64,000 nucleotides of DNA. Source: Roseimicrobium sp. ORNL1. Lineage in GTDB: Bacteria; Verrucomicrobiota; Verrucomicrobiia; Verrucomicrobiales; Verrucomicrobiaceae. Below are positions 1 to 64,000 of the stretch, one piece after another. Every line of letters starts with the position of its first letter. Position 1 is the first letter of the stretch. Both the position numbers and the translations under genes were made by a program. Location of the stretch: positions 6,758,001-6,822,000 of the forward strand of contig NZ_CP049143.1 of the NCBI RefSeq assembly GCF_011044495.1. Direction: 5' to 3'. Below the pieces are notes generated by a model. That model was not told where the DNA came from. It did no database searches and was given only the letters and a program-made list of their open reading frames with translations.

Positions 1-771
1 CAGCCGCCTATCGATCTCAATCGCACAGGCGTCCGGAACGAAGTTGATCTGCACGCCGCCCTGAATCACGCCGACATTACACGTCGCCGGGCCGAGCAGC
101 GGATGATCATTCACCGCGAGTCGCAGATGATCCTGCTCCAGTGCCAGAACGATACGCGCCATGTGATTGATGGCATTCACCCCAAGATGCGGCTTCGAAC
201 TGTGCGCGGACTTCCCTCGCACGAGGATGCGAAAACGCAGCACGCCCTTCGTGGCAATCACCGCGCGCAACCCCGTGGGCTCCGCCACCAGCGCTGCATG
301 CCCCGTGAGTCCCTCGCAAAGCTTCACCACCCCGCGATAGGAGAACTCCTCGTCCACCGCCGCAGCGAGCCACACTTCGCACGGCGGCTGGATGCCCTCC
401 TCATGCAATGTGGCCAGTGCATGCATCATCCCGGCGAGGCCTGCTTTGGTATCACACGAACCGCGTCCATACATCTTCCCATCCTCAATGCGCGGCTCAA
501 ACGGTGGAATCGTCATGCCCTTCACGGAGACGGTGTCCGTGTGTGCTTCGAGAATGATGCGACGGTTCGGATTTTTGCCGGGCAGTCTCGCGATGACATT
601 CGGCCGATTCGGAAACACCTCCTGCTCCCACACTTCGATACCGCGTTGCTCAAAGTATTCCCGCACCCACGTGGCAATCTCGCGCTCTCCCGGACCACCT
701 TCATACGAAGGATTGATGCTGTTGATGCGCACCAGCGAGGCAAGAGTATCGATGAGAGAAGATGACGCCAT
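1..771 (-). CDS. M20 family metallopeptidase (ArgE/DapE type), C-terminus cut by window edge
   Basis: The minus-strand frame is open from ATG at 769-771 to the window edge, giving the first 257 residues. It resembles acetylornithine deacetylase / succinyl-diaminopimelate desuccinylase-type zinc peptidases, which hydrolyse N-acyl amino acids or peptides in the cytoplasm. Visible motifs are EAHTDTV (His77, Asp79), GRGSCDTKAG (bridging Asp107) and VDEEF (catalytic Glu141, metal ligand Glu142). These are followed by a KSAHSS segment typical of the M20 dimerisation domain. No signal peptide is seen. The MFS gene upstream on the same strand ends only 9 bases before this start, so the two are probably co-transcribed and the substrate may be what the carrier imports. 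The exact substrate cannot be told from the sequence. Confidence 0.9.
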   Translation of the reverse strand, partial: MASSSLIDTLASLVRINSINPSYEGGPGEREIATWVREYFEQRGIEVWEQEVFPNRPNVIARLPGKNPNRRIILEAHTDTVSVKGMTIPPFEPRIEDGKMYGRGSCDTKAGLAGMMHALATLHEEGIQPPCEVWLAAAVDEEFSYRGVVKLCEGLTGHAALVAEPTGLRAVIATKGVLRFRILVRGKSAHSSKPHLGVNAINHMARIVLALEQDHLRLAVNDHPLLGPATCNVGVIQGGVQINFVPDACAIEIDRRL

Positions 772-780
772 GGCTGCTAC

Positions 781-2004
781 TTAGGACTTGCTCCATTGGA
801 TGGGCTGCACGCGGGGGACAAACAAAAGGTAGGTTGCCACACCCGCGAGGAGCACGATGGAAGAAACGATGAAGGCGTTTGTGTAGGAGTGCGTCGTTTT
901 GACGATCCATCCTGTCACCAGAGGCGAGACCACACCTCCAAGATTCCCAACGAAGTTCTGCACACCCGTCCACTGGCCCGATGCAGTGGGGCCAGCGAGG
1001 GTCTGGGTGACGGCCCACACATTGGAGGTGTACAGGCCAAGCGAGGCACACGCAGCGATGAGCAGCACGATGCACATCACCGAACCGGTGGCCAGGGTAA
1101 TGGACCACATGAACGCCGCGCAAAGCAGCAGTCCACCAAAGAGGAAGCTCCGGCGCACCTTGGTGGGTGTGGCTCCTGCGGAGATCCAGCGGTCCGAAAT
1201 CCACCCTCCTGTCAGTGAAGTGGCCGCCATCGCCCAGAAGGGGAGCGAGCCATACACGGCCATCTCTTCCGTGGTGAATCCGCGTCCCTCGCGCAGGTAG
1301 GAAGGCAGCCAGAAAACCACAAAGTACCACGCATAACCCAGGCAGAAGAATCCGAGTGAGGTGCCCCACAGTTCAGGGCGCTTGAGAATCTCCTTCATCG
1401 GTGTGGCGTCCGGGCGGGTGCCATGCTTTTGCTGCGCAGTGTGCTTTTCCGACGGCACCGCGAGGAGCCACGGGATGAGCCAGAAGAGGCTCGCTACCCC
1501 GACGATGATGAACAAGGCCCGCCACCCGTAGCGGGCAAGAACCAGACCACCCACCAGCGTGCTGAGGGCCGGACCCACCTTTGTGCCCGCGTCGATGAGG
1601 GCATTCGCCAGACCACGCTGCTGCTCGTTGAAATTATCGACGATGACCCGCGACGTCGCCGGGAAGGCCACACTCTCGCCCGCACCCAGCAGCACTCGGA
1701 GAATCAGGAGGGAGACAAGCCCATTGGCCAGACCCATGCCCACGGTGGCCAGGGACCAGATGAGAAACCCGAACGCGTACACCCACTTCACGCTGTACCG
1801 ATCCACCAGCCATCCAGCCGCCAGGTGGCAGATGGCGTAGCTCGCGGAGAATGCCGAGAACAGCCAGCTCATCTGCACGTCATCCAGGCCAAATTCCTCC
1901 CCCACATTTGGCTTCGCCACAGAGAGGCTGCCCCGGTCGATGTAGTTGATCGTTACCGCGAAAACGAGCAACACAAGGATCACGGTGGGCTTGGTAGAAC
2001 GCAT
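781..2004 (-). CDS. MFS transporter, anion:cation symporter-like
   Basis: This 407-residue protein has the twelve hydrophobic segments expected for the major facilitator superfamily. An early NYIDRGSLSVA motif and the loop GWLVDRYSVKWVYAFG (a variant of the MFS loop 2-3 signature) point to the ACS family, which includes hexuronate, glucarate and phthalate carriers. RVLLGAGESVAFPATSRV in TM4 is also typical of ACS proteins. It should lie in the inner membrane and import an organic anion by proton or cation symport. ATG is at 2002-2004. It is the first gene of a two-gene minus-strand unit with the M20 peptidase. It diverges from the sigma factor gene across about 160 bases that must hold both promoters. 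The substrate is not determinable here. Confidence 0.88.
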   Translation of the reverse strand: MRSTKPTVILVLLVFAVTINYIDRGSLSVAKPNVGEEFGLDDVQMSWLFSAFSASYAICHLAAGWLVDRYSVKWVYAFGFLIWSLATVGMGLANGLVSLLILRVLLGAGESVAFPATSRVIVDNFNEQQRGLANALIDAGTKVGPALSTLVGGLVLARYGWRALFIIVGVASLFWLIPWLLAVPSEKHTAQQKHGTRPDATPMKEILKRPELWGTSLGFFCLGYAWYFVVFWLPSYLREGRGFTTEEMAVYGSLPFWAMAATSLTGGWISDRWISAGATPTKVRRSFLFGGLLLCAAFMWSITLATGSVMCIVLLIAACASLGLYTSNVWAVTQTLAGPTASGQWTGVQNFVGNLGGVVSPLVTGWIVKTTHSYTNAFIVSSIVLLAGVATYLLFVPRVQPIQWSKS

Positions 2005-2163
2005 GCAGCAGCAGTGGGGTCGAAACGCAGGAGTCGATGGAGCGGACTCGCCTGAAAGGCCCGTCTACCCGGCGGCGATTATTGCTGGGGCACCGCCTGC
2101 CACCAGTTTTTAAAGTGCAAATAAGTTCGGTAAACTCGCCGAGTACCGGACAATACCCGGCAG

Positions 2164-2706
2164 ATGCCAGACGAAACTCCAGCCCCGGTTCAGTCCGAGC
2201 TCAGCGAGCAGTTCATCCTGCGGCTCAATGCCGTGCACGGCCGCCTGCTCGGCTTCCTGCGCGTGATGCTGGGCAATGGGACGGACGCCGAAGACGTGCT
2301 GCAGCGCGCGAGCATCACCATGTGGAGGAAGTTCAGCGAGTTCGACCAGACACAGGATTTCTTTTCCTGGGCGAGCAGCTTCGCCTTCTACGAGGCCAAG
2401 AACTTCCAGCGCACTGCGGCGCGCTCGCGTCTACACTTCGATGACGCGTTGATGAACCGCCTCGCCGAGGAACGCGTCGCGGACCTGGAGCATCGCGAAG
2501 CCCGGCTCTCTGCCATGGACCGCTGCATCGGTGAACTCGATGCCCCTTCGCGAGATCTGGTGCGTGATTTCTACATGAACAACACGGACATCGCCACGCT
2601 GGCACAGCAGCAGGGACGTGCGCCGCAAACACTCTACAACAAGCTCAATGCCCTGCGCCGGCTGTTGGGTGACTGCATGAAGCGCCGCCTGGCGCAGGAG
2701 GCCTGA
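2164..2706 (+). CDS. ECF-type RNA polymerase sigma factor (Planctomycetes/Verrucomicrobia subfamily)
   Basis: This 180-residue protein has sigma-70 region 2 at about residues 18-90 (helix with HGRLLGFLRVMLGNGTDAEDVLQRASITMWRK) and region 4 at about 120-175, ending in a helix-turn-helix (TLAQQQGRAPQTLYNKLNALRRLL). The HGRLLGFLRVML and DAEDVLQ pattern is that of the Rhodopirellula/Verrucomicrobium sigma subfamily. It should direct core RNA polymerase to a small regulon. The next gene starts 4 bases after its stop and encodes a FecR-domain membrane protein, the usual partner or anti-sigma regulator. The likely targets include the DUF1549/DUF1501 genes downstream, which is inference from position. 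Confidence 0.92.
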   Translation: MPDETPAPVQSELSEQFILRLNAVHGRLLGFLRVMLGNGTDAEDVLQRASITMWRKFSEFDQTQDFFSWASSFAFYEAKNFQRTAARSRLHFDDALMNRLAEERVADLEHREARLSAMDRCIGELDAPSRDLVRDFYMNNTDIATLAQQQGRAPQTLYNKLNALRRLLGDCMKRRLAQEA

Positions 2707-2710
2707 AACC

Positions 2711-4354
2711 ATGAACTCCTCACCCACTGATCACGAACTCCTGCGTCTCTTCGCCATGAAGGCGGATGGCACCATCACGCCGGAGGATCACGAAAAACTC
2801 TGCCAGTTTCTCGCGGATTCGCCGCATGCACGCCGCGAATGGTTTGCCTTCCAGGATGGAGAAGATGCCCTGCAATCCTGGTCACAACGCGCAAGCCTGA
2901 TCCAGAGCAGCGCTCCTGCTCAGACTCAAGCCGCGGTTGCTCCTGTCGCTCCGGTCAAAGCACGCACACAGCGCGGCATTGCCTGGCGCATCACCGCCGC
3001 CATGGCTGCGGGTATTGTCATCGGCGCTGTGACGTGGGCCTTGTGGCCTCAATCAACTGCAACCATCACGCCGTCGGTTTCTCCCAGCGGATCCAATGTC
3101 GTGATCCAGGACGAAGCCACCACCTCCGCCGTGGCCGTACTCACGCGTGGTGTGGATCTGGTGTGGGAAGACAACGGCACGGCTCCCTCGCTGCACGAAC
3201 CTCTTTCCCCCGGGGAACTGAAGCTGCGCAGTGGCGTGGCGGAGATTGAGTTCTTCCAGGGAGCGCGCTTGCGCATTGAAGGGCCGGCGGAACTCAAGCT
3301 CGTCTCCGCAGGTGAGGCCTTTTGTAAAAGCGGCCGCTTCAGCGCAGACGTGCCGTTTCATGCCCGAGGCTTCCGCATCGGCACGCCGAAGGGAGACCTG
3401 GTGGACCTTGGCACGGAGTTCGGTCTGGATCTGACGGGAGACGCACCGGCCCTGCATGTCTTCAAAGGTGAGGTGGAACTGCATCGTCCCCAGACCCCGA
3501 TGCAACTGCTCACCACGGGGCAGGCGGCACGCATGGAAGGCTCCGATACCATGAGCGCCGATGACACAGGCTTCGCCTTCAGCCGGGATCTGGATTCGCG
3601 CGTACAGGCCTCGCAACGCCAGTCGTTCGATGCCTGGCAGCAAACGGCGGCGCAACAGTTGCGCGATCCCGCTCTTCTTCTACGTCTTGATTTCCAGGAC
3701 GGAGCAGGAGCCCGCTCACTGAAGAACACTGCGCCCCAGGGACCTGACGTTGCTGCCGGCACCATCGTGGGTTGCACATGGACCCAAGGCCGCTGGCCGG
3801 GTACGGGCAAGCAAGCCCTGCAGTTCCGCAGCCTGAGCGATCGTGTACGGCTGAAGATTCCCGGCCAGTACCGCCAGCTTACTGCCATCGCGAGCGTGCA
3901 ATTGAATGGCCTGAACATCCGCCAGAGTTCCATCTGCATGACCCAGGGCCTCGGCGCGGGTTACATGCACTGGCAGGTGCTGAACGATGGCTCCCTCTGC
4001 CTGGGTGTGGGTGAAGGCCCAGGCCGCCCTGACCATGGCACGCCCGTGCGCTGGCAGGATTACATCAGCCCCGTGCTCTTCACTCCGGAACGCTTCGGTC
4101 AGTGGGTGCACCTGGCAATGGTGTATGACCTCGATGCGCGTGAAGTGCGCTTCTATCTGAATGGCACGCGCTTCTCCACGCATCCCATCAAGGAGGCGGT
4201 GGAGCTTTCCCCGGGGCTGATGGAACTCGGCAACTGGACGCCCACTCCTGACAAGCGCCAGCAACCGGTGCGCAACTTCAACGGTTGCATGGACGAGTTC
4301 AGCCTAATCTCACGAGCGCTCAACGATGCCGAGGTCCGCCAGCTCGCCCGTTGA
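2711..4354 (+). CDS. FecR-domain membrane protein with C-terminal LamG/concanavalin-like domain
   Basis: This 547-residue protein has a short cytoplasmic N-terminus of anti-sigma type (residues 1-50, with the HELLRLFAMKADGTITPEDHEKL helices). A single membrane segment lies near residues 88-108 (WRITAAMAAGIVIGAVTWAL). A FecR domain follows at about 145-275, including GTEFGLDLTGD and FKGEVEL. The last 200 residues form a LamG-like beta-sandwich with the phrases FDFQDG-like, RFYLNGTRF and MDEFSLISRALNDAEV. The layout suggests an envelope sensor that binds a glycan or other ligand outside and controls the sigma factor encoded 4 bases upstream. A good ribosome binding site (ggagg) lies in the end of the sigma gene, so the two are translationally linked. 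Confidence 0.88.
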   Translation: MNSSPTDHELLRLFAMKADGTITPEDHEKLCQFLADSPHARREWFAFQDGEDALQSWSQRASLIQSSAPAQTQAAVAPVAPVKARTQRGIAWRITAAMAAGIVIGAVTWALWPQSTATITPSVSPSGSNVVIQDEATTSAVAVLTRGVDLVWEDNGTAPSLHEPLSPGELKLRSGVAEIEFFQGARLRIEGPAELKLVSAGEAFCKSGRFSADVPFHARGFRIGTPKGDLVDLGTEFGLDLTGDAPALHVFKGEVELHRPQTPMQLLTTGQAARMEGSDTMSADDTGFAFSRDLDSRVQASQRQSFDAWQQTAAQQLRDPALLLRLDFQDGAGARSLKNTAPQGPDVAAGTIVGCTWTQGRWPGTGKQALQFRSLSDRVRLKIPGQYRQLTAIASVQLNGLNIRQSSICMTQGLGAGYMHWQVLNDGSLCLGVGEGPGRPDHGTPVRWQDYISPVLFTPERFGQWVHLAMVYDLDAREVRFYLNGTRFSTHPIKEAVELSPGLMELGNWTPTPDKRQQPVRNFNGCMDEFSLISRALNDAEVRQLAR

Positions 4355-4403
4355 TCATTTTCTCCTCACTTCTCAACTCCCACCATTGCCTGCCTTGCCC
4401 GTC

Positions 4404-7175
4404 ATGTTGATCCGTCTGACAGCGCTCGCCTGTGTGATTCCTGCGTGTGGTGTGTTCGCCGCACCCTCCGCGGAGGAAGTGGACTTTTTCGAGAAACGCA
4501 TCCGTCCTGTGCTCATCGAGCAGTGCTACGAATGCCACAGCGAAGGGAAGAAGGTGAAGGGCGGGCTCATCATGGACTCGCGTGAAGCAATGATGATCGG
4601 CGGTGACTCCGGTCCCTCCCTCGTGCCCGGCAATCCAGACAAGAGCAAGATCATCGAGGCCATCCGCTACAAGAATCGCGATCTGCAGATGCCTCCGAAG
4701 AATCAGCTCACTACCGAGCAGATTCGTGACTTGGAGAAGTGGGTCGCCATGGGAGCTCCGGATCCGCGTGACGCGAAGAGTGCAGCGGCAGCAGTTCCAG
4801 CGAAGGCGGGAATCAACTTCGAACAAGGTCGCAAGTTCTGGTCCTTCGCACCGCTCAGCACGCCAACGCTACCTGCCGTGAAGAACACCGCATGGGTGCA
4901 GACGCCAGTGGACGCGTTCATTCTGGAATCGCTTGAAAAGTCCGGTCTGAGTCCCGCGCCTCCTGCGGACAAGCGCACCTTGATTCGCCGCGCCACCTTT
5001 GACCTCACGGGTCTGCCGCCCACGCAGAAGGAAATCGCGGATTTCCTCGCGGACAATTCCCCGGAGGCCTTCAACCGCGTCATCGACCGTCTCCTTGCCT
5101 CTCCGCAATACGGCGAGCGCTGGGGCCGCCACTGGCTGGATGTGGCCCGTTATGCCGACTCCAATGGTCTTGATGAAAACGTCACCCTCGGCCACGCCTG
5201 GCGCTATCGCGATTACGTGGTACGTGCCTTCAACGAGGACAAGCCGTACGATCAATTCCTCATCGAGCAACTGGCCGGCGATCTCCTGCCCACGAGCGAC
5301 ACGTCCTCCCGCCAGGATGCGCTGACTGCCACCGCCTTCCTCTCACTCGGCGCCAAGGTGCTTGCCGAGCCCGATGTGCGGAAGCTGGAGATGGATATCA
5401 TCGACGACCAGCTAGATACGCTGGGCAAGGCTTTCATGGGCATGACCATCGGCTGCGCACGCTGTCATGATCACAAGTTCGATCCCTTCTCGCAGGAAGA
5501 CTACTATGCGATGGCCGCCATCTTCCGCAGCACGAAGAGTCTCGCGGATGATCGCACCGGCGCCATCAAGTACTGGTACGAGCACAGCCTCGCCACACCG
5601 GCGGACCTTGAGGCGAAGAAGAAGCATGAGGCCGATGTGAAGGCCCAGCGGGCGAAGATCACCAAGTACAACAGCGACACGCGCGCCGCATTGAAAGCGG
5701 ATCTCCAGCGCCAAGCCGCGAACTACCTCGCCGCTTCCGTGGAGCTGCCAGACGATCCTGACTTCAAGGAGGTTGAGGCCGTGGCGACCAAGCATGGCCT
5801 GCGTGCGCGCTACCTGCTTACCTGCCGCCAGTATCTCGCCCGTGCGACGGGGAAAGAATTCTTCGACAAGTGGCATGCCCTTGCGAAGACGGGTGATGTG
5901 GCGGGTGTAAGGAATCACTACGCGAAGCTCTTCACTGACGCCGAGGAAGGTCTTGCCGCAGCCAAGAAGAAAGATCCGAAGGCGATCAAACCGGCCGAGC
6001 CCGAATTTGCCGCCGCGCATGATGCGCTCAATGACGCCGGCGGATTCCTCGTGATGCCGGACAAGGACGCGGATGCCTTTGACCAGAGCATGCTCTCAGA
6101 AGTGCAGCAGATGCAGACGGAGCTTATGTCGATGGAGGACAAGACTCCGGACCCACCGGCCTTGATGGGTGTGACTGACGGAACTGTCACTCGCACGCTT
6201 CCCATTCACATTCGCGGCAGCTACCTCACACTGGGCAAGGAAATCGAACGTGGCTTCCCCACCGTGATGCGCGTCTCCTTCACAAAGCCGGTGTTCCCAG
6301 CGAAGCACAGCGGCCGCCTTGAGCTTGCGCGCTGGATGGCGAGCACAGAGCATCCTCTTACAGCACGTGTGATGGTGAACCGCCTCTGGCGCTGGCACTT
6401 TGGCCGCGGCATCGTGGGCACCACGGACAACTTCGGCATCCTGGGAGACAAGCCCTCCCATCCCGCCTTGCTGGACTGGCTGGCGCGCAACTTCATGGAG
6501 AACGGCTGGAGCATGAAGGACATGCACCGCGTGTTGATGAAATCCAGCGTGTACCAGATGGCCTCATTGCATCCCTCCGCAGGGCAACCTTCGTCTTCGC
6601 CAGATCCCGTGCTGGTGGATCCGGAAAACAAGCTGCTGTGGCGCGCCAATCTCCAGCGTCTGGAAGCGGAGGAGATCCGTGATGCGCTCCTCGCGGCCAG
6701 CGGTTCGCTCGATCTCAAGGTCGGCGGCAAGACAGTGCCCCTGCGCAATCGTGAGTTCGTTTTCAATCACACCTCGAAGGACGCCACCACGTACGAGACT
6801 CCACGGCGCGCGCTGTATCTGCCCATCATCCGGAACAACCTCTACGACTTGCTGGAGCAGTTCGACTTCCCGGATCCCACCATGCCCACGGGCAGCCGCA
6901 ATTCCACGGTGGTGGCACCGCAGGCGCTCATCATGTTGAACTCTCCTCTTGCCACCACTTCCGCCGAGAAACTTGCCGCGAAGCTGGAGGAGCAGGAGCG
7001 CGCCGACGCTGCACGCGTGCAGCGCGCCTATGAAATCCTGTATGCACGCGCTGCCACTCCGCATGAGGAGCAGCGCGCACTCGCCTTCGTGAAGAGCAAG
7101 TCAGGCAATCGCGACGCCTGGACACTGCTCTGCCACACGCTGATGGCCGCGAATGAATTCATGTACCTGCGATAA
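4404..7175 (+). CDS. PSCyt1-DUF1549-DUF1553 exported cytochrome-like protein
   Basis: The protein has 923 residues from ATG 4404, chosen because it begins a clean signal peptide (MLIRLTALACVIPACGVFAA); an in-frame ATG at 4326 would overlap the previous gene. A planctomycete-type cytochrome c domain carries CYECH (Cys41, Cys44, His45). DUF1549 follows, with a second CxxCH in CARCHDHKFDPF (Cys351, His355). DUF1553 fills the C-terminal third (SGRLELARWMAS, MVNRLWRWHFGRGIVGTTDNFG). The middle contains a charged helical insert at about 400-560. Such proteins are abundant in Planctomycetes and Verrucomicrobia and nearly always precede a DUF1501 gene, as here. They are thought to be periplasmic multi-domain redox proteins linked to polymer use; the reaction is not established. 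Confidence 0.92.
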   Translation: MLIRLTALACVIPACGVFAAPSAEEVDFFEKRIRPVLIEQCYECHSEGKKVKGGLIMDSREAMMIGGDSGPSLVPGNPDKSKIIEAIRYKNRDLQMPPKNQLTTEQIRDLEKWVAMGAPDPRDAKSAAAAVPAKAGINFEQGRKFWSFAPLSTPTLPAVKNTAWVQTPVDAFILESLEKSGLSPAPPADKRTLIRRATFDLTGLPPTQKEIADFLADNSPEAFNRVIDRLLASPQYGERWGRHWLDVARYADSNGLDENVTLGHAWRYRDYVVRAFNEDKPYDQFLIEQLAGDLLPTSDTSSRQDALTATAFLSLGAKVLAEPDVRKLEMDIIDDQLDTLGKAFMGMTIGCARCHDHKFDPFSQEDYYAMAAIFRSTKSLADDRTGAIKYWYEHSLATPADLEAKKKHEADVKAQRAKITKYNSDTRAALKADLQRQAANYLAASVELPDDPDFKEVEAVATKHGLRARYLLTCRQYLARATGKEFFDKWHALAKTGDVAGVRNHYAKLFTDAEEGLAAAKKKDPKAIKPAEPEFAAAHDALNDAGGFLVMPDKDADAFDQSMLSEVQQMQTELMSMEDKTPDPPALMGVTDGTVTRTLPIHIRGSYLTLGKEIERGFPTVMRVSFTKPVFPAKHSGRLELARWMASTEHPLTARVMVNRLWRWHFGRGIVGTTDNFGILGDKPSHPALLDWLARNFMENGWSMKDMHRVLMKSSVYQMASLHPSAGQPSSSPDPVLVDPENKLLWRANLQRLEAEEIRDALLAASGSLDLKVGGKTVPLRNREFVFNHTSKDATTYETPRRALYLPIIRNNLYDLLEQFDFPDPTMPTGSRNSTVVAPQALIMLNSPLATTSAEKLAAKLEEQERADAARVQRAYEILYARAATPHEEQRALAFVKSKSGNRDAWTLLCHTLMAANEFMYLR

Positions 7176-7177
7176 CG

Positions 7178-8602
7178 ATGACGACGAACACGACACCCCA
7201 GATGTTTTCCCGTCGTGCCATGCTGCAGCGCAGCGCGGCAGGCTTTGGTCATCTCGCACTTGCGGGCATGCTGGCGCAGCAGGCCAACGCGGCGCCTTCG
7301 GTGGCCAATGCTCTCGCGGCAAAGGACCCGCACTTCACGCCACGCGCGCGTCGTGTCATCTTCCTCTTCATGAAGGGCGGCCCCTCGCATGTGGACACCT
7401 TTGATCCGAAGCCGCTGCTGCAGCGCGATGATGGTGGCAAGTATCCCTTTGAGGAACCTCGCATCAAATTCGCCGAGACCGGAAAACTGCTGAAGTCACC
7501 GTGGAAGTTCAAGCAATACGGCCAGAGTGGCCTTCCTGTGAGCGAGCTCTTCCCAAATGTCGCGCAGTGTGTGGATGAGCTTTGCATCATCCGCTCCATG
7601 CACGGCACGAACCCAGCCCATGGCGGCGCCTTGCTGAAGCTGCACACCGGCAGCGATGTGCAGGTGCGGCCCAGCATGGGTTCCTGGGTGATCTATGGAT
7701 TGGGCACGGAGAATCAGAACCTGCCGGGCTTCATCACCATCTGCCCAACGCTTGCCCATGGTGGCGTGAACAACTGGGGTGCGGCCTTCCTTCCCGCCTA
7801 CTGCCAGGGCACGCCGATTGGTAATGCCGCCGTGCCCTCCAGCCAGGCGATGGTGAAGCACATCCGCAACACGCATCTCAGCACCGCGGTGCAGCGCGAG
7901 CAGCTCGACCTGTTGGCGCAGATGAACCATGAACACCTGCAGATGGCCGGTCCAGATCTGGCCCTTGAAGGGCGCATCAATTCCTTCGAACTGGCCTTCC
8001 GCATGCAGATGGCCATGCCCGAAGCGCAAGATGTTACCAGCGAAAGTGAAGCGACAAAGAAGCTCTACGGCATGGACAATCCCGTGACCGCCAACTTCGG
8101 CCGCCAATGCCTGATGGCGCGACGCTTCGCAGAGCGCGGCGTGCGCTTCATCCAGGTGACGCACAGCGACAGTGAAGTGCAGTGGGACCAGCATGGCAGC
8201 CTCTACAAGGGACACACCAAGAACGCGGCTGAAGTGGACAAGCCCATCGCCGGCCTGCTGAAGGATCTCAAGTCACGCGGCTTGCTGGATGACACACTCG
8301 TGCTGTGGGGTGGTGAATTCGGACGCACCCCCACTGCCCAGGGCAAGGATGGTCGCGACCACAACCCCCACGGCTTCACCATGTGGATGGCCGGTGGCGG
8401 GGTGAAACGCGGCATCGCCCACGGCAGCACGGATGACTACGGCTACTACGCCCAGGAGAACAAGGTGCACATCCATGATCTGCACGCCACGATCCTCGCG
8501 CTGCTGGGCATGAATCACGAGAAGCTCACGCACCGCTACGCCGGACGAGACTTCCGCCTCACCGATGTGAGCGGCCACGTGGTGAAGGAGATCTTCGCGT
8601 AG
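7178..8602 (+). CDS. DUF1501 exported protein (alkaline phosphatase/sulfatase-like fold)
   Basis: This 474-residue protein begins 2 bases after the stop of the DUF1549/DUF1553 gene and is clearly its operon partner. Residues 9-38 look like a twin-arginine-type signal (SRRAMLQRSAAGFGHLALAGML). Typical DUF1501 motifs are FLFMKGGPSHVDTFDPKP near the N-terminus and LVLWGGEFGRTPTAQGKDGRDHNPHGF toward the C-terminus, whose Asp and His residues match metal-binding positions of the alkaline phosphatase superfamily. It is expected in the periplasm. A hydrolase role has been suggested for the family but no substrate is established. Confidence 0.92.
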   Translation: MTTNTTPQMFSRRAMLQRSAAGFGHLALAGMLAQQANAAPSVANALAAKDPHFTPRARRVIFLFMKGGPSHVDTFDPKPLLQRDDGGKYPFEEPRIKFAETGKLLKSPWKFKQYGQSGLPVSELFPNVAQCVDELCIIRSMHGTNPAHGGALLKLHTGSDVQVRPSMGSWVIYGLGTENQNLPGFITICPTLAHGGVNNWGAAFLPAYCQGTPIGNAAVPSSQAMVKHIRNTHLSTAVQREQLDLLAQMNHEHLQMAGPDLALEGRINSFELAFRMQMAMPEAQDVTSESEATKKLYGMDNPVTANFGRQCLMARRFAERGVRFIQVTHSDSEVQWDQHGSLYKGHTKNAAEVDKPIAGLLKDLKSRGLLDDTLVLWGGEFGRTPTAQGKDGRDHNPHGFTMWMAGGGVKRGIAHGSTDDYGYYAQENKVHIHDLHATILALLGMNHEKLTHRYAGRDFRLTDVSGHVVKEIFA

Positions 8603-8608
8603 GGCGAA

Positions 8609-9124
8609 TCAACCAAACATGCGCGTGGCCACCGCCGCCTGCTCGGGCGTTTCGGGTCCACTGCCTGCCGCGCGCACCGCGATCGTGGCATCCTTGATGG
8701 GCACACCCATGGCCGCAAGGATGCAGACCGCGGCCATGCCGGTGCGTCCGATGCCCGCGCCGCAGTGGATCACCACGTTCGTGCCAGTTCCCAGCATGGT
8801 AGCCACATCGACGATGAGTTCGCGAAACGTCTTGTCGTTTGCCGGCACGCCAAAATCAGGGATGGGGCACGACAGCCGCGCTCCCTCCCACAGGCCTGCA
8901 CGGATCGACTTCGCATAGTCAGGTGACCTCCGCTGGATCTCCCCTTCCTCCACGAGGCTGAGCATGAGCATGCGTTCCTTCCCCACTTCCGCCTTCAGCT
9001 TGTTCCAGGCCTCGAGGGCATGCTGGATGTCCTGATACCTGCCCGGCATGCCGGTCAGAAACAGGCGGCCCTTGCAGCCCTGGGGAAGCTGAACCTGGCG
9101 GAAGATGGCGTTGTAGGGGTCCAT
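8609..9124 (-). CDS. Dual-specificity/tyrosine phosphatase-like protein
   Basis: The chosen start, ATG at 9122-9124, gives 171 residues; an earlier in-frame start at 9244 would run into the divergent gene. The protein carries the cysteine phosphatase signature HCGAGIGRTG, with nucleophile Cys121 and Arg127, and a likely general acid Asp90 in PIPDFGVPAND. It should hydrolyse a phosphate ester through a phosphocysteine intermediate. Size and motif fit small bacterial dual-specificity phosphatases. It is cytoplasmic, with no signal peptide. It converges on the DUF1501 gene with only 6 bases between stops. The window also encodes Ser/Thr kinases, but nothing links this enzyme to them directly. 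Confidence 0.85.
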   Translation of the reverse strand: MDPYNAIFRQVQLPQGCKGRLFLTGMPGRYQDIQHALEAWNKLKAEVGKERMLMLSLVEEGEIQRRSPDYAKSIRAGLWEGARLSCPIPDFGVPANDKTFRELIVDVATMLGTGTNVVIHCGAGIGRTGMAAVCILAAMGVPIKDATIAVRAAGSGPETPEQAAVATRMFG

Positions 9125-9219
9125 TTTAAAAAATACGAACCGGGCCAGCCCCATGGCCGCCCGCACGGGACCACCTCGGCGATCCCGTCCCCCAACGCAA
9201 GCCGCGATGGCGGCCTCCC

Positions 9220-10203
9220 GTGAGCAAAATATCACTTCCCGCACCTTTCCGTGAGTGCTCGTGGCTTGCAGGAGGGCGCGCCATCCCCTTTGCTCAGAAC
9301 ATGTTCGATCTTCAGGTCAATGGCTACGCAGGCACGGATTTCAACCGCGAAGGTCTCACCGCGGAGTCCCTTCATCATGCCTGCGAATGTTTGAAGGAGG
9401 ACGGCGTGGAGGCCATCCTGGCCACGTTCATTACCGATGATCTGGACAAGATGTCCCGCCGCATGCGCACCCTGGTGGAACTGCGTGAGAAGGATCCTCT
9501 CGCGCAGGAATTGATCGCCGGCATTCACATCGAGGGACCCTTCATCAACAGCGAGAAAGGTTATGTCGGCGCGCATCCTCCACACGCGGTGAAGCCCGGC
9601 ACCGTGGAGCATGCGAAGCAGCTCATCGATGCCGCGGGTGGCCTGGCCAAGCTGGTAACGCTCGCTCCCGAGTGCGATGCAGGATATGCCACCACAAAAT
9701 GGCTCAGCGAACAGGGCGTGTGCGTCTCGGCAGGCCATTGCAATCCCTCACGCGAAGTGCTCGCCGCCGCCTGTGACCATGGCTTGCGCATGTTCACCCA
9801 TGTGGGCAATGGCTGCCCCATGCTCATGCACCGCCATGACAACATCATCCAGCGCGCGCTGTCGTTGAAGGAACGCCTGTGGCTCTGCTTCATTCCTGAT
9901 GGCGTGCACATCGAGTTCTTCGCCCTGCAGAACTACCTGCGTGCTGCGGGCATGGAGCACAGCATCTTCGTCACGGATGCCATCAGCGCCTCGCGCCTTG
10001 GACCCGGTAAGTTCACCCTCGCGGGCTGGGACATCGTGATCGGTGTAGACCTCGTCGCACGCTCGCCAGATGGCTCTCACTTCGTCGGCTCCACCGTCAC
10101 GTGGCCGCGCATTCAGGAGAACAACACGAAGCACATCGGGCTCACGCGAGATGATCTGAACAAGCTCTCGATAGAGAATCCGAAGAAGGCGCTTGGTCTT
10201 TGA
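9220..10203 (+). CDS. nagA: N-acetylglucosamine-6-phosphate deacetylase-like amidohydrolase
   Basis: This 327-residue amidohydrolase-superfamily enzyme would remove acetate from GlcNAc-6-phosphate, feeding amino-sugar recycling. Expected metal and catalytic residues are present: Glu105 in GIHIEGPFI, His173 in SAGHCNPS, His194 in FTHVGNG, His230 in PDGVHIEF and Asp253 in VTDAIS. It is shorter than the usual roughly 380 residues because the N-terminal beta-sandwich half is missing; the barrel starts almost at once with FDLQVNGYAGTDFN. The C-terminal part is also brief. Start ATG 9220 is used, although ATG 9301 at MFDLQVNG is possible. It may therefore be a divergent NagA paralogue rather than the main enzyme. 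Confidence 0.82.
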   Translation: MSKISLPAPFRECSWLAGGRAIPFAQNMFDLQVNGYAGTDFNREGLTAESLHHACECLKEDGVEAILATFITDDLDKMSRRMRTLVELREKDPLAQELIAGIHIEGPFINSEKGYVGAHPPHAVKPGTVEHAKQLIDAAGGLAKLVTLAPECDAGYATTKWLSEQGVCVSAGHCNPSREVLAAACDHGLRMFTHVGNGCPMLMHRHDNIIQRALSLKERLWLCFIPDGVHIEFFALQNYLRAAGMEHSIFVTDAISASRLGPGKFTLAGWDIVIGVDLVARSPDGSHFVGSTVTWPRIQENNTKHIGLTRDDLNKLSIENPKKALGL

Positions 10204-10213
10204 GCCAGGAATA

Positions 10214-10681
10214 TCACTCGTGGTCGCGCTGCCACGATCTGATAAAGAGCCACACCAGCAGGGCGACCACGGCCAATAGCAACCACAATACAGGACGGTA
10301 CGGGAGATCTCCAATGTCTCCGCCAGCAAGCAACCAGGTATGCAGTGCCTGACCGGTGAACATGAGGCACACCATGCGAAAGAGATTGGCGTCGGCGTAA
10401 AACGTGACAAAGAAGATGCCGATCAGGTAGAGGGCAAACAACATCCCCCACCACTTCAACAGGCCTGCCACGAAGGAGAACATCCATGCAATCGGCACCA
10501 GGGCGAGATCCTTGAGATCGGCATAGATATTGAATCCATCACCCGGACTCCATGAGACTTGCGCAGCCAGCAGACCTATCACAAACGCAATCCAGCATGT
10601 GCCAAACATCGAGAGCACCCGCCCCCAAACGCTGCCAATGGACGTGAAGAAGCCTTCGATGGGATCAATGGTGCCATTCAT
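10214..10681 (-). CDS. Small integral membrane protein of unknown function
   Basis: This 155-residue protein contains four likely membrane helices, at about residues 25-42, 62-80, 82-100 and 128-146, the last followed by a basic tail. The segment DGFNIYADLKDLALVPIAWMFSFVAG lies between the first two. I do not recognise the family. It converges on the nagA-like gene with a 10-base gap. The lipoprotein gene upstream on the same strand ends 27 bases before its start, so it may be the second gene of a short unit with that SGNH lipoprotein. Confidence 0.7.
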   Translation of the reverse strand: MNGTIDPIEGFFTSIGSVWGRVLSMFGTCWIAFVIGLLAAQVSWSPGDGFNIYADLKDLALVPIAWMFSFVAGLLKWWGMLFALYLIGIFFVTFYADANLFRMVCLMFTGQALHTWLLAGGDIGDLPYRPVLWLLLAVVALLVWLFIRSWQRDHE

Positions 10682-10708
10682 GCAGATACAGAAGGCACAA
10701 ACGCTCCA

Positions 10709-12025
10709 TTATTTCTCCTTCTCGCACTGCTCCATCCACGGACGGATCATCCCAGCCAGCCTTGCCGCGCCTTTGCGGTTGAGGTGATCTACATCGTAGA
10801 ACTCCGTGGGAGGGAACTCGTGCGAACCTCCCTTGTGGAAGTCCTGGAACCACAGCCCGGGCGTTTCCGCATCGAGCTTTTCCATGTGCTGCACCATTTC
10901 ACGGAATCCCTCATGCGTGGTTCCATCCGGATCGCTCGCTGCTGCGTCCTTGGTATAGGGGTGCAGCGGTGTGGTGAAGAGCAGCACCTTCACGCCCTTT
11001 TGAGCAAGGTGTTGCGCCGTCGCCTTGAACTCTGCAAAAATCTTGTCGCTCCACTCAAAGCGTTTGCTGTCGCACAGCTTGAGGATCTGCTTGTGCTGCT
11101 CTTCCAGATGCTTAGGGAGATTGGTCTGCTTGCGGCCTTCCCACCCCCACATATCACAGCCAGTGATGTTCATCGCTTCCAGTTCCGTAGCCGTTACGGG
11201 CTTGTCCAAAGCAGGCATTGGCCAGAGTGTGCCCTTGTTCTTTTGATCATAATGCCATCCGGGGCTGGCGGTGAATTCCTCGTACTTGCGTTCGTCGGTA
11301 CGTTCCGCGTTGAAGGTGCGCGCGCTCACCACCCACATCACCCACTTGAGCTTCGGCAGCGGGTCGACGTACTCACGGATCATCAGGCACTGCAGTTTGT
11401 TGTTCCCACCGGCAGGAGCCATGTTCAGCATCAAAGGCGTGTGCCAATTCTCCTGACCGAAGAACTCCCGGGGACATACTCCCTTGGTGGCATGCGAGTT
11501 CCCCATGACGACCGCCTGCAGCTGCCCACGCAGCTTCCAGTAGATCTGCATCTGGTCAGAAACGTTTCCCCGGTAGTCCATGCGCACCACGCTGGGAGTC
11601 CGATCCTGGGCCAGCGATTGCGAAAGATCGAGGAAGCGGGGAGGCTCCTCCGCGGTGATGTCCAGGTCATCGCTGGCAGAGATGTCCTTGATGTCTTCCA
11701 CGGACTCGAAAGGCACGACCTTCAGGGTCACGACCTCGCCCTGCTTGTCACTCACCGGCACGGCCTTGGCCGCAATGACCGTCCAGTGCGCCACCCGAAT
11801 GACCGGCGCTTCCAGCTTGCCGGAGAGCACGCGCTTCACCTTGTACTCATGCCACGCCAGCGCCTCATCGTACGGCCGGACGTCCTCCGGACTCTTCGCC
11901 TTGGATGCCGCCACACGCTCCACCTCCACCTGTATCTCCGGATTTTGAGCCGCCTGCCGTTGGTTGCAGGAGGGAATCAGCAGAAGGATAAGAGAGCAGA
12001 GGAAAAGTGAAGCGGGGAGACGCAT
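10709..12025 (-). CDS. SGNH-hydrolase-like lipoprotein
   Basis: The start at ATG 12023-12025 begins a lipoprotein signal (MRLPASLFLCSLILLLIPSC) with the lipobox cysteine at residue 20; an upstream in-frame start at 12088 would add a non-signal leader. The mature protein has a GNSH motif (Ser177, His178) in place of GDS, and a C-terminal DVDH motif (Asp411, His414). This is the pattern of SGNH-fold acyl- and acetyltransferases or esterases related to DltD and AlgX/AlgJ. It is probably anchored to a membrane facing the periplasm and may modify an envelope glycan. Between the motifs lies a long region with Trp and His clusters. No MBOAT partner gene is next to it, so the acetylation role is tentative. 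Confidence 0.75.
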   Translation of the reverse strand: MRLPASLFLCSLILLLIPSCNQRQAAQNPEIQVEVERVAASKAKSPEDVRPYDEALAWHEYKVKRVLSGKLEAPVIRVAHWTVIAAKAVPVSDKQGEVVTLKVVPFESVEDIKDISASDDLDITAEEPPRFLDLSQSLAQDRTPSVVRMDYRGNVSDQMQIYWKLRGQLQAVVMGNSHATKGVCPREFFGQENWHTPLMLNMAPAGGNNKLQCLMIREYVDPLPKLKWVMWVVSARTFNAERTDERKYEEFTASPGWHYDQKNKGTLWPMPALDKPVTATELEAMNITGCDMWGWEGRKQTNLPKHLEEQHKQILKLCDSKRFEWSDKIFAEFKATAQHLAQKGVKVLLFTTPLHPYTKDAAASDPDGTTHEGFREMVQHMEKLDAETPGLWFQDFHKGGSHEFPPTEFYDVDHLNRKGAARLAGMIRPWMEQCEKEK

Positions 12026-12177
12026 TCGGTGAGTGAAGGTGCCTGAGCGGGCGTGCCATGGAACCATGGCTGGTCCGGAACGCCACAAAAACCGTACGGC
12101 TCTGAGGTACGTCCGGTTTTTTCAGACATATCGGCTTTCTTATTTTCGTCCGCCCCCATCCTGCCTAACGTGCGCCA

Positions 12178-12678
12178 ATGCCCCCAGCATCTCCGTTCCC
12201 AGAGCTCATCGCCGTCGTTGCCATGGCTTCCAACCGCGTCATCGGCAGGGAGGGAAAGCTGCCCTGGCACCTCCCGGAGGATCTGAAGTTCTTCAAACGC
12301 ACAACCCTGGGACACGCGGTGCTGATGGGGCGCAAGACGTTCGAGTCCATCGTTGCCACCTTGGGGAAGCCCCTGCCCGGCAGGCTCAATCTGGTGGTGA
12401 GTCACACCATGGAGCCGCGCGAGGACGCCACCATCATTCGCGACGTAGCAGAGCTCGCCGGAGTACCTTACCTGAAATCACCCGTTTACCTCATCGGAGG
12501 TGCGCAGCTCTACGGCACTCTCCTATCCCGGTGCAGTGAACTCATCCTCACCTATATCGAGCAGCCTTATGAAGGGGACGCCTTCTTTCCGGACTTCGAT
12601 CACCTGTTCGAGCTCAAGGAAGTGCTTGGACGGGGAGAAGGGTTCGAATTCCGCAGGTACGTGAGGAAGGTGGGATAG
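12178..12678 (+). CDS. folA: Dihydrofolate reductase
   Basis: This 166-residue enzyme reduces dihydrofolate to tetrahydrofolate with NADPH. Family signatures run in order: IAVVAMASNRVIGREGKLPWHLPEDLKFFK (substrate pocket with the usual Trp and the acidic residue of LPEDL), then LMGRKTFESI (NADPH binding), and VYLIGGAQLYGTLL (second nucleotide site). The C-terminus ends in FEFRRYVRK, typical of bacterial DHFRs. The length is normal. It is transcribed divergently from the SGNH lipoprotein and no thyA gene is adjacent. Confidence 0.95.
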   Translation: MPPASPFPELIAVVAMASNRVIGREGKLPWHLPEDLKFFKRTTLGHAVLMGRKTFESIVATLGKPLPGRLNLVVSHTMEPREDATIIRDVAELAGVPYLKSPVYLIGGAQLYGTLLSRCSELILTYIEQPYEGDAFFPDFDHLFELKEVLGRGEGFEFRRYVRKVG

Positions 12679-12741
12679 GTCCCGGCGGCTGGGTGCGTTG
12701 CTATCGGCTCACACGCCGCAACTGCTCCCTCAGTCACGACC

Positions 12742-13476
12742 ATGAAACCCGTCCTCCTGCTGCTGCTCACTGCCTCCCTCGCCACCACGCTCTCTGCCGC
12801 CGATCCGGCTGCGGGATTCGTTTCTCTTTTCAATGGCAAGGACCTGACCGGCTGGGTCGCGCCGGAAGGTGACAATGGCCACTGGAAGGTGATCGACGGC
12901 GTGCTGGACTATGACGCTCTGAGCGAGGCCCCCGGGAAGGATAAGAACCTCTGGACCGCGAAGGAGTACAAGGACTTCACCCTGCACCTCGACTGGCGGC
13001 TGAAGCAGACCACCGGCCTCTATCCCATGCCTGTGGTGTTGCCGGATGGCACGCACAAGCTGGATGCGAATGGCAAGGAGATCCTCAATCCCACACCCAA
13101 TGCCGACTCCGGCATCTACCTGCGCGGTGCAAGCAAGGCGCAGGTGAACATCTGGTGCTGGCCCATCGGTTCCGGCGAGGTGTACGGATATCGCATGGAT
13201 AAAGCCATGCCGCCCGAAGTGCGTGCCGGTGTGACTCCCAAGATGAATGCCGACAAACCCGTCGGCGAGTGGAACACCTTTGAAATCACGATGAAGGGCG
13301 AGCGCCTCACGGTGGTGCTCAATGGCAAGACCGTGATCGACAACGCGCAGCTCCCAGGCGTATCTGCCTCAGGGAAGCTGGCTCTGCAGCACCACGGCGG
13401 TCGCGGCAAGGATGGGCAGATGGCCGCGGCTTCCAGCCTCATCCAGTTCCGCAACATCTCGATCAAGGAACTCTAG
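12742..13476 (+). CDS. DUF1080 (3-keto-disaccharide hydrolase-like) secreted protein
   Basis: This 244-residue protein has a signal peptide (residues 1-20, ending LSAA) followed by the DUF1080 beta-sandwich: FVSLFNGKDLTGWV, then the DFTLHLDWRL strand, SGIYLRG, and EWNTFEITMKGERLTVVLNGKTV. The fold is concanavalin-like. Members are very frequent in Planctomycetes and Verrucomicrobia, and some cleave 3-keto-glycosides. It is probably periplasmic. A possible partner would be a GFO/IDH-type oxidoreductase that makes the 3-keto sugar, but none lies in this window. Confidence 0.9.
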   Translation: MKPVLLLLLTASLATTLSAADPAAGFVSLFNGKDLTGWVAPEGDNGHWKVIDGVLDYDALSEAPGKDKNLWTAKEYKDFTLHLDWRLKQTTGLYPMPVVLPDGTHKLDANGKEILNPTPNADSGIYLRGASKAQVNIWCWPIGSGEVYGYRMDKAMPPEVRAGVTPKMNADKPVGEWNTFEITMKGERLTVVLNGKTVIDNAQLPGVSASGKLALQHHGGRGKDGQMAAASSLIQFRNISIKEL

Positions 13477-13503
13477 TCTGATATCACCCAAAGGACTCGT
13501 GTC

Positions 13504-14142
13504 ATGACTGCCCTGTCCCGCTTCCAGAGATTGTTCACGATTGCCCTGCTCTGCCTTGGGCATGCGACCCTGCTGCCGGCCCAGGCCCAGGACACGAAGG
13601 CAGCTCTGGTCACCCAATGCGGCGCTGTGGACAAGCTTTTGCAGCAGGGAAAGTTTGCCGAGGCAGAGAAGGCCTACCGCGCCCTTCTGCCCCAGGTGCA
13701 GAAGGAATTGCCCCCCGAAAGCCCGCTCAACCTGACCATCCGCAACAACCTGGCGGTGGCCCTTTCGTCACAAGGAAAGACGAGCGAAGCTGAAGCCGCC
13801 CACCGTTCCACCATCGCCTTTCTTGAAAAGACGCCGAAGGTGGACCGCCGCGTGATTCTGGTCTGCAAAAACAACCTGAGAGATTGCCTCTTCGCCCAGA
13901 AGAAATTCCCGGAGGCTGAGAAGGTACAGCGTGAGGTCTACACCGAACGGCAGACCGCCCTCGGCAAAGAACATCGCGACACCTTGGTGTCCGGGTACAA
14001 CCTTGCCAATTGCCTCTACCAACTGCGCCGCCGGGATGATGCACGCGCCATCACCCGGGACATTACTCCCATCGCGAAACGCACCCTCGGCGCCACGCAC
14101 AACTACACGATTCTGATCGAGAAGCTCGATGCGAAACTTTAA
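13504..14142 (+). CDS. Secreted TPR-repeat protein
   Basis: This 212-residue protein has a signal peptide (about 1-29, ending AQAQ) and then tetratricopeptide repeats of the kinesin-light-chain kind (KFAEAEKAYRALLPQVQKELP, NLAVALSSQGKTSEAEAAHR, FPEAEKVQREVYTERQTALGKEHRDTL). Such repeats bind peptides or partner proteins. The next gene encodes a second TPR protein of the same design, so the two look like a tandem duplication. No enzymatic domain is present. It follows the DUF1080 gene by 27 bases and may be co-transcribed with it. Confidence 0.8.
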   Translation: MTALSRFQRLFTIALLCLGHATLLPAQAQDTKAALVTQCGAVDKLLQQGKFAEAEKAYRALLPQVQKELPPESPLNLTIRNNLAVALSSQGKTSEAEAAHRSTIAFLEKTPKVDRRVILVCKNNLRDCLFAQKKFPEAEKVQREVYTERQTALGKEHRDTLVSGYNLANCLYQLRRRDDARAITRDITPIAKRTLGATHNYTILIEKLDAKL

Positions 14143-14230
14143 GCCCCGCTTTAGCGCGCGCTTTAGTCCGTCGACAGGCTTGCAACAACACTGGCACAGG
14201 CCACCGCACGTGCTACAAAAGAGACTCCCC

Positions 14231-15046
14231 ATGGCCCGGCGTACCCACCCGCACCTGACCTTGCCCCTGCTGAGCAGCACGCTGTTGCTGCTTCTGCTGC
14301 TCGCGGTGGTGGGTCCAGTCGCGGCGCAGCAACAGGGCAAAGCTGCCCCCGCGGAGAAGAAGCCGGATGACTCCCTGCTGAAGCGTCGCGAGCAGGCCGT
14401 GTCCCTGGCGCAAGCGGGCAAGCTGAAGGAGGCCGAGCAGGAGTTCTGCGCCATCATCCTCGATGCTGAAAAATCCCTCGGTTCCGAACACAGCTTCACC
14501 CTGCGGAACTGGACTGGCGTGGCCAATGTCCTGAGCATGGCCGGCCGACCCAAGGACGCAGAAGAAGTGCTGCGTACCGTGTTGAAGAGCCAGACCAAGA
14601 ACCTCCCTGCCGAGCACGAGGACATCCTGCGTACACGGCACAACATCGCCAATACCCTGATGGCGCTCGGCAGAGCCACCGAGGCTGAGCAGGAACTGCG
14701 GCTGGTGCTGCGCGTCCGCGAGAAAAATCTGGGCGCCGGGCACCCGGACACCCTGGCCACCCGTGGCAATCTGGCCACCTGCCTCTTCCGTCAGGAGCGC
14801 TTCGATGACGCCAAGGTGGAGTTGGAAGCAGCCCTGCGTGAATCCGACCGCGTGCTCGGGAGCGACCACCCGCAGACACTGGACATCTGCTACAACCTCG
14901 CCCTCTGCCTGCAGAGCCAGCGCAATTTTTCTGATGCCCGTATCTATGCGCGCCGCGCCGCCGAAACTGCCAAGGCGAACCTCGGCGAGTCGCACCCGCT
15001 CGCGCTCCGCTACGGCGCGCTCTGGACGGAACTGCAGGGAAGCTGA
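14231..15046 (+). CDS. Secreted TPR-repeat protein, paralogue of preceding gene
   Basis: ATG 14231 gives 271 residues and begins a signal peptide (a leucine-rich core, cleaved after VAAQ). At least five kinesin-light-chain-like TPR units follow, each with a pattern such as LGAGHPDTLATRGNLATCLFRQERFDDAK. An in-frame start at 14129 would overlap the previous gene and precede the signal, so it was not used. It shares repeat type and C-terminal phrasing (a LG-x-x-H motif) with the neighbour at 13504, which suggests duplication. A scaffolding role in the periplasm is inferred from the repeats alone. Confidence 0.8.
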   Translation: MARRTHPHLTLPLLSSTLLLLLLLAVVGPVAAQQQGKAAPAEKKPDDSLLKRREQAVSLAQAGKLKEAEQEFCAIILDAEKSLGSEHSFTLRNWTGVANVLSMAGRPKDAEEVLRTVLKSQTKNLPAEHEDILRTRHNIANTLMALGRATEAEQELRLVLRVREKNLGAGHPDTLATRGNLATCLFRQERFDDAKVELEAALRESDRVLGSDHPQTLDICYNLALCLQSQRNFSDARIYARRAAETAKANLGESHPLALRYGALWTELQGS

Positions 15047-15149
15047 CGACGATTATCCTGGGGGGCTTGCGTGCCCTGCCTGTCGACTCTGCACCGACTT
15101 CAGCAAGAGGTGACCGCCACCGGGCGTTCTTGGCATCCCTCTTTTTATC

Positions 15150-17186
15150 ATGATCCGAAAATCACTCCTGCTGCCCGCAGCCGCCCTCGGTCTGGCGGTT
15201 GCCCTTCCTCACACAGTCCTCGCCGATGGTCCCAAGGACAACCTCCCGCAAAACGTCCGTCCCATCCCCCCTCCTGGAGTGGAAATCCCAGCGGCGGACC
15301 GCGAGGCCCTCACAAAGGGTGCGGCGGAGCTGAAGCAACTGATTGAGGAAGCGAAGAAGGCCCAGGCGAAGAATCCACGCCTCGCCGACCTGCTGCCAGA
15401 TGTGGAGATCTTCCACAAGGCCGTGGATTGGGCACTGCGTTACAACTACTTCAGCAAGCCCACCGAGACGAAAGCCGCCTACGAACAGCTCGCCGAAGGG
15501 AAGAAGCGCGCCGAAGCACTGAAGAAGGGTGAGGCACCCTGGCTTTCGCAAAAGGGTCTCGTGGTGCGCGCCTACCGCTCCAAGATCGATGGCTCCGTGC
15601 AGCCCTACGGCATGGTGATTCCGGACAGCTACAGCGGCGCCCCTTCCCGCCTGGACTTCTGGTGCCATGGTCGCGGTGAAACGCTGAGCGAACTGTCCTT
15701 CCTCGATCAGCGCATGCATCAGCCCGGGCAGATCACTCCGCCCAACACCCTCGTGCTGCATCTCTACGGACGCTACTGCTGCGCGAACAAGCTTGCTGGC
15801 GAAGTGGATCTCTTCGAAGCACTGGCGCACGCGAAGAAGTCCTACTCGATCGATGACGATCGTCTCGTGGTGCGCGGCTTCAGCATGGGCGGCGCTGCCG
15901 TGTGGCAGTTCGCCACGCACTTCCCAGGCTTCTTCTGCGCGGCCACTCCCGGCGCCGGTTTCGCAGAGACGCCCGAGTTCCTCGGCTCCTTCCAGAGTGA
16001 AGACGTGCGCAACGCACCCGAGTGGCAGAAAACGCTCTGGCACATGTACAACTCCTCGGACTATGCGCTCAATCTGGCCAACCTGCCGACCATCGCGTAC
16101 AGCGGTGAAATCGACAAACAAAAGCAGGCCGCCGACGTGATGGATCGCGAGCTGAAGAAGGAAGGCCTCGAACTGGAGCACATCATCGGACCACAGACCG
16201 CCCACAAGCTGCATCCGGACAGCCTCATCGAAATCGAAAAGCGCCTCGCCGCCATCATCGCCAAGGGTCGTGACCGTTCCCCTCGCGAAGTACATTTCAC
16301 CACGTGGACCCTCGGGTACAATCAGTCGAAGTGGGTGACCATCGACGGCATGGGTGAGCACTGGAAGCGTGCACGCGTGGATGCCTCCGTGAATGGAGCG
16401 TCCTCCATTGAGGTGAAGACCCAGAATGTGACCGCGCTCTCGCTGAACTTCGATGCCGGCCATGCCCCGGATCTGAATCTCTTCCAGCCCGTCACGGTTT
16501 CGATTGATGGCACCAAGCTCACCGCTGGCAAGCCGAAGACCGACCTCTCCTGGTCCGCCAGCTTCGCCAAGCGGGATGGCAAGTGGATTCTCGTGGATGA
16601 CAAGGCACCCGCCGCTCCGGGCCTCGCCAAGCGCCACGGCCTGCAGGGACCCATCGACGATGCGTTCATGGACGCCTTCGTCTTCGTCACTCCGACCGGC
16701 GCGCCTCTGAACGAAGCCACGGGCAAGTGGGTCACTAGCGAACTCGATCACGCCACGCGCGAATGGCAGAAGCAGTTCCGCGGTGATGCCCCGCAGAAGA
16801 AGGACACCGAGATCAAGGACGAGGACATCGCGAACAAGAACCTCGCGCTCTGGGGTGACCCGAGCAGCAATGCCATCCTCAAGAAGATCGCCGACAAGCT
16901 TCCAGTGAAGTGGACTGCTGAAGGCATCGAAGTGGGTGGCAAGAAATACGCTGCTGGTGAGTATGTGCCCATCCTCATCTACCCCAACCCGCTCAATCCA
17001 AACCGCTATGTGGTGATCAACAGCGGCTTCACCTACCGCGAATACGACTACCTCAACAACGCCCGCCAGGTGCCCAAGCTCCCAGACTGGGCCATTGTGG
17101 ATCTCCGCACGGCTCCCGATCCCGTGAACCCCGGCAAGGTGGTCGCCGCGGACTTCTTTGATGAGCAGTGGCAGGTGAAGAAGTAA
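15150..17186 (+). CDS. Secreted alpha/beta-hydrolase, prolyl-oligopeptidase-like
   Basis: This 678-residue protein has a signal peptide (about 1-25, ending VLAD). The hydrolase core carries the nucleophile elbow GFSMGG (Ser245), a probable acid near Asp322 (SGEIDKQK) and a His352 candidate (QTAHKLHP). SRLDFWCHGRGE is the strand and oxyanion region. After about residue 375 comes a beta-rich extension of some 300 residues with no recognised catalytic motif, including VHFTTWTLGYNQSKWVTIDG. The organisation resembles PHB-depolymerase or acetyl-xylan-esterase-like Verrucomicrobia proteins. An exported esterase or peptidase is likely; the substrate is unknown. Confidence 0.82.
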   Translation: MIRKSLLLPAAALGLAVALPHTVLADGPKDNLPQNVRPIPPPGVEIPAADREALTKGAAELKQLIEEAKKAQAKNPRLADLLPDVEIFHKAVDWALRYNYFSKPTETKAAYEQLAEGKKRAEALKKGEAPWLSQKGLVVRAYRSKIDGSVQPYGMVIPDSYSGAPSRLDFWCHGRGETLSELSFLDQRMHQPGQITPPNTLVLHLYGRYCCANKLAGEVDLFEALAHAKKSYSIDDDRLVVRGFSMGGAAVWQFATHFPGFFCAATPGAGFAETPEFLGSFQSEDVRNAPEWQKTLWHMYNSSDYALNLANLPTIAYSGEIDKQKQAADVMDRELKKEGLELEHIIGPQTAHKLHPDSLIEIEKRLAAIIAKGRDRSPREVHFTTWTLGYNQSKWVTIDGMGEHWKRARVDASVNGASSIEVKTQNVTALSLNFDAGHAPDLNLFQPVTVSIDGTKLTAGKPKTDLSWSASFAKRDGKWILVDDKAPAAPGLAKRHGLQGPIDDAFMDAFVFVTPTGAPLNEATGKWVTSELDHATREWQKQFRGDAPQKKDTEIKDEDIANKNLALWGDPSSNAILKKIADKLPVKWTAEGIEVGGKKYAAGEYVPILIYPNPLNPNRYVVINSGFTYREYDYLNNARQVPKLPDWAIVDLRTAPDPVNPGKVVAADFFDEQWQVKK

Positions 17187-17210
17187 CGGAAGGCAATTCT
17201 ACACGATCAC

Positions 17211-17258
17211 AGCCCCGGAAGTGCTGGCCTCAAGTCGGCGTTTCCGGGGCTTTGTCTT
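17211..17258 (+). terminator. Rho-independent terminator after the alpha/beta hydrolase gene
   Basis: Ten-base arms (17211-17220 and 17242-17251) pair perfectly as agccccggaa with ttccggggct around a 21-base loop. They are followed by a T-rich run, 25 bases after the hydrolase stop codon. Confidence 0.7.
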
Positions 17259-17343
17259 TAATAGGGACATTGGCCATTGCGTCGCGCAGGCGGTCACCGC
17301 ATGCATCCTCGAAGGTAATGACACGACGTTTGCAGGTGACGGA

Positions 17344-17564
17344 GCGCTTTGCGTCGTGGAGTGCGGTGGCAAGCTTCAAGCGCGACACCGCTTTGAGCGA
17401 AGGAATCCGACATCCCAATACTCTAACGTTATTCAAACATCCAGCGAGTGGTGAAAGCTTGACTCGGTATTGGTGAGTCTACCTCCCAAGGGCATGACGT
17501 GGGCTCCGTTCAAAAGCAGTGTCGCGCCTTAGCGCTTGCCACCGCACTCCACGACGCAAAGCGC
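17344..17564. repeat. Long palindromic repeat with perfect 31-base arms
   Basis: The arms 17344-17374 and 17534-17564 are exact reverse complements over 31 bases. Pairing continues inward, imperfectly, for about 25 more bases (aagcgcgacaccgctttg against a gctaaggcgcgacactgctttt-like complement). A spacer of roughly 100 bases separates them. The element could fold into a long hairpin. It resembles a REP or MITE-type intergenic element; no transposase is present. Confidence 0.75.
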
Positions 17565-17633
17565 AGATCATCGTCTATAGCTTCACCAAAACCTGAACCG
17601 CTGTAATCCCAGGTACTCATCAAGTTCTAGCAG

Positions 17634-17711
17634 CCCTGGGAGCGCTGGCCTCTGGCCGGCTGCTGCTACGTGGCACATGAATACGCCGGCCGGAGGCCAG
17701 CGCTCCCAGGG
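17634..17711. repeat. Inverted pair of a dispersed 27-32 base repeat
   Basis: 17634-17660 and 17685-17711 are reverse complements over 27 bases with one mismatch. The core is ccctgggagcgctggcct. The right copy extends by 5 further bases that match the single copy at 50315-50346, so three copies occur in the window. Confidence 0.8.
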
Positions 17712-17761
17712 CCCACGGGTGTTTGCACCACACGTGAGCTCCCGATAAGCGAAGCGCTACG

Positions 17762-20377
17762 CTATTTCTTCTTCGTCTCGGCCTTCTTGTTCATCTCCGC
17801 CGAGGTCCACGCCTTCGTGCGACCGGGATACTGAGCGCGGATCTTCGCGACGTCATTCGGCGATACGGGACCAGCCGTGTGCTCCCACTCGCGGCGGATA
17901 TAGGTGAGCACGCTGGCGATGTCTTCATCCGAGAAATATGGCAGCGGGGGCATCTCAAGAGTCCACGTGCGGCCACTCACCTGGATGGGACCACTCAAAC
18001 CGTGGAGAATGATTCTCACCGGGCGGTCTGACGGACCGGTGACCCATTCGGAATCCACCAGCGGCGGGGCGAGGCCTTCCATGCCCAGGCCCGTGGGCTG
18101 GTGACAGGCGGCGCAAAGGCCGGCATAGATGGTCTTGCCCTTCTCAAAGCGTGCCTGCTGTTCCGCATTCAGCGGGACCACGACGGGCGGCGGCGGCACA
18201 CCGGGCTTGCCGGGCCACGCGAGCGAAGTATCCACAGTCGTGAGCAACTTCTTCACGGAACCAAGCTTTGCCTTTTCCTGCAAGGTCGCGAGCGCGGCAG
18301 GCTGCGCATCGAGGTACAGCAGCTTGCGCGGCTGTGCTTTCACCTTCTTGTCCACCGGGATGCCAGCCATACCATTGAGCATGGCGAGCTGACGCGCACC
18401 GTTCGGCTCCTGTGCGGCCACCACGTCCAGCAGCTTGGTCACGCGGGCATCACGACGCTCATTCATCACGCATGCCGAGAGCATCTGGAGCAGACCGCTG
18501 GTCACCAGCTTGTCCTCCTCCTTGCCCACCGGCTCGGCGAGCAGGGTCTCAAGATACTCCAGCTCACGGCCACGCACACCACAAGCGATGGCATCATTCA
18601 ACAGCGGGCTTCCACCCTTCTTCAGAATCCCCAGCACCGCTTTCTGCGCATCCGGTCCGGGCAGCGCACTGAGCTGAAGGGCAAGCTGCACCCGCACCTC
18701 GGCGCTCGAGTCTTCCGTCATCTTCAGGAGCTCAGGAAGCACGGCGAGGTTCGACAAGCTCACAGCGGCCGCGCGCACCTTGGGACTTTCATCCTTCAGC
18801 TTTGTGGTCAGGATTTCCGGTGTCACGGCCTTGAGCCCTTCCAGGGTCCACAGGGCCTGCACACGTGCCTGGGGCGTCGCGCCTTCGGTGGCGATCTTCT
18901 CAATTTCCTTCGCCACCCCCGCATCTCCACGCTCCACCAGCACACGCTGGGCAGTGTCACGCACGTGACCGTTGGCATGTGCCAGGAGAGGCACGATGGC
19001 GGCACTCTCCGCCGGCAGCTTCACCACCTTCGGCTCGGACTTCTCCGGCACTACGCGCCAGATGCGGCCCATGTTCACCGGCTGTTCCAGCTTCCGCGCC
19101 TTGATGTTCTCCACCAGGTAGTGCGTGAGGAAGTACTTGTGCTGGACGATGCCGCGATACATGTCCACGACGTAGAGTGCGCCATCTGGACCGTTGTACG
19201 CATTCACCGGGCGGAAGCGCTCATCCGTCGACGTGAGGAACTCCACACCGTTGTACGCATTCTTCGCCGTCACCACGCCGCCCTGCTCGCTGAGGGTCAA
19301 ACGCTTCACCAGATTGCCACAAGGCTCGGGGATGAAGGCATTGCCCGCATACGCCTTGCCGAAGAGATCGCCGCGATAGATGCACGGTCCGCAGGTGCCG
19401 GTGACAGTGGCGAGCTTTCCATCCGGAGTGAGCTGGCCGGGATTGTATCCGCGATTCACACCCGGCGTGGGAACACTGGGCCAGCACTTCTGATCCGCCA
19501 TCACGCGGAAGTTCAACGCCAGTCGATCGGTGAGATTCGGATTGCGCGCATACACGGAAGGAGGCAGCAGATCCGTGCGCAGCAGGTCGCTGTTGTAGTT
19601 GAAGTAGCGGCGACCCCAGTCATCCTGCGTGAGGCCCCACTGGCCGCCACTGCGCGTGGGTTCGTTGATGAATTGCCCCTTCGTGAAACGGAACCGCGTG
19701 CCATGTCCGGCGCTCCAGATCCAGTTGTCCAGGCACCAGGTGGGCGAATTCGCCATGTGCTCCGGCTGTCCCCCAGCGCTGCCGTAGGTGGTGGAGATCA
19801 CCTCGCTCTTGTCTGCCACACCGTCGCCATCGGTATCGCGATGCCATGTGAGGTTGGGCGGCTCGGCCACCACAGCGCCATCACCGAGAGCCATCACACC
19901 ACGAGGCATGAGCAGGTTGTCCAGGAACACCGTGGCCTTGTCCATCTTGCCATCGCCATCCACGTCTTCGAGGCGTTTGATGCGGCCGATCTTCTGGTCC
20001 TCTCCCTTGCCCTCCACATCATTCATGTAACCGCGCATCTCGACCACATAGAGCCGGCCCTGGTCATCCCAGCTCATCGCGACGGGAGTTTCAATCATCG
20101 GCTCAGAGGCGACGAGCTGGATCTTGAACCCCTTCTCCACCTTGAAGGTCTTCAGCGCCTCCTCAGGCGTGCGCGTTGGCGGTGGAGGCAGGTTGAACTT
20201 CAGCTCGACCTGCTCCGGACCGCGGTTCTTCGTGCGGTCAGACTTCTTCTCCGGTGCCGGAGCAGGAGCGGGAGTCGTGGATTGAGAAAAGAGAGCGGGC
20301 TGCGTAGCGAGGCAAAGCGAAGTGGCAATGGCGGCAGTGGCAGCGGCGCGGGTGATTCGAGCAGACTTCTTTAACAT
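17762..20377 (-). CDS. PVC-type membrane-bound dehydrogenase / HEAT-repeat / cytochrome c fusion
   Basis: This 871-residue protein starts at ATG 20375-20377 with a signal peptide (ends near LATQPALFSQ). An in-frame start at 20449 would add a leader ahead of the signal. The first 400 residues form a beta-propeller-like sugar dehydrogenase-type domain (TIGR02604-like: IQLVASEPMIETPVAMSWDDQGRLYVVEM; LYVVDMYRGIVQH). HEAT-like repeats follow at about 440-700, then a cytochrome c domain with CAACH (Cys755, Cys758, His759) and a downstream Met ligand candidate in MPPLPYFSDEDIASVLTYIR. It would oxidise a sugar-like compound outside the cytoplasm and pass electrons to its own heme. This three-part fusion is characteristic of Planctomycetes and Verrucomicrobia. 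Confidence 0.9.
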   Translation of the reverse strand: MLKKSARITRAAATAAIATSLCLATQPALFSQSTTPAPAPAPEKKSDRTKNRGPEQVELKFNLPPPPTRTPEEALKTFKVEKGFKIQLVASEPMIETPVAMSWDDQGRLYVVEMRGYMNDVEGKGEDQKIGRIKRLEDVDGDGKMDKATVFLDNLLMPRGVMALGDGAVVAEPPNLTWHRDTDGDGVADKSEVISTTYGSAGGQPEHMANSPTWCLDNWIWSAGHGTRFRFTKGQFINEPTRSGGQWGLTQDDWGRRYFNYNSDLLRTDLLPPSVYARNPNLTDRLALNFRVMADQKCWPSVPTPGVNRGYNPGQLTPDGKLATVTGTCGPCIYRGDLFGKAYAGNAFIPEPCGNLVKRLTLSEQGGVVTAKNAYNGVEFLTSTDERFRPVNAYNGPDGALYVVDMYRGIVQHKYFLTHYLVENIKARKLEQPVNMGRIWRVVPEKSEPKVVKLPAESAAIVPLLAHANGHVRDTAQRVLVERGDAGVAKEIEKIATEGATPQARVQALWTLEGLKAVTPEILTTKLKDESPKVRAAAVSLSNLAVLPELLKMTEDSSAEVRVQLALQLSALPGPDAQKAVLGILKKGGSPLLNDAIACGVRGRELEYLETLLAEPVGKEEDKLVTSGLLQMLSACVMNERRDARVTKLLDVVAAQEPNGARQLAMLNGMAGIPVDKKVKAQPRKLLYLDAQPAALATLQEKAKLGSVKKLLTTVDTSLAWPGKPGVPPPPVVVPLNAEQQARFEKGKTIYAGLCAACHQPTGLGMEGLAPPLVDSEWVTGPSDRPVRIILHGLSGPIQVSGRTWTLEMPPLPYFSDEDIASVLTYIRREWEHTAGPVSPNDVAKIRAQYPGRTKAWTSAEMNKKAETKKK

Positions 20378-20493
20378 GATGGAACAACAGGGCGGCCCGT
20401 GGGTGAGCGACCCGGTGGCAAGGGCCCAAGCGCCACCGGATTGACTCAAACGTGGAGGAAACAGCCGCCTTGCCGGAACCCTGCGCTTTCGCT

Positions 20494-21258
20494 TTACTTT
20501 CTTCCGCGAAAAACCGTCTCCACCACGTTGCGGATGTACTGTTCATCGCTCAGGCCGAAGACGACATCCTCGGGAAACTTCACCTTCTCCCGGAAATGCG
20601 CGGCGAGCTGCTCATACAGCTTGTGACGGGATTCTTCATTCAGGTCGTCCCGCCGCACCAGGGCATGAAGCGCGAGCTGGGCTTCCTCGGGAGTCACCTT
20701 CTGCCTCAGGCGTGCTTCGATGTGCGGGCATTCGCGGAAGGAGTTGAACTTCCCCGCCAGCACAGAGGCCACGTCTGGCGGTTGGGTCTTCACCGTGCGC
20801 ACCACCACCGTGCCCGCCGCCAGATCTCCCAAACGCTGCGCGCGGGCACTGAAGAGGGACACCATGCCGCCCAGCGCGTAGAAGGCCGGAAGCACGTCCA
20901 CGAATCGCAACAGATTGCGGATGACCACCTGGGAAGGGCGCAGCTTCAGCCCCTGCTCATCCACCACCCGCAGACCCATCAGTTTTTTCCCCACCGTCTG
21001 CCCGCGCCAGAGGAGCTCCATGACCATGCGCATCCCTTCCAGGTAGGCAAATTGCAGCATGATCGCCATTCCGGCGCCAAGACCCTGCAGAAAAAACATG
21101 AAGGGCGAGAGGAGGAGCGCCGTCACATTCCACAACGCAAAAAACAACGCCAGATCGATGAAGTACGCAAGGCTGCGAGTCACCGGCCCTGCGAGTGGCA
21201 GGGAGAAGGTCACACCCTCAGGTGTGGAGATGTTCAGTGTCGCAGAACGGGAGGACAT
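20494..21258 (-). CDS. RDD family membrane protein
   Basis: This 254-residue protein carries an RDD domain: the Arg-Asp signature in VTRSLAYFIDLALFF, a central pair of membrane helices, and the conserved GQTVGKKLMGLRVVDEQG turn, followed by NLLRFVDVLPAFYALGG. A soluble C-terminal tail of about 90 residues (residues 165-254) is predicted to be helical. It is the last gene of the MoxR/DUF58/SpoIIM run and begins 23 bases after the SpoIIM stop. RDD proteins are membrane proteins of uncertain role, some linked to ion or sodium export. Confidence 0.9.
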   Translation of the reverse strand: MSSRSATLNISTPEGVTFSLPLAGPVTRSLAYFIDLALFFALWNVTALLLSPFMFFLQGLGAGMAIMLQFAYLEGMRMVMELLWRGQTVGKKLMGLRVVDEQGLKLRPSQVVIRNLLRFVDVLPAFYALGGMVSLFSARAQRLGDLAAGTVVVRTVKTQPPDVASVLAGKFNSFRECPHIEARLRQKVTPEEAQLALHALVRRDDLNEESRHKLYEQLAAHFREKVKFPEDVVFGLSDEQYIRNVVETVFRGRK

Positions 21259-21281
21259 GCGTGGGAGATGAGAGAAGACCT

Positions 21282-22319
21282 TCAGGACGCGGACTCATCC
21301 TTGCCGTCCTTGGACTTCCCGGAGAAGAAAAGGAACCATGCGAGCGCCACCAGCTGCGCCGAGCCAAAAAGAATCTTCACCCAATAGGGCAGAATCGGTT
21401 CGTGATACTGCGAGAAAAAGGCCTCGATGATGCCCGCCCACACGAGGATGAGCGCCGCACCTCCGGCAATGGTGGCGAGATCCGGCGTGACCTTGCGGAA
21501 CCGGGTGCGCAGGCTGTCCGGCGTGCCCCAGCCAATGAGCGCCCGGCCGAGGACGAGCCCCGCCTGCCCGCCCAGAAGGATCGCGGGAATCTCCACCGAG
21601 CCGTGCGGCAACAGCCAGCCCAGGAGGAAGACCGTCTGCCCATCGGCGATGTAGTCAAAAGCCACCGCTCCCAGGATCACGCCGTTGTAGAAAAGGATGA
21701 TCAGGGTGCCAATGCCCCAGGTCATCCCGAGTGCCATGGCGCGAAACGTCACGCTGATGTTGTTCCGCATGAGAGACGCGGAGAACACAGTCTTGCTACC
21801 CTCCATGTCATCACGATTTTCAGAGTGGGCCCTGGACTGCTGACGCTCCTCCCGCGCCACACGCTCACTGGGAGTCTGGTTCACCAGGTGCGGGAAGGGA
21901 TAGATTGCCTCGCGTCCCTCCACCCCCTTGCTGATCAAGATGGCCCCCAGCAGAGCGCCGACGATGGTAAGCGCCAGGGAAATCCAGAAGCCCCAAATCT
22001 GCCGGCGAAACGCCTGGGGAAATGTCCGTACCAGCCAGCGCCAGGGACGGAAGTTGCGCCGGTCCCGGGTGGCGCTGTGGATCTCCGAATAACCGGAGCC
22101 CACCAGATTTTCGAGATACGCCTTCAGTTCCGGCTCTGCGGAGCTGCCCTGCAGGCGGGCAAGGTCCGAGGACGTGCGCTGAAAAAGTGCCAGCACATGC
22201 CGGGCATACTTCAGATCCGAGAGGTCGGCGAGGCGTTCGCGAATCCGATCCAGTTCGCGTTCGAGCTCCTTCCAGTGAGGACGCTCGCGTTCGATGAAGG
22301 TTTTGAGATCGGCAATCAT
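21282..22319 (-). CDS. SpoIIM / stage II sporulation protein M family membrane protein
   Basis: This 345-residue protein has a cytoplasmic helical N-terminus (about 1-110) and then five or six membrane helices. The SpoIIM hallmark is FYNGVILGAVAFDYIADGQTVFLLGWLLPHGSVEIPAILLGGQAGLVLG: the HG-x-x-E motif is conserved. The family is named for a Bacillus peptidoglycan-engulfment protein, but here it belongs to the widespread MoxR-associated type in non-sporulating bacteria. It lies between DUF58 and RDD genes with short gaps, so the set is almost certainly co-transcribed. Confidence 0.9.
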   Translation of the reverse strand: MIADLKTFIERERPHWKELERELDRIRERLADLSDLKYARHVLALFQRTSSDLARLQGSSAEPELKAYLENLVGSGYSEIHSATRDRRNFRPWRWLVRTFPQAFRRQIWGFWISLALTIVGALLGAILISKGVEGREAIYPFPHLVNQTPSERVAREERQQSRAHSENRDDMEGSKTVFSASLMRNNISVTFRAMALGMTWGIGTLIILFYNGVILGAVAFDYIADGQTVFLLGWLLPHGSVEIPAILLGGQAGLVLGRALIGWGTPDSLRTRFRKVTPDLATIAGGAALILVWAGIIEAFFSQYHEPILPYWVKILFGSAQLVALAWFLFFSGKSKDGKDESAS

Positions 22320-22341
22320 GGTCGTGGTGCTTGAGGGCTCA

Positions 22342-23700
22342 TCACAGCAACTGCCGCTTTTTCACTTTGAGATATTCGCTCACCACATCCGCCACCAGAT
22401 TTTCCTGGAGGGAGGAAGTGAGGTGCACGCCGCGCTGCTTCAGCACGCGGGTGGTGTCCTGAAGGTCGTTCCAGAGAATCTGGCCTGCCAGCTTTCCATA
22501 GAGCGCTTCGTCATCCGTTGCAGTATCTCCACGGGTGAACATAGGCTGGATCTCCCGCTGACCCAGCATGTGCGTGAGCACGACGTGCTTGCGCGCGACG
22601 AACTCCACACCCTCCACAAACTGCTCCGCCAGCCATGGCTCACCCAAGTCCGTGAGAAACAGAAGAAGCGAGCGATGCCGCAGGCGATTGCCGATGTGGA
22701 TGAAGGCATCCTCATAGTCCGGGCTCACCACCCGAGGCTCCAGTGTGTAGAGCACATCACGAATGACATCGTAGTGGCCACGCCCTCCACCAGCAGGGAT
22801 GATGCGATGCACCGTGTCGGAAAAAATAATGAGGCCAAACTTGTCCGTCTGCTGCTCGGCTGCGAGGGCGAGCACCAGGGCAGCCTGGATGAAGCGTTCC
22901 AATTGCGTCTTCGCGATGATGCCAGCCTCAGCATCCTTCCCCGGCACATCGAGTGCACGCGCGCTGCGGCGTGAGGCATCAATAGCCACATACAGTTGCT
23001 GCGTGCGCTCGAGCTGAAACATCTTGGTGATGGGCGAGCGATGCTTCGCCGTGCCACGCCAGAAGATGTCGTCATAGCTGTCGCCGGGCACATAGGCGCG
23101 CAATTGTTCAAACTCACGCCCCTTGCCAATCTGCCGCACGTTGTGCACGCCAATCGCTCCTTTGCGGAAGAACAGCGGCGCCAGCACATTGCGCTCGCGA
23201 CTCAGATCCGGATACACACGGATCTCCGCGTTCACCTTCACCGTGCGACGCCCGTTCCAGAAGCCGAATCGTGACGTGCCCTCCAGGTAGCACGTGGAGA
23301 TGATCAACCTGCCACGCTCCACGGCACGCACCTTCCATTTCGCCAGATTGCGTTCCGTGTTCGGCTTGAGCGTAAGTTCAAGAATTTGCTTCTCACACTC
23401 CAATTCTTTCGGGAAAGGCAGGCCAAGGCGAAGCACCCGGCAGAGCTGGCCTGGATTTTCCACCACCGCTTCGATTTCAAACTCACGGGCCTTCGAGGTG
23501 CGCGTCATCTCCGGCAACGCCACGCGAATCGCCCGGATGGATGCCAGCGCGCTGGGCGCATCCAGCGCCAGCGCCAGCAGCATCAACACCGCCGCGACCA
23601 CAATGGCCGAGCCAGGAATATCCTGCATGCCCAGCAGCGTGAAGAGCGGGATGCCCACCAGCGCGAGGAAAAGCAGGAGTCTGTTGGAAGGGACGATCAC
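22342..23700 (-). CDS. DUF58 domain protein (MoxR-associated, VWA-like)
   Basis: This 452-residue protein has two N-terminal membrane helices (about 8-45), a beta-rich region, and the DUF58 signature REFEQLRAYVPGDSYDDIFWRGTAKH near residue 210. It is followed by a von Willebrand-A-like fold that begins LYVAIDASRRS (a degenerate MIDAS motif). The start is GTG at 23698-23700, overlapping the TGA of the upstream gene (GTGA), so translation is coupled. DUF58 proteins work with MoxR AAA ATPases in assembling or activating envelope complexes. Confidence 0.9.
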   Translation of the reverse strand: MIVPSNRLLLFLALVGIPLFTLLGMQDIPGSAIVVAAVLMLLALALDAPSALASIRAIRVALPEMTRTSKAREFEIEAVVENPGQLCRVLRLGLPFPKELECEKQILELTLKPNTERNLAKWKVRAVERGRLIISTCYLEGTSRFGFWNGRRTVKVNAEIRVYPDLSRERNVLAPLFFRKGAIGVHNVRQIGKGREFEQLRAYVPGDSYDDIFWRGTAKHRSPITKMFQLERTQQLYVAIDASRRSARALDVPGKDAEAGIIAKTQLERFIQAALVLALAAEQQTDKFGLIIFSDTVHRIIPAGGGRGHYDVIRDVLYTLEPRVVSPDYEDAFIHIGNRLRHRSLLLFLTDLGEPWLAEQFVEGVEFVARKHVVLTHMLGQREIQPMFTRGDTATDDEALYGKLAGQILWNDLQDTTRVLKQRGVHLTSSLQENLVADVVSEYLKVKKRQLL

Positions 23701-24605
23701 GACTGCCGCCCTCCGGCTGCCGCCTCCTGTTGATATTTGCGATAAAGATCCTCAACGGTATCCAGCGTGTCCGAAGAGAATCTCACAAGGTCGAGACGCT
23801 CGCCCTTCTCGAAGCGCTTCAGGATCATGTCCTCCGGGAAAATAAGGATTCCAGAGTCCCCCAAGGCAAGCGCACGGGAGGTGCCGTAGTCGTCCGTGAG
23901 ACCAATCCATGAGAATGAAGACACCTCATTTCTCATCACTTCGCCGAATACCAGTCCCACTTGCGATGCCAAGTCCGCATCGCCAGCCTCAAGCGCTCGG
24001 TCCAAGTGGCCTTGCAGTGTCGCCAGGGAATTGTCACTCACTTCCCCGCGAAGCAAACTCTGCACCGCGCCCTCGATCTTCTCGCTCTCGCACACGAGCA
24101 GTTCGCAATAATACTGTTCCTCCTCATCACGCTGCACGAGAGATTGGATCATCTCACTGAGGTCAGCGTGCACTTGCAGGAATGCCGAAGAGGATTCTTC
24201 CGCCTTCGCTACCGTGATGGAAAAGATGCAGATGCTGTTGCCGATCCCCACCTCGTGGAAGTGCAGGATGTCCTCCCCACTCATGTCCGGCTCTTTATAG
24301 CTGTAGAGTGCCTTCTTTCCCTTTGCTCTCTGCTGAACTCGTTTCTCGCCAGCCTTTTCAATGATCCGCCAGTATCCAACCTCCGTTTCGCCCTTGTCCT
24401 TGGGAACAATTGTCAAAACAGAGACCCGAATCGGAAAGTCCGCATGATCGGGATCCCAGATCACGGTCGTGTCATCGGATTCGCGATCCGCGAAGTAACG
24501 GTCCTCGCTGGTGATGCGCTTGTTCCCGTCTCCGATGGCAAAGTGTTTCATACTGAGGTTGTCTTGAATCTGATTCCCCTGTGAACGGTGATCCACTCCA
24601 CTCAC
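23697..24605 (-). CDS. DUF3806-like cytoplasmic protein inserted in the MoxR operon
   Basis: The chosen start is the GTG at 24603-24605, which overlaps the MoxR stop (GTGA); ATG 24551 is an alternative, giving 284 residues. The N-terminal 120 residues are beta-rich and contain VSVLTIVPKDKGETEVGYWRIIEK. The C-terminal 130 residues (ASQVGLVFGEVMRNEVSSFSWIGLTDDYGTSRALAL...) resemble DUF3806, thought to be a small alpha/beta domain of unknown function. No signal peptide or membrane helix is present. DUF58 and MoxR are normally direct neighbours; this gene sits between them and is tightly coupled on both sides, which is unusual. The family call is from memory of the pattern and is uncertain. Confidence 0.6.
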   Translation of the reverse strand: MSGVDHRSQGNQIQDNLSMKHFAIGDGNKRITSEDRYFADRESDDTTVIWDPDHADFPIRVSVLTIVPKDKGETEVGYWRIIEKAGEKRVQQRAKGKKALYSYKEPDMSGEDILHFHEVGIGNSICIFSITVAKAEESSSAFLQVHADLSEMIQSLVQRDEEEQYYCELLVCESEKIEGAVQSLLRGEVSDNSLATLQGHLDRALEAGDADLASQVGLVFGEVMRNEVSSFSWIGLTDDYGTSRALALGDSGILIFPEDMILKRFEKGERLDLVRFSSDTLDTVEDLYRKYQQEAAAGGRQS

Positions 24606-25567
24606 CTCGGCACCGCCACCGCCTCCAGCACGCGGTGGATGAGCTCGGTCACGGTTAGGCCTTCGATTTCAAACTCAGGACGCAGCACGAGGCGGTGGCC
24701 CAGGACAGGCTCCGCAAGGGCGCGCACATCATCAGGCGTGATGAAGTCACGCATGTCGAGTGCAGCGCGCGCACGGCTGGCAAGGATGAGTGCCTGCGTG
24801 GCACGCGGACCAGCACCCACCAGCATGGCCTCATGCTCACGCGTGGCACGCACGAGATCCACGATGTAGGCCAGGAGTTCCTCACGAACTGTCACCAGTT
24901 GCAAGGCGGCGCGCAGTTGAATCACCCGATCCGCCGTGAGCACCTGGCGCACCGCGCCGCTCTCGAGCACGGCTTCCGGCGACTCCTCGCCCAGCATGCG
25001 GCCGGCAAGGTTGAGTTCCTCGTCGCGGTTGGGATAGCCCACGTTCACCTTGAACATGAAGCGATCCTTCTGAGCTTCGGGTAGCGGATAGGTGCCTTCA
25101 TACTCCACCGGGTTCTGCGTGGCGAAGACCGTGAAGCTCGGTGGCAGGGCGTGCGTCTCGTTGTCGATGGTCACCAGGCGTTCCTGCATGGCTTGCAGTA
25201 GCGCGGACTGCGTTTTCGCGGGAGCACGGTTGATTTCATCCGCGAGGAGGAAGCTGGTGAATACCGGTCCTTTCACCAGCACGAAGTTGCTCTCCTTCAG
25301 GTTGAAGACACTCGTGCCCGTGATATCCGCCGGCATCAGGTCCGGCGTGAACTGAATACGCGCAAAGTCTCCACCCAGCACCTTCGCCAGCGTACGCACG
25401 AGCAGCGTCTTGCCCACGCCCGGCACCCCTTCGATGAGCACATGCTGTCCCGTGAAGATGGCGATGAGCGCGTGCTCAATCACGTTCTGCTGGCCGATGA
25501 TGACCTTGGCAATTTCCGCCCGGGCTTCCGCCAGCGCGAGTTTCAGTTGTTCCAGGGATTCAGTCAT
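24602..25567 (-). CDS. MoxR family AAA+ ATPase
   Basis: This 321-residue AAA+ protein contains Walker A (GVPGVGKT), Walker B ([23 protein letters not shown]), a sensor 1 Asn in [22 protein letters not shown], and the C-terminal lid with [31 protein letters not shown]. MoxR ATPases are thought to act as chaperones that activate or load partners carrying VWA-like domains, here DUF58. The start at 25565-25567 overlaps the stop of the upstream DUF4350 gene (ATGA). Confidence 0.95.
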
Positions 25568-26985
25568 GAGAGGGGACGGGAGCTGTGTTCAGGTTGGGAA
25601 GGGGTCGGTGCTTGAGCCTGGGCTTTCGGCGCGGGCGTGAGAGGCTGGTTGGCGCGAGGGTGGAGCATGTCGCACATCACGCGGTAGAGGGAGCTGAGCG
25701 CGCCACGCTTCACGGAAGTGGCTTCCAGCACGGGAAGGTGCTGGCGCGCCTGGTCAATGCGGGCCTGCATGGCAGGAGAACGGTGGCGGGAACCGTGCTC
25801 CCACGCGTCCAGCCCCCGGCGAAGCACCTGCGCCTGGGGAATGCCGCGGCGCAGCAGGCTCACCAGACCCGCCGTGGCGCCGCGACCTGCCACGGTCTTG
25901 CTGGGCGCATCATCATCACGCGCGGGCACCAGGCTCATGCTGCTCTTCCACACGAAGAGGGCAAACAACAGCAAACCACCGAGGAACAGTCCGTGCAAAC
26001 GATGCCGCTTCGCGAGCGCCATGATGCCGGGCTGCTCCAACGTGCCGAGGTGCGTTTCATCAAAGATCACCGTCCCGGATGGTCCGATGAGCCAGGAGAG
26101 GAACTTGGTGGCGGCGCCATGGTACAGCGCCTCATTGCTCAGGAAGTAGGAATCCGTGGCGAGCACGATGCTGCCACCTGCATCCGTATCACGCGAGGCC
26201 AGCACCACATCGTCTCCCACCAGGGCCAGCGGCTTCCATTTGCTCGTCGCCTCATCGGTGAATGAAATGGACGTCCGCGTGTGCCAGCCGGGCAGCCCCT
26301 CCTCCACACCCATGCCCATCGGCGTGGTCAGCTGCAACGCCCCTCCCGAAGTCATCACGAAGTTCTGCTGTTTCACCTTCACGCCAAGCAACCGCCTCAG
26401 CGACTGGGGAGGCAGCATCGGGTCGTCCTTGTCCTTCGCTCGCCGTTCCCGGATGACGAGATCCTCATCATCCTCGTCGTCGTCCTTCCCCTTCTCCTTC
26501 TTTTTCTTTTCGTCAGCGAGGGGTGGCTTGCCCAGTCTTTTTCTGCGCTCGTCCCGGCGCCGTTCAGCATTTTCATCACGGCGCTTGTCTGCAGCCTCCA
26601 GCACCGTGTTCCAGTCCGTCTTCTGCCCGTGGAGCGCAATCACCACGCGGCCACCTTCATTGGCAAAGCGCAGCACGGATTCGCCATCGAGCTGCTCACC
26701 ACTGGCAAACATGTCGGGAGTCACCATGACGAACAGCAAGGTCTTGTCGCGGGATCCCTTGAGCCGGGTCAGGTCGCGGTAGTTCCGCTCCGCGCGCACG
26801 CCGGGAATACGGTTCAGCGCGTCATGCAGCGCCTTGGTGCCCATGGGATCCGCACGAAGGGACGACCCATGCGCATAGACATCCCCGCTGGCGAAGCGTT
26901 TGCCCAGCAGCGTATTGAAGGCCCAGGCTGCGAGCAGCACCAGGCCAATCAGGATCGCGAGTGCGGTGGCGGGACTACGTCGCAT
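25564..26985 (-). CDS. DUF4350 domain membrane protein
   Basis: This 473-residue protein has one membrane helix at the N-terminus (about 8-26) and a DUF4350 region at about 40-130 (SSLRADPMGTKALHDALNRIPGVRAERNYRDLTRLKG; VVIALHGQK). The DUF4350 fold is related to a glutamine-amidotransferase-like core. A highly charged Lys/Arg/Asp/Glu stretch lies at about 140-190. A second helix is near residue 325-345. The C-terminal 100 residues contain helices and a Pro-rich tail (APKAQAQAPTPSQPEHSSRP). It is the upstream neighbour of MoxR, as in related clusters. Confidence 0.85.
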   Translation of the reverse strand: MRRSPATALAILIGLVLLAAWAFNTLLGKRFASGDVYAHGSSLRADPMGTKALHDALNRIPGVRAERNYRDLTRLKGSRDKTLLFVMVTPDMFASGEQLDGESVLRFANEGGRVVIALHGQKTDWNTVLEAADKRRDENAERRRDERRKRLGKPPLADEKKKKEKGKDDDEDDEDLVIRERRAKDKDDPMLPPQSLRRLLGVKVKQQNFVMTSGGALQLTTPMGMGVEEGLPGWHTRTSISFTDEATSKWKPLALVGDDVVLASRDTDAGGSIVLATDSYFLSNEALYHGAATKFLSWLIGPSGTVIFDETHLGTLEQPGIMALAKRHRLHGLFLGGLLLFALFVWKSSMSLVPARDDDAPSKTVAGRGATAGLVSLLRRGIPQAQVLRRGLDAWEHGSRHRSPAMQARIDQARQHLPVLEATSVKRGALSSLYRVMCDMLHPRANQPLTPAPKAQAQAPTPSQPEHSSRPLS

Positions 26986-28678
26986 GGGTGGTGATGCGTT
27001 CGTGTTGCTCCTGGAAGCGAGTCATGAGATCCGGTGACACGTCGTGCCAGCCGTACCACACCCAGTCGAAGGTGCGCACCTGCTGGTGAAAGCTTTCGTT
27101 GAGATCCGTGCGGCCCTTCGCCCTCCAGCCAAGTTCACGCACGTAGTCGCCGTTCGACTTGGTGCGGGAAATCTGCAGCAGCCGCTTGTCTCCCAGATGC
27201 GCCAGCGTCGCGAGGAAAAGCGCACGCAGGGCGAGCCGGTAGTCGCCAGCATCCATCTTCTCCCGTGCCAGTCGCAGCCATTCGTTCTCCGGAAGCTGCG
27301 AGGCCACGATGTTTTCATTCTCCAGATTGATCTCAGGCAGCGCCGTGGTGTCCATCACCACGGTCTTCCGTGTTTGCTTCCAATGACGGAAGAGCAGCCA
27401 CGCCAATGCCAGCACGAGCACGATGCCAAGGGCCAGCAGCAGCTTGGGCATCATGCCCACCCACGTGCTCCCCTCACCGTCCGCGTCCGACCCACCTCCT
27501 GATCCTTCTCCCTTGGCATCCTTCCCACCAAACAACCAGTCCATGAGATCACCAAGAGCCTTGCCAATGTCTTCCAGGGACGCATTCAGCCAATCCGTGA
27601 TCGCGCGCATGGTGCTTCCCAGCATGGTGTCCTCCTTGCCGTCCTTGCCTCCCTCACGCGGCATGCGCCATTCAAATTCACTTTGCCGCAGCGTGTCACG
27701 AATGGATCGATCCAGCCGGTCGCTGGGAACTGTGGGCGTGATTTTCGCCGGCGTGGCCTTGGCCTCTGCTGACACTGGCGCTTGTTCTCGCGCTTGCGGC
27801 GAGCCGTGCAATGGCGACACTCCACTGCACATGAGCGCGAGCACAACGACGAGCACGCCACCGGCGGAACGCAGCGCGCGCAGCCGCACCTCAATGTCCG
27901 CCCCGGTACGCCGGGCTGCTCCATAGAAGCAGCGCAGCACATAGATGGATTTCACCAGGGGATTCATGGCGAGGTAACACAAGCTGAAGAAAAATGCCTG
28001 CACCGGCGTGCTCATGATCAACCCCGACGACATGGTGATGGCATTCTCCGAACCCGAGAAGGACTTGATCAGGCTCATGGTAAGAGCGAAGCCGACGACA
28101 ATGTTGAGATACACAAGGATGGCCGCGACATGCAGCAGGGCCAGCAACGTCACCTGCTGAAAGAACTGCCACTGCGACTGGCCCATGGACTGGGCCAGCA
28201 GCGTCCTGTGCCGACCGCCCCGGCGGAAGTGATCCACCGCCAGCACGGTCACATTATGGTAGAACGCATAGGTCCACGGCAGCGGCAGCATGGTGAAAAG
28301 AGACACGCCCAGCACCCACGGAGCCGTGGCATGCACCCACATCTGGGAGGCAACCAACCGGAGCCAGCCACGCAGCGGCATGCGGTCACGGTGTTCACGG
28401 CCCTGCACCATTCCCATAAGACCATCACAAAACCATGCCTGCATGATCTTCATGAAGGCATAGAGCACTGCAAGGATCAGCGAGGACTCCAGCAACCGAC
28501 CCTCTGCAAGGCCGGAACGTGACATGTCACTCCAGAAATAGAAGAGGTACACCACAAAGGGCACGCTCCCCAGGTAGTAGGTGAGCCACAGGGTCGCAGA
28601 CGCATTGCGCAGCAAATGGGTCCCCTCCTCCACCAGAGTGAAGAGTTCCCGATGATCGCGCTTGCTGGCCTTAGGCAT
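26975..28678 (-). CDS. Large membrane protein with C-terminal DUF4129 domain
   Basis: This 567-residue protein has an N-terminal half of about six membrane helices (residues 25-290, with a QSMGQSQWQFFQQVTLLALLHVAAILVYLNIVVGFAL segment). A soluble loop with a Gly/Ser-rich stretch (EGSGGGSDADGEGSTW) follows, then another membrane helix at about 410-430, and a C-terminal DUF4129 region (WLRLAREKMDAGDYRLALRALFLATLAHLGDKRLLQIS...). DUF4129 is common in MoxR clusters. The stop overlaps the DUF4350 start by 11 bases. Confidence 0.82.
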   Translation of the reverse strand: MPKASKRDHRELFTLVEEGTHLLRNASATLWLTYYLGSVPFVVYLFYFWSDMSRSGLAEGRLLESSLILAVLYAFMKIMQAWFCDGLMGMVQGREHRDRMPLRGWLRLVASQMWVHATAPWVLGVSLFTMLPLPWTYAFYHNVTVLAVDHFRRGGRHRTLLAQSMGQSQWQFFQQVTLLALLHVAAILVYLNIVVGFALTMSLIKSFSGSENAITMSSGLIMSTPVQAFFFSLCYLAMNPLVKSIYVLRCFYGAARRTGADIEVRLRALRSAGGVLVVVLALMCSGVSPLHGSPQAREQAPVSAEAKATPAKITPTVPSDRLDRSIRDTLRQSEFEWRMPREGGKDGKEDTMLGSTMRAITDWLNASLEDIGKALGDLMDWLFGGKDAKGEGSGGGSDADGEGSTWVGMMPKLLLALGIVLVLALAWLLFRHWKQTRKTVVMDTTALPEINLENENIVASQLPENEWLRLAREKMDAGDYRLALRALFLATLAHLGDKRLLQISRTKSNGDYVRELGWRAKGRTDLNESFHQQVRTFDWVWYGWHDVSPDLMTRFQEQHERITTHAT

Positions 28679-28720
28679 GCTGGTTGGATAATTTTGCAGA
28701 GGCTACGTAAACTGTCTCTC

Positions 28721-29050
28721 CTAGAATCCAAATCGCTGCCACATGATCCCTTCATGAAACTCGGAAGGCGTGCTGAGCAGCACCTTCCCCAGGAACCACG
28801 AAGTGCCCCACAGGAGCAGGATTCCAAGAGCGAGTTGGAGGGGGACGCTGATGAGAAACCAGTCGCGCTTGGGTTTCTCCTTCACCTCCAGCTTCGCCCG
28901 ATGGCAGGAACCGCACACCATGCGGCCATCGAGTTCTGTGACGCATTCGCGACAGAACGGCTGACCGCAGGAGGTGCAGCGGGCTGCGGCCTCACGCCGG
29001 GGATGGTTGAGGCAGTGCGGCTGCTGGAGGATGGCAGGGGCTGCAGACAT
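28721..29050 (-). CDS. Small B-box-like zinc-binding membrane protein
   Basis: This 109-residue protein begins with a zinc-binding Cys/His segment: CLNHPRREAAARCTSCGQPFCRECVTELDGRMVCGSCH, about residues 13-50. The order of ligands resembles a B-box zinc finger, which in bacteria often sits at the N-terminus of membrane proteins. One membrane helix follows (LISVPLQLALGILLLWGTSWFL). It lies inside the long minus-strand run; its function is unknown, and protein contact is the usual role of such fingers. Confidence 0.75.
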   Translation of the reverse strand: MSAAPAILQQPHCLNHPRREAAARCTSCGQPFCRECVTELDGRMVCGSCHRAKLEVKEKPKRDWFLISVPLQLALGILLLWGTSWFLGKVLLSTPSEFHEGIMWQRFGF

Positions 29051-29067
29051 CGGGGTAAAAAATCAAA

Positions 29068-30159
29068 TCAGGACATGGGAGGTGGCGCCGCGGGAGGCGC
29101 TGTCGTAACCGGTTCATCGGCGCCGCCCTTCCGCTGCGGCGCGTAGACAAGCTGCACAACCCCGCAGGCAGCCAGCACGAGTGCGAGCGCGAGCAAGGCC
29201 CAGCCAAGAGCGCCGGCCTCTTCAAACCGTGCGGCCGCGAGATAGGCAAAGAGGTCTTCGCTCGCGTGTTCATTGCGCTCAATGATCTCCAGCGCGCTGC
29301 GCTGGGTGACAGACTTTGCAGTGGCGGCCACTCCGACCGCAAAGAGAGCCACCGCCGCGGCGAGGTGCATCACCAGCCCTCCCCAAAGGGAGCCGGCCAG
29401 CGCCACAGGAATCTTGAACTGGTTGGCCCTCACCAGCGCGACGATCGCCATGACCGCCGAGGCTCCGCCCACCAGCATGCTGATGACGGTAAAAAATAGT
29501 CCGTCGACAAAAAGTTCTCCCGCCAGCACCATCGCCCAGCCGAGGGACAAAAGACCGGCAGCCAGCACCCACGTACTACCTGCCCACCGCGGCTTCAGAC
29601 CTGCAGCGGACGCATACCTCGGAGCGAAGGTCGCCATGTGGCCGGCAGCGGCCGCTGCGGCAGCCGCGGCTGCTCCCATTTCCACCACCGCCAGTCCTTT
29701 TTGATGCTCCATGCACAGCGCTTCCAGCTGCTCAATCACGGGCTGGGCCGTCTGTACGCGGGTCAGCGGCTTCAGGCGAAGCACCTGCACTGCGGTCTGC
29801 AGCGTACAGGCACAGGTGCGCCCGCGGGCCAGATGTACCGTCAGCAGAATCACCAAAAGCGCGGCAGGCAGCGCCAGACTGAGAGGGTAGAACACCTCCT
29901 GTTCACGGGTTGCCCAAGTCAGCACACCAAAGAACAAGGCGCCCAATCCAAGCAGCAAACCCATCCAGGTGTAGCGCCTTGTCTCAGTGAGGGTGAGCGC
30001 CTGGACATTCTTGTAGTCCAACCGCCGGTAGACTTCGGACAGGGCCATCACCAGGCCCTTGGCTTCCACCACCAGCAGATGGTCCGGACCCTGCCACAGG
30101 GATCCTTTGCCACCGTGGTTTCCGGCGAGCCAGGTATAGTCGGCGAATTGTTTTTTCAT
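29068..30159 (-). CDS. Multi-pass membrane protein of unknown function
   Basis: This 363-residue protein has a soluble N-terminal domain (1-70: LWQGPDHLLVVEAKGLVMALSEVYRRLDYKNVQALTLTETRRYTW) and about seven membrane helices. Between helices is a run of eleven alanines inside MGAAAAAAAAAAG, near residues 160-172. I do not recognise a family. The C-terminal tail is Pro-rich (TTAPPAAPPPMS). It is close to its neighbours in the run (17 and 18 bases), which supports a shared transcript. Confidence 0.72.
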   Translation of the reverse strand: MKKQFADYTWLAGNHGGKGSLWQGPDHLLVVEAKGLVMALSEVYRRLDYKNVQALTLTETRRYTWMGLLLGLGALFFGVLTWATREQEVFYPLSLALPAALLVILLTVHLARGRTCACTLQTAVQVLRLKPLTRVQTAQPVIEQLEALCMEHQKGLAVVEMGAAAAAAAAAAGHMATFAPRYASAAGLKPRWAGSTWVLAAGLLSLGWAMVLAGELFVDGLFFTVISMLVGGASAVMAIVALVRANQFKIPVALAGSLWGGLVMHLAAAVALFAVGVAATAKSVTQRSALEIIERNEHASEDLFAYLAAARFEEAGALGWALLALALVLAACGVVQLVYAPQRKGGADEPVTTAPPAAPPPMS

Positions 30160-30177
30160 ACGCTCAGTAATCTCGTC

Positions 30178-30825
30178 CTAGCGAAGGAACGTCTGCGTCA
30201 TGCCCGCCACGAGGAAGAATCCCCACGCAGCACACTGCAACAAGCTGAGTACCAGTGCCGAAATCGTGCGCCAGGGGCCGCGTGGCACCATGCTGCGCGG
30301 CTTCTTCCAGGCATAGATGGAGAAGCCAAGTGCCAACGGCGCCGTGACCACACTTCCCATGAGAGGCAGAACCATGAGCATCACTCCAAACGGGCCAAGC
30401 AGCATGAGCGGAACGCACAGCAGAAAGGGCAGCAGCGCGGTGCCGAGGGCAATGTTATCCCAGAGCACGCGGCGCACCTCGAAGCGGACATCCTTCCGGC
30501 GACCGCGCAGTTCATCCAGGCACTTCAGGCACACATGCTCGGAACCCCACTGCGCGGACCACGCCTCTGAAACAAAGACGCCGCAATGAGAGCAGGTGCG
30601 GGTCGCTCGCCGGTTCGGGCTGTAAAAGCACACCGCCTCCCCAGGGGCCGGCGGCTCCTCCGGCAGGGCGGGTGGACCACCGCCGCCCGGCACATGCCTC
30701 ATGGCAGGCAGCAGCACGGCCTTCACCGGCCTGCGGCACAGGGGGCAGGCGCCATCCCGCGACGACGCAAAGACCGCCACAGGGATGTGGTATCCGCAAG
30801 CCGTGCATCGAATCATCGTCGTCAT
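30178..30825 (-). CDS. Zinc-ribbon membrane protein of unknown function
   Basis: This 215-residue protein has two zinc-binding segments. One is a ribbon at about 7-30 (CTACGYHIPV...CPLC). The other is a B-box-like region at about 66-105 (CFYSPNRRATRTCSHCGVFVSEAW...HVCLKCL). Three membrane helices follow in the C-terminal half. It belongs to the same run as two other zinc or RDD membrane proteins and probably shares their system. No enzymatic motif is seen. Confidence 0.75.
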   Translation of the reverse strand: MTTMIRCTACGYHIPVAVFASSRDGACPLCRRPVKAVLLPAMRHVPGGGGPPALPEEPPAPGEAVCFYSPNRRATRTCSHCGVFVSEAWSAQWGSEHVCLKCLDELRGRRKDVRFEVRRVLWDNIALGTALLPFLLCVPLMLLGPFGVMLMVLPLMGSVVTAPLALGFSIYAWKKPRSMVPRGPWRTISALVLSLLQCAAWGFFLVAGMTQTFLR

Positions 30826-30864
30826 CGCCTTCGTCCCGTCGTCTTCACACGTGATTCGTCATTC

Positions 30865-31731
30865 TCATTTCCACACCACCCGCGTCGCGCAGATACGGTC
30901 ATGAAGGGCGCGCTTTTCGCTGTCGAAGCCTGCCATCCACCACGGGAAACCACCCGCAATAAACCCCACCACAAACGCCACGAAAAGCCCAATCCCCCAG
31001 AAGGCGAATGCCGGACTTTCCTCCAAATTCCTGAAATTCTGCAGACCTCCCATGCCGATGACAAAGATGAGGACGAGGGGGACCATCAGGATGATCATCC
31101 AGATGATGTGGTTCAGGACACCGCTGGCAGCCCAGCGCGCCAGGGCACGCGGCCAGCGGAGCGGCATGCCATCCATGGTGACGATCTTGAACCCGAGCGC
31201 CATCTTGCCCAGCGTACCGCCAAAGCGGGCCACCATCCAGGTGTGATACCAGGCGTTCAGTGCCATGGAAAACAGGAAGACGCCGATCATGGCGATGCCA
31301 CTGAAGATGCCCGCGGCACTGCTTTCGCCCAGTCCAGCCCCGACCGCTCCAATCATGAACATCCCCGCCAGCTGAACGACCTGCTGGGCCACGAGCAGGA
31401 TGATGTAGTCAATGATCCATGACAACAGGCGCCACCAGAAGCCGACGTAGCGCATGGCGCCAGGGGCCGTAATCTCCCCGATGACGCCCTCGCGCATCTG
31501 CTGCACGAAAAGATCCTTGTTCTGCTCCGGCACCGCCACACCGCCGAGCATCGGCGCACCCGAGGTGGAAATCAGATCTGGCCGCACCCTGCTCAGCGGT
31601 TGCCAGTCAGGCAGGCCCTCACGCCAGAGCAGCGTCTCAGCCTTGAGCGTGCCGTATTCGGCCAGCGACGCCAAATCCGAATCCGAGACAGGACCCTTCT
31701 GCTGACCGTTCTCCGCGTAAAACCAGTTCAT
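30865..31731 (-). CDS. GYF-like domain plus RDD membrane protein
   Basis: This 288-residue protein starts with a GYF_2-like domain (MNWFYAENGQQKGPVSDSDLASLAEYGTL... LLWREGLPDWQPL), usually a peptide-binding module, and then an RDD domain with four membrane helices (FWWRLLSWIIDYIILLVAQQ; GKMALGFKIVTMDG). It is the first gene of the long minus-strand run and mirrors the RDD gene at its far end. The promoter should lie upstream of 31731. Confidence 0.88.
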   Translation of the reverse strand: MNWFYAENGQQKGPVSDSDLASLAEYGTLKAETLLWREGLPDWQPLSRVRPDLISTSGAPMLGGVAVPEQNKDLFVQQMREGVIGEITAPGAMRYVGFWWRLLSWIIDYIILLVAQQVVQLAGMFMIGAVGAGLGESSAAGIFSGIAMIGVFLFSMALNAWYHTWMVARFGGTLGKMALGFKIVTMDGMPLRWPRALARWAASGVLNHIIWMIILMVPLVLIFVIGMGGLQNFRNLEESPAFAFWGIGLFVAFVVGFIAGGFPWWMAGFDSEKRALHDRICATRVVWK

Positions 31732-31828
31732 GATTGTCGCAATTCCCTATTCCAGGGTGCCGCATGGTTGCGGAGAGTCGGACGCAGGTCAATCACCAAG
31801 AACGGCAACCGTGCTGAAGCACGCATCT

Positions 31829-32518
31829 TCAGGGCGGGCTGCCGCTCAGGGCTTCCACCGTACAGTTCCGAATCCTCCCCTCTGTGCCATAGCTGGCGAA
31901 ACCAAAGGGCACACACCGGTCAATCTCCCCGGAGCGCAGGCTGAGGTCTGCTTTGGCGATGTTCGCTTTGGCAAGGGAGCGGTCGTCGAGCCAGACGAAC
32001 AAGGTCTCAGGCGTGACCTCAATGCGAATGCGGTACCACTTGCCATCCTCAAACTTCTGCGCGCTGCCAGTGGCATTCATGCTGGCATCCAAACCATCAA
32101 TGGAGGAGATGCCCACCTGCGAGCCACCCCAGCCTCCCAGCACGAAGGTGACGCACCTCTCCACTCCCCCGGCAGGAAAAGTCAGGCTGCCAAAAAAATC
32201 CTTCCCGCTCACCCGCATGGCTTCATAAGTGACGCGGTAGCTCGTGAGCGGCAAGCCATCCTTCTCCCAGGTGGGAAACACAATGCCAGTCATCGGCGAG
32301 CCGGCCTTCAGCGTGTAGCCATCCGTCTCCTGCTGCACGCCTCCGGAGTTCAGCATCTCTGCCTCCTTCCAGCGACCGATCAGTTCTTTGCCGAAGAGTT
32401 CCCACCTCACCGGACCCTTGGGCGTTGAGGCGGCATCAGGCTTCGCCGGCCCGCAGGAAGCCAGACCCGCCAGCAGCAGCACCGCGCAGGCGAGAGACCG
32501 GACGATGCGTCCTCTCAT
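31829..32518 (-). CDS. DUF1080-like lipoprotein
   Basis: This 229-residue protein has a lipoprotein signal with the lipobox LASC (Cys22). The mature region is a concanavalin-like beta-sandwich similar to DUF1080: LTSYRVTYEAMRVSGKDFFGSLTFP, then KWYRIRIEVTPETLFVWLDDRSLAKA, and a C-terminal FGFASYGTEGRIRNCTVEAL strand. It is probably anchored in a membrane facing the periplasm. A sugar-binding role is inferred from the fold. It follows the EVE gene on the same strand, 13 bases after its stop. Confidence 0.75.
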   Translation of the reverse strand: MRGRIVRSLACAVLLLAGLASCGPAKPDAASTPKGPVRWELFGKELIGRWKEAEMLNSGGVQQETDGYTLKAGSPMTGIVFPTWEKDGLPLTSYRVTYEAMRVSGKDFFGSLTFPAGGVERCVTFVLGGWGGSQVGISSIDGLDASMNATGSAQKFEDGKWYRIRIEVTPETLFVWLDDRSLAKANIAKADLSLRSGEIDRCVPFGFASYGTEGRIRNCTVEALSGSPP

Positions 32519-32531
32519 GACAAATATTCTA

Positions 32532-33005
32532 TCACTTCAGCTTCGCGCCGCCCATCTTGCAGATGAGGTCAAAGTGCTTCTTCTCCACGGGCGTGATGGA
32601 AAGGCGGTTGCCGCGGCGCAGGGTAATCAAGTCCGTGAGGCGGGGCTCCTCCCGCAGCGCGGTGAGCGTCACAAAATCCTTGAAGTCCGCCTCCCAGGTC
32701 ACATCGACGAGCAGCCAGCGCGGATCTTCTTTTTTGCTTCCCTTGTCATAGTACTCACTCTCCGCGTCGAACTGGGTCGGGTCAGGCTTGCCTTCGCTGG
32801 AGATGCGCACCACGCCGGCGACACCGGGCACTTCACAACTCGAGTGGTAAATGAACCCCAGGTCTCCCACCTTCATGTCGTCCCGCATCATGTTGCGCAC
32901 CTGATAATTGCGCACCCCGTTCCAAGGCTCGGTTTTCTTGGGGCGCTTCTTCAAGTCATCAAAAGAGAAAACGTCAGGTTCGGTTTTGAGTAGCCAGTAG
33001 CGCAT
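32532..33005 (-). CDS. EVE domain protein (thymocyte nuclear protein 1 family)
   Basis: This 157-residue protein matches the EVE family over its whole length: MRYWLLKTEPDVFSFDDL, then WNGVRNYQVRNMMRDDMKVGDLGFIYHSS, GVAGVVRI, and PRWLLVDVTWE. EVE domains belong to the PUA-like superfamily and bind modified bases in RNA or DNA. The gene is transcribed divergently from the SGNH hydrolase with about 20 bases between the two start codons. Confidence 0.93.
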   Translation of the reverse strand: MRYWLLKTEPDVFSFDDLKKRPKKTEPWNGVRNYQVRNMMRDDMKVGDLGFIYHSSCEVPGVAGVVRISSEGKPDPTQFDAESEYYDKGSKKEDPRWLLVDVTWEADFKDFVTLTALREEPRLTDLITLRRGNRLSITPVEKKHFDLICKMGGAKLK

Positions 33006-33025
33006 GGTGTGGCCATCATCGCGGG

Positions 33026-33787
33026 ATGCCGTGGATGCGCCAAGCGAATTTCATCGTTCAAATCGTAGCGTGCGTGGTGGCCTTGGGAGCTTACGGTCAG
33101 GCACCCACAGCTCCAGTCAACCGCTCGGCCGATCACCCCCAACCCATTCTCGAGCCAGGCTGGCTGCGTCGTGTCGGCACGCAGCAGGGCATCCTGACCA
33201 ATCAGCCCTGCCGGATCTGTTTCATTGGCGATTCACTCACGGAACTCTGGGAGCACACCGGTAAGGCGGACTGGGACATGCACTTCGCCCCACTGAAGGC
33301 TGCCAACCTCGGCCTCACGGCGGACCGCACCGAACACATCCTGGAACGCATCCGGCGCCTCGACTTCCGCCGGGCGAGGCCGCAGCTCGTGGTGCTGCTC
33401 ATGGGCACCAACAACCTGGGCATGGAACCGCCCGACAAGCCTGACGAGGTGTTCCGCGCCACCCAAAAGGCAGTGGCGATGATGCAAGCAAAGATGCCAC
33501 AGTCCAAAATACTGCTGCTCACCATTCCCCCCAGCGGGATGGAACCCAAAAGCGCGCTGCGTATCCGCATTCAGGAAACAAACCAACTGCTCACGCAGGC
33601 CAAGTGGCCGGATGCTGTGCGCGTACTGCCTGTATATGAGGCGATGGTGGATGATGCAGATCGCTGGCGGGCAGACTGCACGCTGGATGGCACCCACTTC
33701 AGCGCGACGGGCTACGCCCGGCTGGCAGCGCTCCTGTCCCCCGTGGTGAAAGAGATGCTGGGGGCCGCCGGAAAGCCGGTGCAATGA
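33026..33787 (+). CDS. SGNH/GDSL hydrolase (acetylesterase-like), secreted
   Basis: This 253-residue protein has a signal peptide (ending AYGQA) and the blocks of SGNH hydrolases: GDSLTE (block I, nucleophile Ser), the Gly in LGLTADRT (block II), MGTNN (block III), and DGTHFSATGYARL (block V, with the catalytic Asp and His). Its closest known relatives act on platelet-activating-factor-like lipids or acetylated sugars. ATG 33026 is used; ATG 33035 is equally possible. The cytochrome gene follows after 48 bases. Confidence 0.88.
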   Translation: MPWMRQANFIVQIVACVVALGAYGQAPTAPVNRSADHPQPILEPGWLRRVGTQQGILTNQPCRICFIGDSLTELWEHTGKADWDMHFAPLKAANLGLTADRTEHILERIRRLDFRRARPQLVVLLMGTNNLGMEPPDKPDEVFRATQKAVAMMQAKMPQSKILLLTIPPSGMEPKSALRIRIQETNQLLTQAKWPDAVRVLPVYEAMVDDADRWRADCTLDGTHFSATGYARLAALLSPVVKEMLGAAGKPVQ

Positions 33788-33835
33788 GAATTGCGTTCGT
33801 CCGGCATTTGAGGTTCCGTATATATCCACCCGACG

Positions 33836-36286
33836 ATGCTCCGCGCTCTCTGCCTCACCACCCTGAGTCTGCCCTGCCTGCTCCAAGCTGCCCCACCCAA
33901 ACCGGGGGTGGATGGCTTCTTCGGCCAAAACTGCACGGAATGCCACGATGCCGACGTGAAGAAGGGCGGCCTCGATCTCACGGCGATTTCCTGGAACCCG
34001 GAGACGCGGGAGAACTTCGACCTGTGGGTGAAGATCCACGACCGTGTAAGCAAGGACGAGATGCCTCCGAAGAAGAGCGAGCGGCCCGACGCGAAGACGG
34101 TGGCCGAGTTCCTCGCCTCGGTGTCAAAGCCTCTGCGTGAGGTCAGCTCAAAACAACAAGCAATCACCGGACGCACGGTGCTGCGCCGGCTGAATCGCAA
34201 CGAATACGAGCGCACCGTGCAGGACCTGCTGGGCATCGACATTCCTCTGGCGAACCTGCTGCCGGAAGACACCCCCGCCCATGGCTTCGACACGGTGGCG
34301 GAAGGCCTGCGCATTTCACAACTCCAACTGGAGAAGTATCTCGAAGCTGCCGATGAAGCGCTGGAAGCGGCGATGTCACCGAAAGAACGTCCCGAGCTCA
34401 TCAAGGGGCACTACAGCTACAAGGACGAGAATGGCATCAAGAAGAACTTGGAGCTGCCGGACGAACCACCCACGGACCCGAAGAAAAAGTACAGCCGCTC
34501 GCGCCAGGTGTTCCGGATTCTGCCGGATGGCGTGGCCATGTTCACCGATGCGGACTACATGCTGGGACTGGGTCAGTTCCGCGTGAAGCGTACCGGCACC
34601 TACCGCATCAAGGTTTCCGCCCAGGCCTACCAGAGCGCGGGCAAGGACATCAACCTCCGCCTCTACGGCAACAACTTCCGCACGAAGCGACTGGTGGCGC
34701 AGTTTGACTTCCCTGAGGACAAGCCGCGCATCGTGGAATTCACCGCGCGCATCGAGAACGGCGAGCACCTGCTCTTCACTCCTTCGAAAGTCGGTTACGA
34801 CGAAGACGGCAAGCGCCTGAATGACTACGACACGACCAAGGACTTCAAGGGTCGCGGTCTGAACGTGCAGTGGGTGGAAGTGGAGGGTCCGTTGGAATCC
34901 CAGGTGTGGCCACCCGCTTCGGTGGTGAAGCTCTTCGGCGCGGAGAACGTGAAGACGGTCGACAACTCGAAGCAGAAGAAGCCGGAGACCTATGAGGTGA
35001 AGCCCGCGGATCCGCAGACCGAGGTGAAGAAGGTGATCGAATCCTTCGCCACGCGCGCCTATCGCCGCCCTCTGGAAGCGGGAGAGGTGGATGGTTTTGT
35101 GCAGATGGCGCAGGAGTCCCTCACGAAAGGTGAAAGCTTCTCGTACGCGGCCCAGCTTGGCATTCGCGGGGTGCTGACCTCCACGCCCTTCCTCCTCTTC
35201 AGTGAAGCACCCGGGAAGCTGGACGACTACGCGCTGGCCTCGCGCCTCTCCTACTTCCTTTGGAGCACGCTGCCGGACGACGAACTGCTGAAGCTGGCCG
35301 CCGCCAAGCAACTCTCCCAGCCCGCCACGCTGCGCACGCAGGTGGAACGCATGCTGAAGGACAAGCGCTCAGGTGACTTCGTCACGAACTTCACCGGTCA
35401 ATGGCTCGACCTGCGCAGCATCGATGCCACCTCGCCGGACGCGAATTTGTATCCTGAGTTCGATGAGATGCTGAAGCGCGCGATGATTGCCGAAACGGAA
35501 GCCTTCTTCCGCGAGGTGCTGACACAAAATCTCCCACTGACGAATTTCATCCAGTCCGACTTCGCGATGCTGAACTCACGCATCGCCGAGCACTACGGCA
35601 TCGACGGCGTGCGTGGCGAGCAGTTCCAGCGTGTGAGCCTTCCCGCAGACAGCGTGCGCGGCGGCGTGCTCACCCAGGCCAGCATCCTGAAGATCACCGC
35701 GAACGGCACCGTCACCTCTCCCGTGCTGCGCGGCGCGTGGGTGATGAAGCGCCTGCTCGGCGATCCGCCCGCGCCTCCCCCGCCCGGGGTCGGCAGCGTG
35801 GAGCCCGACACGCGTGGCGCCACCACAATTCGCGAGCTGCTGGACAAACATCGTCATGCGGAATCCTGCATGGGCTGCCACAGCAAGATCGATCCTGCTG
35901 GCTTCGCGCTAGAGTCCTTCGACGTCATTGGAGGCGTGCGCGATCGCTACCGCAGCAAGGAGAAGGGTGAGCGCCCCGCGACGAAAATCGAAAACCGCGG
36001 CGTGTGGCAGTACAAGCTGGCCCTGCCCGTGGACACCACCGGAGCACTGCCGGACGGCCGCGCTTTCACCGGCATCCGCGACTTCAAGAAGCTGATTCTG
36101 GACAAGCCCGCCGATCTCCAGCGCTGCATCGCGGAGAAACTCCTCACCTACGCCACGGGCGCTGGTATCACCTTCACCGACCGCGTGGCAGTGGCCGACA
36201 TCGTGCAAAAAACAAACCAGCAGGGCGGCGGTCTGCGCACCCTGGTGACAGAAGTAGTGCTGAGTAGCACGTTTCAGAACAAATGA
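33836..36286 (+). CDS. DUF1592/DUF1588/DUF1585-family exported cytochrome-like protein
   Basis: This 816-residue protein has a signal peptide and then a cytochrome c-type domain with CTECH (Cys33, Cys36, His37). DUF1587 (RRLNRNEYERTVQDLLGID) and a carbohydrate-binding-like insert follow. The C-terminus is DUF1595/1592 (ALASRLSYFLWSTLPDDELL), DUF1588 with CMGCH (Cys678, His682 in HSKIDPAGFALESFD), and DUF1585 (LAEKLLTYATG type). Such proteins are a hallmark of Planctomycetes and Verrucomicrobia and are normally followed directly by a DUF1552 gene. Here a four-helix-bundle gene separates the two. The function is thought to involve periplasmic oxidation of polymers; this is not proven. Confidence 0.92.
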   Translation: MLRALCLTTLSLPCLLQAAPPKPGVDGFFGQNCTECHDADVKKGGLDLTAISWNPETRENFDLWVKIHDRVSKDEMPPKKSERPDAKTVAEFLASVSKPLREVSSKQQAITGRTVLRRLNRNEYERTVQDLLGIDIPLANLLPEDTPAHGFDTVAEGLRISQLQLEKYLEAADEALEAAMSPKERPELIKGHYSYKDENGIKKNLELPDEPPTDPKKKYSRSRQVFRILPDGVAMFTDADYMLGLGQFRVKRTGTYRIKVSAQAYQSAGKDINLRLYGNNFRTKRLVAQFDFPEDKPRIVEFTARIENGEHLLFTPSKVGYDEDGKRLNDYDTTKDFKGRGLNVQWVEVEGPLESQVWPPASVVKLFGAENVKTVDNSKQKKPETYEVKPADPQTEVKKVIESFATRAYRRPLEAGEVDGFVQMAQESLTKGESFSYAAQLGIRGVLTSTPFLLFSEAPGKLDDYALASRLSYFLWSTLPDDELLKLAAAKQLSQPATLRTQVERMLKDKRSGDFVTNFTGQWLDLRSIDATSPDANLYPEFDEMLKRAMIAETEAFFREVLTQNLPLTNFIQSDFAMLNSRIAEHYGIDGVRGEQFQRVSLPADSVRGGVLTQASILKITANGTVTSPVLRGAWVMKRLLGDPPAPPPPGVGSVEPDTRGATTIRELLDKHRHAESCMGCHSKIDPAGFALESFDVIGGVRDRYRSKEKGERPATKIENRGVWQYKLALPVDTTGALPDGRAFTGIRDFKKLILDKPADLQRCIAEKLLTYATGAGITFTDRVAVADIVQKTNQQGGGLRTLVTEVVLSSTFQNK

Positions 36287-36292
36287 TCTTCG

Positions 36293-36331
36293 GAATGCAA
36301 AATGAGAAATGAAACGTGAAAAATGAAAAAT
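36293..36331 (+). repeat. Left A/T-rich inverted repeat of the four-helix-bundle element
   Basis: This 39-base A-rich segment, starting gaatgcaaaatga, is largely the reverse complement of 36725-36768. It begins 7 bases after the DUF1592-family stop and contains the ATG of the enclosed gene (36323). Confidence 0.7.
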
Positions 36332-36721
36332 GGAGTGAAGAGCAAACAAGCGGAGTGGGACGCCCTCGAGGAGCGGCTGCTTGATTTCGCGGCTCGGACC
36401 GGACTTGTCGTCGACGCGTTGCCGGACACACGGATGGGCAGACACGTTGCGGGACAACTAATCCGTTGCGGCACCTCTCCTGCTCCGAATTATTCCGAAG
36501 GATGTGCCGCAGAGAGTCGAGCCGACTTCGTTCACAAACTTGGCATCGTTCTCAAGGAGCTTCGTGAATCCCGCGTCTGGCTCCGCCTCATTGTGAAAGC
36601 AAAGCTGCTCCCACCCGCAAAGCTTAATGCCCTCATCGATGAGTGCTTCCAGCTGATGAACATCATTGCCAAATCAATCGTTACCGCAAAAGCAAACTCC
36701 AAAGGCGCACGCTCTCAGTAA
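36323..36721 (+). CDS. Four-helix-bundle protein (23S rRNA intervening-sequence protein family)
   Basis: This 132-residue, wholly helical protein matches the S23/IVP family: RLLDFAARTGLVVDAL, then GRHVAGQLIRCGTSPAPNYSEGCAAESRADFVHKLGIVLKELRESRVWLRLI. It is related to the Avd accessory protein of diversity-generating retroelements, but no reverse transcriptase or template repeat is found here. Its ATG lies inside the left inverted repeat and its stop 3 bases before the right one. The gene separates a DUF1592-family gene from its usual DUF1552 partner, and its base composition (AT-rich ends) differs from both. This suggests a recently inserted cassette. Its biochemical role is unknown. Confidence 0.85.
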   Translation: MKNGVKSKQAEWDALEERLLDFAARTGLVVDALPDTRMGRHVAGQLIRCGTSPAPNYSEGCAAESRADFVHKLGIVLKELRESRVWLRLIVKAKLLPPAKLNALIDECFQLMNIIAKSIVTAKANSKGARSQ

Positions 36722-36724
36722 CTC

Positions 36725-36768
36725 AGTTCATTTTGCATTTTTCACTTCTCATTTTTCATTTTGCATTC
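36725..36768 (-). repeat. Right A/T-rich inverted repeat of the four-helix-bundle element
   Basis: This 44-base segment contains two cattttgcatt units and is roughly 85-90 percent complementary to 36293-36331 by eye. It lies between the stop of the four-helix-bundle gene and the ATG of the DUF1552 gene at 36782, and so also occupies that gene's leader. Confidence 0.7.
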
Positions 36769-36781
36769 TCCTTTTCATACC

Positions 36782-38059
36782 ATGACCGCGCCAGCCCCTC
36801 TTTCCCGCCGCGCTTTCCTGCGTGGTTCCGGCATCTCGCTCGCGCTGCCTTTCCTGGATGCCATGTGGTCGCGGTCCATGCTCGCAGCGGATGCGCCGCC
36901 GCCGAAGCGTCTGGTCACGGTGTGCTCGGCACTCGGTGTCTACGGTCCAGATTTCTTCCCCACGGCCGCTGGTCGCGACTATGCGCTCACGCCGTATCTC
37001 GATCTCCTGAAGGAGCACCGGGATGACTTCACTGTCTTTTCCGGCCTCTCCCACCCGGAGCAGAGCGGACGTGATGGTCATGCGTCTGAGATGACGTGGC
37101 TTACCAGCGCCCGGCATCCTGGCTTGGGTGGCTTCCGCAATACCATTTCCATCGATCAGTTCGTCGCGGAGAAGATCGGCTTTGAAACGCGCTTCCCTTC
37201 GCTGGTGCTGAATACGGGAGGGAACAACAGCCAGAGCTACACCCGCAGTGGCGTGATGATTCCAGCGGAAGCACGCCCGTCCAAGGTCTTCGCCTCCCTC
37301 TTCCTCGATGGCTCGCCCAACGAGGTGTACAACCAGATGCGCAAGCTCAAGGAAGGCCGCAGCATCATGGACGCTGTGCGTGATCAGGCGAAGCGTTTCG
37401 AAAAGCGTGTGGGCGCCGCCGACCGCGAGAAGCTGGACGAGTACTACACCTCCGTACGCGAGATGGAGCAGCGCCTCGTGAAGGCCGGCGACTGGGTGCA
37501 CAAGCCCAAGCCGAAGGTGGATGTGCCGCCGCTGAAGGACATCGAAAGCGAGAAGGACCTGATTGGCCGCATCAACTTAATGTTCCAGCTCGTGCCTCTG
37601 GCACTGCAGACGGACAGCACGCGCCTGATCACGATCCTGATTCAAGGCCGCGGGGATGTGCCGGAGATTCCCGGCGTGAGCATGGATCACCACAACCTCT
37701 CCCACCACGGGCAGGACCCCCAGAAGATCGAGCAGCTCCGCTTGGTGGAGCGTGCGGAGATGGGTGCGCTCAACGGCCTCTTCAGCGCGCTGAAGGCAAA
37801 GAAGGAAGGCTCGTCCTCGCTGATGGACAACACCATGGTCCTCTTCGGCAGCAACCTGGGCAATGCCAACTCCCACGACTGGCACAACCTGCCCACCCTG
37901 CTCGCCGGCGGCGGCTTCAAACATGGCCAGCACATCGCCATGGACACAAAGAACAACACGCCCTTGTGCAATCTCTTCGTCCCGATGCTGCAAAAGCTGG
38001 GCATGGAGACCGACGCCTTCGGCACCAGCAGTGCCTCGAGCCTGGCTGGTTTTGCCTGA
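36782..38059 (+). CDS. DUF1552 exported protein
   Basis: The start is ATG 36782, giving 425 residues with a twin-arginine-type signal (LSRRAFLRGSGISLALPFLDAM). An earlier in-frame TTG at 36761 lies in the repeat and is rejected. DUF1552 features include RLVTVCSALGVYGPDFFP near the start, HASEMTWLTSARHPG, and the end region NTMVLFGSNLGNANSHDWHNLPTLLAGGGFKHGQHIAMD. The family is related to DUF1501 in overall design and pairs with DUF1592-family cytochromes. It probably acts in the periplasm with the protein at 33836. Confidence 0.92.
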   Translation: MTAPAPLSRRAFLRGSGISLALPFLDAMWSRSMLAADAPPPKRLVTVCSALGVYGPDFFPTAAGRDYALTPYLDLLKEHRDDFTVFSGLSHPEQSGRDGHASEMTWLTSARHPGLGGFRNTISIDQFVAEKIGFETRFPSLVLNTGGNNSQSYTRSGVMIPAEARPSKVFASLFLDGSPNEVYNQMRKLKEGRSIMDAVRDQAKRFEKRVGAADREKLDEYYTSVREMEQRLVKAGDWVHKPKPKVDVPPLKDIESEKDLIGRINLMFQLVPLALQTDSTRLITILIQGRGDVPEIPGVSMDHHNLSHHGQDPQKIEQLRLVERAEMGALNGLFSALKAKKEGSSSLMDNTMVLFGSNLGNANSHDWHNLPTLLAGGGFKHGQHIAMDTKNNTPLCNLFVPMLQKLGMETDAFGTSSASSLAGFA

Positions 38060-38175
38060 TTTTCGGCACTCGCAATCAAGGATCAAACTTGCCCCCAGCG
38101 CCCGTCTTTTCCGGGTGTTTCCGCCACCGTGTCGCCCAATCGGCGCAGCAACCGAAATTTGACTTCTCTCGTATC

Positions 38176-38193
38176 CTTGTGAAAAATCACAAG
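38176..38193. promoter_or_regulatory. Rex-type operator at the rex start
   Basis: The 18-base sequence cttgtgaaaaatcacaag is a perfect inverted repeat (7-base arms, 4-base spacer). It matches the known Rex binding pattern, TTGTGA with a spacer and then TCACAA. It ends at the first base of the rex GTG codon, so Rex bound here would block its own transcription or initiation. This is autoregulation as seen in other phyla. Confidence 0.82.
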
Positions 38194-38813
38194 TGCCCAA
38201 GCCCGAAATCCCTCGCAAAACCGTCTACCGATTTTCCATTTATCAGCGCTGCCTTACCCGCCTGAAGGACAATCATCTAGAGACCGTCTCCTCTGAGGCG
38301 CTGGCGAAGGCTGCCGGTGTGAAATCCACCCAGCTCCGCAAGGATCTCACGCATCTGGGACAATTCGGCACGCGAGGCCTTGGCTACAATGTGGCGGGTC
38401 TCAGCGCCGCGATTGGCGAAGTGCTGGGCCGCTCCCGGTTGCAGCCGGTCATCCTCGTCGGGGTGGGTAATCTCGGCGCCGCTCTGCTCCGCTACGGCGG
38501 GTTCCAGAAGGAGGGTTTCGAAATCGTAGCCGCCTTCGACACCAAGCCCGACCCACGCCGCGTGAAAGGCCTCAAGACCCAGCTTCTCGATGCCACTGGT
38601 CTCACCAGTTTCATCCGCGAACACCAGATCAAGATGGCCATCCTCACCGTGCCCGGCACCCACGCGCAGGAAGTGGTGAACGCCATGGTCGAAGCCGGCA
38701 TCCAGGCCGTGCTGAACTTCTCCCCCGTGGTGCTCGAAGTGCCGAGGAACGTGGTCGTGAACAACGTGGACCTCGCGGTGGAGTTGGAGAATTTGAGTTA
38801 CTTCATTCGGTGA
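38193..38813 (+). CDS. rex: Redox-sensing transcriptional repressor Rex
   Basis: This 206-residue protein starts at GTG 38193. The N-terminal winged helix (about 1-80) includes SSEALAKAAGVKSTQLRKDLTHLGQFGTRGLGYNV, the signature of Rex. The C-terminal Rossmann domain has the NAD(H)-binding GVGNLGAALLRY motif, and the C-terminal helix ends in VDLAVELENLSYFI, used for domain swapping. Rex senses the NADH/NAD+ ratio and represses fermentative and respiratory genes when NADH is low. There is no clear Shine-Dalgarno sequence before the start because the operator occupies that space. Confidence 0.95.
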   Translation: MPKPEIPRKTVYRFSIYQRCLTRLKDNHLETVSSEALAKAAGVKSTQLRKDLTHLGQFGTRGLGYNVAGLSAAIGEVLGRSRLQPVILVGVGNLGAALLRYGGFQKEGFEIVAAFDTKPDPRRVKGLKTQLLDATGLTSFIREHQIKMAILTVPGTHAQEVVNAMVEAGIQAVLNFSPVVLEVPRNVVVNNVDLAVELENLSYFIR

Positions 38814-38822
38814 GCCCGAAAG

Positions 38823-38923
38823 AGTAACCAGTGTACAGTAGCCAGTATTCAGTCTGGACTCCGTCCGGGCTGTCCACCCCACAGGTTTCGACCTGAATAC
38901 TGTCTACTGACCTACTGAATACT
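38823..38923. repeat. Imperfect inverted repeat downstream of rex
   Basis: The arm 38823-38852 (ending cagtattcag) is similar to the reverse complement of 38893-38923 (starting ctgaatactg). About 26 of 30 positions match, around a 40-base GC-rich loop. It lies between rex and the small gene at 38963. Confidence 0.65.
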
Positions 38924-38962
38924 TTCGTATCATTCACGCCCGACTCTCCACCGTATTCCCTC

Positions 38963-39175
38963 ATGGACCGCCCCGCCGCCATTGCCCAGATCCGCGAAGC
39001 CGCGAAGAACATCGCGCTTCAGTTCATGAAGATCCATCCCGCCCTGCCTAGCCTCAATGACTCCGAAACCATGGGCGATTGCATCAAGGCCCTGCATGAG
39101 ATGACCGTCCAGATCGAGATCATCAAGAAGAAGGTCGGCAAGCTTGAGCGTCAGGACGACAGCACCCTCCTCTAG
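38963..39175 (+). CDS. Small conserved-looking helical protein
   Basis: This 70-residue protein is fully helical in appearance (REAAKNIALQFMKIHPALPSL, then DCIKALHEMTVQIEIIKKKVGKLER), ending in a likely coiled coil with heptad spacing of I, I, V and L. I do not recognise it. There is no obvious Shine-Dalgarno sequence, as at many starts in this window. It could be an orphan small protein; the reading frame has normal codon use for this DNA, which favours a real gene. Confidence 0.55.
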   Translation: MDRPAAIAQIREAAKNIALQFMKIHPALPSLNDSETMGDCIKALHEMTVQIEIIKKKVGKLERQDDSTLL

Positions 39176-39539
39176 GAGGTTAGGCGTCCCCGCCTGACAG
39201 CGGTCGTTAGGCCTCCGGCCTGACGATACCCGCCAAGCAACGCCCAAGCATACATTCCCACTGAGAAAGCGTCGCACCGAACCAAGGACCGGGAACGCCT
39301 CGTTCCCGCACGACTGAGGTGACCTTCACAAGCGCGTGTCGCATGCAACGCCACACTGCCCCGTGGAGCTCGCAGCGACACTCCGGCCTATCACATGACG
39401 TCACACGCACCAGGCGAAGTGGTGAACACGTCAGGGGTTCGGGAACGAGGCGTTCCCGCTCCTTGACCCACGCCACTCCAACACGAGATCGGCGAAGACG
39501 CCGATGACTTATTGGACTCGTTCCGAGAAAGTTCCCACC
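39176..39539. other. Intergenic region without a gene, with several hairpins
   Basis: These 364 bases lie between two convergent genes. They contain four hairpin-forming repeats: 39179-39198 (gttaggcg paired with cgcctgac), 39206-39224 (gttaggcc with ggcctgac), and two copies of gggaacg with cgttccc (39291-39307 and 39441-39457). Short open frames here show no family resemblance. Confidence 0.65.
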
Positions 39540-41573
39540 CTACCTCCTCGCCAGCACATCTCTCGCTGCCTTGAGTGCACCCAGTGACCACGTCACAGGG
39601 TATATCATTTCATGATACCATAAGCGGGCGAAATACAGCCCGATAGGCGCGGAGGGAAACTCCCTGCCGTGGCGCGTCTCTTTCAGCAACCACGCCACAC
39701 CACGCTCGATGGCGTGACGAACACGGCTGCGATAGTCCTCCAACTCCGCGCGTTCGATCTCCATGAGCAATTCGACCTTGGCATCGTCAAGGATGATCGC
39801 ATAAGCCGCTGCCAATGCTGCACAGGCAAGAGCTGTCTCCTCAATGCTCGACGGCGTATTCATATCGCCACCCCAGCCTCCTGATGGCTGCTGCTGTTGC
39901 AGCAAATACTGGCTGCCTGTACGCACCATCCTCGTAGCCATAGCCCCACAAGCATCCTCATCGGGAACCAGATGGCGCGCCCAATGTTCCGGGCGCGCCA
40001 GTTTTGAATGCACAAGTGCCTTTACCACCTGAGCCGTCCCCAGGACTCGATTGTCTTCATCAGCAGTATGCTCGTTGCCAAACCACAGAGGAATCCATCC
40101 TGCCTTATGATCGGCCACGGCAGAACTCGCACCCAGATAGGAGATACAAGCACCCCGAAAGTCGTGAACACGATTCAGGAGATCTGGCTTGAGGTGGTCC
40201 ATCCACAGGCTCACACCAAGCAACGCATGCGCCGTGATCTCCGGCGTGCTGCGATCAAACGGCAGCGTGCCCCAGCCACGGCAGAAGGTGGGCATGCCAC
40301 CGTCGCGATTCTGCAAATCCAGAAGCCAGGTGATGCCCGCCTCAGCCGCAGGCAGCGCTTCACGTCTCTCTTCCTCCGTGCTGCAGAGATACGCGAGCGC
40401 CACCAGCGCGCCGCTGGTGTCATCCGCATCCGGCACGCCTCCAGGAAGATCCGTCCATGCCCATCCACCCGGTGCGGCATTCGTGAAAGGATGCACCTCG
40501 CGGTACTGCTGCTTCAACAGCCACTCACGCACCGGTCTCAATTCCTTCCTCAGCGCAGCCCGTTCTTGCTCCTGCTCTTGCTCATTCTCCTGCTCCCCTC
40601 CCAGCAGCGCCTTCGTCGCCAGCGTCGTGCCCCAAGTCGCCAGATTCGTATCAATCGGCCAGCTTCCATCCTCACGCTCCGACTTGAGCAAAAACTCCAC
40701 CGCAGCAGGCACACAGGGATGATCCTTGTCCCCTGAACTCGCGAGCGCCATCGTCACGAAGCTCGTCAACGGCGTGGCCTCCAGATAACCACCCGAGCTG
40801 GGCTGCAGCGTCTTCAGCATCGGATAGATGCGTTTCCACAACGCCCCGCGAATCACCCGCAGCGGATTCCACTTGCCCGGCGGCGCATGCACGAAGCGCG
40901 CATGTCCAATCGCAATGAGCGCGGGCAACGCATAGCTCACCACGGGCAGCCCAATCGCGCCAAACCACTCCCTCGGCATCGCAGCAAGCTCAAAGGGCAA
41001 CGGCAACACCTTGCTCCACGCCTCACGGTCTTCCCCCAGCGTGCCGCAAATCGCACACAGCATCAGGATGGGCACGGAGAAGGTCTTGTCCTTCCCATAC
41101 CTCGCCACCACTGCTTCCGCGAGATCCTCCGGATCCAGCGAGCCCACGCGCGAGGCAATCCAGTGATTCGAGCGATCAATGGCCACGCCTTCGTTCGCGA
41201 TATCGCTCTGCCCATCGAACATCTTCAGCGCGCTCCAGCACAGCAGCGTGGTCGAGAGGTTGCTCTTGCTGATCGTCGTGTCTCCCCAGCCGCCATCTTC
41301 ATTCTGGTTCTTCACCAGCCAGGCCGCACCCCGTGCAATCGCGAACTCATGTTTCACCGCATCCACCTGACGCAAGGCCACTATCGCCGTGGCCGTGGAG
41401 AGCGCACTGCTGGAGAGATACCCTTCCCAGTGCCCCTGCGCATTGCGCAACGACAGCAAATGTGAGCGCGTGCTGGCAATGGCAGCATCCAACTCAGACA
41501 ACGAGACCCGGGGCGATGATGTGGGGGCGGCAGACAACGCGGAAGTAGTAGGGAAGAAATCCGGACGCGCCAC
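39540..41573 (-). CDS. shc: Squalene-hopene cyclase-type terpene cyclase
   Basis: This 677-residue protein resembles squalene-hopene cyclases, which fold squalene into hopanoids at the inner membrane. The catalytic DxDD motif appears as DADDT (Asp382, Asp384, Asp385). Several QW-type repeats are visible (QNEDGGWGD, QQPSGGWGG). Length is slightly above the usual roughly 630 residues, partly because of a low-complexity Gln/Glu run (QENEQEQEQERAAL) at about 330-343 with no counterpart in known enzymes. The start appears to be GTG (41571-41573); ATG codons further in would truncate the first helix. No other hopanoid (hpn) genes are next to it. A sporulenol- or other triterpene cyclase is an alternative. 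Confidence 0.88.
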   Translation of the reverse strand: MARPDFFPTTSALSAAPTSSPRVSLSELDAAIASTRSHLLSLRNAQGHWEGYLSSSALSTATAIVALRQVDAVKHEFAIARGAAWLVKNQNEDGGWGDTTISKSNLSTTLLCWSALKMFDGQSDIANEGVAIDRSNHWIASRVGSLDPEDLAEAVVARYGKDKTFSVPILMLCAICGTLGEDREAWSKVLPLPFELAAMPREWFGAIGLPVVSYALPALIAIGHARFVHAPPGKWNPLRVIRGALWKRIYPMLKTLQPSSGGYLEATPLTSFVTMALASSGDKDHPCVPAAVEFLLKSEREDGSWPIDTNLATWGTTLATKALLGGEQENEQEQEQERAALRKELRPVREWLLKQQYREVHPFTNAAPGGWAWTDLPGGVPDADDTSGALVALAYLCSTEEERREALPAAEAGITWLLDLQNRDGGMPTFCRGWGTLPFDRSTPEITAHALLGVSLWMDHLKPDLLNRVHDFRGACISYLGASSAVADHKAGWIPLWFGNEHTADEDNRVLGTAQVVKALVHSKLARPEHWARHLVPDEDACGAMATRMVRTGSQYLLQQQQPSGGWGGDMNTPSSIEETALACAALAAAYAIILDDAKVELLMEIERAELEDYRSRVRHAIERGVAWLLKETRHGREFPSAPIGLYFARLWYHEMIYPVTWSLGALKAARDVLARR

Positions 41574-41610
41574 CTAGAAATCATCCATCACCCAGCGCCC
41601 GAAGCTTTGA

Positions 41611-41803
41611 TGCGAAGCATCCCTGGACTGCGCGCAGCCTGCTGCCGCTTTCTCACAGCGCAGCCTGCTGCGCGTTTCACTGCGGCGAAGCCGCCAAATA
41701 AACCTCATGTAGGGCGACACCACAAGCAAGCATCACCATCGCCACAGCAGGCTGTGGACTCTAGAAAGCGGCAGCAGGCTGCCGCAGTCCAGGGTGCTTC
41801 GCA
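41611..41803. repeat. Nested palindromic repeat with arms of about 42 bases
   Basis: The outer arms 41611-41653 and 41763-41803 are reverse complements with only two or three small differences (the core agaaagcggcagcaggct is exact). A second, inner pair (around cagcctgctg at 41661-41670 and cagcaggctg at 41745-41754) repeats the same core. The layout is that of a REP or BIME-like intergenic element. Confidence 0.72.
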
Positions 41804-41824
41804 CGCCGGAATGGAACACTGTCC

Positions 41825-41858
41825 CAAAAACAAAGGCGCGAGTCTCACGACCCGCGCC
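41825..41858 (-). terminator. Rho-independent terminator of valS
   Basis: On the minus strand the stem ggcgcgggtc pairs with gactcgcgcc (one G-U pair) around a short loop. It is followed by tttgttttt, 20 bases after the valS stop. Confidence 0.85.
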
Positions 41859-41878
41859 TCCGTCATTCTGATTCTCTC

Positions 41879-44626
41879 CTAACCCAGCGCCTCCAGCATC
41901 CCCTTCAGCTTCTCCAACTGCGAAGCCCAGTCCGCTTCACGCTGCTTATGCTCATCCAGCACCTTGGCGGGCACCTTCTTCGCGAAGTTTTCATCGGCGA
42001 GCTTGGCACGCACCTTGTCGAGTTCGGCCTGGGCTTTCGTGAGTTCCTTCGTCAGACGCTGACGCTCGGCATCCACGTCGATGAGGCCTTCCAGCGGAAG
42101 GAAGAGTTCACCCAGCGGTGTGAGCGCGGTGGGCGTGCCCTTCGGAGCCGTGTAGTTTGACTCCACGTGAAGAGGCTCGGCGTTCAACAGGATGCGCAGG
42201 ACTTCGATGTCCGTTTCCGTGAGCGTCGTATTCGGCTTGAGTACGAAGCGCACGCGCTTGTTGCTCGCGATGTTGTAGGTGCTGCGCAGGTTGCGACCGA
42301 GGTTCACGGTCTCGTACTTGTTCGCGGCGCCCTGCTCGTCCTCCGGCAAGATGCCGAAGTGCGCGAGTTCATCTTCATCCAGCGGCTTCGGCCAGGGGGC
42401 GAACATGATGCTCTTGCCACCCTGGTCCTCCGGCATGTCCTCATTGAAGCCCATGCCATGCCACAGCTCCTCCGTGATGAAGGGCAGGAAGGGATGGAAC
42501 AGGCGCAGTGTGTTGCCGAGCACGAAGTCGATCACCGCAAGCGTGTTCGCCTTGCGCTGCGCATCTTCGCCCTGCAGGATCGCCTTGCTGGCCTCCACAT
42601 ACCAGTCGCAATACTCGCTCCAGAAGAAGCGATACAGCGCAGCGGTGGCATCGCTGAAGCGATACTCCTCCAGCGCGGCGCTCACTTCACGGATGGCTGC
42701 ATTGAGGCGGAGGAGAATCCACTTGTCATCATTGCTGAGGTACTCGGGATTGATCTCCTGCTCCGTGGCGGAAGCGCCATCTTCCTGCATCTGACGGAAG
42801 CGCACGGCGTTCCACAGCTTCGTGCAGAAGTTGCGGCCCAGCTCCACGTTCTTCTCGTCATAGACAATGTCCGCACCCAGCGGCGCGCTCTTCATCGTGC
42901 CGAAGCGCAGGGCATCCGCGCCATAGCTGGCGATGAGGTCCAGCGGGTCCGGGGAATTGCCTAGTGACTTGGAAAGCTTGCGCCCCTGCTTGTCGCGGAT
43001 GATGCCGGTGAAGTACACGTTCTTGAACGGCAGTTCGCCCATCCACTCGAAGCCGGCCATGATCATGCGGGCCACCCAGAAGAAGATGATGTCCGGTCCC
43101 GTCACGAGATCCGTGGTGGGGTAGAAGGCCTTCAGCGTGGCATTCTGCGCATCCTGCTCACCATCCATATTCCACCCCATGGTGGCAAAGGGCCACAGCC
43201 ACGAGCTGAACCACGTGTCGAACACATCATTATCCTGCACCCAGTTCTCAGGATCCGCAGGCGGCTCCACACCCACGTGGATCTTGTCGCCATAGGAAGC
43301 CCACTCGGAAGTTGGCTTGCTGAGGATCTCGGGATGGATGCTCTTGTGGTACCACACCGGCACCTGATGTCCCCACCACACCTGGCGCGAAATGCACCAG
43401 TCCTGGAGGTTGCCCATCCAGTGGTCGTACACCTTTGCCCAGCGATCGGGGAAGAACTTCATCTCGCCGCTGGCCACCACATCACGTGACTCCTTCTGGC
43501 TCGGATACTTGAGGAACCACTGCTCACTCAGGCGGGGCTCGATGGGCACGCCACCACGTTCAGAGTAGCCCACGTTGTTCGTGTGCGGCTCTTCCTTCAC
43601 CATGGCGCCGATTTCGGTCAAAATGGCCACGGCCTTCTTACGTGCGTCGAAACGCTCCACGCCGGCAAGGTCCTTGCCCGCGAGCTCATTCATCACGCCA
43701 TTGGGTTGCATGATGTCGATGATCGGCAGCTTGTGGCGCAGGCCGATTTCATAGTCTGCCTTGTCATGAGCAGGCGTCACCTTCAGCACGCCGGTGCCGA
43801 ATTCGAAGTCCACGTGCTCGTCTCCCACGATGGGCAGCGGCGCTTGATTCTCCACGGGCAGCGGACGGCGGATGTGTTTGCCGATGAGATGGGCATAGCG
43901 CTCATCCTTCGGGTTCACGGCCACGGCGGTATCACCAGGGATCGTTTCCGGACGCGTGGTCGCGATCGTGAGCCAGGTGCCGGGCTCTTCCACCACCTCC
44001 ACCTTGAAGTAATACAGGAAGCCCTTCTGCTCCTTCATCTCCACCTCTTCATCACTGAGCGCGGTGAGGGCGGCAGGGCACCAGTTCACCATACGCTTGC
44101 CACGGTAGATGAAGCCCTTCTTGTAAAGGTCCACGAACACCTTGGAAATGCACTTCGAGTAGTGCTCATCCATGGTGAAGCGCGTGCGCGACCAGTCGCA
44201 GGAGGCGCCCAAGGCACGAAGCTGCTGCAGGATGATGCCGCCGTACTTGTCCTTCCACTCCCAGATCTTGTTCACCAGTGCCTCACGACCAAGGTCATCG
44301 CGATGCTTCATGGCGCCAGCCTTGCGCAGTTCGCGCTCCACCACGTTCTGCGTGGCGATACCGGCGTGGTCGGTGCCGGGCAGCCAGAGCACTTCCTTGC
44401 CCAGCATGCGGGCACGGCGGGCCAGGATGTCCTGGATGGTGTTGTTCAGCACGTGGCCCAGCGTCAGGATGCCCGTCACGTTCGGCGGGGGGATGACGAT
44501 GGAGTACGCCGGGCGCTTGTCGCTGACCCGCGCCGGGTCTGCTTCGAAACACTTGTCATCGAGCCAGCGCTGGTACCAGCGCTGTTCCACTTCGCTCGGC
44601 GTATACGTCTTGCTGATTTCTGCCAT
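41879..44626 (-). CDS. valS: Valyl-tRNA synthetase
   Basis: This 915-residue class I synthetase charges tRNA-Val. The HIGH-type motif is in PPPNVTGILTLGHVLNN near residue 50, and the KMSKS-type motif in GRKLSKSLGN. The connective (editing) domain has TIATTRPETIPGDTAVAVNP, and the C-terminus is the helical coiled arm (LTKELTKAQAELDKVRAKLADENFAKKVPAKVL) typical of ValRS. ATG 44624-44626 (MAEISKTYTPSEVEQRW) is preferred; ATG 44641 would add five residues. Neither start has a clear Shine-Dalgarno sequence. It is probably transcribed alone. Confidence 0.97.
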   Translation of the reverse strand: MAEISKTYTPSEVEQRWYQRWLDDKCFEADPARVSDKRPAYSIVIPPPNVTGILTLGHVLNNTIQDILARRARMLGKEVLWLPGTDHAGIATQNVVERELRKAGAMKHRDDLGREALVNKIWEWKDKYGGIILQQLRALGASCDWSRTRFTMDEHYSKCISKVFVDLYKKGFIYRGKRMVNWCPAALTALSDEEVEMKEQKGFLYYFKVEVVEEPGTWLTIATTRPETIPGDTAVAVNPKDERYAHLIGKHIRRPLPVENQAPLPIVGDEHVDFEFGTGVLKVTPAHDKADYEIGLRHKLPIIDIMQPNGVMNELAGKDLAGVERFDARKKAVAILTEIGAMVKEEPHTNNVGYSERGGVPIEPRLSEQWFLKYPSQKESRDVVASGEMKFFPDRWAKVYDHWMGNLQDWCISRQVWWGHQVPVWYHKSIHPEILSKPTSEWASYGDKIHVGVEPPADPENWVQDNDVFDTWFSSWLWPFATMGWNMDGEQDAQNATLKAFYPTTDLVTGPDIIFFWVARMIMAGFEWMGELPFKNVYFTGIIRDKQGRKLSKSLGNSPDPLDLIASYGADALRFGTMKSAPLGADIVYDEKNVELGRNFCTKLWNAVRFRQMQEDGASATEQEINPEYLSNDDKWILLRLNAAIREVSAALEEYRFSDATAALYRFFWSEYCDWYVEASKAILQGEDAQRKANTLAVIDFVLGNTLRLFHPFLPFITEELWHGMGFNEDMPEDQGGKSIMFAPWPKPLDEDELAHFGILPEDEQGAANKYETVNLGRNLRSTYNIASNKRVRFVLKPNTTLTETDIEVLRILLNAEPLHVESNYTAPKGTPTALTPLGELFLPLEGLIDVDAERQRLTKELTKAQAELDKVRAKLADENFAKKVPAKVLDEHKQREADWASQLEKLKGMLEALG

Positions 44627-44721
44627 AGGGGCGCACAGCATGCATCGTGCGGCCCCGTTTGCAAATGGCGGAAGGTTCTCCGTGAGCCGGGTACCCCACC
44701 CTCACGCCACCTTGCCGGGCG

Positions 44722-45423
44722 TCAGGGGTTTCCAGTCAGCCGTTTCCTGTCTGCCTTCCTCGCGGCAATCGGAACCAGCGTTGAGCCCTCGTTCGGAAGC
44801 GGTTGCCTGCCGCTCTGATCGTAAACCAACCCCTTTTCAGCGTCCAGAGCGATGAAGGGCGCGCAGAGGAAAGCCTCCTCCAGTGAAAAATTTGGCACTC
44901 GGAAAGTCTTACCGGCGAAGGGGCCTGCGACCGGAGTCATGCCAGCCAGCACCTCCTCCACCAGCGCGTCCCGGGACTTGCCCCGCCAGGGCGCTCCGGC
45001 CGATGCGGCTGAGTTGAACACGGAGACGATGGACTGCGCATTCCACTGGTTGTAGCGGCGTTCGTCGTTCAGTTGCTGGGCCACCACCTGTGCCTTCACT
45101 TGAGCCTCATTCAGATTCGTAAAAGAATCCCTCATCTCAGCCATCCAGCGCACCTGCGCACGGCAGTTCTGCTCAATGAGACGACGCTCCTCATGTCGCT
45201 GACTCTGAATTGATTGGATGACCACAGCCTGCTTCTCCAAGGCTGCGGTATGCTGGGCAGAAGTCGTGCGAAGTTGCTCGCGCAACCGGTAGTTATCCCA
45301 CCACTGGGCACCAAACGCGATTAGGGCAATCAGGCAGGCAATCGAAGGCCATAAGAATGCCGTCCCCGGCTCGTCACGTCGCGGCCAAGTGGTACGTTCA
45401 TTACCCTTTGCTATGGGAATCAT
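44722..45423 (-). CDS. Membrane-anchored coiled-coil protein of unknown function
   Basis: The start ATG 45421-45423 gives 233 residues; an earlier TTG at 45489 is possible but less likely. One membrane helix lies at about residues 24-40 (FLWPSIACLIALIAFGAQWW), followed by a coiled coil at about 45-125 (REQLRTTSAQHTAALEKQ...). The C-terminal 100 residues (FNSAASAGAPWRGKSRDALVEEVLAGMTPVAGPFAGKTFRVPNFSLEE) look globular. No family is recognised. It is likely a single-span protein with the C-terminal part in the periplasm. Confidence 0.65.
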   Translation of the reverse strand: MIPIAKGNERTTWPRRDEPGTAFLWPSIACLIALIAFGAQWWDNYRLREQLRTTSAQHTAALEKQAVVIQSIQSQRHEERRLIEQNCRAQVRWMAEMRDSFTNLNEAQVKAQVVAQQLNDERRYNQWNAQSIVSVFNSAASAGAPWRGKSRDALVEEVLAGMTPVAGPFAGKTFRVPNFSLEEAFLCAPFIALDAEKGLVYDQSGRQPLPNEGSTLVPIAARKADRKRLTGNP

Positions 45424-45663
45424 GGAAAATACAGTTGTTTTGAAAATTTCAACCCTCAGCACGAGAGCCTCAACTGAAAGAATCTTCAATAACCACTGAC
45501 TCTCGTGGCTTCAGCCGGGGCGAAAGGCACCCTGCCGGCCAGGCAATTTCGGGTGATGCCTCGGACCGGGTAGCGTCCACCATTCTTCATTCGCCAAACG
45601 CAATCTCCGGATCATAATGTGCGGCCACCCCCGCCCGTGCCGCATTCCCTTATTCGTACCGTT

Positions 45664-46602
45664 ATGAAAACTTATCTTCCCGCGTTCCTTCTGGCGCTGG
45701 GCCTCACCGCAGCAGCCCCTCTTGTCACAGCCCAGACTCCTGCGCCTGCACCCACCCCCTCCCAAGGTGCGTCCGATGGCGATAGCAAAAAGAACGCTGA
45801 AGCTGCCCTTTTCAAAAAGCTTGGCGGCATTACCGAGGGCGTGGGTAAAATTGGTTACAGGGCGGAAATCGACATTCCCGAGGGTTTCACCTTCTTCCCC
45901 GCGAAAGGCACCCAGGAAATGCTGAAGCTCTGGGGAAATCTCCCGGATGGCACCGAGGATGGCCTGCTCATTCACAATGAAACCGGCTGGTCTGTGGTGT
46001 TTGAATTCGAGAACACGGGCTATGTGAAGGACGATGACAAGAATGAGCTGGATGGGGACGCATTGCTCAAGGTGATCAAGGACAGCGAACCGGACTCAAA
46101 CGAAGCGCGCAAGAAGGCAGGCCTTCCGGCCTACCATACGGTTGGATTCGCCATGCCTCCCAAGTACAACGAAAGCACCAACAACCTCGAGTGGGCTCTC
46201 CGCTTCACGACCGAAGGCGAATCGGGTGAATTTGTGAACTACCACACCAAGCTTCTGGGACGCAAAGGCGTGATGACCGCCACGCTCCTGGTAGATCCTG
46301 AGCAAATGGAAGCCGTGCTCCCCGGCTATCAAAAAACCCTCACCGGCTACCGCTTTGTGAAGGGCGATACCTACGCGGAATACCGCCAGGGCGACAAACT
46401 GGCCACCTATGGACTCACTGGCCTGGTGGTCGGCGGTGGTGCGCTGGCAGCGTCGAAGCTGGGCCTCTTTGGCAAGCTTTTCGCCGTCCTCGCGAAGGGC
46501 GGCAAGGCAGTCTTCGCAGGCATTGCCGTGCTGGTGGCCGGCATCGGCAAATTCTTCGGCAAGATCTTTGGCCGTCGCGATCAATCGCCCTTCAATCAGT
46601 AG
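45664..46602 (+). CDS. DUF2167 membrane protein
   Basis: The start ATG 45664 gives 312 residues beginning with a signal peptide (MKTYLPAFLLALGLTAAAPLVTAQ). The DUF2167 pattern is clear: WSVVFEFENTGYVKDDDKNELDGDALLKVIKD, then LPAYHTVGFAMPPKYNESTNNLEWALRF, VNYHTKLLGRKGVMTATLLVDPEQ, and AEYRQGDKLATYGLTGLVVGGGALAASKLGLF leading into two C-terminal membrane helices. The family is widespread in proteobacteria and others and of unknown function. A strong terminator follows at 46647. Confidence 0.92.
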   Translation: MKTYLPAFLLALGLTAAAPLVTAQTPAPAPTPSQGASDGDSKKNAEAALFKKLGGITEGVGKIGYRAEIDIPEGFTFFPAKGTQEMLKLWGNLPDGTEDGLLIHNETGWSVVFEFENTGYVKDDDKNELDGDALLKVIKDSEPDSNEARKKAGLPAYHTVGFAMPPKYNESTNNLEWALRFTTEGESGEFVNYHTKLLGRKGVMTATLLVDPEQMEAVLPGYQKTLTGYRFVKGDTYAEYRQGDKLATYGLTGLVVGGGALAASKLGLFGKLFAVLAKGGKAVFAGIAVLVAGIGKFFGKIFGRRDQSPFNQ

Positions 46603-46646
46603 TACGACGGCGTGACATTCACGATTCGCCACCCGAACTCATCACC

Positions 46647-46673
46647 AAGGCAGCCCCACTCCGGGCTGCCTTT
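46647..46673 (+). terminator. Rho-independent terminator after the DUF2167 gene
   Basis: The stem aaggcagccc (46647-46656) pairs with gggctgcctt (46663-46672) around a six-base loop. A short T run follows. Confidence 0.75.
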
Positions 46674-46718
46674 GTGCGTCGACGTATGTCATCAAGCAGC
46701 AGGAGGTGAACTGCGGCC

Positions 46719-47816
46719 ATGACGGATGGACAACTCGTCATCGTCGTCCTGCTCGCCTTCCTGGTGTATGAAAGCCTGTGGTGGGTGCCTTCGCGCGCGT
46801 GGCTTTTCCAGCGCAGCATCACGGGCGCCTGGCATGGCAGGCGCCCGTGGTCGCTCTTCGGCAGGAAGGGTGGCGGCATGTCTGAAGTCCGCGGAATGGG
46901 TGCCCACGTAGTGGCTGCGGCGTGGCCGTGTGTTCCGCACGAACATGGCCTGTGCTTTTGGGAAGATGAGAGAGGCCCGGCAAACCACCTTCCCTGGGAC
47001 AAGGTGAAGGTTCACGCGGAAGGCGCCACGCTGCACCTCGCACCAGGCCACCACGTGCGGTGCATCCATGCCACCAGCGCCTCTGCATGGGCCAAACTGG
47101 TGACCGCATGGACAACACAGTCCCAGACAGAAAGGGAAGCGTCCTTTCGTGAAAAGGCCGTGGCGATGCTCGATGTGACTGCACTCACCGAAGCAGCAGA
47201 AACGCTGCATCAGCTTTCAAAGCGACTGCGCCTCCAAGGCGGCATCATCCTCGTGTGGACGTTTCTCGTTGTGCCGTATACCTACTGGCGGTACGGCGAT
47301 CACTTGCCCACGTTGGTGGCGGTAGGCCTGCTGTTTCTTTTCATGGTCACGCAGGCAGTTATGCTGTTTTGCAAAATGCGGCGTCATGAAGCGCTGAAGA
47401 AGGATGCCTTCACCCACATCATGGGCTCCGCCATGCTTCCCGGCACCTCCATCCGCGCGGGGTCCTGGGTATGCGCTCAATTGTCACCGGAGGCACACCC
47501 TCTTGCGGCGTTGCTGGCATGGCATGGGAAAGACGACGCTGAGTTCCTTGCGTACGCGAAGCGTTGCCTGCGGGAAGCTCGCTGGCCCATGGGCAACTTT
47601 CCCTCACGCCCTTGGAACGGCCCGGAAGTGGAGGCGCTGCGCACCTTCCTTGCGGTAATCGAGGAAACCGATCCTGCACTTCTGGATTCACCTCCCCCGG
47701 CGCAGGAGGGATGCACCCAGTGGTGCCCCCGCTGCCTCACGCAATACAGCGATGCCGCCAAGGAATGTGGTGATTGCCCCGGCATCGTGCTGCAGCCTCT
47801 GTCACCTGGCGCCTAG
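46719..47816 (+). CDS. Membrane protein of unknown function with C-terminal zinc-ribbon-like segment
   Basis: This 365-residue protein has an N-terminal membrane helix (about 5-22), a soluble domain (about 50-165), two more helices (about 175-215) and a second soluble domain. Its C-terminus carries CTQWCPRCLTQYSDAAKECGDC near residues 334-355, a Cys-rich ribbon likely to bind zinc. I do not recognise a family. It follows the DUF2167 terminator by 45 bases and appears to be transcribed on its own. Confidence 0.68.
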   Translation: MTDGQLVIVVLLAFLVYESLWWVPSRAWLFQRSITGAWHGRRPWSLFGRKGGGMSEVRGMGAHVVAAAWPCVPHEHGLCFWEDERGPANHLPWDKVKVHAEGATLHLAPGHHVRCIHATSASAWAKLVTAWTTQSQTEREASFREKAVAMLDVTALTEAAETLHQLSKRLRLQGGIILVWTFLVVPYTYWRYGDHLPTLVAVGLLFLFMVTQAVMLFCKMRRHEALKKDAFTHIMGSAMLPGTSIRAGSWVCAQLSPEAHPLAALLAWHGKDDAEFLAYAKRCLREARWPMGNFPSRPWNGPEVEALRTFLAVIEETDPALLDSPPPAQEGCTQWCPRCLTQYSDAAKECGDCPGIVLQPLSPGA

Positions 47817-47942
47817 CGCAAGGAGCGGAGATTATTTCGAAGACTTCGGACCAGCGGCTATCTGCGTCTGAAGCGTGGTGTCATGCAACTAGAGCCCCAA
47901 GGCGAGGTTTCATGAGGAAGTTCCATCACCACCCCAAAGCTC

Positions 47943-48617
47943 ATGAAATTCTCCTCCCTGTGCACCTCGGCTGCTTCACGTCGTCACCTCCTGCGCGGAC
48001 TGGCTCTCAGCGCCGCCGGCCTCTGGGTGCCGGGCGCGTTCGCCGAGGCACTGACGCTGACGCCTCGCGCCACCGAAGGCCCCTTCTATCCTGACAAGCT
48101 GCCGCTCGATCAGGATAACGATCTCATCGTCATCAAAGACAGCACCTCTCCTGCTGTGGGAGAAGTCACCTATCTCAGCGGTCGCGTATTGGATCCGAAG
48201 GGCAATCCGCTGAAGAACGCCGTGGTGGAAATCTGGCAGTGCGATGCCAATGGCGTGTACCTGCACAGCCGCAGTGGAGGCAACGTGGAAAAACGCGACG
48301 GTAACTTCCAGGGCTTCGGCAAGTTCGAGACAGACAGCACGGGCGGCTATCTCTTCCGCACCATCAAGCCCGTGCCCTATCCCGGCCGCACACCGCACAT
48401 TCACATGAAGGTGAAGCTGCGTGACAAGGAACTGCTCACCACCCAGATCTACGTGAAGGGCATCGCGCAGAATGACCGCGATGGCATCTGGAAGAAACTT
48501 CCCCAGGGCGCCGTTCGCGACTCGGTCACCGTCGCCTTTTCACCCAAGGCCGGCGCAAAGGCGGGCGAACTGGAAGCGAAGTGCGACATCATCGTCGGCC
48601 TGACGCCGGGCGAATAA
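47943..48617 (+). CDS. Exported intradiol ring-cleavage dioxygenase-like protein
   Basis: This 224-residue protein starts with a twin-arginine-type signal (SRRHLLRGLALSAAGLWVPGAFA). Its core matches the intradiol dioxygenase fold of protocatechuate 3,4-dioxygenase: RATEGPFYPDKLP, then LSGRVLDPKGNPLKNAVVEIWQCDANGVYLH (first Tyr ligand), and VPYPGRTPHIHMKVK (second Tyr and both His of the non-heme iron site). Such enzymes split catechol rings between the hydroxyls. The exported location is unusual for the classic enzymes but seen for several environmental relatives that act on aromatic or humic material. No other aromatic-pathway gene is adjacent. Confidence 0.88.
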   Translation: MKFSSLCTSAASRRHLLRGLALSAAGLWVPGAFAEALTLTPRATEGPFYPDKLPLDQDNDLIVIKDSTSPAVGEVTYLSGRVLDPKGNPLKNAVVEIWQCDANGVYLHSRSGGNVEKRDGNFQGFGKFETDSTGGYLFRTIKPVPYPGRTPHIHMKVKLRDKELLTTQIYVKGIAQNDRDGIWKKLPQGAVRDSVTVAFSPKAGAKAGELEAKCDIIVGLTPGE

Positions 48618-48684
48618 GCAGTGCTCGCTTTCCCCACGCCGTGGAGTCATCCATAGCCGTTGGCAGAGGAAGCAAGATTTTCGC

Positions 48685-50265
48685 ATGACGCTCAAACGCG
48701 AACTGGTAGCGTCATGCATGAAGTGGCAGAAAAGGCTCCTGATAGCAGTTGGACTATTGGTCACAGCTCTCAGCTTGATGGTGTTGACCTTCCACATGCG
48801 AGGGCTGCGCATGTGGGAAGATTTCTGTGCCAAAGCCAGAGCCGCAGGTGAACCGATCACGTTGGAAGATGTGATACCGGAAGCGGTGCCGGATGACGAA
48901 AATGTGGCTAGGGCGCAAATTTTTTGGGAACTATTTGAGAGCAAGTCATCCGCACGTTTGGCAAAAATAACTCTGAAGTCCTCCTATAGGCGAGATTCTG
49001 ACGGCGAGTTGATAGGTGTTCCCAGGGGGTGGGTAGTTCGTGGAGACAACACCTATGCCCGCGAATGGTTGGAGTTCGTGAAGGGATCTGAAGCGGAGTC
49101 TTCCAAGAGTGAGGCTCCAGCACTGGAGCATTCGCTGCCCTCCAACGCAGGCCAGGAACTCCAGTTGCGATTGGCTCAGTACAACCCCATCTGGAATGAT
49201 CTCGGCACCGCTGTGCGACGGCCACGGTGCCGGTGGCCGCTGGACTATGAGGAGGGAGCACGAATGAAAAGTCCCCACCATACTGAAATCCTCGGGCTCC
49301 ATCCGTTGCTGAAGGCACGGCTCATCGCTCACGCAACCTGTGACGACACAGATCAATATATCCACGATCTGACTACGGGCTTTTTGCTATCCCGACACCT
49401 TAGTGACACTCAGCTGTCCCTATTGTCTTTCCTTGTCGCCAACGCCATGAGAACCGTCGTGCTCGATACGATGCAACGCACGGCAGACGCCGTTACATGG
49501 AACGAGAAAGACCTCGCCATGATTCAGGAGCTTGCATCGACTCAAGCGATTTCGGATCTCGTGCAATCTCTCAAGAAAGAACAAGCTCTCGGTGCGGATA
49601 TGCTTCTAAAAATCCATGTGGACGAATTGGCACCTCTACTAGATGGCGACTTCGGCTCCATGCTGTCAGGCGAATCCGACCAGCTGAAGGAATTGCAGGC
49701 CACACTAATCCTCAGCCGTCCATCGGGTTGGAAACTAGGTGAGCTGGCGCAGCACTATGGCGAGTCACGGAAGTTGTGGATGCAATACACATCTCGTGAC
49801 CTCCAATACATCCTGCCTGGCGGCCTTGAGGCTCTCCGCAATCGCGGCCAGCATTTCGATGAGCATGCCCATTGGCTTTCCTTTGACAGCGTCCTGGCCG
49901 TCGCGGAAGGGGTCACCCCGAAGATGTTTGAACGAGCCATGCGTGTGCAGGCTCTTTCGAACGCCGCCGTGATTTGGTGTGCTGTGGGGCGATACCGGCT
50001 CAAGCACGGTCAGCTTCCAGAATCACTGGAAAGACTGGTGCCTGAGTTCGTGAAAGAAATTCCGGTAGATCCCATGTTCGGTGGGCCTATGCGATATCTG
50101 AAAAAAGAATCCGGGGGCTTCCTCATCTATTCCATCGGTCCTAACGGGATCGATGATGGAGGCCAGGGTTCTGGCGGCACCCGTGATCTTGACTGGGTGT
50201 GGGCGTCAGGTCCAGGTTTGACGCCAGCCGAAAACAATGATGTGAAAGAGAATGATGAAAAGTGA
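48685..50265 (+). CDS. Membrane-anchored protein with type II secretion/pilin-like C-terminal segment
   Basis: This 526-residue protein has one N-terminal membrane helix (about 17-37). The long central region is helical and unrecognised. The last 90 residues (RYRLKHGQLPESLERLVPEFVKEIPVDPMFGGPMRYLKKESGGFLIYSIGPNGIDDGGQ) resemble the calcium-binding C-terminal part of GspG-type pseudopilins, here without a pilin N-terminus. The start ATG 48685 is used; ATG 48718 is possible. Genes of this kind are common and often multicopy in Verrucomicrobia. The function is unknown. Confidence 0.72.
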   Translation: MTLKRELVASCMKWQKRLLIAVGLLVTALSLMVLTFHMRGLRMWEDFCAKARAAGEPITLEDVIPEAVPDDENVARAQIFWELFESKSSARLAKITLKSSYRRDSDGELIGVPRGWVVRGDNTYAREWLEFVKGSEAESSKSEAPALEHSLPSNAGQELQLRLAQYNPIWNDLGTAVRRPRCRWPLDYEEGARMKSPHHTEILGLHPLLKARLIAHATCDDTDQYIHDLTTGFLLSRHLSDTQLSLLSFLVANAMRTVVLDTMQRTADAVTWNEKDLAMIQELASTQAISDLVQSLKKEQALGADMLLKIHVDELAPLLDGDFGSMLSGESDQLKELQATLILSRPSGWKLGELAQHYGESRKLWMQYTSRDLQYILPGGLEALRNRGQHFDEHAHWLSFDSVLAVAEGVTPKMFERAMRVQALSNAAVIWCAVGRYRLKHGQLPESLERLVPEFVKEIPVDPMFGGPMRYLKKESGGFLIYSIGPNGIDDGGQGSGGTRDLDWVWASGPGLTPAENNDVKENDEK

Positions 50266-50314
50266 TACCCTCTGTAGTCACCGCTGAGGATACGCACTCT
50301 CTCCCACCCCTGAG

Positions 50315-50346
50315 CCCTGGGAGCGCTGGCCTCCGGCCGGCGTATT
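50315..50346 (+). repeat. Third copy of the dispersed 32-base repeat
   Basis: The sequence matches the reverse complement of 17680-17711 over all 32 bases, with the core ccctgggagcgctggcct. It stands alone here, without a paired inverted copy, between two convergent genes. Confidence 0.8.
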
Positions 50347-50383
50347 TCAGCCAGCCACTCCACACATCCCAGCTAGCTAGTAG

Positions 50384-51478
50384 CTAGTCATCAAAGCGAA
50401 TCACACGGTCACCCACCACTGGCATCACCGGTGCAGGCACTGAAGGCGCGGCTGCGGGAGCACTGGGAGCTGCCGGAGCCGGAGCAGCGGGTGCACTGGA
50501 GCCACCGGGGCTGGCAGGATTGAAATTGGAAATCACCGCCGGTCCGCCGGAAGAAGGCTGCGGTGCCTGAGGCTGAGGTTGGGGCTGAGCCTGCGCTTGA
50601 GGTTGCTGCTGGCGGGGAGCCGCGCTTGCGCCATCACCCCAATCAAACGCAAACGTGTTGGCATCCACCTGCCTCATGCCACCGCCGTGACCAGCGGTGG
50701 GCTGCTGGGGCGGAACGCCACCTCCTACATTGGGCTGCTGGACAGGCACCCCACCTGTCTGGGCCTGAGTCTGCGGCTGGGTCGGGGCCGTGTTTCCTGC
50801 GAGTCCCTGAGGATTGTCCTTCGCTGCCTTGTAGGCTGTCTGCACATCTGCTGCCGAGGGAAGCTTCCAAGTGCCTCCCAGATCCGCGCTCACGGGGAAC
50901 TGGAGACGGAGGCGATTGCCATTATCCGCCACCACGTTGAAGGTGATGGCTGAGCTAAATGGCGTGACCAGCTGCGGTGGATACTCGATCGACTTGAGGG
51001 AGATTTCATCGATGCGGCTTGCAGGAATCTGGCTTTGCACCAATTCACGCAATTGCTTCGCCTTGCGGGTAAGATCTTCCTCCAGCTTGTCCGCGATCGC
51101 ATCCATGTCGATCTTAAGAGGTGCGCCCCCGGTGGACACGCTGCCAGCGGCGGCTGCAGCTTTGGCGGATTCAAGCTGACGCTTGAGATCATCAATGGTC
51201 TGCTTTGCTCGGGCGAGTTCCTCGCTGCTGGCGCCGCTTGAACTTGAGCTCGTGTTGCTGCTGCCTTGTGACTTGCTTTGCAGTGCGGCGAGTTCAGCCT
51301 GCACTTTCTCTACAGCCTTGTCCTTGGAGTCGAGCGCAGCGCGCATTTCAATGAGCTGCCGTTGCAGTTCCTCATCGCCCTGGAAGCAAGATGGCAAGGT
51401 CAACAGCCCGAGCGCACCCGCCATGAATAGTGCCCTCTGCCCCATCGTGGAAAACCTTCTGCTTGTGCTTGTTTTCAT
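50384..51478 (-). CDS. Lipoprotein with coiled coil and Pro/Gln/Ala-rich tail
   Basis: The start ATG 51476-51478 gives 364 residues with a lipobox LPSC near residue 30. A coiled coil follows (EELQRQLIEMRAALDSKDKAVEKVQAELAALQSK), then a middle beta-rich domain (SQIPASRIDEISLKSIEYPPQLVTPFSSAITFNVVADNGNRLRLQFP). The C-terminal third is low complexity, made of Gln, Pro and Ala runs (for example PRQQQPQAQAQPQPQPQAPQP). It is probably an envelope lipoprotein. The family is not recognised. Confidence 0.72.
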   Translation of the reverse strand: MKTSTSRRFSTMGQRALFMAGALGLLTLPSCFQGDEELQRQLIEMRAALDSKDKAVEKVQAELAALQSKSQGSSNTSSSSSGASSEELARAKQTIDDLKRQLESAKAAAAAGSVSTGGAPLKIDMDAIADKLEEDLTRKAKQLRELVQSQIPASRIDEISLKSIEYPPQLVTPFSSAITFNVVADNGNRLRLQFPVSADLGGTWKLPSAADVQTAYKAAKDNPQGLAGNTAPTQPQTQAQTGGVPVQQPNVGGGVPPQQPTAGHGGGMRQVDANTFAFDWGDGASAAPRQQQPQAQAQPQPQPQAPQPSSGGPAVISNFNPASPGGSSAPAAPAPAAPSAPAAAPSVPAPVMPVVGDRVIRFDD

Positions 51479-51557
51479 GGAATTGACTTGCGAAAGACCG
51501 CGGCACGCCTGTAAAGGTACCACCCCATCCTACAACAACCCGCAAGATCCGCCAGCC

Positions 51558-52370
51558 ATGATGCTACGTTCCGCGATTTTGGTTTGTCTCCTTTCCACTG
51601 CAACCGCAACCCTTTTGCCTGCCCAAGACAAGGCGGGATTCGACCCCACCAAAGCTGAGATTGCTCCGATCGGACTTCCCAGCCCCTATGACAAGTTCCT
51701 CGGTCTCGATCAGGTGTTGAACCTCACCTATGAAGACTGGAAAGCGGTCTACGGTGAAATAGCCCGCGACGTCGATGTGGCGAAATATTCGGATGAGACC
51801 GACATCGCCCTCGCGCTTGGCACCAAGATCGCGGACGGCGTGATGTCCATCAAGGCGCGCGACGTGCAGGGCCTCAATGACTGCTCCAAGCAGATCGAAG
51901 ACCTTGCGAAGAAGCTTGGTGTGAAGGACGAAGAAATGAGCCGCGCGAAAACCGTGCGCGCCCATGCGAACAAGGGCGAATGGCTCCAGGTCTTCATGGA
52001 ACTCGGCTTCCTGCAGACGGACATCATGAAGTCCCTCCGTGCACAGGGCAACGCCAGCCGCCGCTCGCTCATCATCAGCGCCGGCTGGATGCAGGGCCTG
52101 CACTACACCGCATACGTGGTGAAGAAGCACTACTCCGCCGCCGTGTCGAACTATCTGCGCGAGCCGCTCCTGGTCGAAGCGATGAAGAAGGATCTGCAGT
52201 CGCTCCCTCCCGCCATCAAGGATTCCTCGAAGGTCGCCACCATCATCACCGAGATGGGAAACATCTATACAATCGTTAACATTCCGATTGAAGGATCGAT
52301 CCCGAAGGAAGGTGTGGAGAAACTTCTCGACGCTTCGAAGGCCATCGTGGAAAAGATCGTGTCGAATTAA
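51558..52370 (+). CDS. Secreted helical protein of unknown function
   Basis: The start is ATG 51558 (ATG 51561 also possible), giving 270 residues with a signal peptide cleaved after LLPAQ. A longer upstream in-frame reading overlaps the divergent lipoprotein gene and has no signal, so it is rejected. The mature protein is predicted mostly helical (DETDIALALGTKIADGVMSIKARDVQGLNDCSKQIEDLAKKLG). I know no family. It is the first gene of the plus-strand set leading to the kinases. Confidence 0.75.
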   Translation: MMLRSAILVCLLSTATATLLPAQDKAGFDPTKAEIAPIGLPSPYDKFLGLDQVLNLTYEDWKAVYGEIARDVDVAKYSDETDIALALGTKIADGVMSIKARDVQGLNDCSKQIEDLAKKLGVKDEEMSRAKTVRAHANKGEWLQVFMELGFLQTDIMKSLRAQGNASRRSLIISAGWMQGLHYTAYVVKKHYSAAVSNYLREPLLVEAMKKDLQSLPPAIKDSSKVATIITEMGNIYTIVNIPIEGSIPKEGVEKLLDASKAIVEKIVSN

Positions 52371-52445
52371 GTTCCGCTGTCACGACACGCTTGTGGAGAA
52401 CATAAAAAGGCAAGACCCAACACTACTCTGCCAACCTACAAATCC

Positions 52446-52955
52446 ATGAAAAACAGCATCAAGCATCTCATCACTGGCGCTCTCCTGATCGCCACTACCA
52501 CGGTCCTCAAGGCCGACCCGCGTGAGGCGGAAGACGTGGCCTACCGCATGGCCACCAACTATGTCGCCAAGGGCTTCTCCATGGCGCCCACCGACCACTC
52601 CGGTGTGCTCGGCGGTGGCCAGGCCATCCGCTTCCTGATCCCCGTGACCAAGGGCCTGGACTATGTGTTCCTCGCCGGTGCGGACCAGAGCGCGCTCGAC
52701 GTGGACGTGTATGTCTATGACGAAGTGGGCAACCTGATCCTTGATGACCGTCGCAGCACCAAGCTGGCCGGTGTGCAGTTCCGCGCTGCGTACAACGGCA
52801 CCGCCATGGTGTACCTGCACATGGCTCGTGCTGATGGTCTGGCCAGCTACTACGTCCTCGTCGGCCGCCGTGGCGCCGCGAAGGGTGGCAGCACGACCAG
52901 CGTGGGCGATGGCACCGGCTTTGCTCCCGAAGCCGCTGTTGCGCCGCCCAAGTAA
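52446..52955 (+). CDS. Secreted beta-sandwich protein, PPC-like
   Basis: This 169-residue protein has a signal peptide (ending VLKA). The mature part has alternating beta strands with LDVDVYVYDEVGNLILDD, a pattern seen in bacterial pre-peptidase C-terminal (PPC-like) domains, here as an isolated domain. Its neighbours are a secreted helical protein upstream and a small lipoprotein downstream. PPC domains usually serve in secretion or binding, so a surface or periplasmic binding role is possible but unproven. Confidence 0.68.
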   Translation: MKNSIKHLITGALLIATTTVLKADPREAEDVAYRMATNYVAKGFSMAPTDHSGVLGGGQAIRFLIPVTKGLDYVFLAGADQSALDVDVYVYDEVGNLILDDRRSTKLAGVQFRAAYNGTAMVYLHMARADGLASYYVLVGRRGAAKGGSTTSVGDGTGFAPEAAVAPPK

Positions 52956-53026
52956 CCAGGCTCGCGCATTCATCGGATCCCGTTCTCCCGTATCTTATCC
53001 ATCAACTGAAACCACAAGCCATCATC

Positions 53027-53233
53027 ATGAAGAGACTTGCCACCCTTGCCACCCTTGCCACGCTGGCCCTCTGCGCCGCCGCCCTTGCGAACTGCGCGAG
53101 CGAACCCCCGCCCCCGGTGCACGTGCATCACTACCACACGCAGACGCGCACCACGAAGTCCGCTTCCACGAGCACGTCCAGGGCTCCGGAGAGCTTCCAG
53201 GCGGTGACCCCTCCTTCCAGCTACTCGCAATAG
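53027..53233 (+). CDS. Small lipoprotein
   Basis: This 68-residue protein has a lipoprotein signal with the lipobox LANC (Cys23). The mature 46 residues are rich in His, Pro, Thr and Ser (VHVHHYHTQTRTTKSASTSTS), with no fold visible. It ends 34 bases before a strong terminator. Its role is unknown; the His cluster could bind metal. Confidence 0.65.
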   Translation: MKRLATLATLATLALCAAALANCASEPPPPVHVHHYHTQTRTTKSASTSTSRAPESFQAVTPPSSYSQ

Positions 53234-53266
53234 TCGGCCGCTAAAAAATTCATGTGTTGTGTCTGG

Positions 53267-53293
53267 AAACGCCAGCCTCCGGGCTGGCGTTTT
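53267..53293 (+). terminator. Rho-independent terminator after the small lipoprotein gene
   Basis: The 11-base arms aaacgccagcc (53267-53277) and ggctggcgttt (53282-53292) pair perfectly around a four-base loop, followed by tt. This separates the small-protein genes from the kinase gene, which has its own promoter at 53294-53347. Confidence 0.85.
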
Positions 53294-53347
53294 CCTTGCT
53301 GGCAGATGCCGGTGCAGATGCTTGCCGCCCCCTCACATCTCGCCTAG

Positions 53348-56300
53348 ATGCCACCTTCACCGTCAGCCGCGCCAGGCATGCGTTTCGGGAACTTCGAAGT
53401 CCTCACTGACTCCAGCGGTAAAAACTGCCTGCTGGGCGGGGGGGCTTTTGGCAAGACGTACAAGGCTCGGCACATGTTCCTGAAGCGCATCGTGGCGCTG
53501 AAGGTGCTGCATGATCGCTACGCCAACGAACCGCGCGCCCGCGAACGTTTCCTGAGGGAGGCACAGGCGGCGCATGAACTCAAGCATCCCCACATTGCTG
53601 AGGTGCTGGACTTCGGCGAGGCGGATGGCTCCCTGTACTATGCCATGGAGTTCTGCTCCGGAGGCGACCTGGAGCACTACACCAAGGATGCCAAGGGCCC
53701 GGTGCCACCCATCGTGTGCCTCGGCTTTGCCCGCCAGATTTGCAAGGCGCTCGCCTATGCGCACGAGCGTAGCTTCTACCATCGCGACCTGAAGCCGCCG
53801 AATGTGATGCTGGCCTCTTCAGAAGGTGAGCCTCTGCTGAAGCTCATCGACTTCGGCCTGGTGAAGATGGGGATGGATGACACTGAGGAGTCCTCCGGTC
53901 TCACCATGGCTGGCGAGGTGCTCGGCACGCCCATGTTTGCCAGTCCGGAACAGCTTCGCGAAGAGGATCTGGATCACCGCAGCGATCTCTTTTCGCTGGG
54001 CATGACCCTCTGGTACCTGCTGGAGGGTGCGCCACCAGTGCCCGGCAGCGCACTCACCGTGATGGCGGAGCGGCTGAGCAGCAAGTCTTATGAAAAGCTC
54101 TTCTCCATGCGGGTGCCTCGCGAGGTAAGACCCTTGCTTTCCAAGCTGCTCGAGAAGGACCCCAACAAGCGGTATCAAAACGCCGATGCCGTGCTGGCTG
54201 CGCTGACCGAAGTGGTCGACGACCTGGAAAAGAATAAAGCCAAAAGCACGCCATCACCACAAGCGCTCGCGCCTTCTGCCGCGACTGAATCTGTCATCGC
54301 GGAAGCCGCCAAGCCCGGCATGGGCGGGCTGATGGTGCACGCCAGCGTTGCGCAAGACTCTGGAAAATCTCCGGCCGCGGGCACCGCCACCAGCACGCCC
54401 CCGACAAGTACTGCAGTTACTGCGGAGACAAGCACCAGTCACACTTCTTCTGAACAAGCCCCTGCCGCCACTTCGGCATCAATCTCATCCTCGACCGAGA
54501 CCCCAAGCGAATCCCCCAAAGCACCGCGCCTGCAGTTTCTCAAGACGCTTGGCCACTGTGTGCTGGGCGAAGCGAAAGTGGCGCTCGATCGTACCAACGA
54601 CACGGAGTTGGTGGTGGTACAACTTCAGGACGGTCTCGACAGCACGGCCACCTGGCCAGCACGTCTTGCGGGAGCGGCGCAAACCATTCCGCCACGGCTC
54701 ACGGGAGATCTGCCGCTCATCACGCAGATCCACGACAACCATCCGTATGCGGTCTGCGCCAGCTCGGGCACCGTTCGCCTGGTGCAGGTGTTGCAGGCGC
54801 GGGGAAACCTGCCTTTTCTCGAAGCGGCACAAATACTCAGCCAGATCGCCCTCGTTTTGGATGAAGGCCAGAGCAGCAACAGGCGGCATGATCTGCAACT
54901 CAACCAGATTTACCTCGCGCCACTGGTGGCCAATCCGGCGGAAGGCGCCCCGGCCTACACGCTGGTGACACTGCAGCTTGAGCAGTGGCCGGCATTTCTG
55001 ACCTGCGTGCCTCTGAGGCAGATCGCCTCGGCCATGCCCGGGCACATGGAGGACAATGATCCTGGCGCCACAGGCATGATGACCATGCGGAATTCGGCGA
55101 CGGACGAATTCCTCTCCCAGAATGCGGCTTTTGGCGGCCTCATCTACCGGCTCATCACCGGAGGTGAACCACGCTCGGCGATGTACCGGTCGAAGAACAA
55201 CTACCGGCCGATTCCCAATCTCTCGCGCGAAGGGAACCATCTGCTGGCCAGCTGCCTGGAAGGTTCAGCCAATGATGAGACGCTCAGCCATCTGCTGGAA
55301 AAGATGATGCGGGCGGAGAAGAGCAACCTTGTTCCACATTCCTCCAGCACCCGCAGCAACGCAGGCGCTCTCAGTTCCTCCGCGACGGCGCTGAAATCTT
55401 CGGTGCCAAAGACGGAGCAGCCTCCGGCCTCAACGACGGGATCGGTTTCTTCGATCTCCAGTTCGCCACTCAAGACTTCCCCGCCCAAAGCTACTGAAGA
55501 AGTCTCCCAAGCCCTTCCGCCTGCCGCTGCCATAGCACCTCCGCTCCCACCGGTTGCGCCGCCCGTGCCTGTACCAGCACCTGCGGTCGTCCAGCCTCCG
55601 CCGGTGCCAGTCGTGCCCGCGCCAGAGCCTCCTGCCAGTAGCCCTTCTCCTTCCCCTGCTCCGGCACTGCCCCCTATTGCTGCTGCCTCCACCGCGCTTC
55701 CTCTACCGCCGACGGCTCCTCCCACGCCCGCTGCGCCTCCGGAACCGCCCAAGTCTCAGGTCACTCCGGTCAAACCTGCGCCGCCCCAACCGCCGGCAAA
55801 GAAAGCAGAAAAGGAGAAAGAAAAGAAACCCAAGTCGGCGCCTGCTCCTGCTCCCGCCGCTCCTGTTGCACCTCATGCGAAAGGTCAACCCACGACCGGG
55901 ATCCCGCCGCTCGTGTGGATCGCTGCCGCGGCGTCGCTGCTCATTCTGGGGACCGTGGTGGGCGTCGGTTTCTATGCTTACCAGGGATGGCGCAGTTCCA
56001 AGCCGGATCCCACGCCCAGCACACCGACGGAGCCGTCCACAACACCCGTGGCGCTCGTGACCCCGCCGGAGCCGCCCAAGCAGGAATCGAAAACGTCTTC
56101 GACCTCGACAACTCCGAAGCCTCCGGAGACGCCCTCGAACTCTTTACCTCAGACGCCAACACCACCACCCACAACGCCGGTAGCGGAGAAAAAGCCCGAG
56201 GCTCCGCCGAAACCCAAGCCGCCGAAGGAACTGGTCTTCACAAGGAGGGTCTTCCCCTCGACCGTCCGCGTGCGGGCAAATGGGCGCACCGTGGCATTGA

Positions 56301-57133
56301 CCAAAAATTCGCTCGACCAGTTCGTGCTGAACTTGTCGTCCGTCTCCGACTATCCGCTCTCCATCCTCATCTCCCCGCCGCTCGGATTCACCGGGGAATC
56401 CCATCTCATCACCGATCCGAAAGAATCGACCTACGATCACGACGTTGTCTTCAAGCGCGGCAAGGTGGAACTCAAGGTCCCCGGTAACTCGGACTACGAC
56501 CACGCCGAGTTCACGTTTGTGGACTATCATGATGAGGAACGGGCCAGTTTTCAGGGGAACGACATCTCCAAGCCCGAGGTGGAGACCGTTTCGCTGAGGA
56601 ATGGACTCGCAACAGCAGAGCTGCCCACTGGGACCTACCAGATTCGCCTCATCTCCAACTCTCAAAACGTTGCGCCGATGACTCTGGCGGCCAAATATCC
56701 GGTGCCAAAGCGAGCCGGGACTGATGACTTGAAAGTGGCCTCAGAGGGATGGGGTGGACACACGTATGAGTGCAACTTCGAGGTCACGGTGGACATCAAG
56801 GGGGAGAAGACAAAGCTCTACGCCCGGCGCGTGCTGATTTTGGATCAGGACCTTGCCAAAGGCACCCTCCAGGACTACTGGGCCCGTGAGGGGAAGACAC
56901 CCGAACGTCAGCAGAGCGAAATCCGGGACATCAAGGTGGACGCGTCGGGGACCCTTACCATGCTGCTTCCCCTGGAGGATCCCCAGCACAAGAACGACAC
57001 GTTCGACGAGATCGTCGAACTCAAACGCAATGCCCAAGGTGGCATCAGCTTCCAATGTTACCCTGCGGCGAATTCCGCGAACAAGACGCGTGAGGACTAC
57101 CTCGCCAAAGGATCGGCTAAAAGGGTGAGATAA
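53348..57133 (+). CDS. Hanks-type Ser/Thr kinase with second degenerate kinase domain and extracytoplasmic C-terminus
   Basis: This protein has 1261 residues. The first kinase domain (about 13-290) has GGGAFGKTY, Lys52 in VALKV, the HRDLKPPN loop (His145, Asp147), and Asp168 in DFG. A Ser/Thr/Ala-rich linker leads to a second region (about 395-660) that reads as a pseudokinase: LQFLKTLGHCVLGEAKVAL, Gln in place of the VAxK lysine (VVVQL), RHDLQLNQIYL at the HRD loop position (His514, Asp515), no DFG, and a C-lobe phrase FGGLIYRLITGGEP. A long Pro/Ala linker (about 700-850), one membrane helix (about 854-878), a second Pro/Thr linker and a 290-residue beta-rich extracytoplasmic part follow. 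It should phosphorylate cytoplasmic targets in response to an envelope signal. The pseudokinase assignment is by eye. Confidence 0.85.
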   Translation: MPPSPSAAPGMRFGNFEVLTDSSGKNCLLGGGAFGKTYKARHMFLKRIVALKVLHDRYANEPRARERFLREAQAAHELKHPHIAEVLDFGEADGSLYYAMEFCSGGDLEHYTKDAKGPVPPIVCLGFARQICKALAYAHERSFYHRDLKPPNVMLASSEGEPLLKLIDFGLVKMGMDDTEESSGLTMAGEVLGTPMFASPEQLREEDLDHRSDLFSLGMTLWYLLEGAPPVPGSALTVMAERLSSKSYEKLFSMRVPREVRPLLSKLLEKDPNKRYQNADAVLAALTEVVDDLEKNKAKSTPSPQALAPSAATESVIAEAAKPGMGGLMVHASVAQDSGKSPAAGTATSTPPTSTAVTAETSTSHTSSEQAPAATSASISSSTETPSESPKAPRLQFLKTLGHCVLGEAKVALDRTNDTELVVVQLQDGLDSTATWPARLAGAAQTIPPRLTGDLPLITQIHDNHPYAVCASSGTVRLVQVLQARGNLPFLEAAQILSQIALVLDEGQSSNRRHDLQLNQIYLAPLVANPAEGAPAYTLVTLQLEQWPAFLTCVPLRQIASAMPGHMEDNDPGATGMMTMRNSATDEFLSQNAAFGGLIYRLITGGEPRSAMYRSKNNYRPIPNLSREGNHLLASCLEGSANDETLSHLLEKMMRAEKSNLVPHSSSTRSNAGALSSSATALKSSVPKTEQPPASTTGSVSSISSSPLKTSPPKATEEVSQALPPAAAIAPPLPPVAPPVPVPAPAVVQPPPVPVVPAPEPPASSPSPSPAPALPPIAAASTALPLPPTAPPTPAAPPEPPKSQVTPVKPAPPQPPAKKAEKEKEKKPKSAPAPAPAAPVAPHAKGQPTTGIPPLVWIAAAASLLILGTVVGVGFYAYQGWRSSKPDPTPSTPTEPSTTPVALVTPPEPPKQESKTSSTSTTPKPPETPSNSLPQTPTPPPTTPVAEKKPEAPPKPKPPKELVFTRRVFPSTVRVRANGRTVALTKNSLDQFVLNLSSVSDYPLSILISPPLGFTGESHLITDPKESTYDHDVVFKRGKVELKVPGNSDYDHAEFTFVDYHDEERASFQGNDISKPEVETVSLRNGLATAELPTGTYQIRLISNSQNVAPMTLAAKYPVPKRAGTDDLKVASEGWGGHTYECNFEVTVDIKGEKTKLYARRVLILDQDLAKGTLQDYWAREGKTPERQQSEIRDIKVDASGTLTMLLPLEDPQHKNDTFDEIVELKRNAQGGISFQCYPAANSANKTREDYLAKGSAKRVR

Positions 57134-57352
57134 GAACGCTTGCGCCGCACCTCCTTCAGCCGATCGGAACCTGTCGAAAGGGACGCTTTTCAAGGTGCCC
57201 TACGTGCGTAAAAATCCGGGTGCGCGCACCCTCAGACATCTGAGAGTGTAACGTGTTCAAACAAAACCCGAATACTCTTGACGGATGGCGTAAATTTTTG
57301 AACACTTTTGTTCATCAGTCCAAAGTAAATACCCCCCGACACACTCCTCCCC

Positions 57353-58459
57353 ATGAAAATCAACCTTCACCTCAAAGGTATCATGGCTGCGGCCTTCGTC
57401 GCAGTGTTGCCCTGTGCCAGTTATGGCTACGGCGTTGGCGCTCTGGGCGCCGCCACGGCCGACTCGGCCCGCGGTGGTACCGCTGCTGCTCCGGTGATCG
57501 CCATTTCCGGCAGCGCACCCTCCCAGGCATCCGTGATTTCTGCCGCTCAGGCCTCCACGCCTGACACCACCGCTGCAGTTGTGGCTTCCACCCAGAAGAC
57601 CACCTCGACCACCAGTGCCAGCGCTCCCCGCCACACCTCCTCGAGCAGCCACTCGACGAGCACCAGCACGAGCTACTCCTCCAAGGAAGTGGTGACCAAG
57701 AATCCCGTGGTGGAGCCCATAGTAGATTCTTTCGGACCGGAAGTCGCCCTCACCGTTGGCTGGGACAGCCAGTACATGTTCAAGGGCCTCGATAACGTGC
57801 GCGCCAGCAGCTTCAGCGGTCGCGACGAATCGTCCATCGCGTATGCCAAGCTCACGGCGGCCTATCAGGGCTTCGGCTTCAACCTTGGCTACCTCAGCGC
57901 GGTGGAAGAAAGCGATCCCCGCTTCTCCCCCACCGAACGCTCGGAGTATTATAGCGAAATCATCGCCGGCGTGAACTACACCGCCTCCATCATCGGTGGC
58001 GTGCTGGACGGCACCATTGGATACAATGCGTACTTCTTCCCTGAAGAAGACTTCTGGGGCACCGGCTATCAGGGCGAACTGTGGGCCCGCCTTGCGGTCG
58101 TAGCCTGCCCCTGGGTCACCCCGAGCTTCACCTACTCCTACTTCCACTCAGAAGAGAAGATCCTCGAAGGTCACTTCTTCGAGTTCCGCCTCGACAGCAC
58201 GATCCCTGTCTATGAAGGCAGCGGCTTCAAGGTTGCGGTGAACCCGTACTTCTCCATCAGCTACGACCAGGACTACAACGGCGTCGGTGGCGACTGGAAC
58301 TCCATCGAAACGGGCATCAAGGTCCCGGTTTCGATCGGCGACCACCTCATCATCGCCCTCTCCGGCAACTACGGCTGGGACATCGGCGACAACCGCAGCA
58401 ACTTCGACCGCGGATTTGATGATTTCTGGGGCGGGGTGTCTGTCACGTACCGCTTCTAA
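57353..58459 (+). CDS. Outer-membrane porin-like beta-barrel (TorF-like putative porin)
   Basis: This 368-residue protein has a signal peptide (ends SYGYG). A Ser/Thr/Ala-rich segment (about 30-110) precedes a barrel with repeated amphipathic strands (VALTVGWDSQYMFKG, FGFNLGYLSAVEES, FEFRLDSTIPVYEGSGFKVAVNPYFSISYDQDY) and a terminal phenylalanine (VSVTYRF), the insertion signal of outer-membrane proteins. The family resembles TorF-like putative porins. It should let small solutes through the outer membrane. It lies between the two kinase genes. Confidence 0.82.
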   Translation: MKINLHLKGIMAAAFVAVLPCASYGYGVGALGAATADSARGGTAAAPVIAISGSAPSQASVISAAQASTPDTTAAVVASTQKTTSTTSASAPRHTSSSSHSTSTSTSYSSKEVVTKNPVVEPIVDSFGPEVALTVGWDSQYMFKGLDNVRASSFSGRDESSIAYAKLTAAYQGFGFNLGYLSAVEESDPRFSPTERSEYYSEIIAGVNYTASIIGGVLDGTIGYNAYFFPEEDFWGTGYQGELWARLAVVACPWVTPSFTYSYFHSEEKILEGHFFEFRLDSTIPVYEGSGFKVAVNPYFSISYDQDYNGVGGDWNSIETGIKVPVSIGDHLIIALSGNYGWDIGDNRSNFDRGFDDFWGGVSVTYRF

Positions 58460-58487
58460 CAAACATTCAGTAGATGATAACGCGACG

Positions 58488-58508
58488 CGGGCCGGATTTT
58501 CCGGCCCG
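58488..58508 (+). terminator. Possible hairpin terminator after the porin gene
   Basis: The stem cgggccgg pairs with ccggcccg around a five-base loop, 28 bases after the porin stop. There is only a weak T run after it, so efficiency is uncertain. Confidence 0.45.
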
Positions 58509-58536
58509 TCTCGTTAGGTGCCAACTGCTGAATCCC

Positions 58537-58659
58537 ATGAAAACCATCCTTGTCCTTCTGGCCGCTGCTCTCCTCTCCGCCACCCTCTCCCCGCTTCACG
58601 CCGACGGTGGCCGAAGCGGTGACGACCGGGCCGAGCGCAAGCAGAAGGTGACCGGCTGA
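58537..58659 (+). CDS. Very small secreted peptide
   Basis: This 40-residue frame starts at ATG 58537 with a clear signal peptide (MKTILVLLAAALLSATLSPL, cleaved after HA). Only about 17 residues remain after cleavage (DGGRSGDDRAERKQKVTG), strongly charged. The position, between a porin and a kinase gene, and the good signal favour a real gene, but chance is possible. The role is unknown. Confidence 0.45.
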   Translation: MKTILVLLAAALLSATLSPLHADGGRSGDDRAERKQKVTG

Positions 58660-58776
58660 AACCGGACCCCATTCACCACTGCGGCATGGGGAGGCGCCTC
58701 ATGCCGCATTTTTTTTCTTCCCGCCCGGCCAGATTGAAGCACATTGCGCGGGCCGCGCCACGGCCCAGCCCTCTCC

Positions 58777-61362
58777 ATGCCCGACCCCAAGAAACCCATC
58801 AATCTGGACGACATCGACTTTGGCTCGACTCTTCGCGGCCATCAAAAGGGCGACCGGGTGTTCGACCGTTTCCTGCTGGAAAAGCTGCTGGGGCGCGGGG
58901 GCATGGGCGTGGTGTGGCTGGGAACCGATGAACGCCTGGGCCGCGAAGTGGCCCTGAAGTTCGCCCCGGAGGCCGTGCGCTACGACGACGTGGCGGTGGA
59001 CGAACTGAAGGAAGAGACCAAGAAGGGGCTCAACCTCGCACACCAGAACATCGTCAAAATCTACGACTTCCTCGTGGATGAAACCCATGCCGCCATCAGC
59101 ATGGAGTTCATTGATGGCGAGAACCTGGGCGCCCTGCGCACCCGCCAGCCAAACAAGGTGTTCGAGGTCCGCCAGATTGCGATGTGGGTGGGCCAGTTCC
59201 TGGATGCGCTCGACTACGCACACCGCATTGCGAAGGTCATTCACCGGGACCTTAAACCGGCGAACCTGATGATCGACCGTGAGGGCAACCTCCGCGTGAC
59301 AGACTTCGGCATTGCCCGAAGCATTTCGGACGCGATGAACCGCGCCACACTGGGCATAGGGAACTCGACAGGCACGCTCGCCTACATGTCGCCCCAGCAG
59401 GCGGACGGCAAGAAGCCCCACGTCACGGATGATCTCTATGCCTTCGGCAGCACCCTGTATGAACTGCTGACCGGCAAGCCGCCCTTCTTCACAGGCAATA
59501 TCATTTCCCAACTGCAGCACGATCCGGTGACGAGTCTCACCGAGCGACGCGAGGAGTTTGGCATCACCGACGGTGAGCCTATTCCCGTGGAATGGGAACA
59601 AACGATTCTCGCTTGCCTGGAGAAAACTCCGGAGAACCGCCCCGCGAGCGCTCTGGCAGTCCGGCAGCGCCTGGGCCTGGCTCCGGCCTGCCAGCCAGAA
59701 GTGCCGCCGCTTCCTGCTGTGCCTGGTGGCTCGGCCGCTGCAGGCGGATCGCCCACGAATTTCAGCCACTCGGCCGCCCACCTCCCCACGGGCCACGGCC
59801 CGACGCAGACGTATGTGCGCCCCGGCGCCGGCCTCACTGAGATGAGCCTGCCAAATCGGCCCATCGGCGCTGGACACATCAAGGTGGGTCCGGGTGTCAC
59901 TCCGGTCCAGCCTCCCACTTCTTCTACCCAGCACCACACTACCACCCAACCTGCCAAGAAAGGCGGCGGTATCCTTGTAGCGGTGGGATTGGTGTTTCTA
60001 TTTTTCGTCTTGGCTCTCGTCGGTGGCGGCTGGTGGGTATGGAACAAGACACCCTATTTGAAGAAGCTTCTCGGCAAGGAGGTCGCGGTGAGTCCCCTTT
60101 TGGACAATCCCACCCCCACTCCAACTCCGCCCGGTCCCGGACCGGCTCCAACTCCGACGCCACCACCCACGCCTCCCGGCCCTGGTCCTGCACCCACGCC
60201 TACTCCTACTCCCACTCCCCCCGGACCGGGACCCGCACCCACTCCGACGCCCACGCCTCCGAAGGTCACTTCCGTTCAGGCGATGATTGATGCCGCGAAG
60301 TCCGGCGACACCGTGACCGTTCCGGAGGGGATCTACGAGGAACAGCTCAAGTTCAAGGCCGGCATCACGCTGAAGGCAGCCGTGCCGGGCAAGGTGACCG
60401 TGCAGACGGACGGCAAGTCCGGCGCGGTCCTCATGGTGGAGAACTGCGGCAGCGGGTCCATCAGCGGCTTCGTATTCCAGCACACCGGCACAGAGATCAC
60501 CGAGAAGGTGAACTGGCCGGTGGCCTTGGTGAAGGCGAGCACCATCGTGATGGATGGCTGCACCATTCAGGCTGGGTTGGGTGACGGCCTCCTGGTGACG
60601 GGCGCGGGCAAGTCGCAGTTCACCAAATGCATCATCCGGAACAACACCACCAACGGCGCCATCTTCGAAAGCGGCGCGTCCGGCTCCATGTCCGAAACAG
60701 AAGTGCGGAAGAATGGGGAAAGCGGTGTCGAGGTGCGTTTCCTCGGTACTGCGCCGGTGTTTTCCAGGTGCACATTCGCTGACAACGGCCTCGCCGGATT
60801 GATCGCCAAGGACGGCGGCAGCGCCACAGTGCAGGACCAGACCAAGGTCACCAAGAATGGCGACCCGGGCATTGCCGGCGTCGGCGAGGGCGTGACCATC
60901 AACGTCAACGGCACTGAATTGCAGGGGAACACGATCGGCATCGCCGTGATGGAGGGTGCCAAGGCAAAAATCCAGGAGTGCATCATCACGGAGAGCCAGC
61001 AGGCCGGCATTCAAGCCCAGGCTCCTGCCGCAGGTTCCGAATTCCTCAACAACACCGTGCAAAGCGGCAAGCTGGACGGGCTGCTGGCGACGGGCACCTC
61101 CGGTACTGCCATCACCATCACGGGGAACAAGATCAAGGGCAACGGCGGCCATGGCATCCTCATCTTCGGGGCCGGCTTCAAGCCCAAGGTCGAGCAGAAC
61201 GAAATCTCCACCAACGCCGGGTACGGCATTCTCGCTGCTGAAGGTGTCTCTGGTTCAGTGACTGACAACACCGCTCGTGGCAACCACCTTGGCGGCGTGA
61301 AGAACGAGGGCGCTGGAGCAGATATCGTCATCCAGGGGAATCTGGCGGACGAATCCAAGTAG
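58777..61362 (+). CDS. Hanks-type Ser/Thr kinase with Pro/Thr linker and extracytoplasmic beta-helix
   Basis: The start ATG 58777 gives 861 residues; an in-frame TTG at 58744 was rejected as upstream of the kinase fold. The kinase domain (about 25-295) has GRGGMGVVW, Lys61 in VALKF, HRDLKPAN (His156, Asp158), and Asp176 in DFG. After it come a linker, one membrane helix (about 396-422), and a Pro/Thr/Gly stretch at about 443-496 made of three near-repeats of PPGPGPAPTPTP. The last 360 residues form a right-handed parallel beta-helix of NosD/DUF1565 kind (MIDAAKSGDTVTVPEGIYEEQLKFKAGITLKA; repeated GNTI/GNKI turns). The beta-helix would lie in the periplasm and could bind a carbohydrate or wall fragment as the signal. 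Sensing by a beta-helix is inferred. Confidence 0.88.
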   Translation: MPDPKKPINLDDIDFGSTLRGHQKGDRVFDRFLLEKLLGRGGMGVVWLGTDERLGREVALKFAPEAVRYDDVAVDELKEETKKGLNLAHQNIVKIYDFLVDETHAAISMEFIDGENLGALRTRQPNKVFEVRQIAMWVGQFLDALDYAHRIAKVIHRDLKPANLMIDREGNLRVTDFGIARSISDAMNRATLGIGNSTGTLAYMSPQQADGKKPHVTDDLYAFGSTLYELLTGKPPFFTGNIISQLQHDPVTSLTERREEFGITDGEPIPVEWEQTILACLEKTPENRPASALAVRQRLGLAPACQPEVPPLPAVPGGSAAAGGSPTNFSHSAAHLPTGHGPTQTYVRPGAGLTEMSLPNRPIGAGHIKVGPGVTPVQPPTSSTQHHTTTQPAKKGGGILVAVGLVFLFFVLALVGGGWWVWNKTPYLKKLLGKEVAVSPLLDNPTPTPTPPGPGPAPTPTPPPTPPGPGPAPTPTPTPTPPGPGPAPTPTPTPPKVTSVQAMIDAAKSGDTVTVPEGIYEEQLKFKAGITLKAAVPGKVTVQTDGKSGAVLMVENCGSGSISGFVFQHTGTEITEKVNWPVALVKASTIVMDGCTIQAGLGDGLLVTGAGKSQFTKCIIRNNTTNGAIFESGASGSMSETEVRKNGESGVEVRFLGTAPVFSRCTFADNGLAGLIAKDGGSATVQDQTKVTKNGDPGIAGVGEGVTINVNGTELQGNTIGIAVMEGAKAKIQECIITESQQAGIQAQAPAAGSEFLNNTVQSGKLDGLLATGTSGTAITITGNKIKGNGGHGILIFGAGFKPKVEQNEISTNAGYGILAAEGVSGSVTDNTARGNHLGGVKNEGAGADIVIQGNLADESK

Positions 61363-61375
61363 CCGCTGCATTCGG

Positions 61376-61412
61376 GCAGCCGCCGTGACCCCCTCATGGC
61401 GGCTTGCATTTT
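61376..61412 (+). terminator. Possible terminator after the second kinase gene
   Basis: The arms gcagccgcc and ggcggcttgc pair with one mismatch around a loop of 13 bases. They are followed by attttc. Confidence 0.45.
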
Positions 61413-61473
61413 CAGCACCGGCCCCTACCTTTTGCCAGAACACCTTCCGAACCCTCCACCTCTTTATTCCGTC

Positions 61474-61833
61474 ATGAGCCAGCCCAAGATCACTGCCTAC
61501 CTGAAGACCTATTGCGGATGGAGCGAAGGCGTACGCGCCATCTTCCGCAAGTACGACCTGCCTTTCGAGGAGAAGGACATCATCAAGAACCCTGCCTTCC
61601 GCTGGGAAATGGAACAGAAGAGCGGCCAGCCCCTCAGTCCTTGCGTGGAAGTGAACGGCACCATGCTCGCAGACATCAGCGGCGAGGAAGTGGAGAAGTG
61701 GATGATCGAAAACAACCTGCTGACTCAAAGCGACACCGCTCCGGACGCTCCGATTAATTCGTCCTGCACAGACGAGCAGCACGCTGCCATGGCCCGTGGA
61801 TCGGTGCCGGGACAGATCAAGTTCATTGCGTAG
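61474..61833 (+). CDS. Glutaredoxin-like protein with CGWS active site
   Basis: This 119-residue protein starts at ATG 61474. The core is a glutaredoxin fold: ITAYLKTYCGWSEGVRAIFRKYDLPFEEKDI, with the active-site motif CGWS in place of CPYC. A single cysteine with a Ser at the second position matches monothiol glutaredoxins, usually concerned with iron-sulfur cluster transfer. LSPCVEVNGTMLADISGEEVEKWM provides the cis-Pro-like and C-terminal elements. A C-terminal extension contains a third Cys (NSSCTDEQHAAMARG). It is cytoplasmic. Confidence 0.82.
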   Translation: MSQPKITAYLKTYCGWSEGVRAIFRKYDLPFEEKDIIKNPAFRWEMEQKSGQPLSPCVEVNGTMLADISGEEVEKWMIENNLLTQSDTAPDAPINSSCTDEQHAAMARGSVPGQIKFIA

Positions 61834-61878
61834 GTCATTGCCGCAGCCTTGCGGCCACTCGTTGATTGCCCAATTTCT

Positions 61879-61917
61879 GAAGGTGCATGCTGCTCGGCGG
61901 CATGCACCTTCGTTCAT
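61879..61917. terminator. Bidirectional terminator between convergent genes
   Basis: The 11-base arms aaggtgcatgc (61880-61890) and gcatgcacctt (61900-61910) pair perfectly. T-rich flanks occur on the plus side. It sits between the glutaredoxin-like and SDR genes. Confidence 0.8.
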
Positions 61918-61923
61918 TTGGGC

Positions 61924-62616
61924 CTACGTCCACCGATTCACACGGCTGTCGAGCTGGAAGACCTGCCCAGAAGTGTGGGGCAGTTGCTGATCGAGAAAGG
62001 TCACGAAGCGAGCGACGGCTTCACAAGTATTGAAGCGCCGCAGGGCATGAGCCTCGCGCACGCTCTGTTTGATTTCCTCGGACAGGTGCGCGGTCATCTT
62101 CGTTTCCAACAGACCGGGGAGGATGCAGTTCACACGGATGTTTCTGCCTCCATATTCCTTCGCCAGTGAGTGCGTGAGGCCGATGATACCAGCCTTGGCG
62201 GCGGCATAGTTTGCCTGGCCTACATTGCCCCACCTCGCGGAGTTGGAGCCGATGAAAATGATGTGGCCACTGCGTCTGCGGGCCATGGATTTCAGCGCCG
62301 CCTGCGAGACTTGAAAAGCACCCTTGAGATTCACCTCCAGCACGGTGTCGAAGTCCTCCTCTTCCATGTTGGGGAAACGTCGATCCCGGAGCACGCCGGC
62401 ACTGTGCACCACCAGTTCGACTTTCTCATGGGCGCTGAACCACTCCGCAATCATCATGGAGTCTGAGACATCCAGATCTCGCCTGCCTGGCGCATGCACG
62501 TCGTACCCCTGGGTGACGAGGGAAGCTGCCACCGCTTTTCCCAAGTCCCCTTCCCCACCAGTGACAAGTGCCACCGGCTTGGGAGTTTCCGGCTGTGGGG
62601 AAGGTGGAGCATCCAT
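61924..62616 (-). CDS. Short-chain dehydrogenase/reductase
   Basis: The start ATG 62614-62616 gives 230 residues; an upstream in-frame start at 62718 would lie in a terminator stem and add a leader without the fold. The NAD(P)-binding motif is TGGEGDLG (a TGxxxGxG variant), followed by HSAGV (the NAG position), IFIGSNSA (catalytic Ser), YAAAKAG (Tyr-x-x-x-Lys) and a closing GLLETKMT. It is most like 3-oxoacyl-ACP reductase-type SDRs. The substrate is unknown. Confidence 0.9.
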   Translation of the reverse strand: MDAPPSPQPETPKPVALVTGGEGDLGKAVAASLVTQGYDVHAPGRRDLDVSDSMMIAEWFSAHEKVELVVHSAGVLRDRRFPNMEEEDFDTVLEVNLKGAFQVSQAALKSMARRRSGHIIFIGSNSARWGNVGQANYAAAKAGIIGLTHSLAKEYGGRNIRVNCILPGLLETKMTAHLSEEIKQSVREAHALRRFNTCEAVARFVTFLDQQLPHTSGQVFQLDSRVNRWT

Positions 62617-62716
62617 GGCGGCGTATGTGAGGTTGCATCTCTTCTGCTGACCAGCGCCCTTCTCAACTACTTCCTGCGTGTCGCCGAGAGGGCTCTTGCT
62701 CTTCTCCCTGAAATAC

Positions 62717-62748
62717 AAATGGCGGGCACCTCACAGTGCCCGCCATTT
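62717..62748 (-). terminator. Rho-independent terminator after the TPR/secretin-domain gene
   Basis: The 13-base arms aaatggcgggcac (62717-62729) and gtgcccgccattt (62736-62748) pair perfectly around six bases. It lies 33 bases past the stop of the minus-strand gene at 62781. Confidence 0.85.
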
Positions 62749-62780
62749 CTGGGTTCAACAGGGTTCTGGAAATCCGTGGC

Positions 62781-63305
62781 TTAGCCGCTCGCGCGATTGC
62801 TGAACAGCACCGCCGTGGTGTCATAGGTCACTTTGGCACCAGTCACTTCACCAAGGTAGTTGAGCACTTCGGTCAGCGGTACCTTGCTCAGATTCAGCGA
62901 GACCGTCTTTTGCGCAATTTCCGGCGACTTGATGATGATGTTGGGCACCACCTTGTCATTTGAGGCCTTCTTGGCCAGCATGCGCAGGGCCTCCACCGCT
63001 TCCTCGAGTGACACATCGGCAAAGTCGATCTTTTCGATAATCACAGTGGAATAAGCGGTGCGCAGCTTGGTGTTATCGGTGCCAATCTTCTGCTTGATCG
63101 TGGCGAGCATTGCCTGCGTAGGCACGTGATTGGGATTGCGCTCCGCAACCTTGTTCAGTTTCTCTCGAGCAATCTCAAATTGGCCCGCTTGAAACGCGGC
63201 CTTTCCTTCCTCAAAGAGGACATAAGTATCGTCCGCGGCGCGAGCCGGAACAGACATCAACGCAGTACCCAGGACTGCGACCAGGAGCATCAGGCAGGTC
63301 TTCAT
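62781..63305 (-). CDS. Small secreted protein with TPR pair and secretin-type short N domain
   Basis: This 174-residue protein has a signal peptide (ending PARAA). A TPR-like pair follows (EEGKAAFQAGQFEIAREKLNKVAERNPNHVPTQAMLA). The C-terminal part, at about 90-170, resembles the secretin/TonB short N-terminal domain (DFADVSLEEAVEALRMLAKKAS...VPNIIIKSPEIAQKTVSLNLSKVPLTEVLNYLGEVTGAKVTYDTTAVLFS). In Verrucomicrobia such domains usually precede an outer-membrane secretin barrel of the type IV pilus or type II system; here the barrel is missing. It may be a truncated relative or a stand-alone accessory protein. The frame is intact with a clean stop and terminator. Confidence 0.8.
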   Translation of the reverse strand: MKTCLMLLVAVLGTALMSVPARAADDTYVLFEEGKAAFQAGQFEIAREKLNKVAERNPNHVPTQAMLATIKQKIGTDNTKLRTAYSTVIIEKIDFADVSLEEAVEALRMLAKKASNDKVVPNIIIKSPEIAQKTVSLNLSKVPLTEVLNYLGEVTGAKVTYDTTAVLFSNRASG

Positions 63306-63451
63306 GGCGGTGGTATAGGTAATTTCGACGCCATTATTTTGCCCAGACCCCTACAAAAAGGTCAAGCGGAGACGATTTCATGCGGGCGCAAAATAAATAT
63401 CTGCCTCCGAACGAGTCGATATTGGGAGCTTCAGGATGATGTGCTCCTATC

Positions 63452-63769
63452 TCAGGAGTACTTCACGTCCTTGCGCGGCTCCATCTCGAAGGTAAGGACC
63501 TGGCTCTGATCCACACTGGACTCGATCACATCACGCACATACTTGAAGTAGTGAGGATCGTCCTGGGCGATGGCGAGCTTATCCAGACTCTCCACTTCGA
63601 GGCTTACGAACCAATGCCATGGATCCTCGGCGCGGATGCGTTTGCCGACGTTGAGGTGAAGGATTTCGCGGATGCGCAGCAACGTCGTGCGCGTAGTCCA
63701 CATCATTTCCTCAAGCCGCTCCGGCGTGACGTCGGGCTTCAGTGTGAAGAGTGAGACCTGGCAAACCAT
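63452..63769 (-). CDS. Dabb (stress-responsive alpha/beta barrel) domain protein
   Basis: This 105-residue protein fits the Dabb family of dimeric ferredoxin-like barrels over its length: VCQVSLFTLKPDVTPERLEEMM, then VGKRIRAEDPWHWFVSLEVESLDKLAIAQDDPHYFKYVRDVI. No enzymatic role is established for most members. It follows nuoA, whose stop lies 21 bases upstream on the same strand. Confidence 0.85.
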   Translation of the reverse strand: MVCQVSLFTLKPDVTPERLEEMMWTTRTTLLRIREILHLNVGKRIRAEDPWHWFVSLEVESLDKLAIAQDDPHYFKYVRDVIESSVDQSQVLTFEMEPRKDVKYS

Positions 63770-63790
63770 AATTCCCTCTCCAGAGTCGCA

Positions 63791-64000
63791 CTAGGAAGTC
63801 CAATCGAGCGCCTTTTTCTTCCACGCGTAGCCGAAAGCGACCAGCAGGATGGTGACAAATGAAAGCGCCCACCAGAAAATGGAGGCTCCATAGGTGAGGA
63901 TGTAATCCTTATAGATGATGGCCCACGGATAAAGGAAGACCACCTCGATATCAAAAAGCACGAAGAGCATCGCCACGATGTAGAACTTCACGCTGAAGCG
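63791..64000 (-). CDS. nuoA: NADH-quinone oxidoreductase subunit A, N-terminus cut by window edge
   Basis: The visible 69 residues are the C-terminal part of NuoA, a small membrane subunit of complex I. The motif [27 protein letters not shown] is nearly diagnostic, with its conserved acidic residues in FDIEVVF. The C-terminal helix [22 protein letters not shown] follows. The start lies beyond 64000; a GTG inside the visible part (63989-63991) is an internal Val codon, not a start. The rest of the nuo operon should continue beyond the gene in the usual order or elsewhere on the chromosome. Confidence 0.93.

Follow-up and report, generated by a model that had tools for sequence, protein, structure and literature searches.

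A predicted membrane-anchored kinase with a kinase-derived, degenerate second domain in Roseimicrobium sp. ORNL1

Described pseudokinases and the layout of the locus

In the JAK family, a pseudokinase (JH2) is followed by a kinase (JH1) in one chain, and the pseudokinase regulates the kinase. The protein considered here carries the reverse order, an active-type Hanks kinase domain (K1) followed by a degenerate kinase-like domain (D2), and the JAKs differ from it further in being tyrosine kinases of animals. A comparison with the JAKs, drawn in an earlier note on this DNA, holds for the presence of both domain types in one chain but fails for their order. Plant tandem kinase proteins such as Yr15/WTK1 likewise combine an active-type kinase and a pseudokinase in one chain (PMC6170490, PMC6997164). 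Their order, kinase then pseudokinase, is that of K1–D2; they are immune proteins of another kinase lineage, and common descent as a tandem is not implied.

Bacterial pseudokinases have been little studied, and those covered by a 2025 review, which counts seven pseudokinase families within 42 families of bacterial Ser/Thr kinases, are not described there as standing in tandem with an active kinase (PMC12599244). The pseudokinase domain of MviN (ActPs3 family, Mycobacterium) is Hanks-type with degenerate lysine, catalytic and metal motifs, and is phosphorylated by a kinase and then used as a dock (PMC12599244). Unlike in K1–D2, that kinase, PknB, is a separate protein, and MviN is a different membrane protein, from Actinobacteria. 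EssB/YukC of type VII secretion, likewise bacterial, is a pseudokinase that is linked to the membrane and whose activation loop is reduced (PMC12599244), but it has no active kinase in its chain and is part of a secretion machine. GLW pseudokinases resemble D2 in that hydrophobic residues stand where the beta-3 Lys would be and a membrane segment lies C-terminal to the domain; they occur mainly in Proteobacteria, with no tandem described (PMC12599244). None of 34 D2 domains has a W at the position where GLW replaces HRD, and D2 falls outside the GLW family. Membership of the pseudokinase families ActPs1-3, CP1, DYD and DLHK would be judged by residue constraints specific to each family.

Tandem kinases, Verrucomicrobia and Planctomycetes all go unmentioned in the text of PMC12599244, and no bacterial kinase–pseudokinase tandem was found in the literature searched, which mostly excludes subscription papers. 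Provisionally, the K1–D2 pair is without a described bacterial counterpart, the tandem arrangement being known from plants and, reversed, from JAKs.

The window, the whole stretch of 64,000 nucleotides that was analysed, derives from a genome assembled as one contig of 7.96 Mb. The gene of interest (Table 1) begins with a start Met that is common to the window protein and its ortholog in another species of the same genus. In K1, residues 28-279 align to PF00069 (E 2.9e-47); HRDLKP lies at 145, DFG (within LIDFGL) at 166, and the residue set is complete for catalysis. K1 is of the general PknB/PknA type, whose members have no second kinase domain; conversely, the window protein has no PASTA domains, and the whole protein scores 214 bits against the PASTA kinase model (Stk1/PknB, NF033483), below the cut-off of 450. 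The C-terminal residues 962-1261 have no match in Pfam. Taken together, the product is probably a Ser/Thr kinase that is anchored in the membrane and contains a pseudokinase of its own.

Table 1. Features of the K1–D2 gene, with positions in the window.
Feature	Residues	Position	Strand	Basis or remark
Whole gene: K1, D2, Pro-rich linker, one transmembrane segment, C-terminal domain	1261 aa	53348..57133	+	exact ORF
K1, active-type Hanks kinase domain	12-293	53381..54226	+	PF00069 E 2.9e-47; motif census
Low-complexity K1–D2 linker, rapid evolution	294-390	54227..54517	+	dN/dS 0.41
D2, predicted pseudokinase domain	391-660	54518..55327	+	leave-out profile 99-101 bits; family profile vs PDB kinases 3.4e-28; dN/dS 0.088
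Catalytic-loop equivalent RHDLQLNQIYL; Asp present, Lys and Asn replaced by Gln	513-523	54884..54916	+	alignments; motif census
Thr579, candidate phosphorylation site in remnant activation segment	579	55082..55084	+	conserved in 38/43 D2 domains
LSREGN, D2 family signature	625-630	55220..55237	+	Asn630 in 43/43 D2 domains
Pro/Ala/Ser-rich linker	661-852	55328..55903	+	sequence; dN/dS
Single predicted transmembrane segment	855-873	55910..55966	+	hydropathy
C-terminal domain, presumably extracytoplasmic	962-1261	56231..57130	+	no Pfam match

Downstream on the same strand lie a gene for a protein of 368 aa that resembles an outer-membrane barrel and has no Pfam match (57353-58459, +) and, close behind, a gene in which an ordinary Hanks-type kinase is joined to a right-handed beta-helix (58744-61362, +; PF00069, PF13229). 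PSD/PSCyt gene families are also present within the 64-kb window and point to the Planctomycetota-Verrucomicrobiota group.

Kinase ancestry and catalytic losses of the second domain

Searched alone, the D2 of the window protein (residues 391-660) had no match in Pfam, NCBIfam or the PDB sequences; its kinship with kinases is visible through family profiles only. A small profile of six D2 sequences including that of the window (A1) matched PknA at 1.3e-9. The alignment A5, which comprises 34 D2 domains collected from relatives in the class and their surroundings, matched PknA at 3.4e-28, PknE at 1e-25 and PknB at 1e-22 among PDB sequences, aligned up to the C-lobe; these are the nearest solved relatives of D2, and StkP and eukaryotic kinases followed at lower ranks. 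Singly, 20 of the 34 members match PF00069 (best 9e-10), and hhalign comparison of A5 with a K1 profile gave 99.2% (E 9e-20). The window D2 scored 101 bits against a profile built without itself and its ortholog, and 99.4 bits against one built without any member of its own taxonomic family. Shuffled controls for these leave-out profiles (n=200) reached at most about 4 bits, and the window K1 scored about 47-49 bits against the same profiles.

That residues 391-660 lack a kinase fold and resemble one by chance is hardly credible: D2 by itself finds no database match and an unaided AlphaFold2 model of it, made from D2 alone without an alignment, is uninformative (pLDDT 35), but the D2-family profiles match kinases strongly under both leave-out and shuffle controls. 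Judged from sequence, D2 is a descendant of a protein kinase domain, with a match far beyond chance, and its significant profile match to known kinases places it by ancestry in the protein kinase superfamily. The second kinase-like domain that the earlier note had placed at about residues 395-660 is thereby confirmed.

The motif census covered 34 D2 and 32 K1 domains. In the joint alignment the beta-3 Lys, alpha-C Glu, HRD, catalytic Lys and Asn, DFG and activation-loop Glu are present in all 32 first domains. The DFG Asp and the catalytic-loop Asn are missing from every one of the 34 second domains, of which four have the beta-3 Lys, nine the alpha-C Glu and 14 the catalytic Asp; the alignment of single members within degenerate D2 segments is uncertain, and the absence of DFG is visible by eye. 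In the window D2, the DFG Asp and the activation-loop Glu are gone and the Lys after the catalytic Asp is replaced by Q517, which bears out the reported absence of the LKP lysine and of DFG. The motif RHDLQLNQIYL, which the earlier note put at the catalytic-loop position, has lost its Lys and its Asn (Q520), yet it retains the catalytic-loop Asp (R513-H514-D515). The VAxK lysine is missing as claimed; alignments differ on whether V424 or Q425 stands in its place, and the proposed Gln is one of these two. Lacking the VAIK Lys and the DFG Asp, the window D2 is a pseudokinase by the usage in which at least one of the VAIK Lys, HRD Asp and DFG Asp is absent.

Ordinary phosphoryl transfer cannot be expected of a domain with this residue set, and the use of Mg-ATP has very probably been lost as well. 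Retained nucleotide binding or another activity, such as AMPylation or glutamylation in the manner of SelO and SidJ, would accord with the catalytic-loop Asp of the window D2 and of 14/34 D2 domains and with the beta-3 Lys in 4/34. Such an activity is nevertheless improbable, as the DFG Asp and catalytic-loop Asn occur in no member (n=34) and few polar sites besides Asn630, Thr579 and D505 are conserved across the family.

Recurrence and conservation of the pairing

Within its own taxonomic family, the window D2 has an ortholog of 85% identity from the same genus, and further genera hold distant matches, several of which are second domains downstream of an intact kinase. When run over 384 genomes of the class, profile A1 found many more. 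A profile of the C-terminal part of D2 matched 23 of the 384 class genomes at E 1e-8 or better, spread over 18 genera and 9 families. Outside the class this signature gave weak matches only (best 1e-7), which are probably C-lobes of ordinary kinases, and no D2 relative was found among the viral contigs scanned. In 32 of the 34 D2 proteins the same frame encodes a K1 immediately ahead of D2, the gap being usually 20-51 residues, so that kinase and pseudokinase share one chain as a conserved pair in 9 families. The recurrence of this live-plus-dead pairing in relatives across the class shows the arrangement to be real and conserved. The genome of the window itself holds about 28 kinases above the Pfam cut-off and three D2 domains, located in the window protein, in a tandem protein of 1556 residues and in a standalone protein.

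In most members D2 is followed by a transmembrane segment and a variable C-terminus. The C-termini joined to K1–D2 contain Sel1 repeats in 13 of 27 cases, and otherwise include TPR, PEGA, FGE-sulfatase and beta-helix types; three relatives (G030, G059, G047) stop right after D2 and have no transmembrane segment. Since the part beyond the membrane differs between proteins, K1 and D2 appear as the common core and the C-terminus as the exchangeable part. The earlier proposal that D2 is linked to signals from the C-terminal envelope domain is weakened accordingly, because the pair is joined to very different C-termini and three members end at D2.

Purifying selection acts on D2. Comparison with the congeneric ortholog gives a dN/dS of 0.056 for K1 and 0.088 for D2, and of 0.41 and 0.21 for the two linkers. 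Pairwise distances of K1 and D2 are correlated (r 0.84; 0/2000 permutations as high), a correlation that is also expected from shared descent within one gene. The mean pairwise difference is 0.75 for D2 and 0.55 for K1, and D2 is thus the faster-evolving domain.

Residue conservation was counted in 43 D2 domains. Asn630 occurs in all 43, and Thr579 in 38, amid a remnant activation segment that is otherwise little conserved. When this segment was shuffled within each sequence and realigned (n=60), the highest Thr column reached 13. Thr579 aligns with a Thr of the K1 activation segment, the LTxxG Thr in one alignment and the GTP Thr in another. G030, G059 and G047, the three members that have no membrane segment, lack the conserved Thr, though their K1 is intact. 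The faster evolution of D2 and its loss or absence in several relatives could mark it as a role-less, decaying remnant of a duplicated kinase. This reading is very improbable, being contradicted by the dN/dS of 0.088, by the constancy of Asn630 (43/43) and Thr579 (38/43), and by the retention of D2 over 18 genera and 9 families.

A possible role for D2 and its occurrence apart from K1

The most likely reading, to which a probability of roughly 0.55 is assigned, is that D2 serves as an accessory pseudokinase module that is both a contact partner and a phosphorylation target of K1. Its retention in one chain with K1, under selection and with a single activation-segment Thr preserved, suggests that D2 is a partner and substrate of K1. 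In the mechanism proposed, D2 would sit in the cytoplasm as a resident partner of K1, which would contact it and phosphorylate its activation-segment Thr, either in cis or within a dimer. Phosphorylated D2 might then tune K1, or offer a phospho-threonine dock to downstream proteins. The contact between K1 and D2, the phosphorylation of Thr579 and an effect on output are each inferred here from sequence comparison. Gating of K1 by D2 through direct contact, as the earlier note had envisaged, would be one form of this. Overall, that note's interpretation stands as regards the kinase origin of D2, its loss of catalytic residues and its conserved presence beside an active-type kinase in one chain, and loses ground in its envelope link.

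The description of D2 as accessory follows from close relatives of K1 that lack it: three proteins (L172, L175, L179) and a group of nine. In the three, which provide natural D2-less controls, K1 is followed by a membrane segment and Sel1-like repeats. A first tree had placed the tandem K1 domains in an exclusive clade (100/100), a result that was discarded, its comparison kinases being only lower-scoring ones; a search of the class with K1 added the D2-less members. In the corrected tree K1 forms one clade (100/100) with D2-less kinases nested among the tandem K1 domains, and the idea that every K1 of this type has a D2 was rejected on the same grounds. Parsimony requires six label changes on this tree. 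One gain of D2 and several losses would fit; a few independent exchanges of D2 are conceivable too.

Conversely, standalone D2-type proteins with no kinase in the chain exist, one of them in the genome of the window, so D2 is able to function in trans or without K1. This protein (L163:3999-6053, about C1:7784000-7786050) is a D2-type pseudokinase encoded by an ORF of 685 aa with the probable start MTLEQFLGNRYRL, and the conserved Thr is present. Its C-terminal region looks FHA-like by eye, without support from Pfam. A relative of it in another genome (G064) adjoins an ordinary kinase ORF (L170).

Seven proteins of the same taxonomic family (L007, L009, L010, L011, L013, L014, L015; 726-783 aa) combine a tandem of two degenerate kinase-like domains with a membrane segment at the C-terminus; their chains contain no catalytic kinase. 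In profile comparison, the first domain of this group matches K1 at 96.9% and the second matches D2 at 96.6%.

As K1 occurs without D2 and D2 without K1, neither strictly needs the other, which keeps alive a different and less probable account. D2 may, like MviN and EssB/YukC, be a scaffold on which substrates or downstream proteins dock, with little or no effect on K1 activity, and the shared chain would bring clients to the kinase. The doubly degenerate membrane proteins of the same family accord with this account, as does the service of known bacterial pseudokinases as scaffolds (PMC12599244). A relation to K1 itself is suggested instead by the pairing of the two domains and by the Thr conserved in the activation segment, though both are compatible with a scaffold too.

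The preferred reading of D2 as a partner and target of K1 has a bolder and rather doubtful extension. The class may have evolved an ancient kinase–pseudokinase pair independently of animals and plants, in which D2 would control K1 allosterically through the phospho-Thr in what is left of its activation segment, and the sensor modules beyond the membrane would be interchangeable. These proteins unite a live and a dead domain in a single cytoplasmic unit and have D2-less as well as D2-only relatives; they offer a simple system for the effect of a pseudokinase on a kinase, a question studied elsewhere in JAKs and in the tandem kinases of plants.

Two further proteins vary the domain arrangement. 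A 1031-residue open frame on a short contig of an incomplete genome (L094, G030:C38) has an extra kinase-like stretch at 69-270 before K1 and D2, apparently giving three kinase-type domains in a row. In the genome of the window, a 723-aa protein (L162, about C1:6506053) contains a degenerate kinase that scores 22 bits to PF00069, below the cut-off; by eye, a receiver-like domain precedes this kinase, and a membrane segment and an FGE-sulfatase-like domain follow it.
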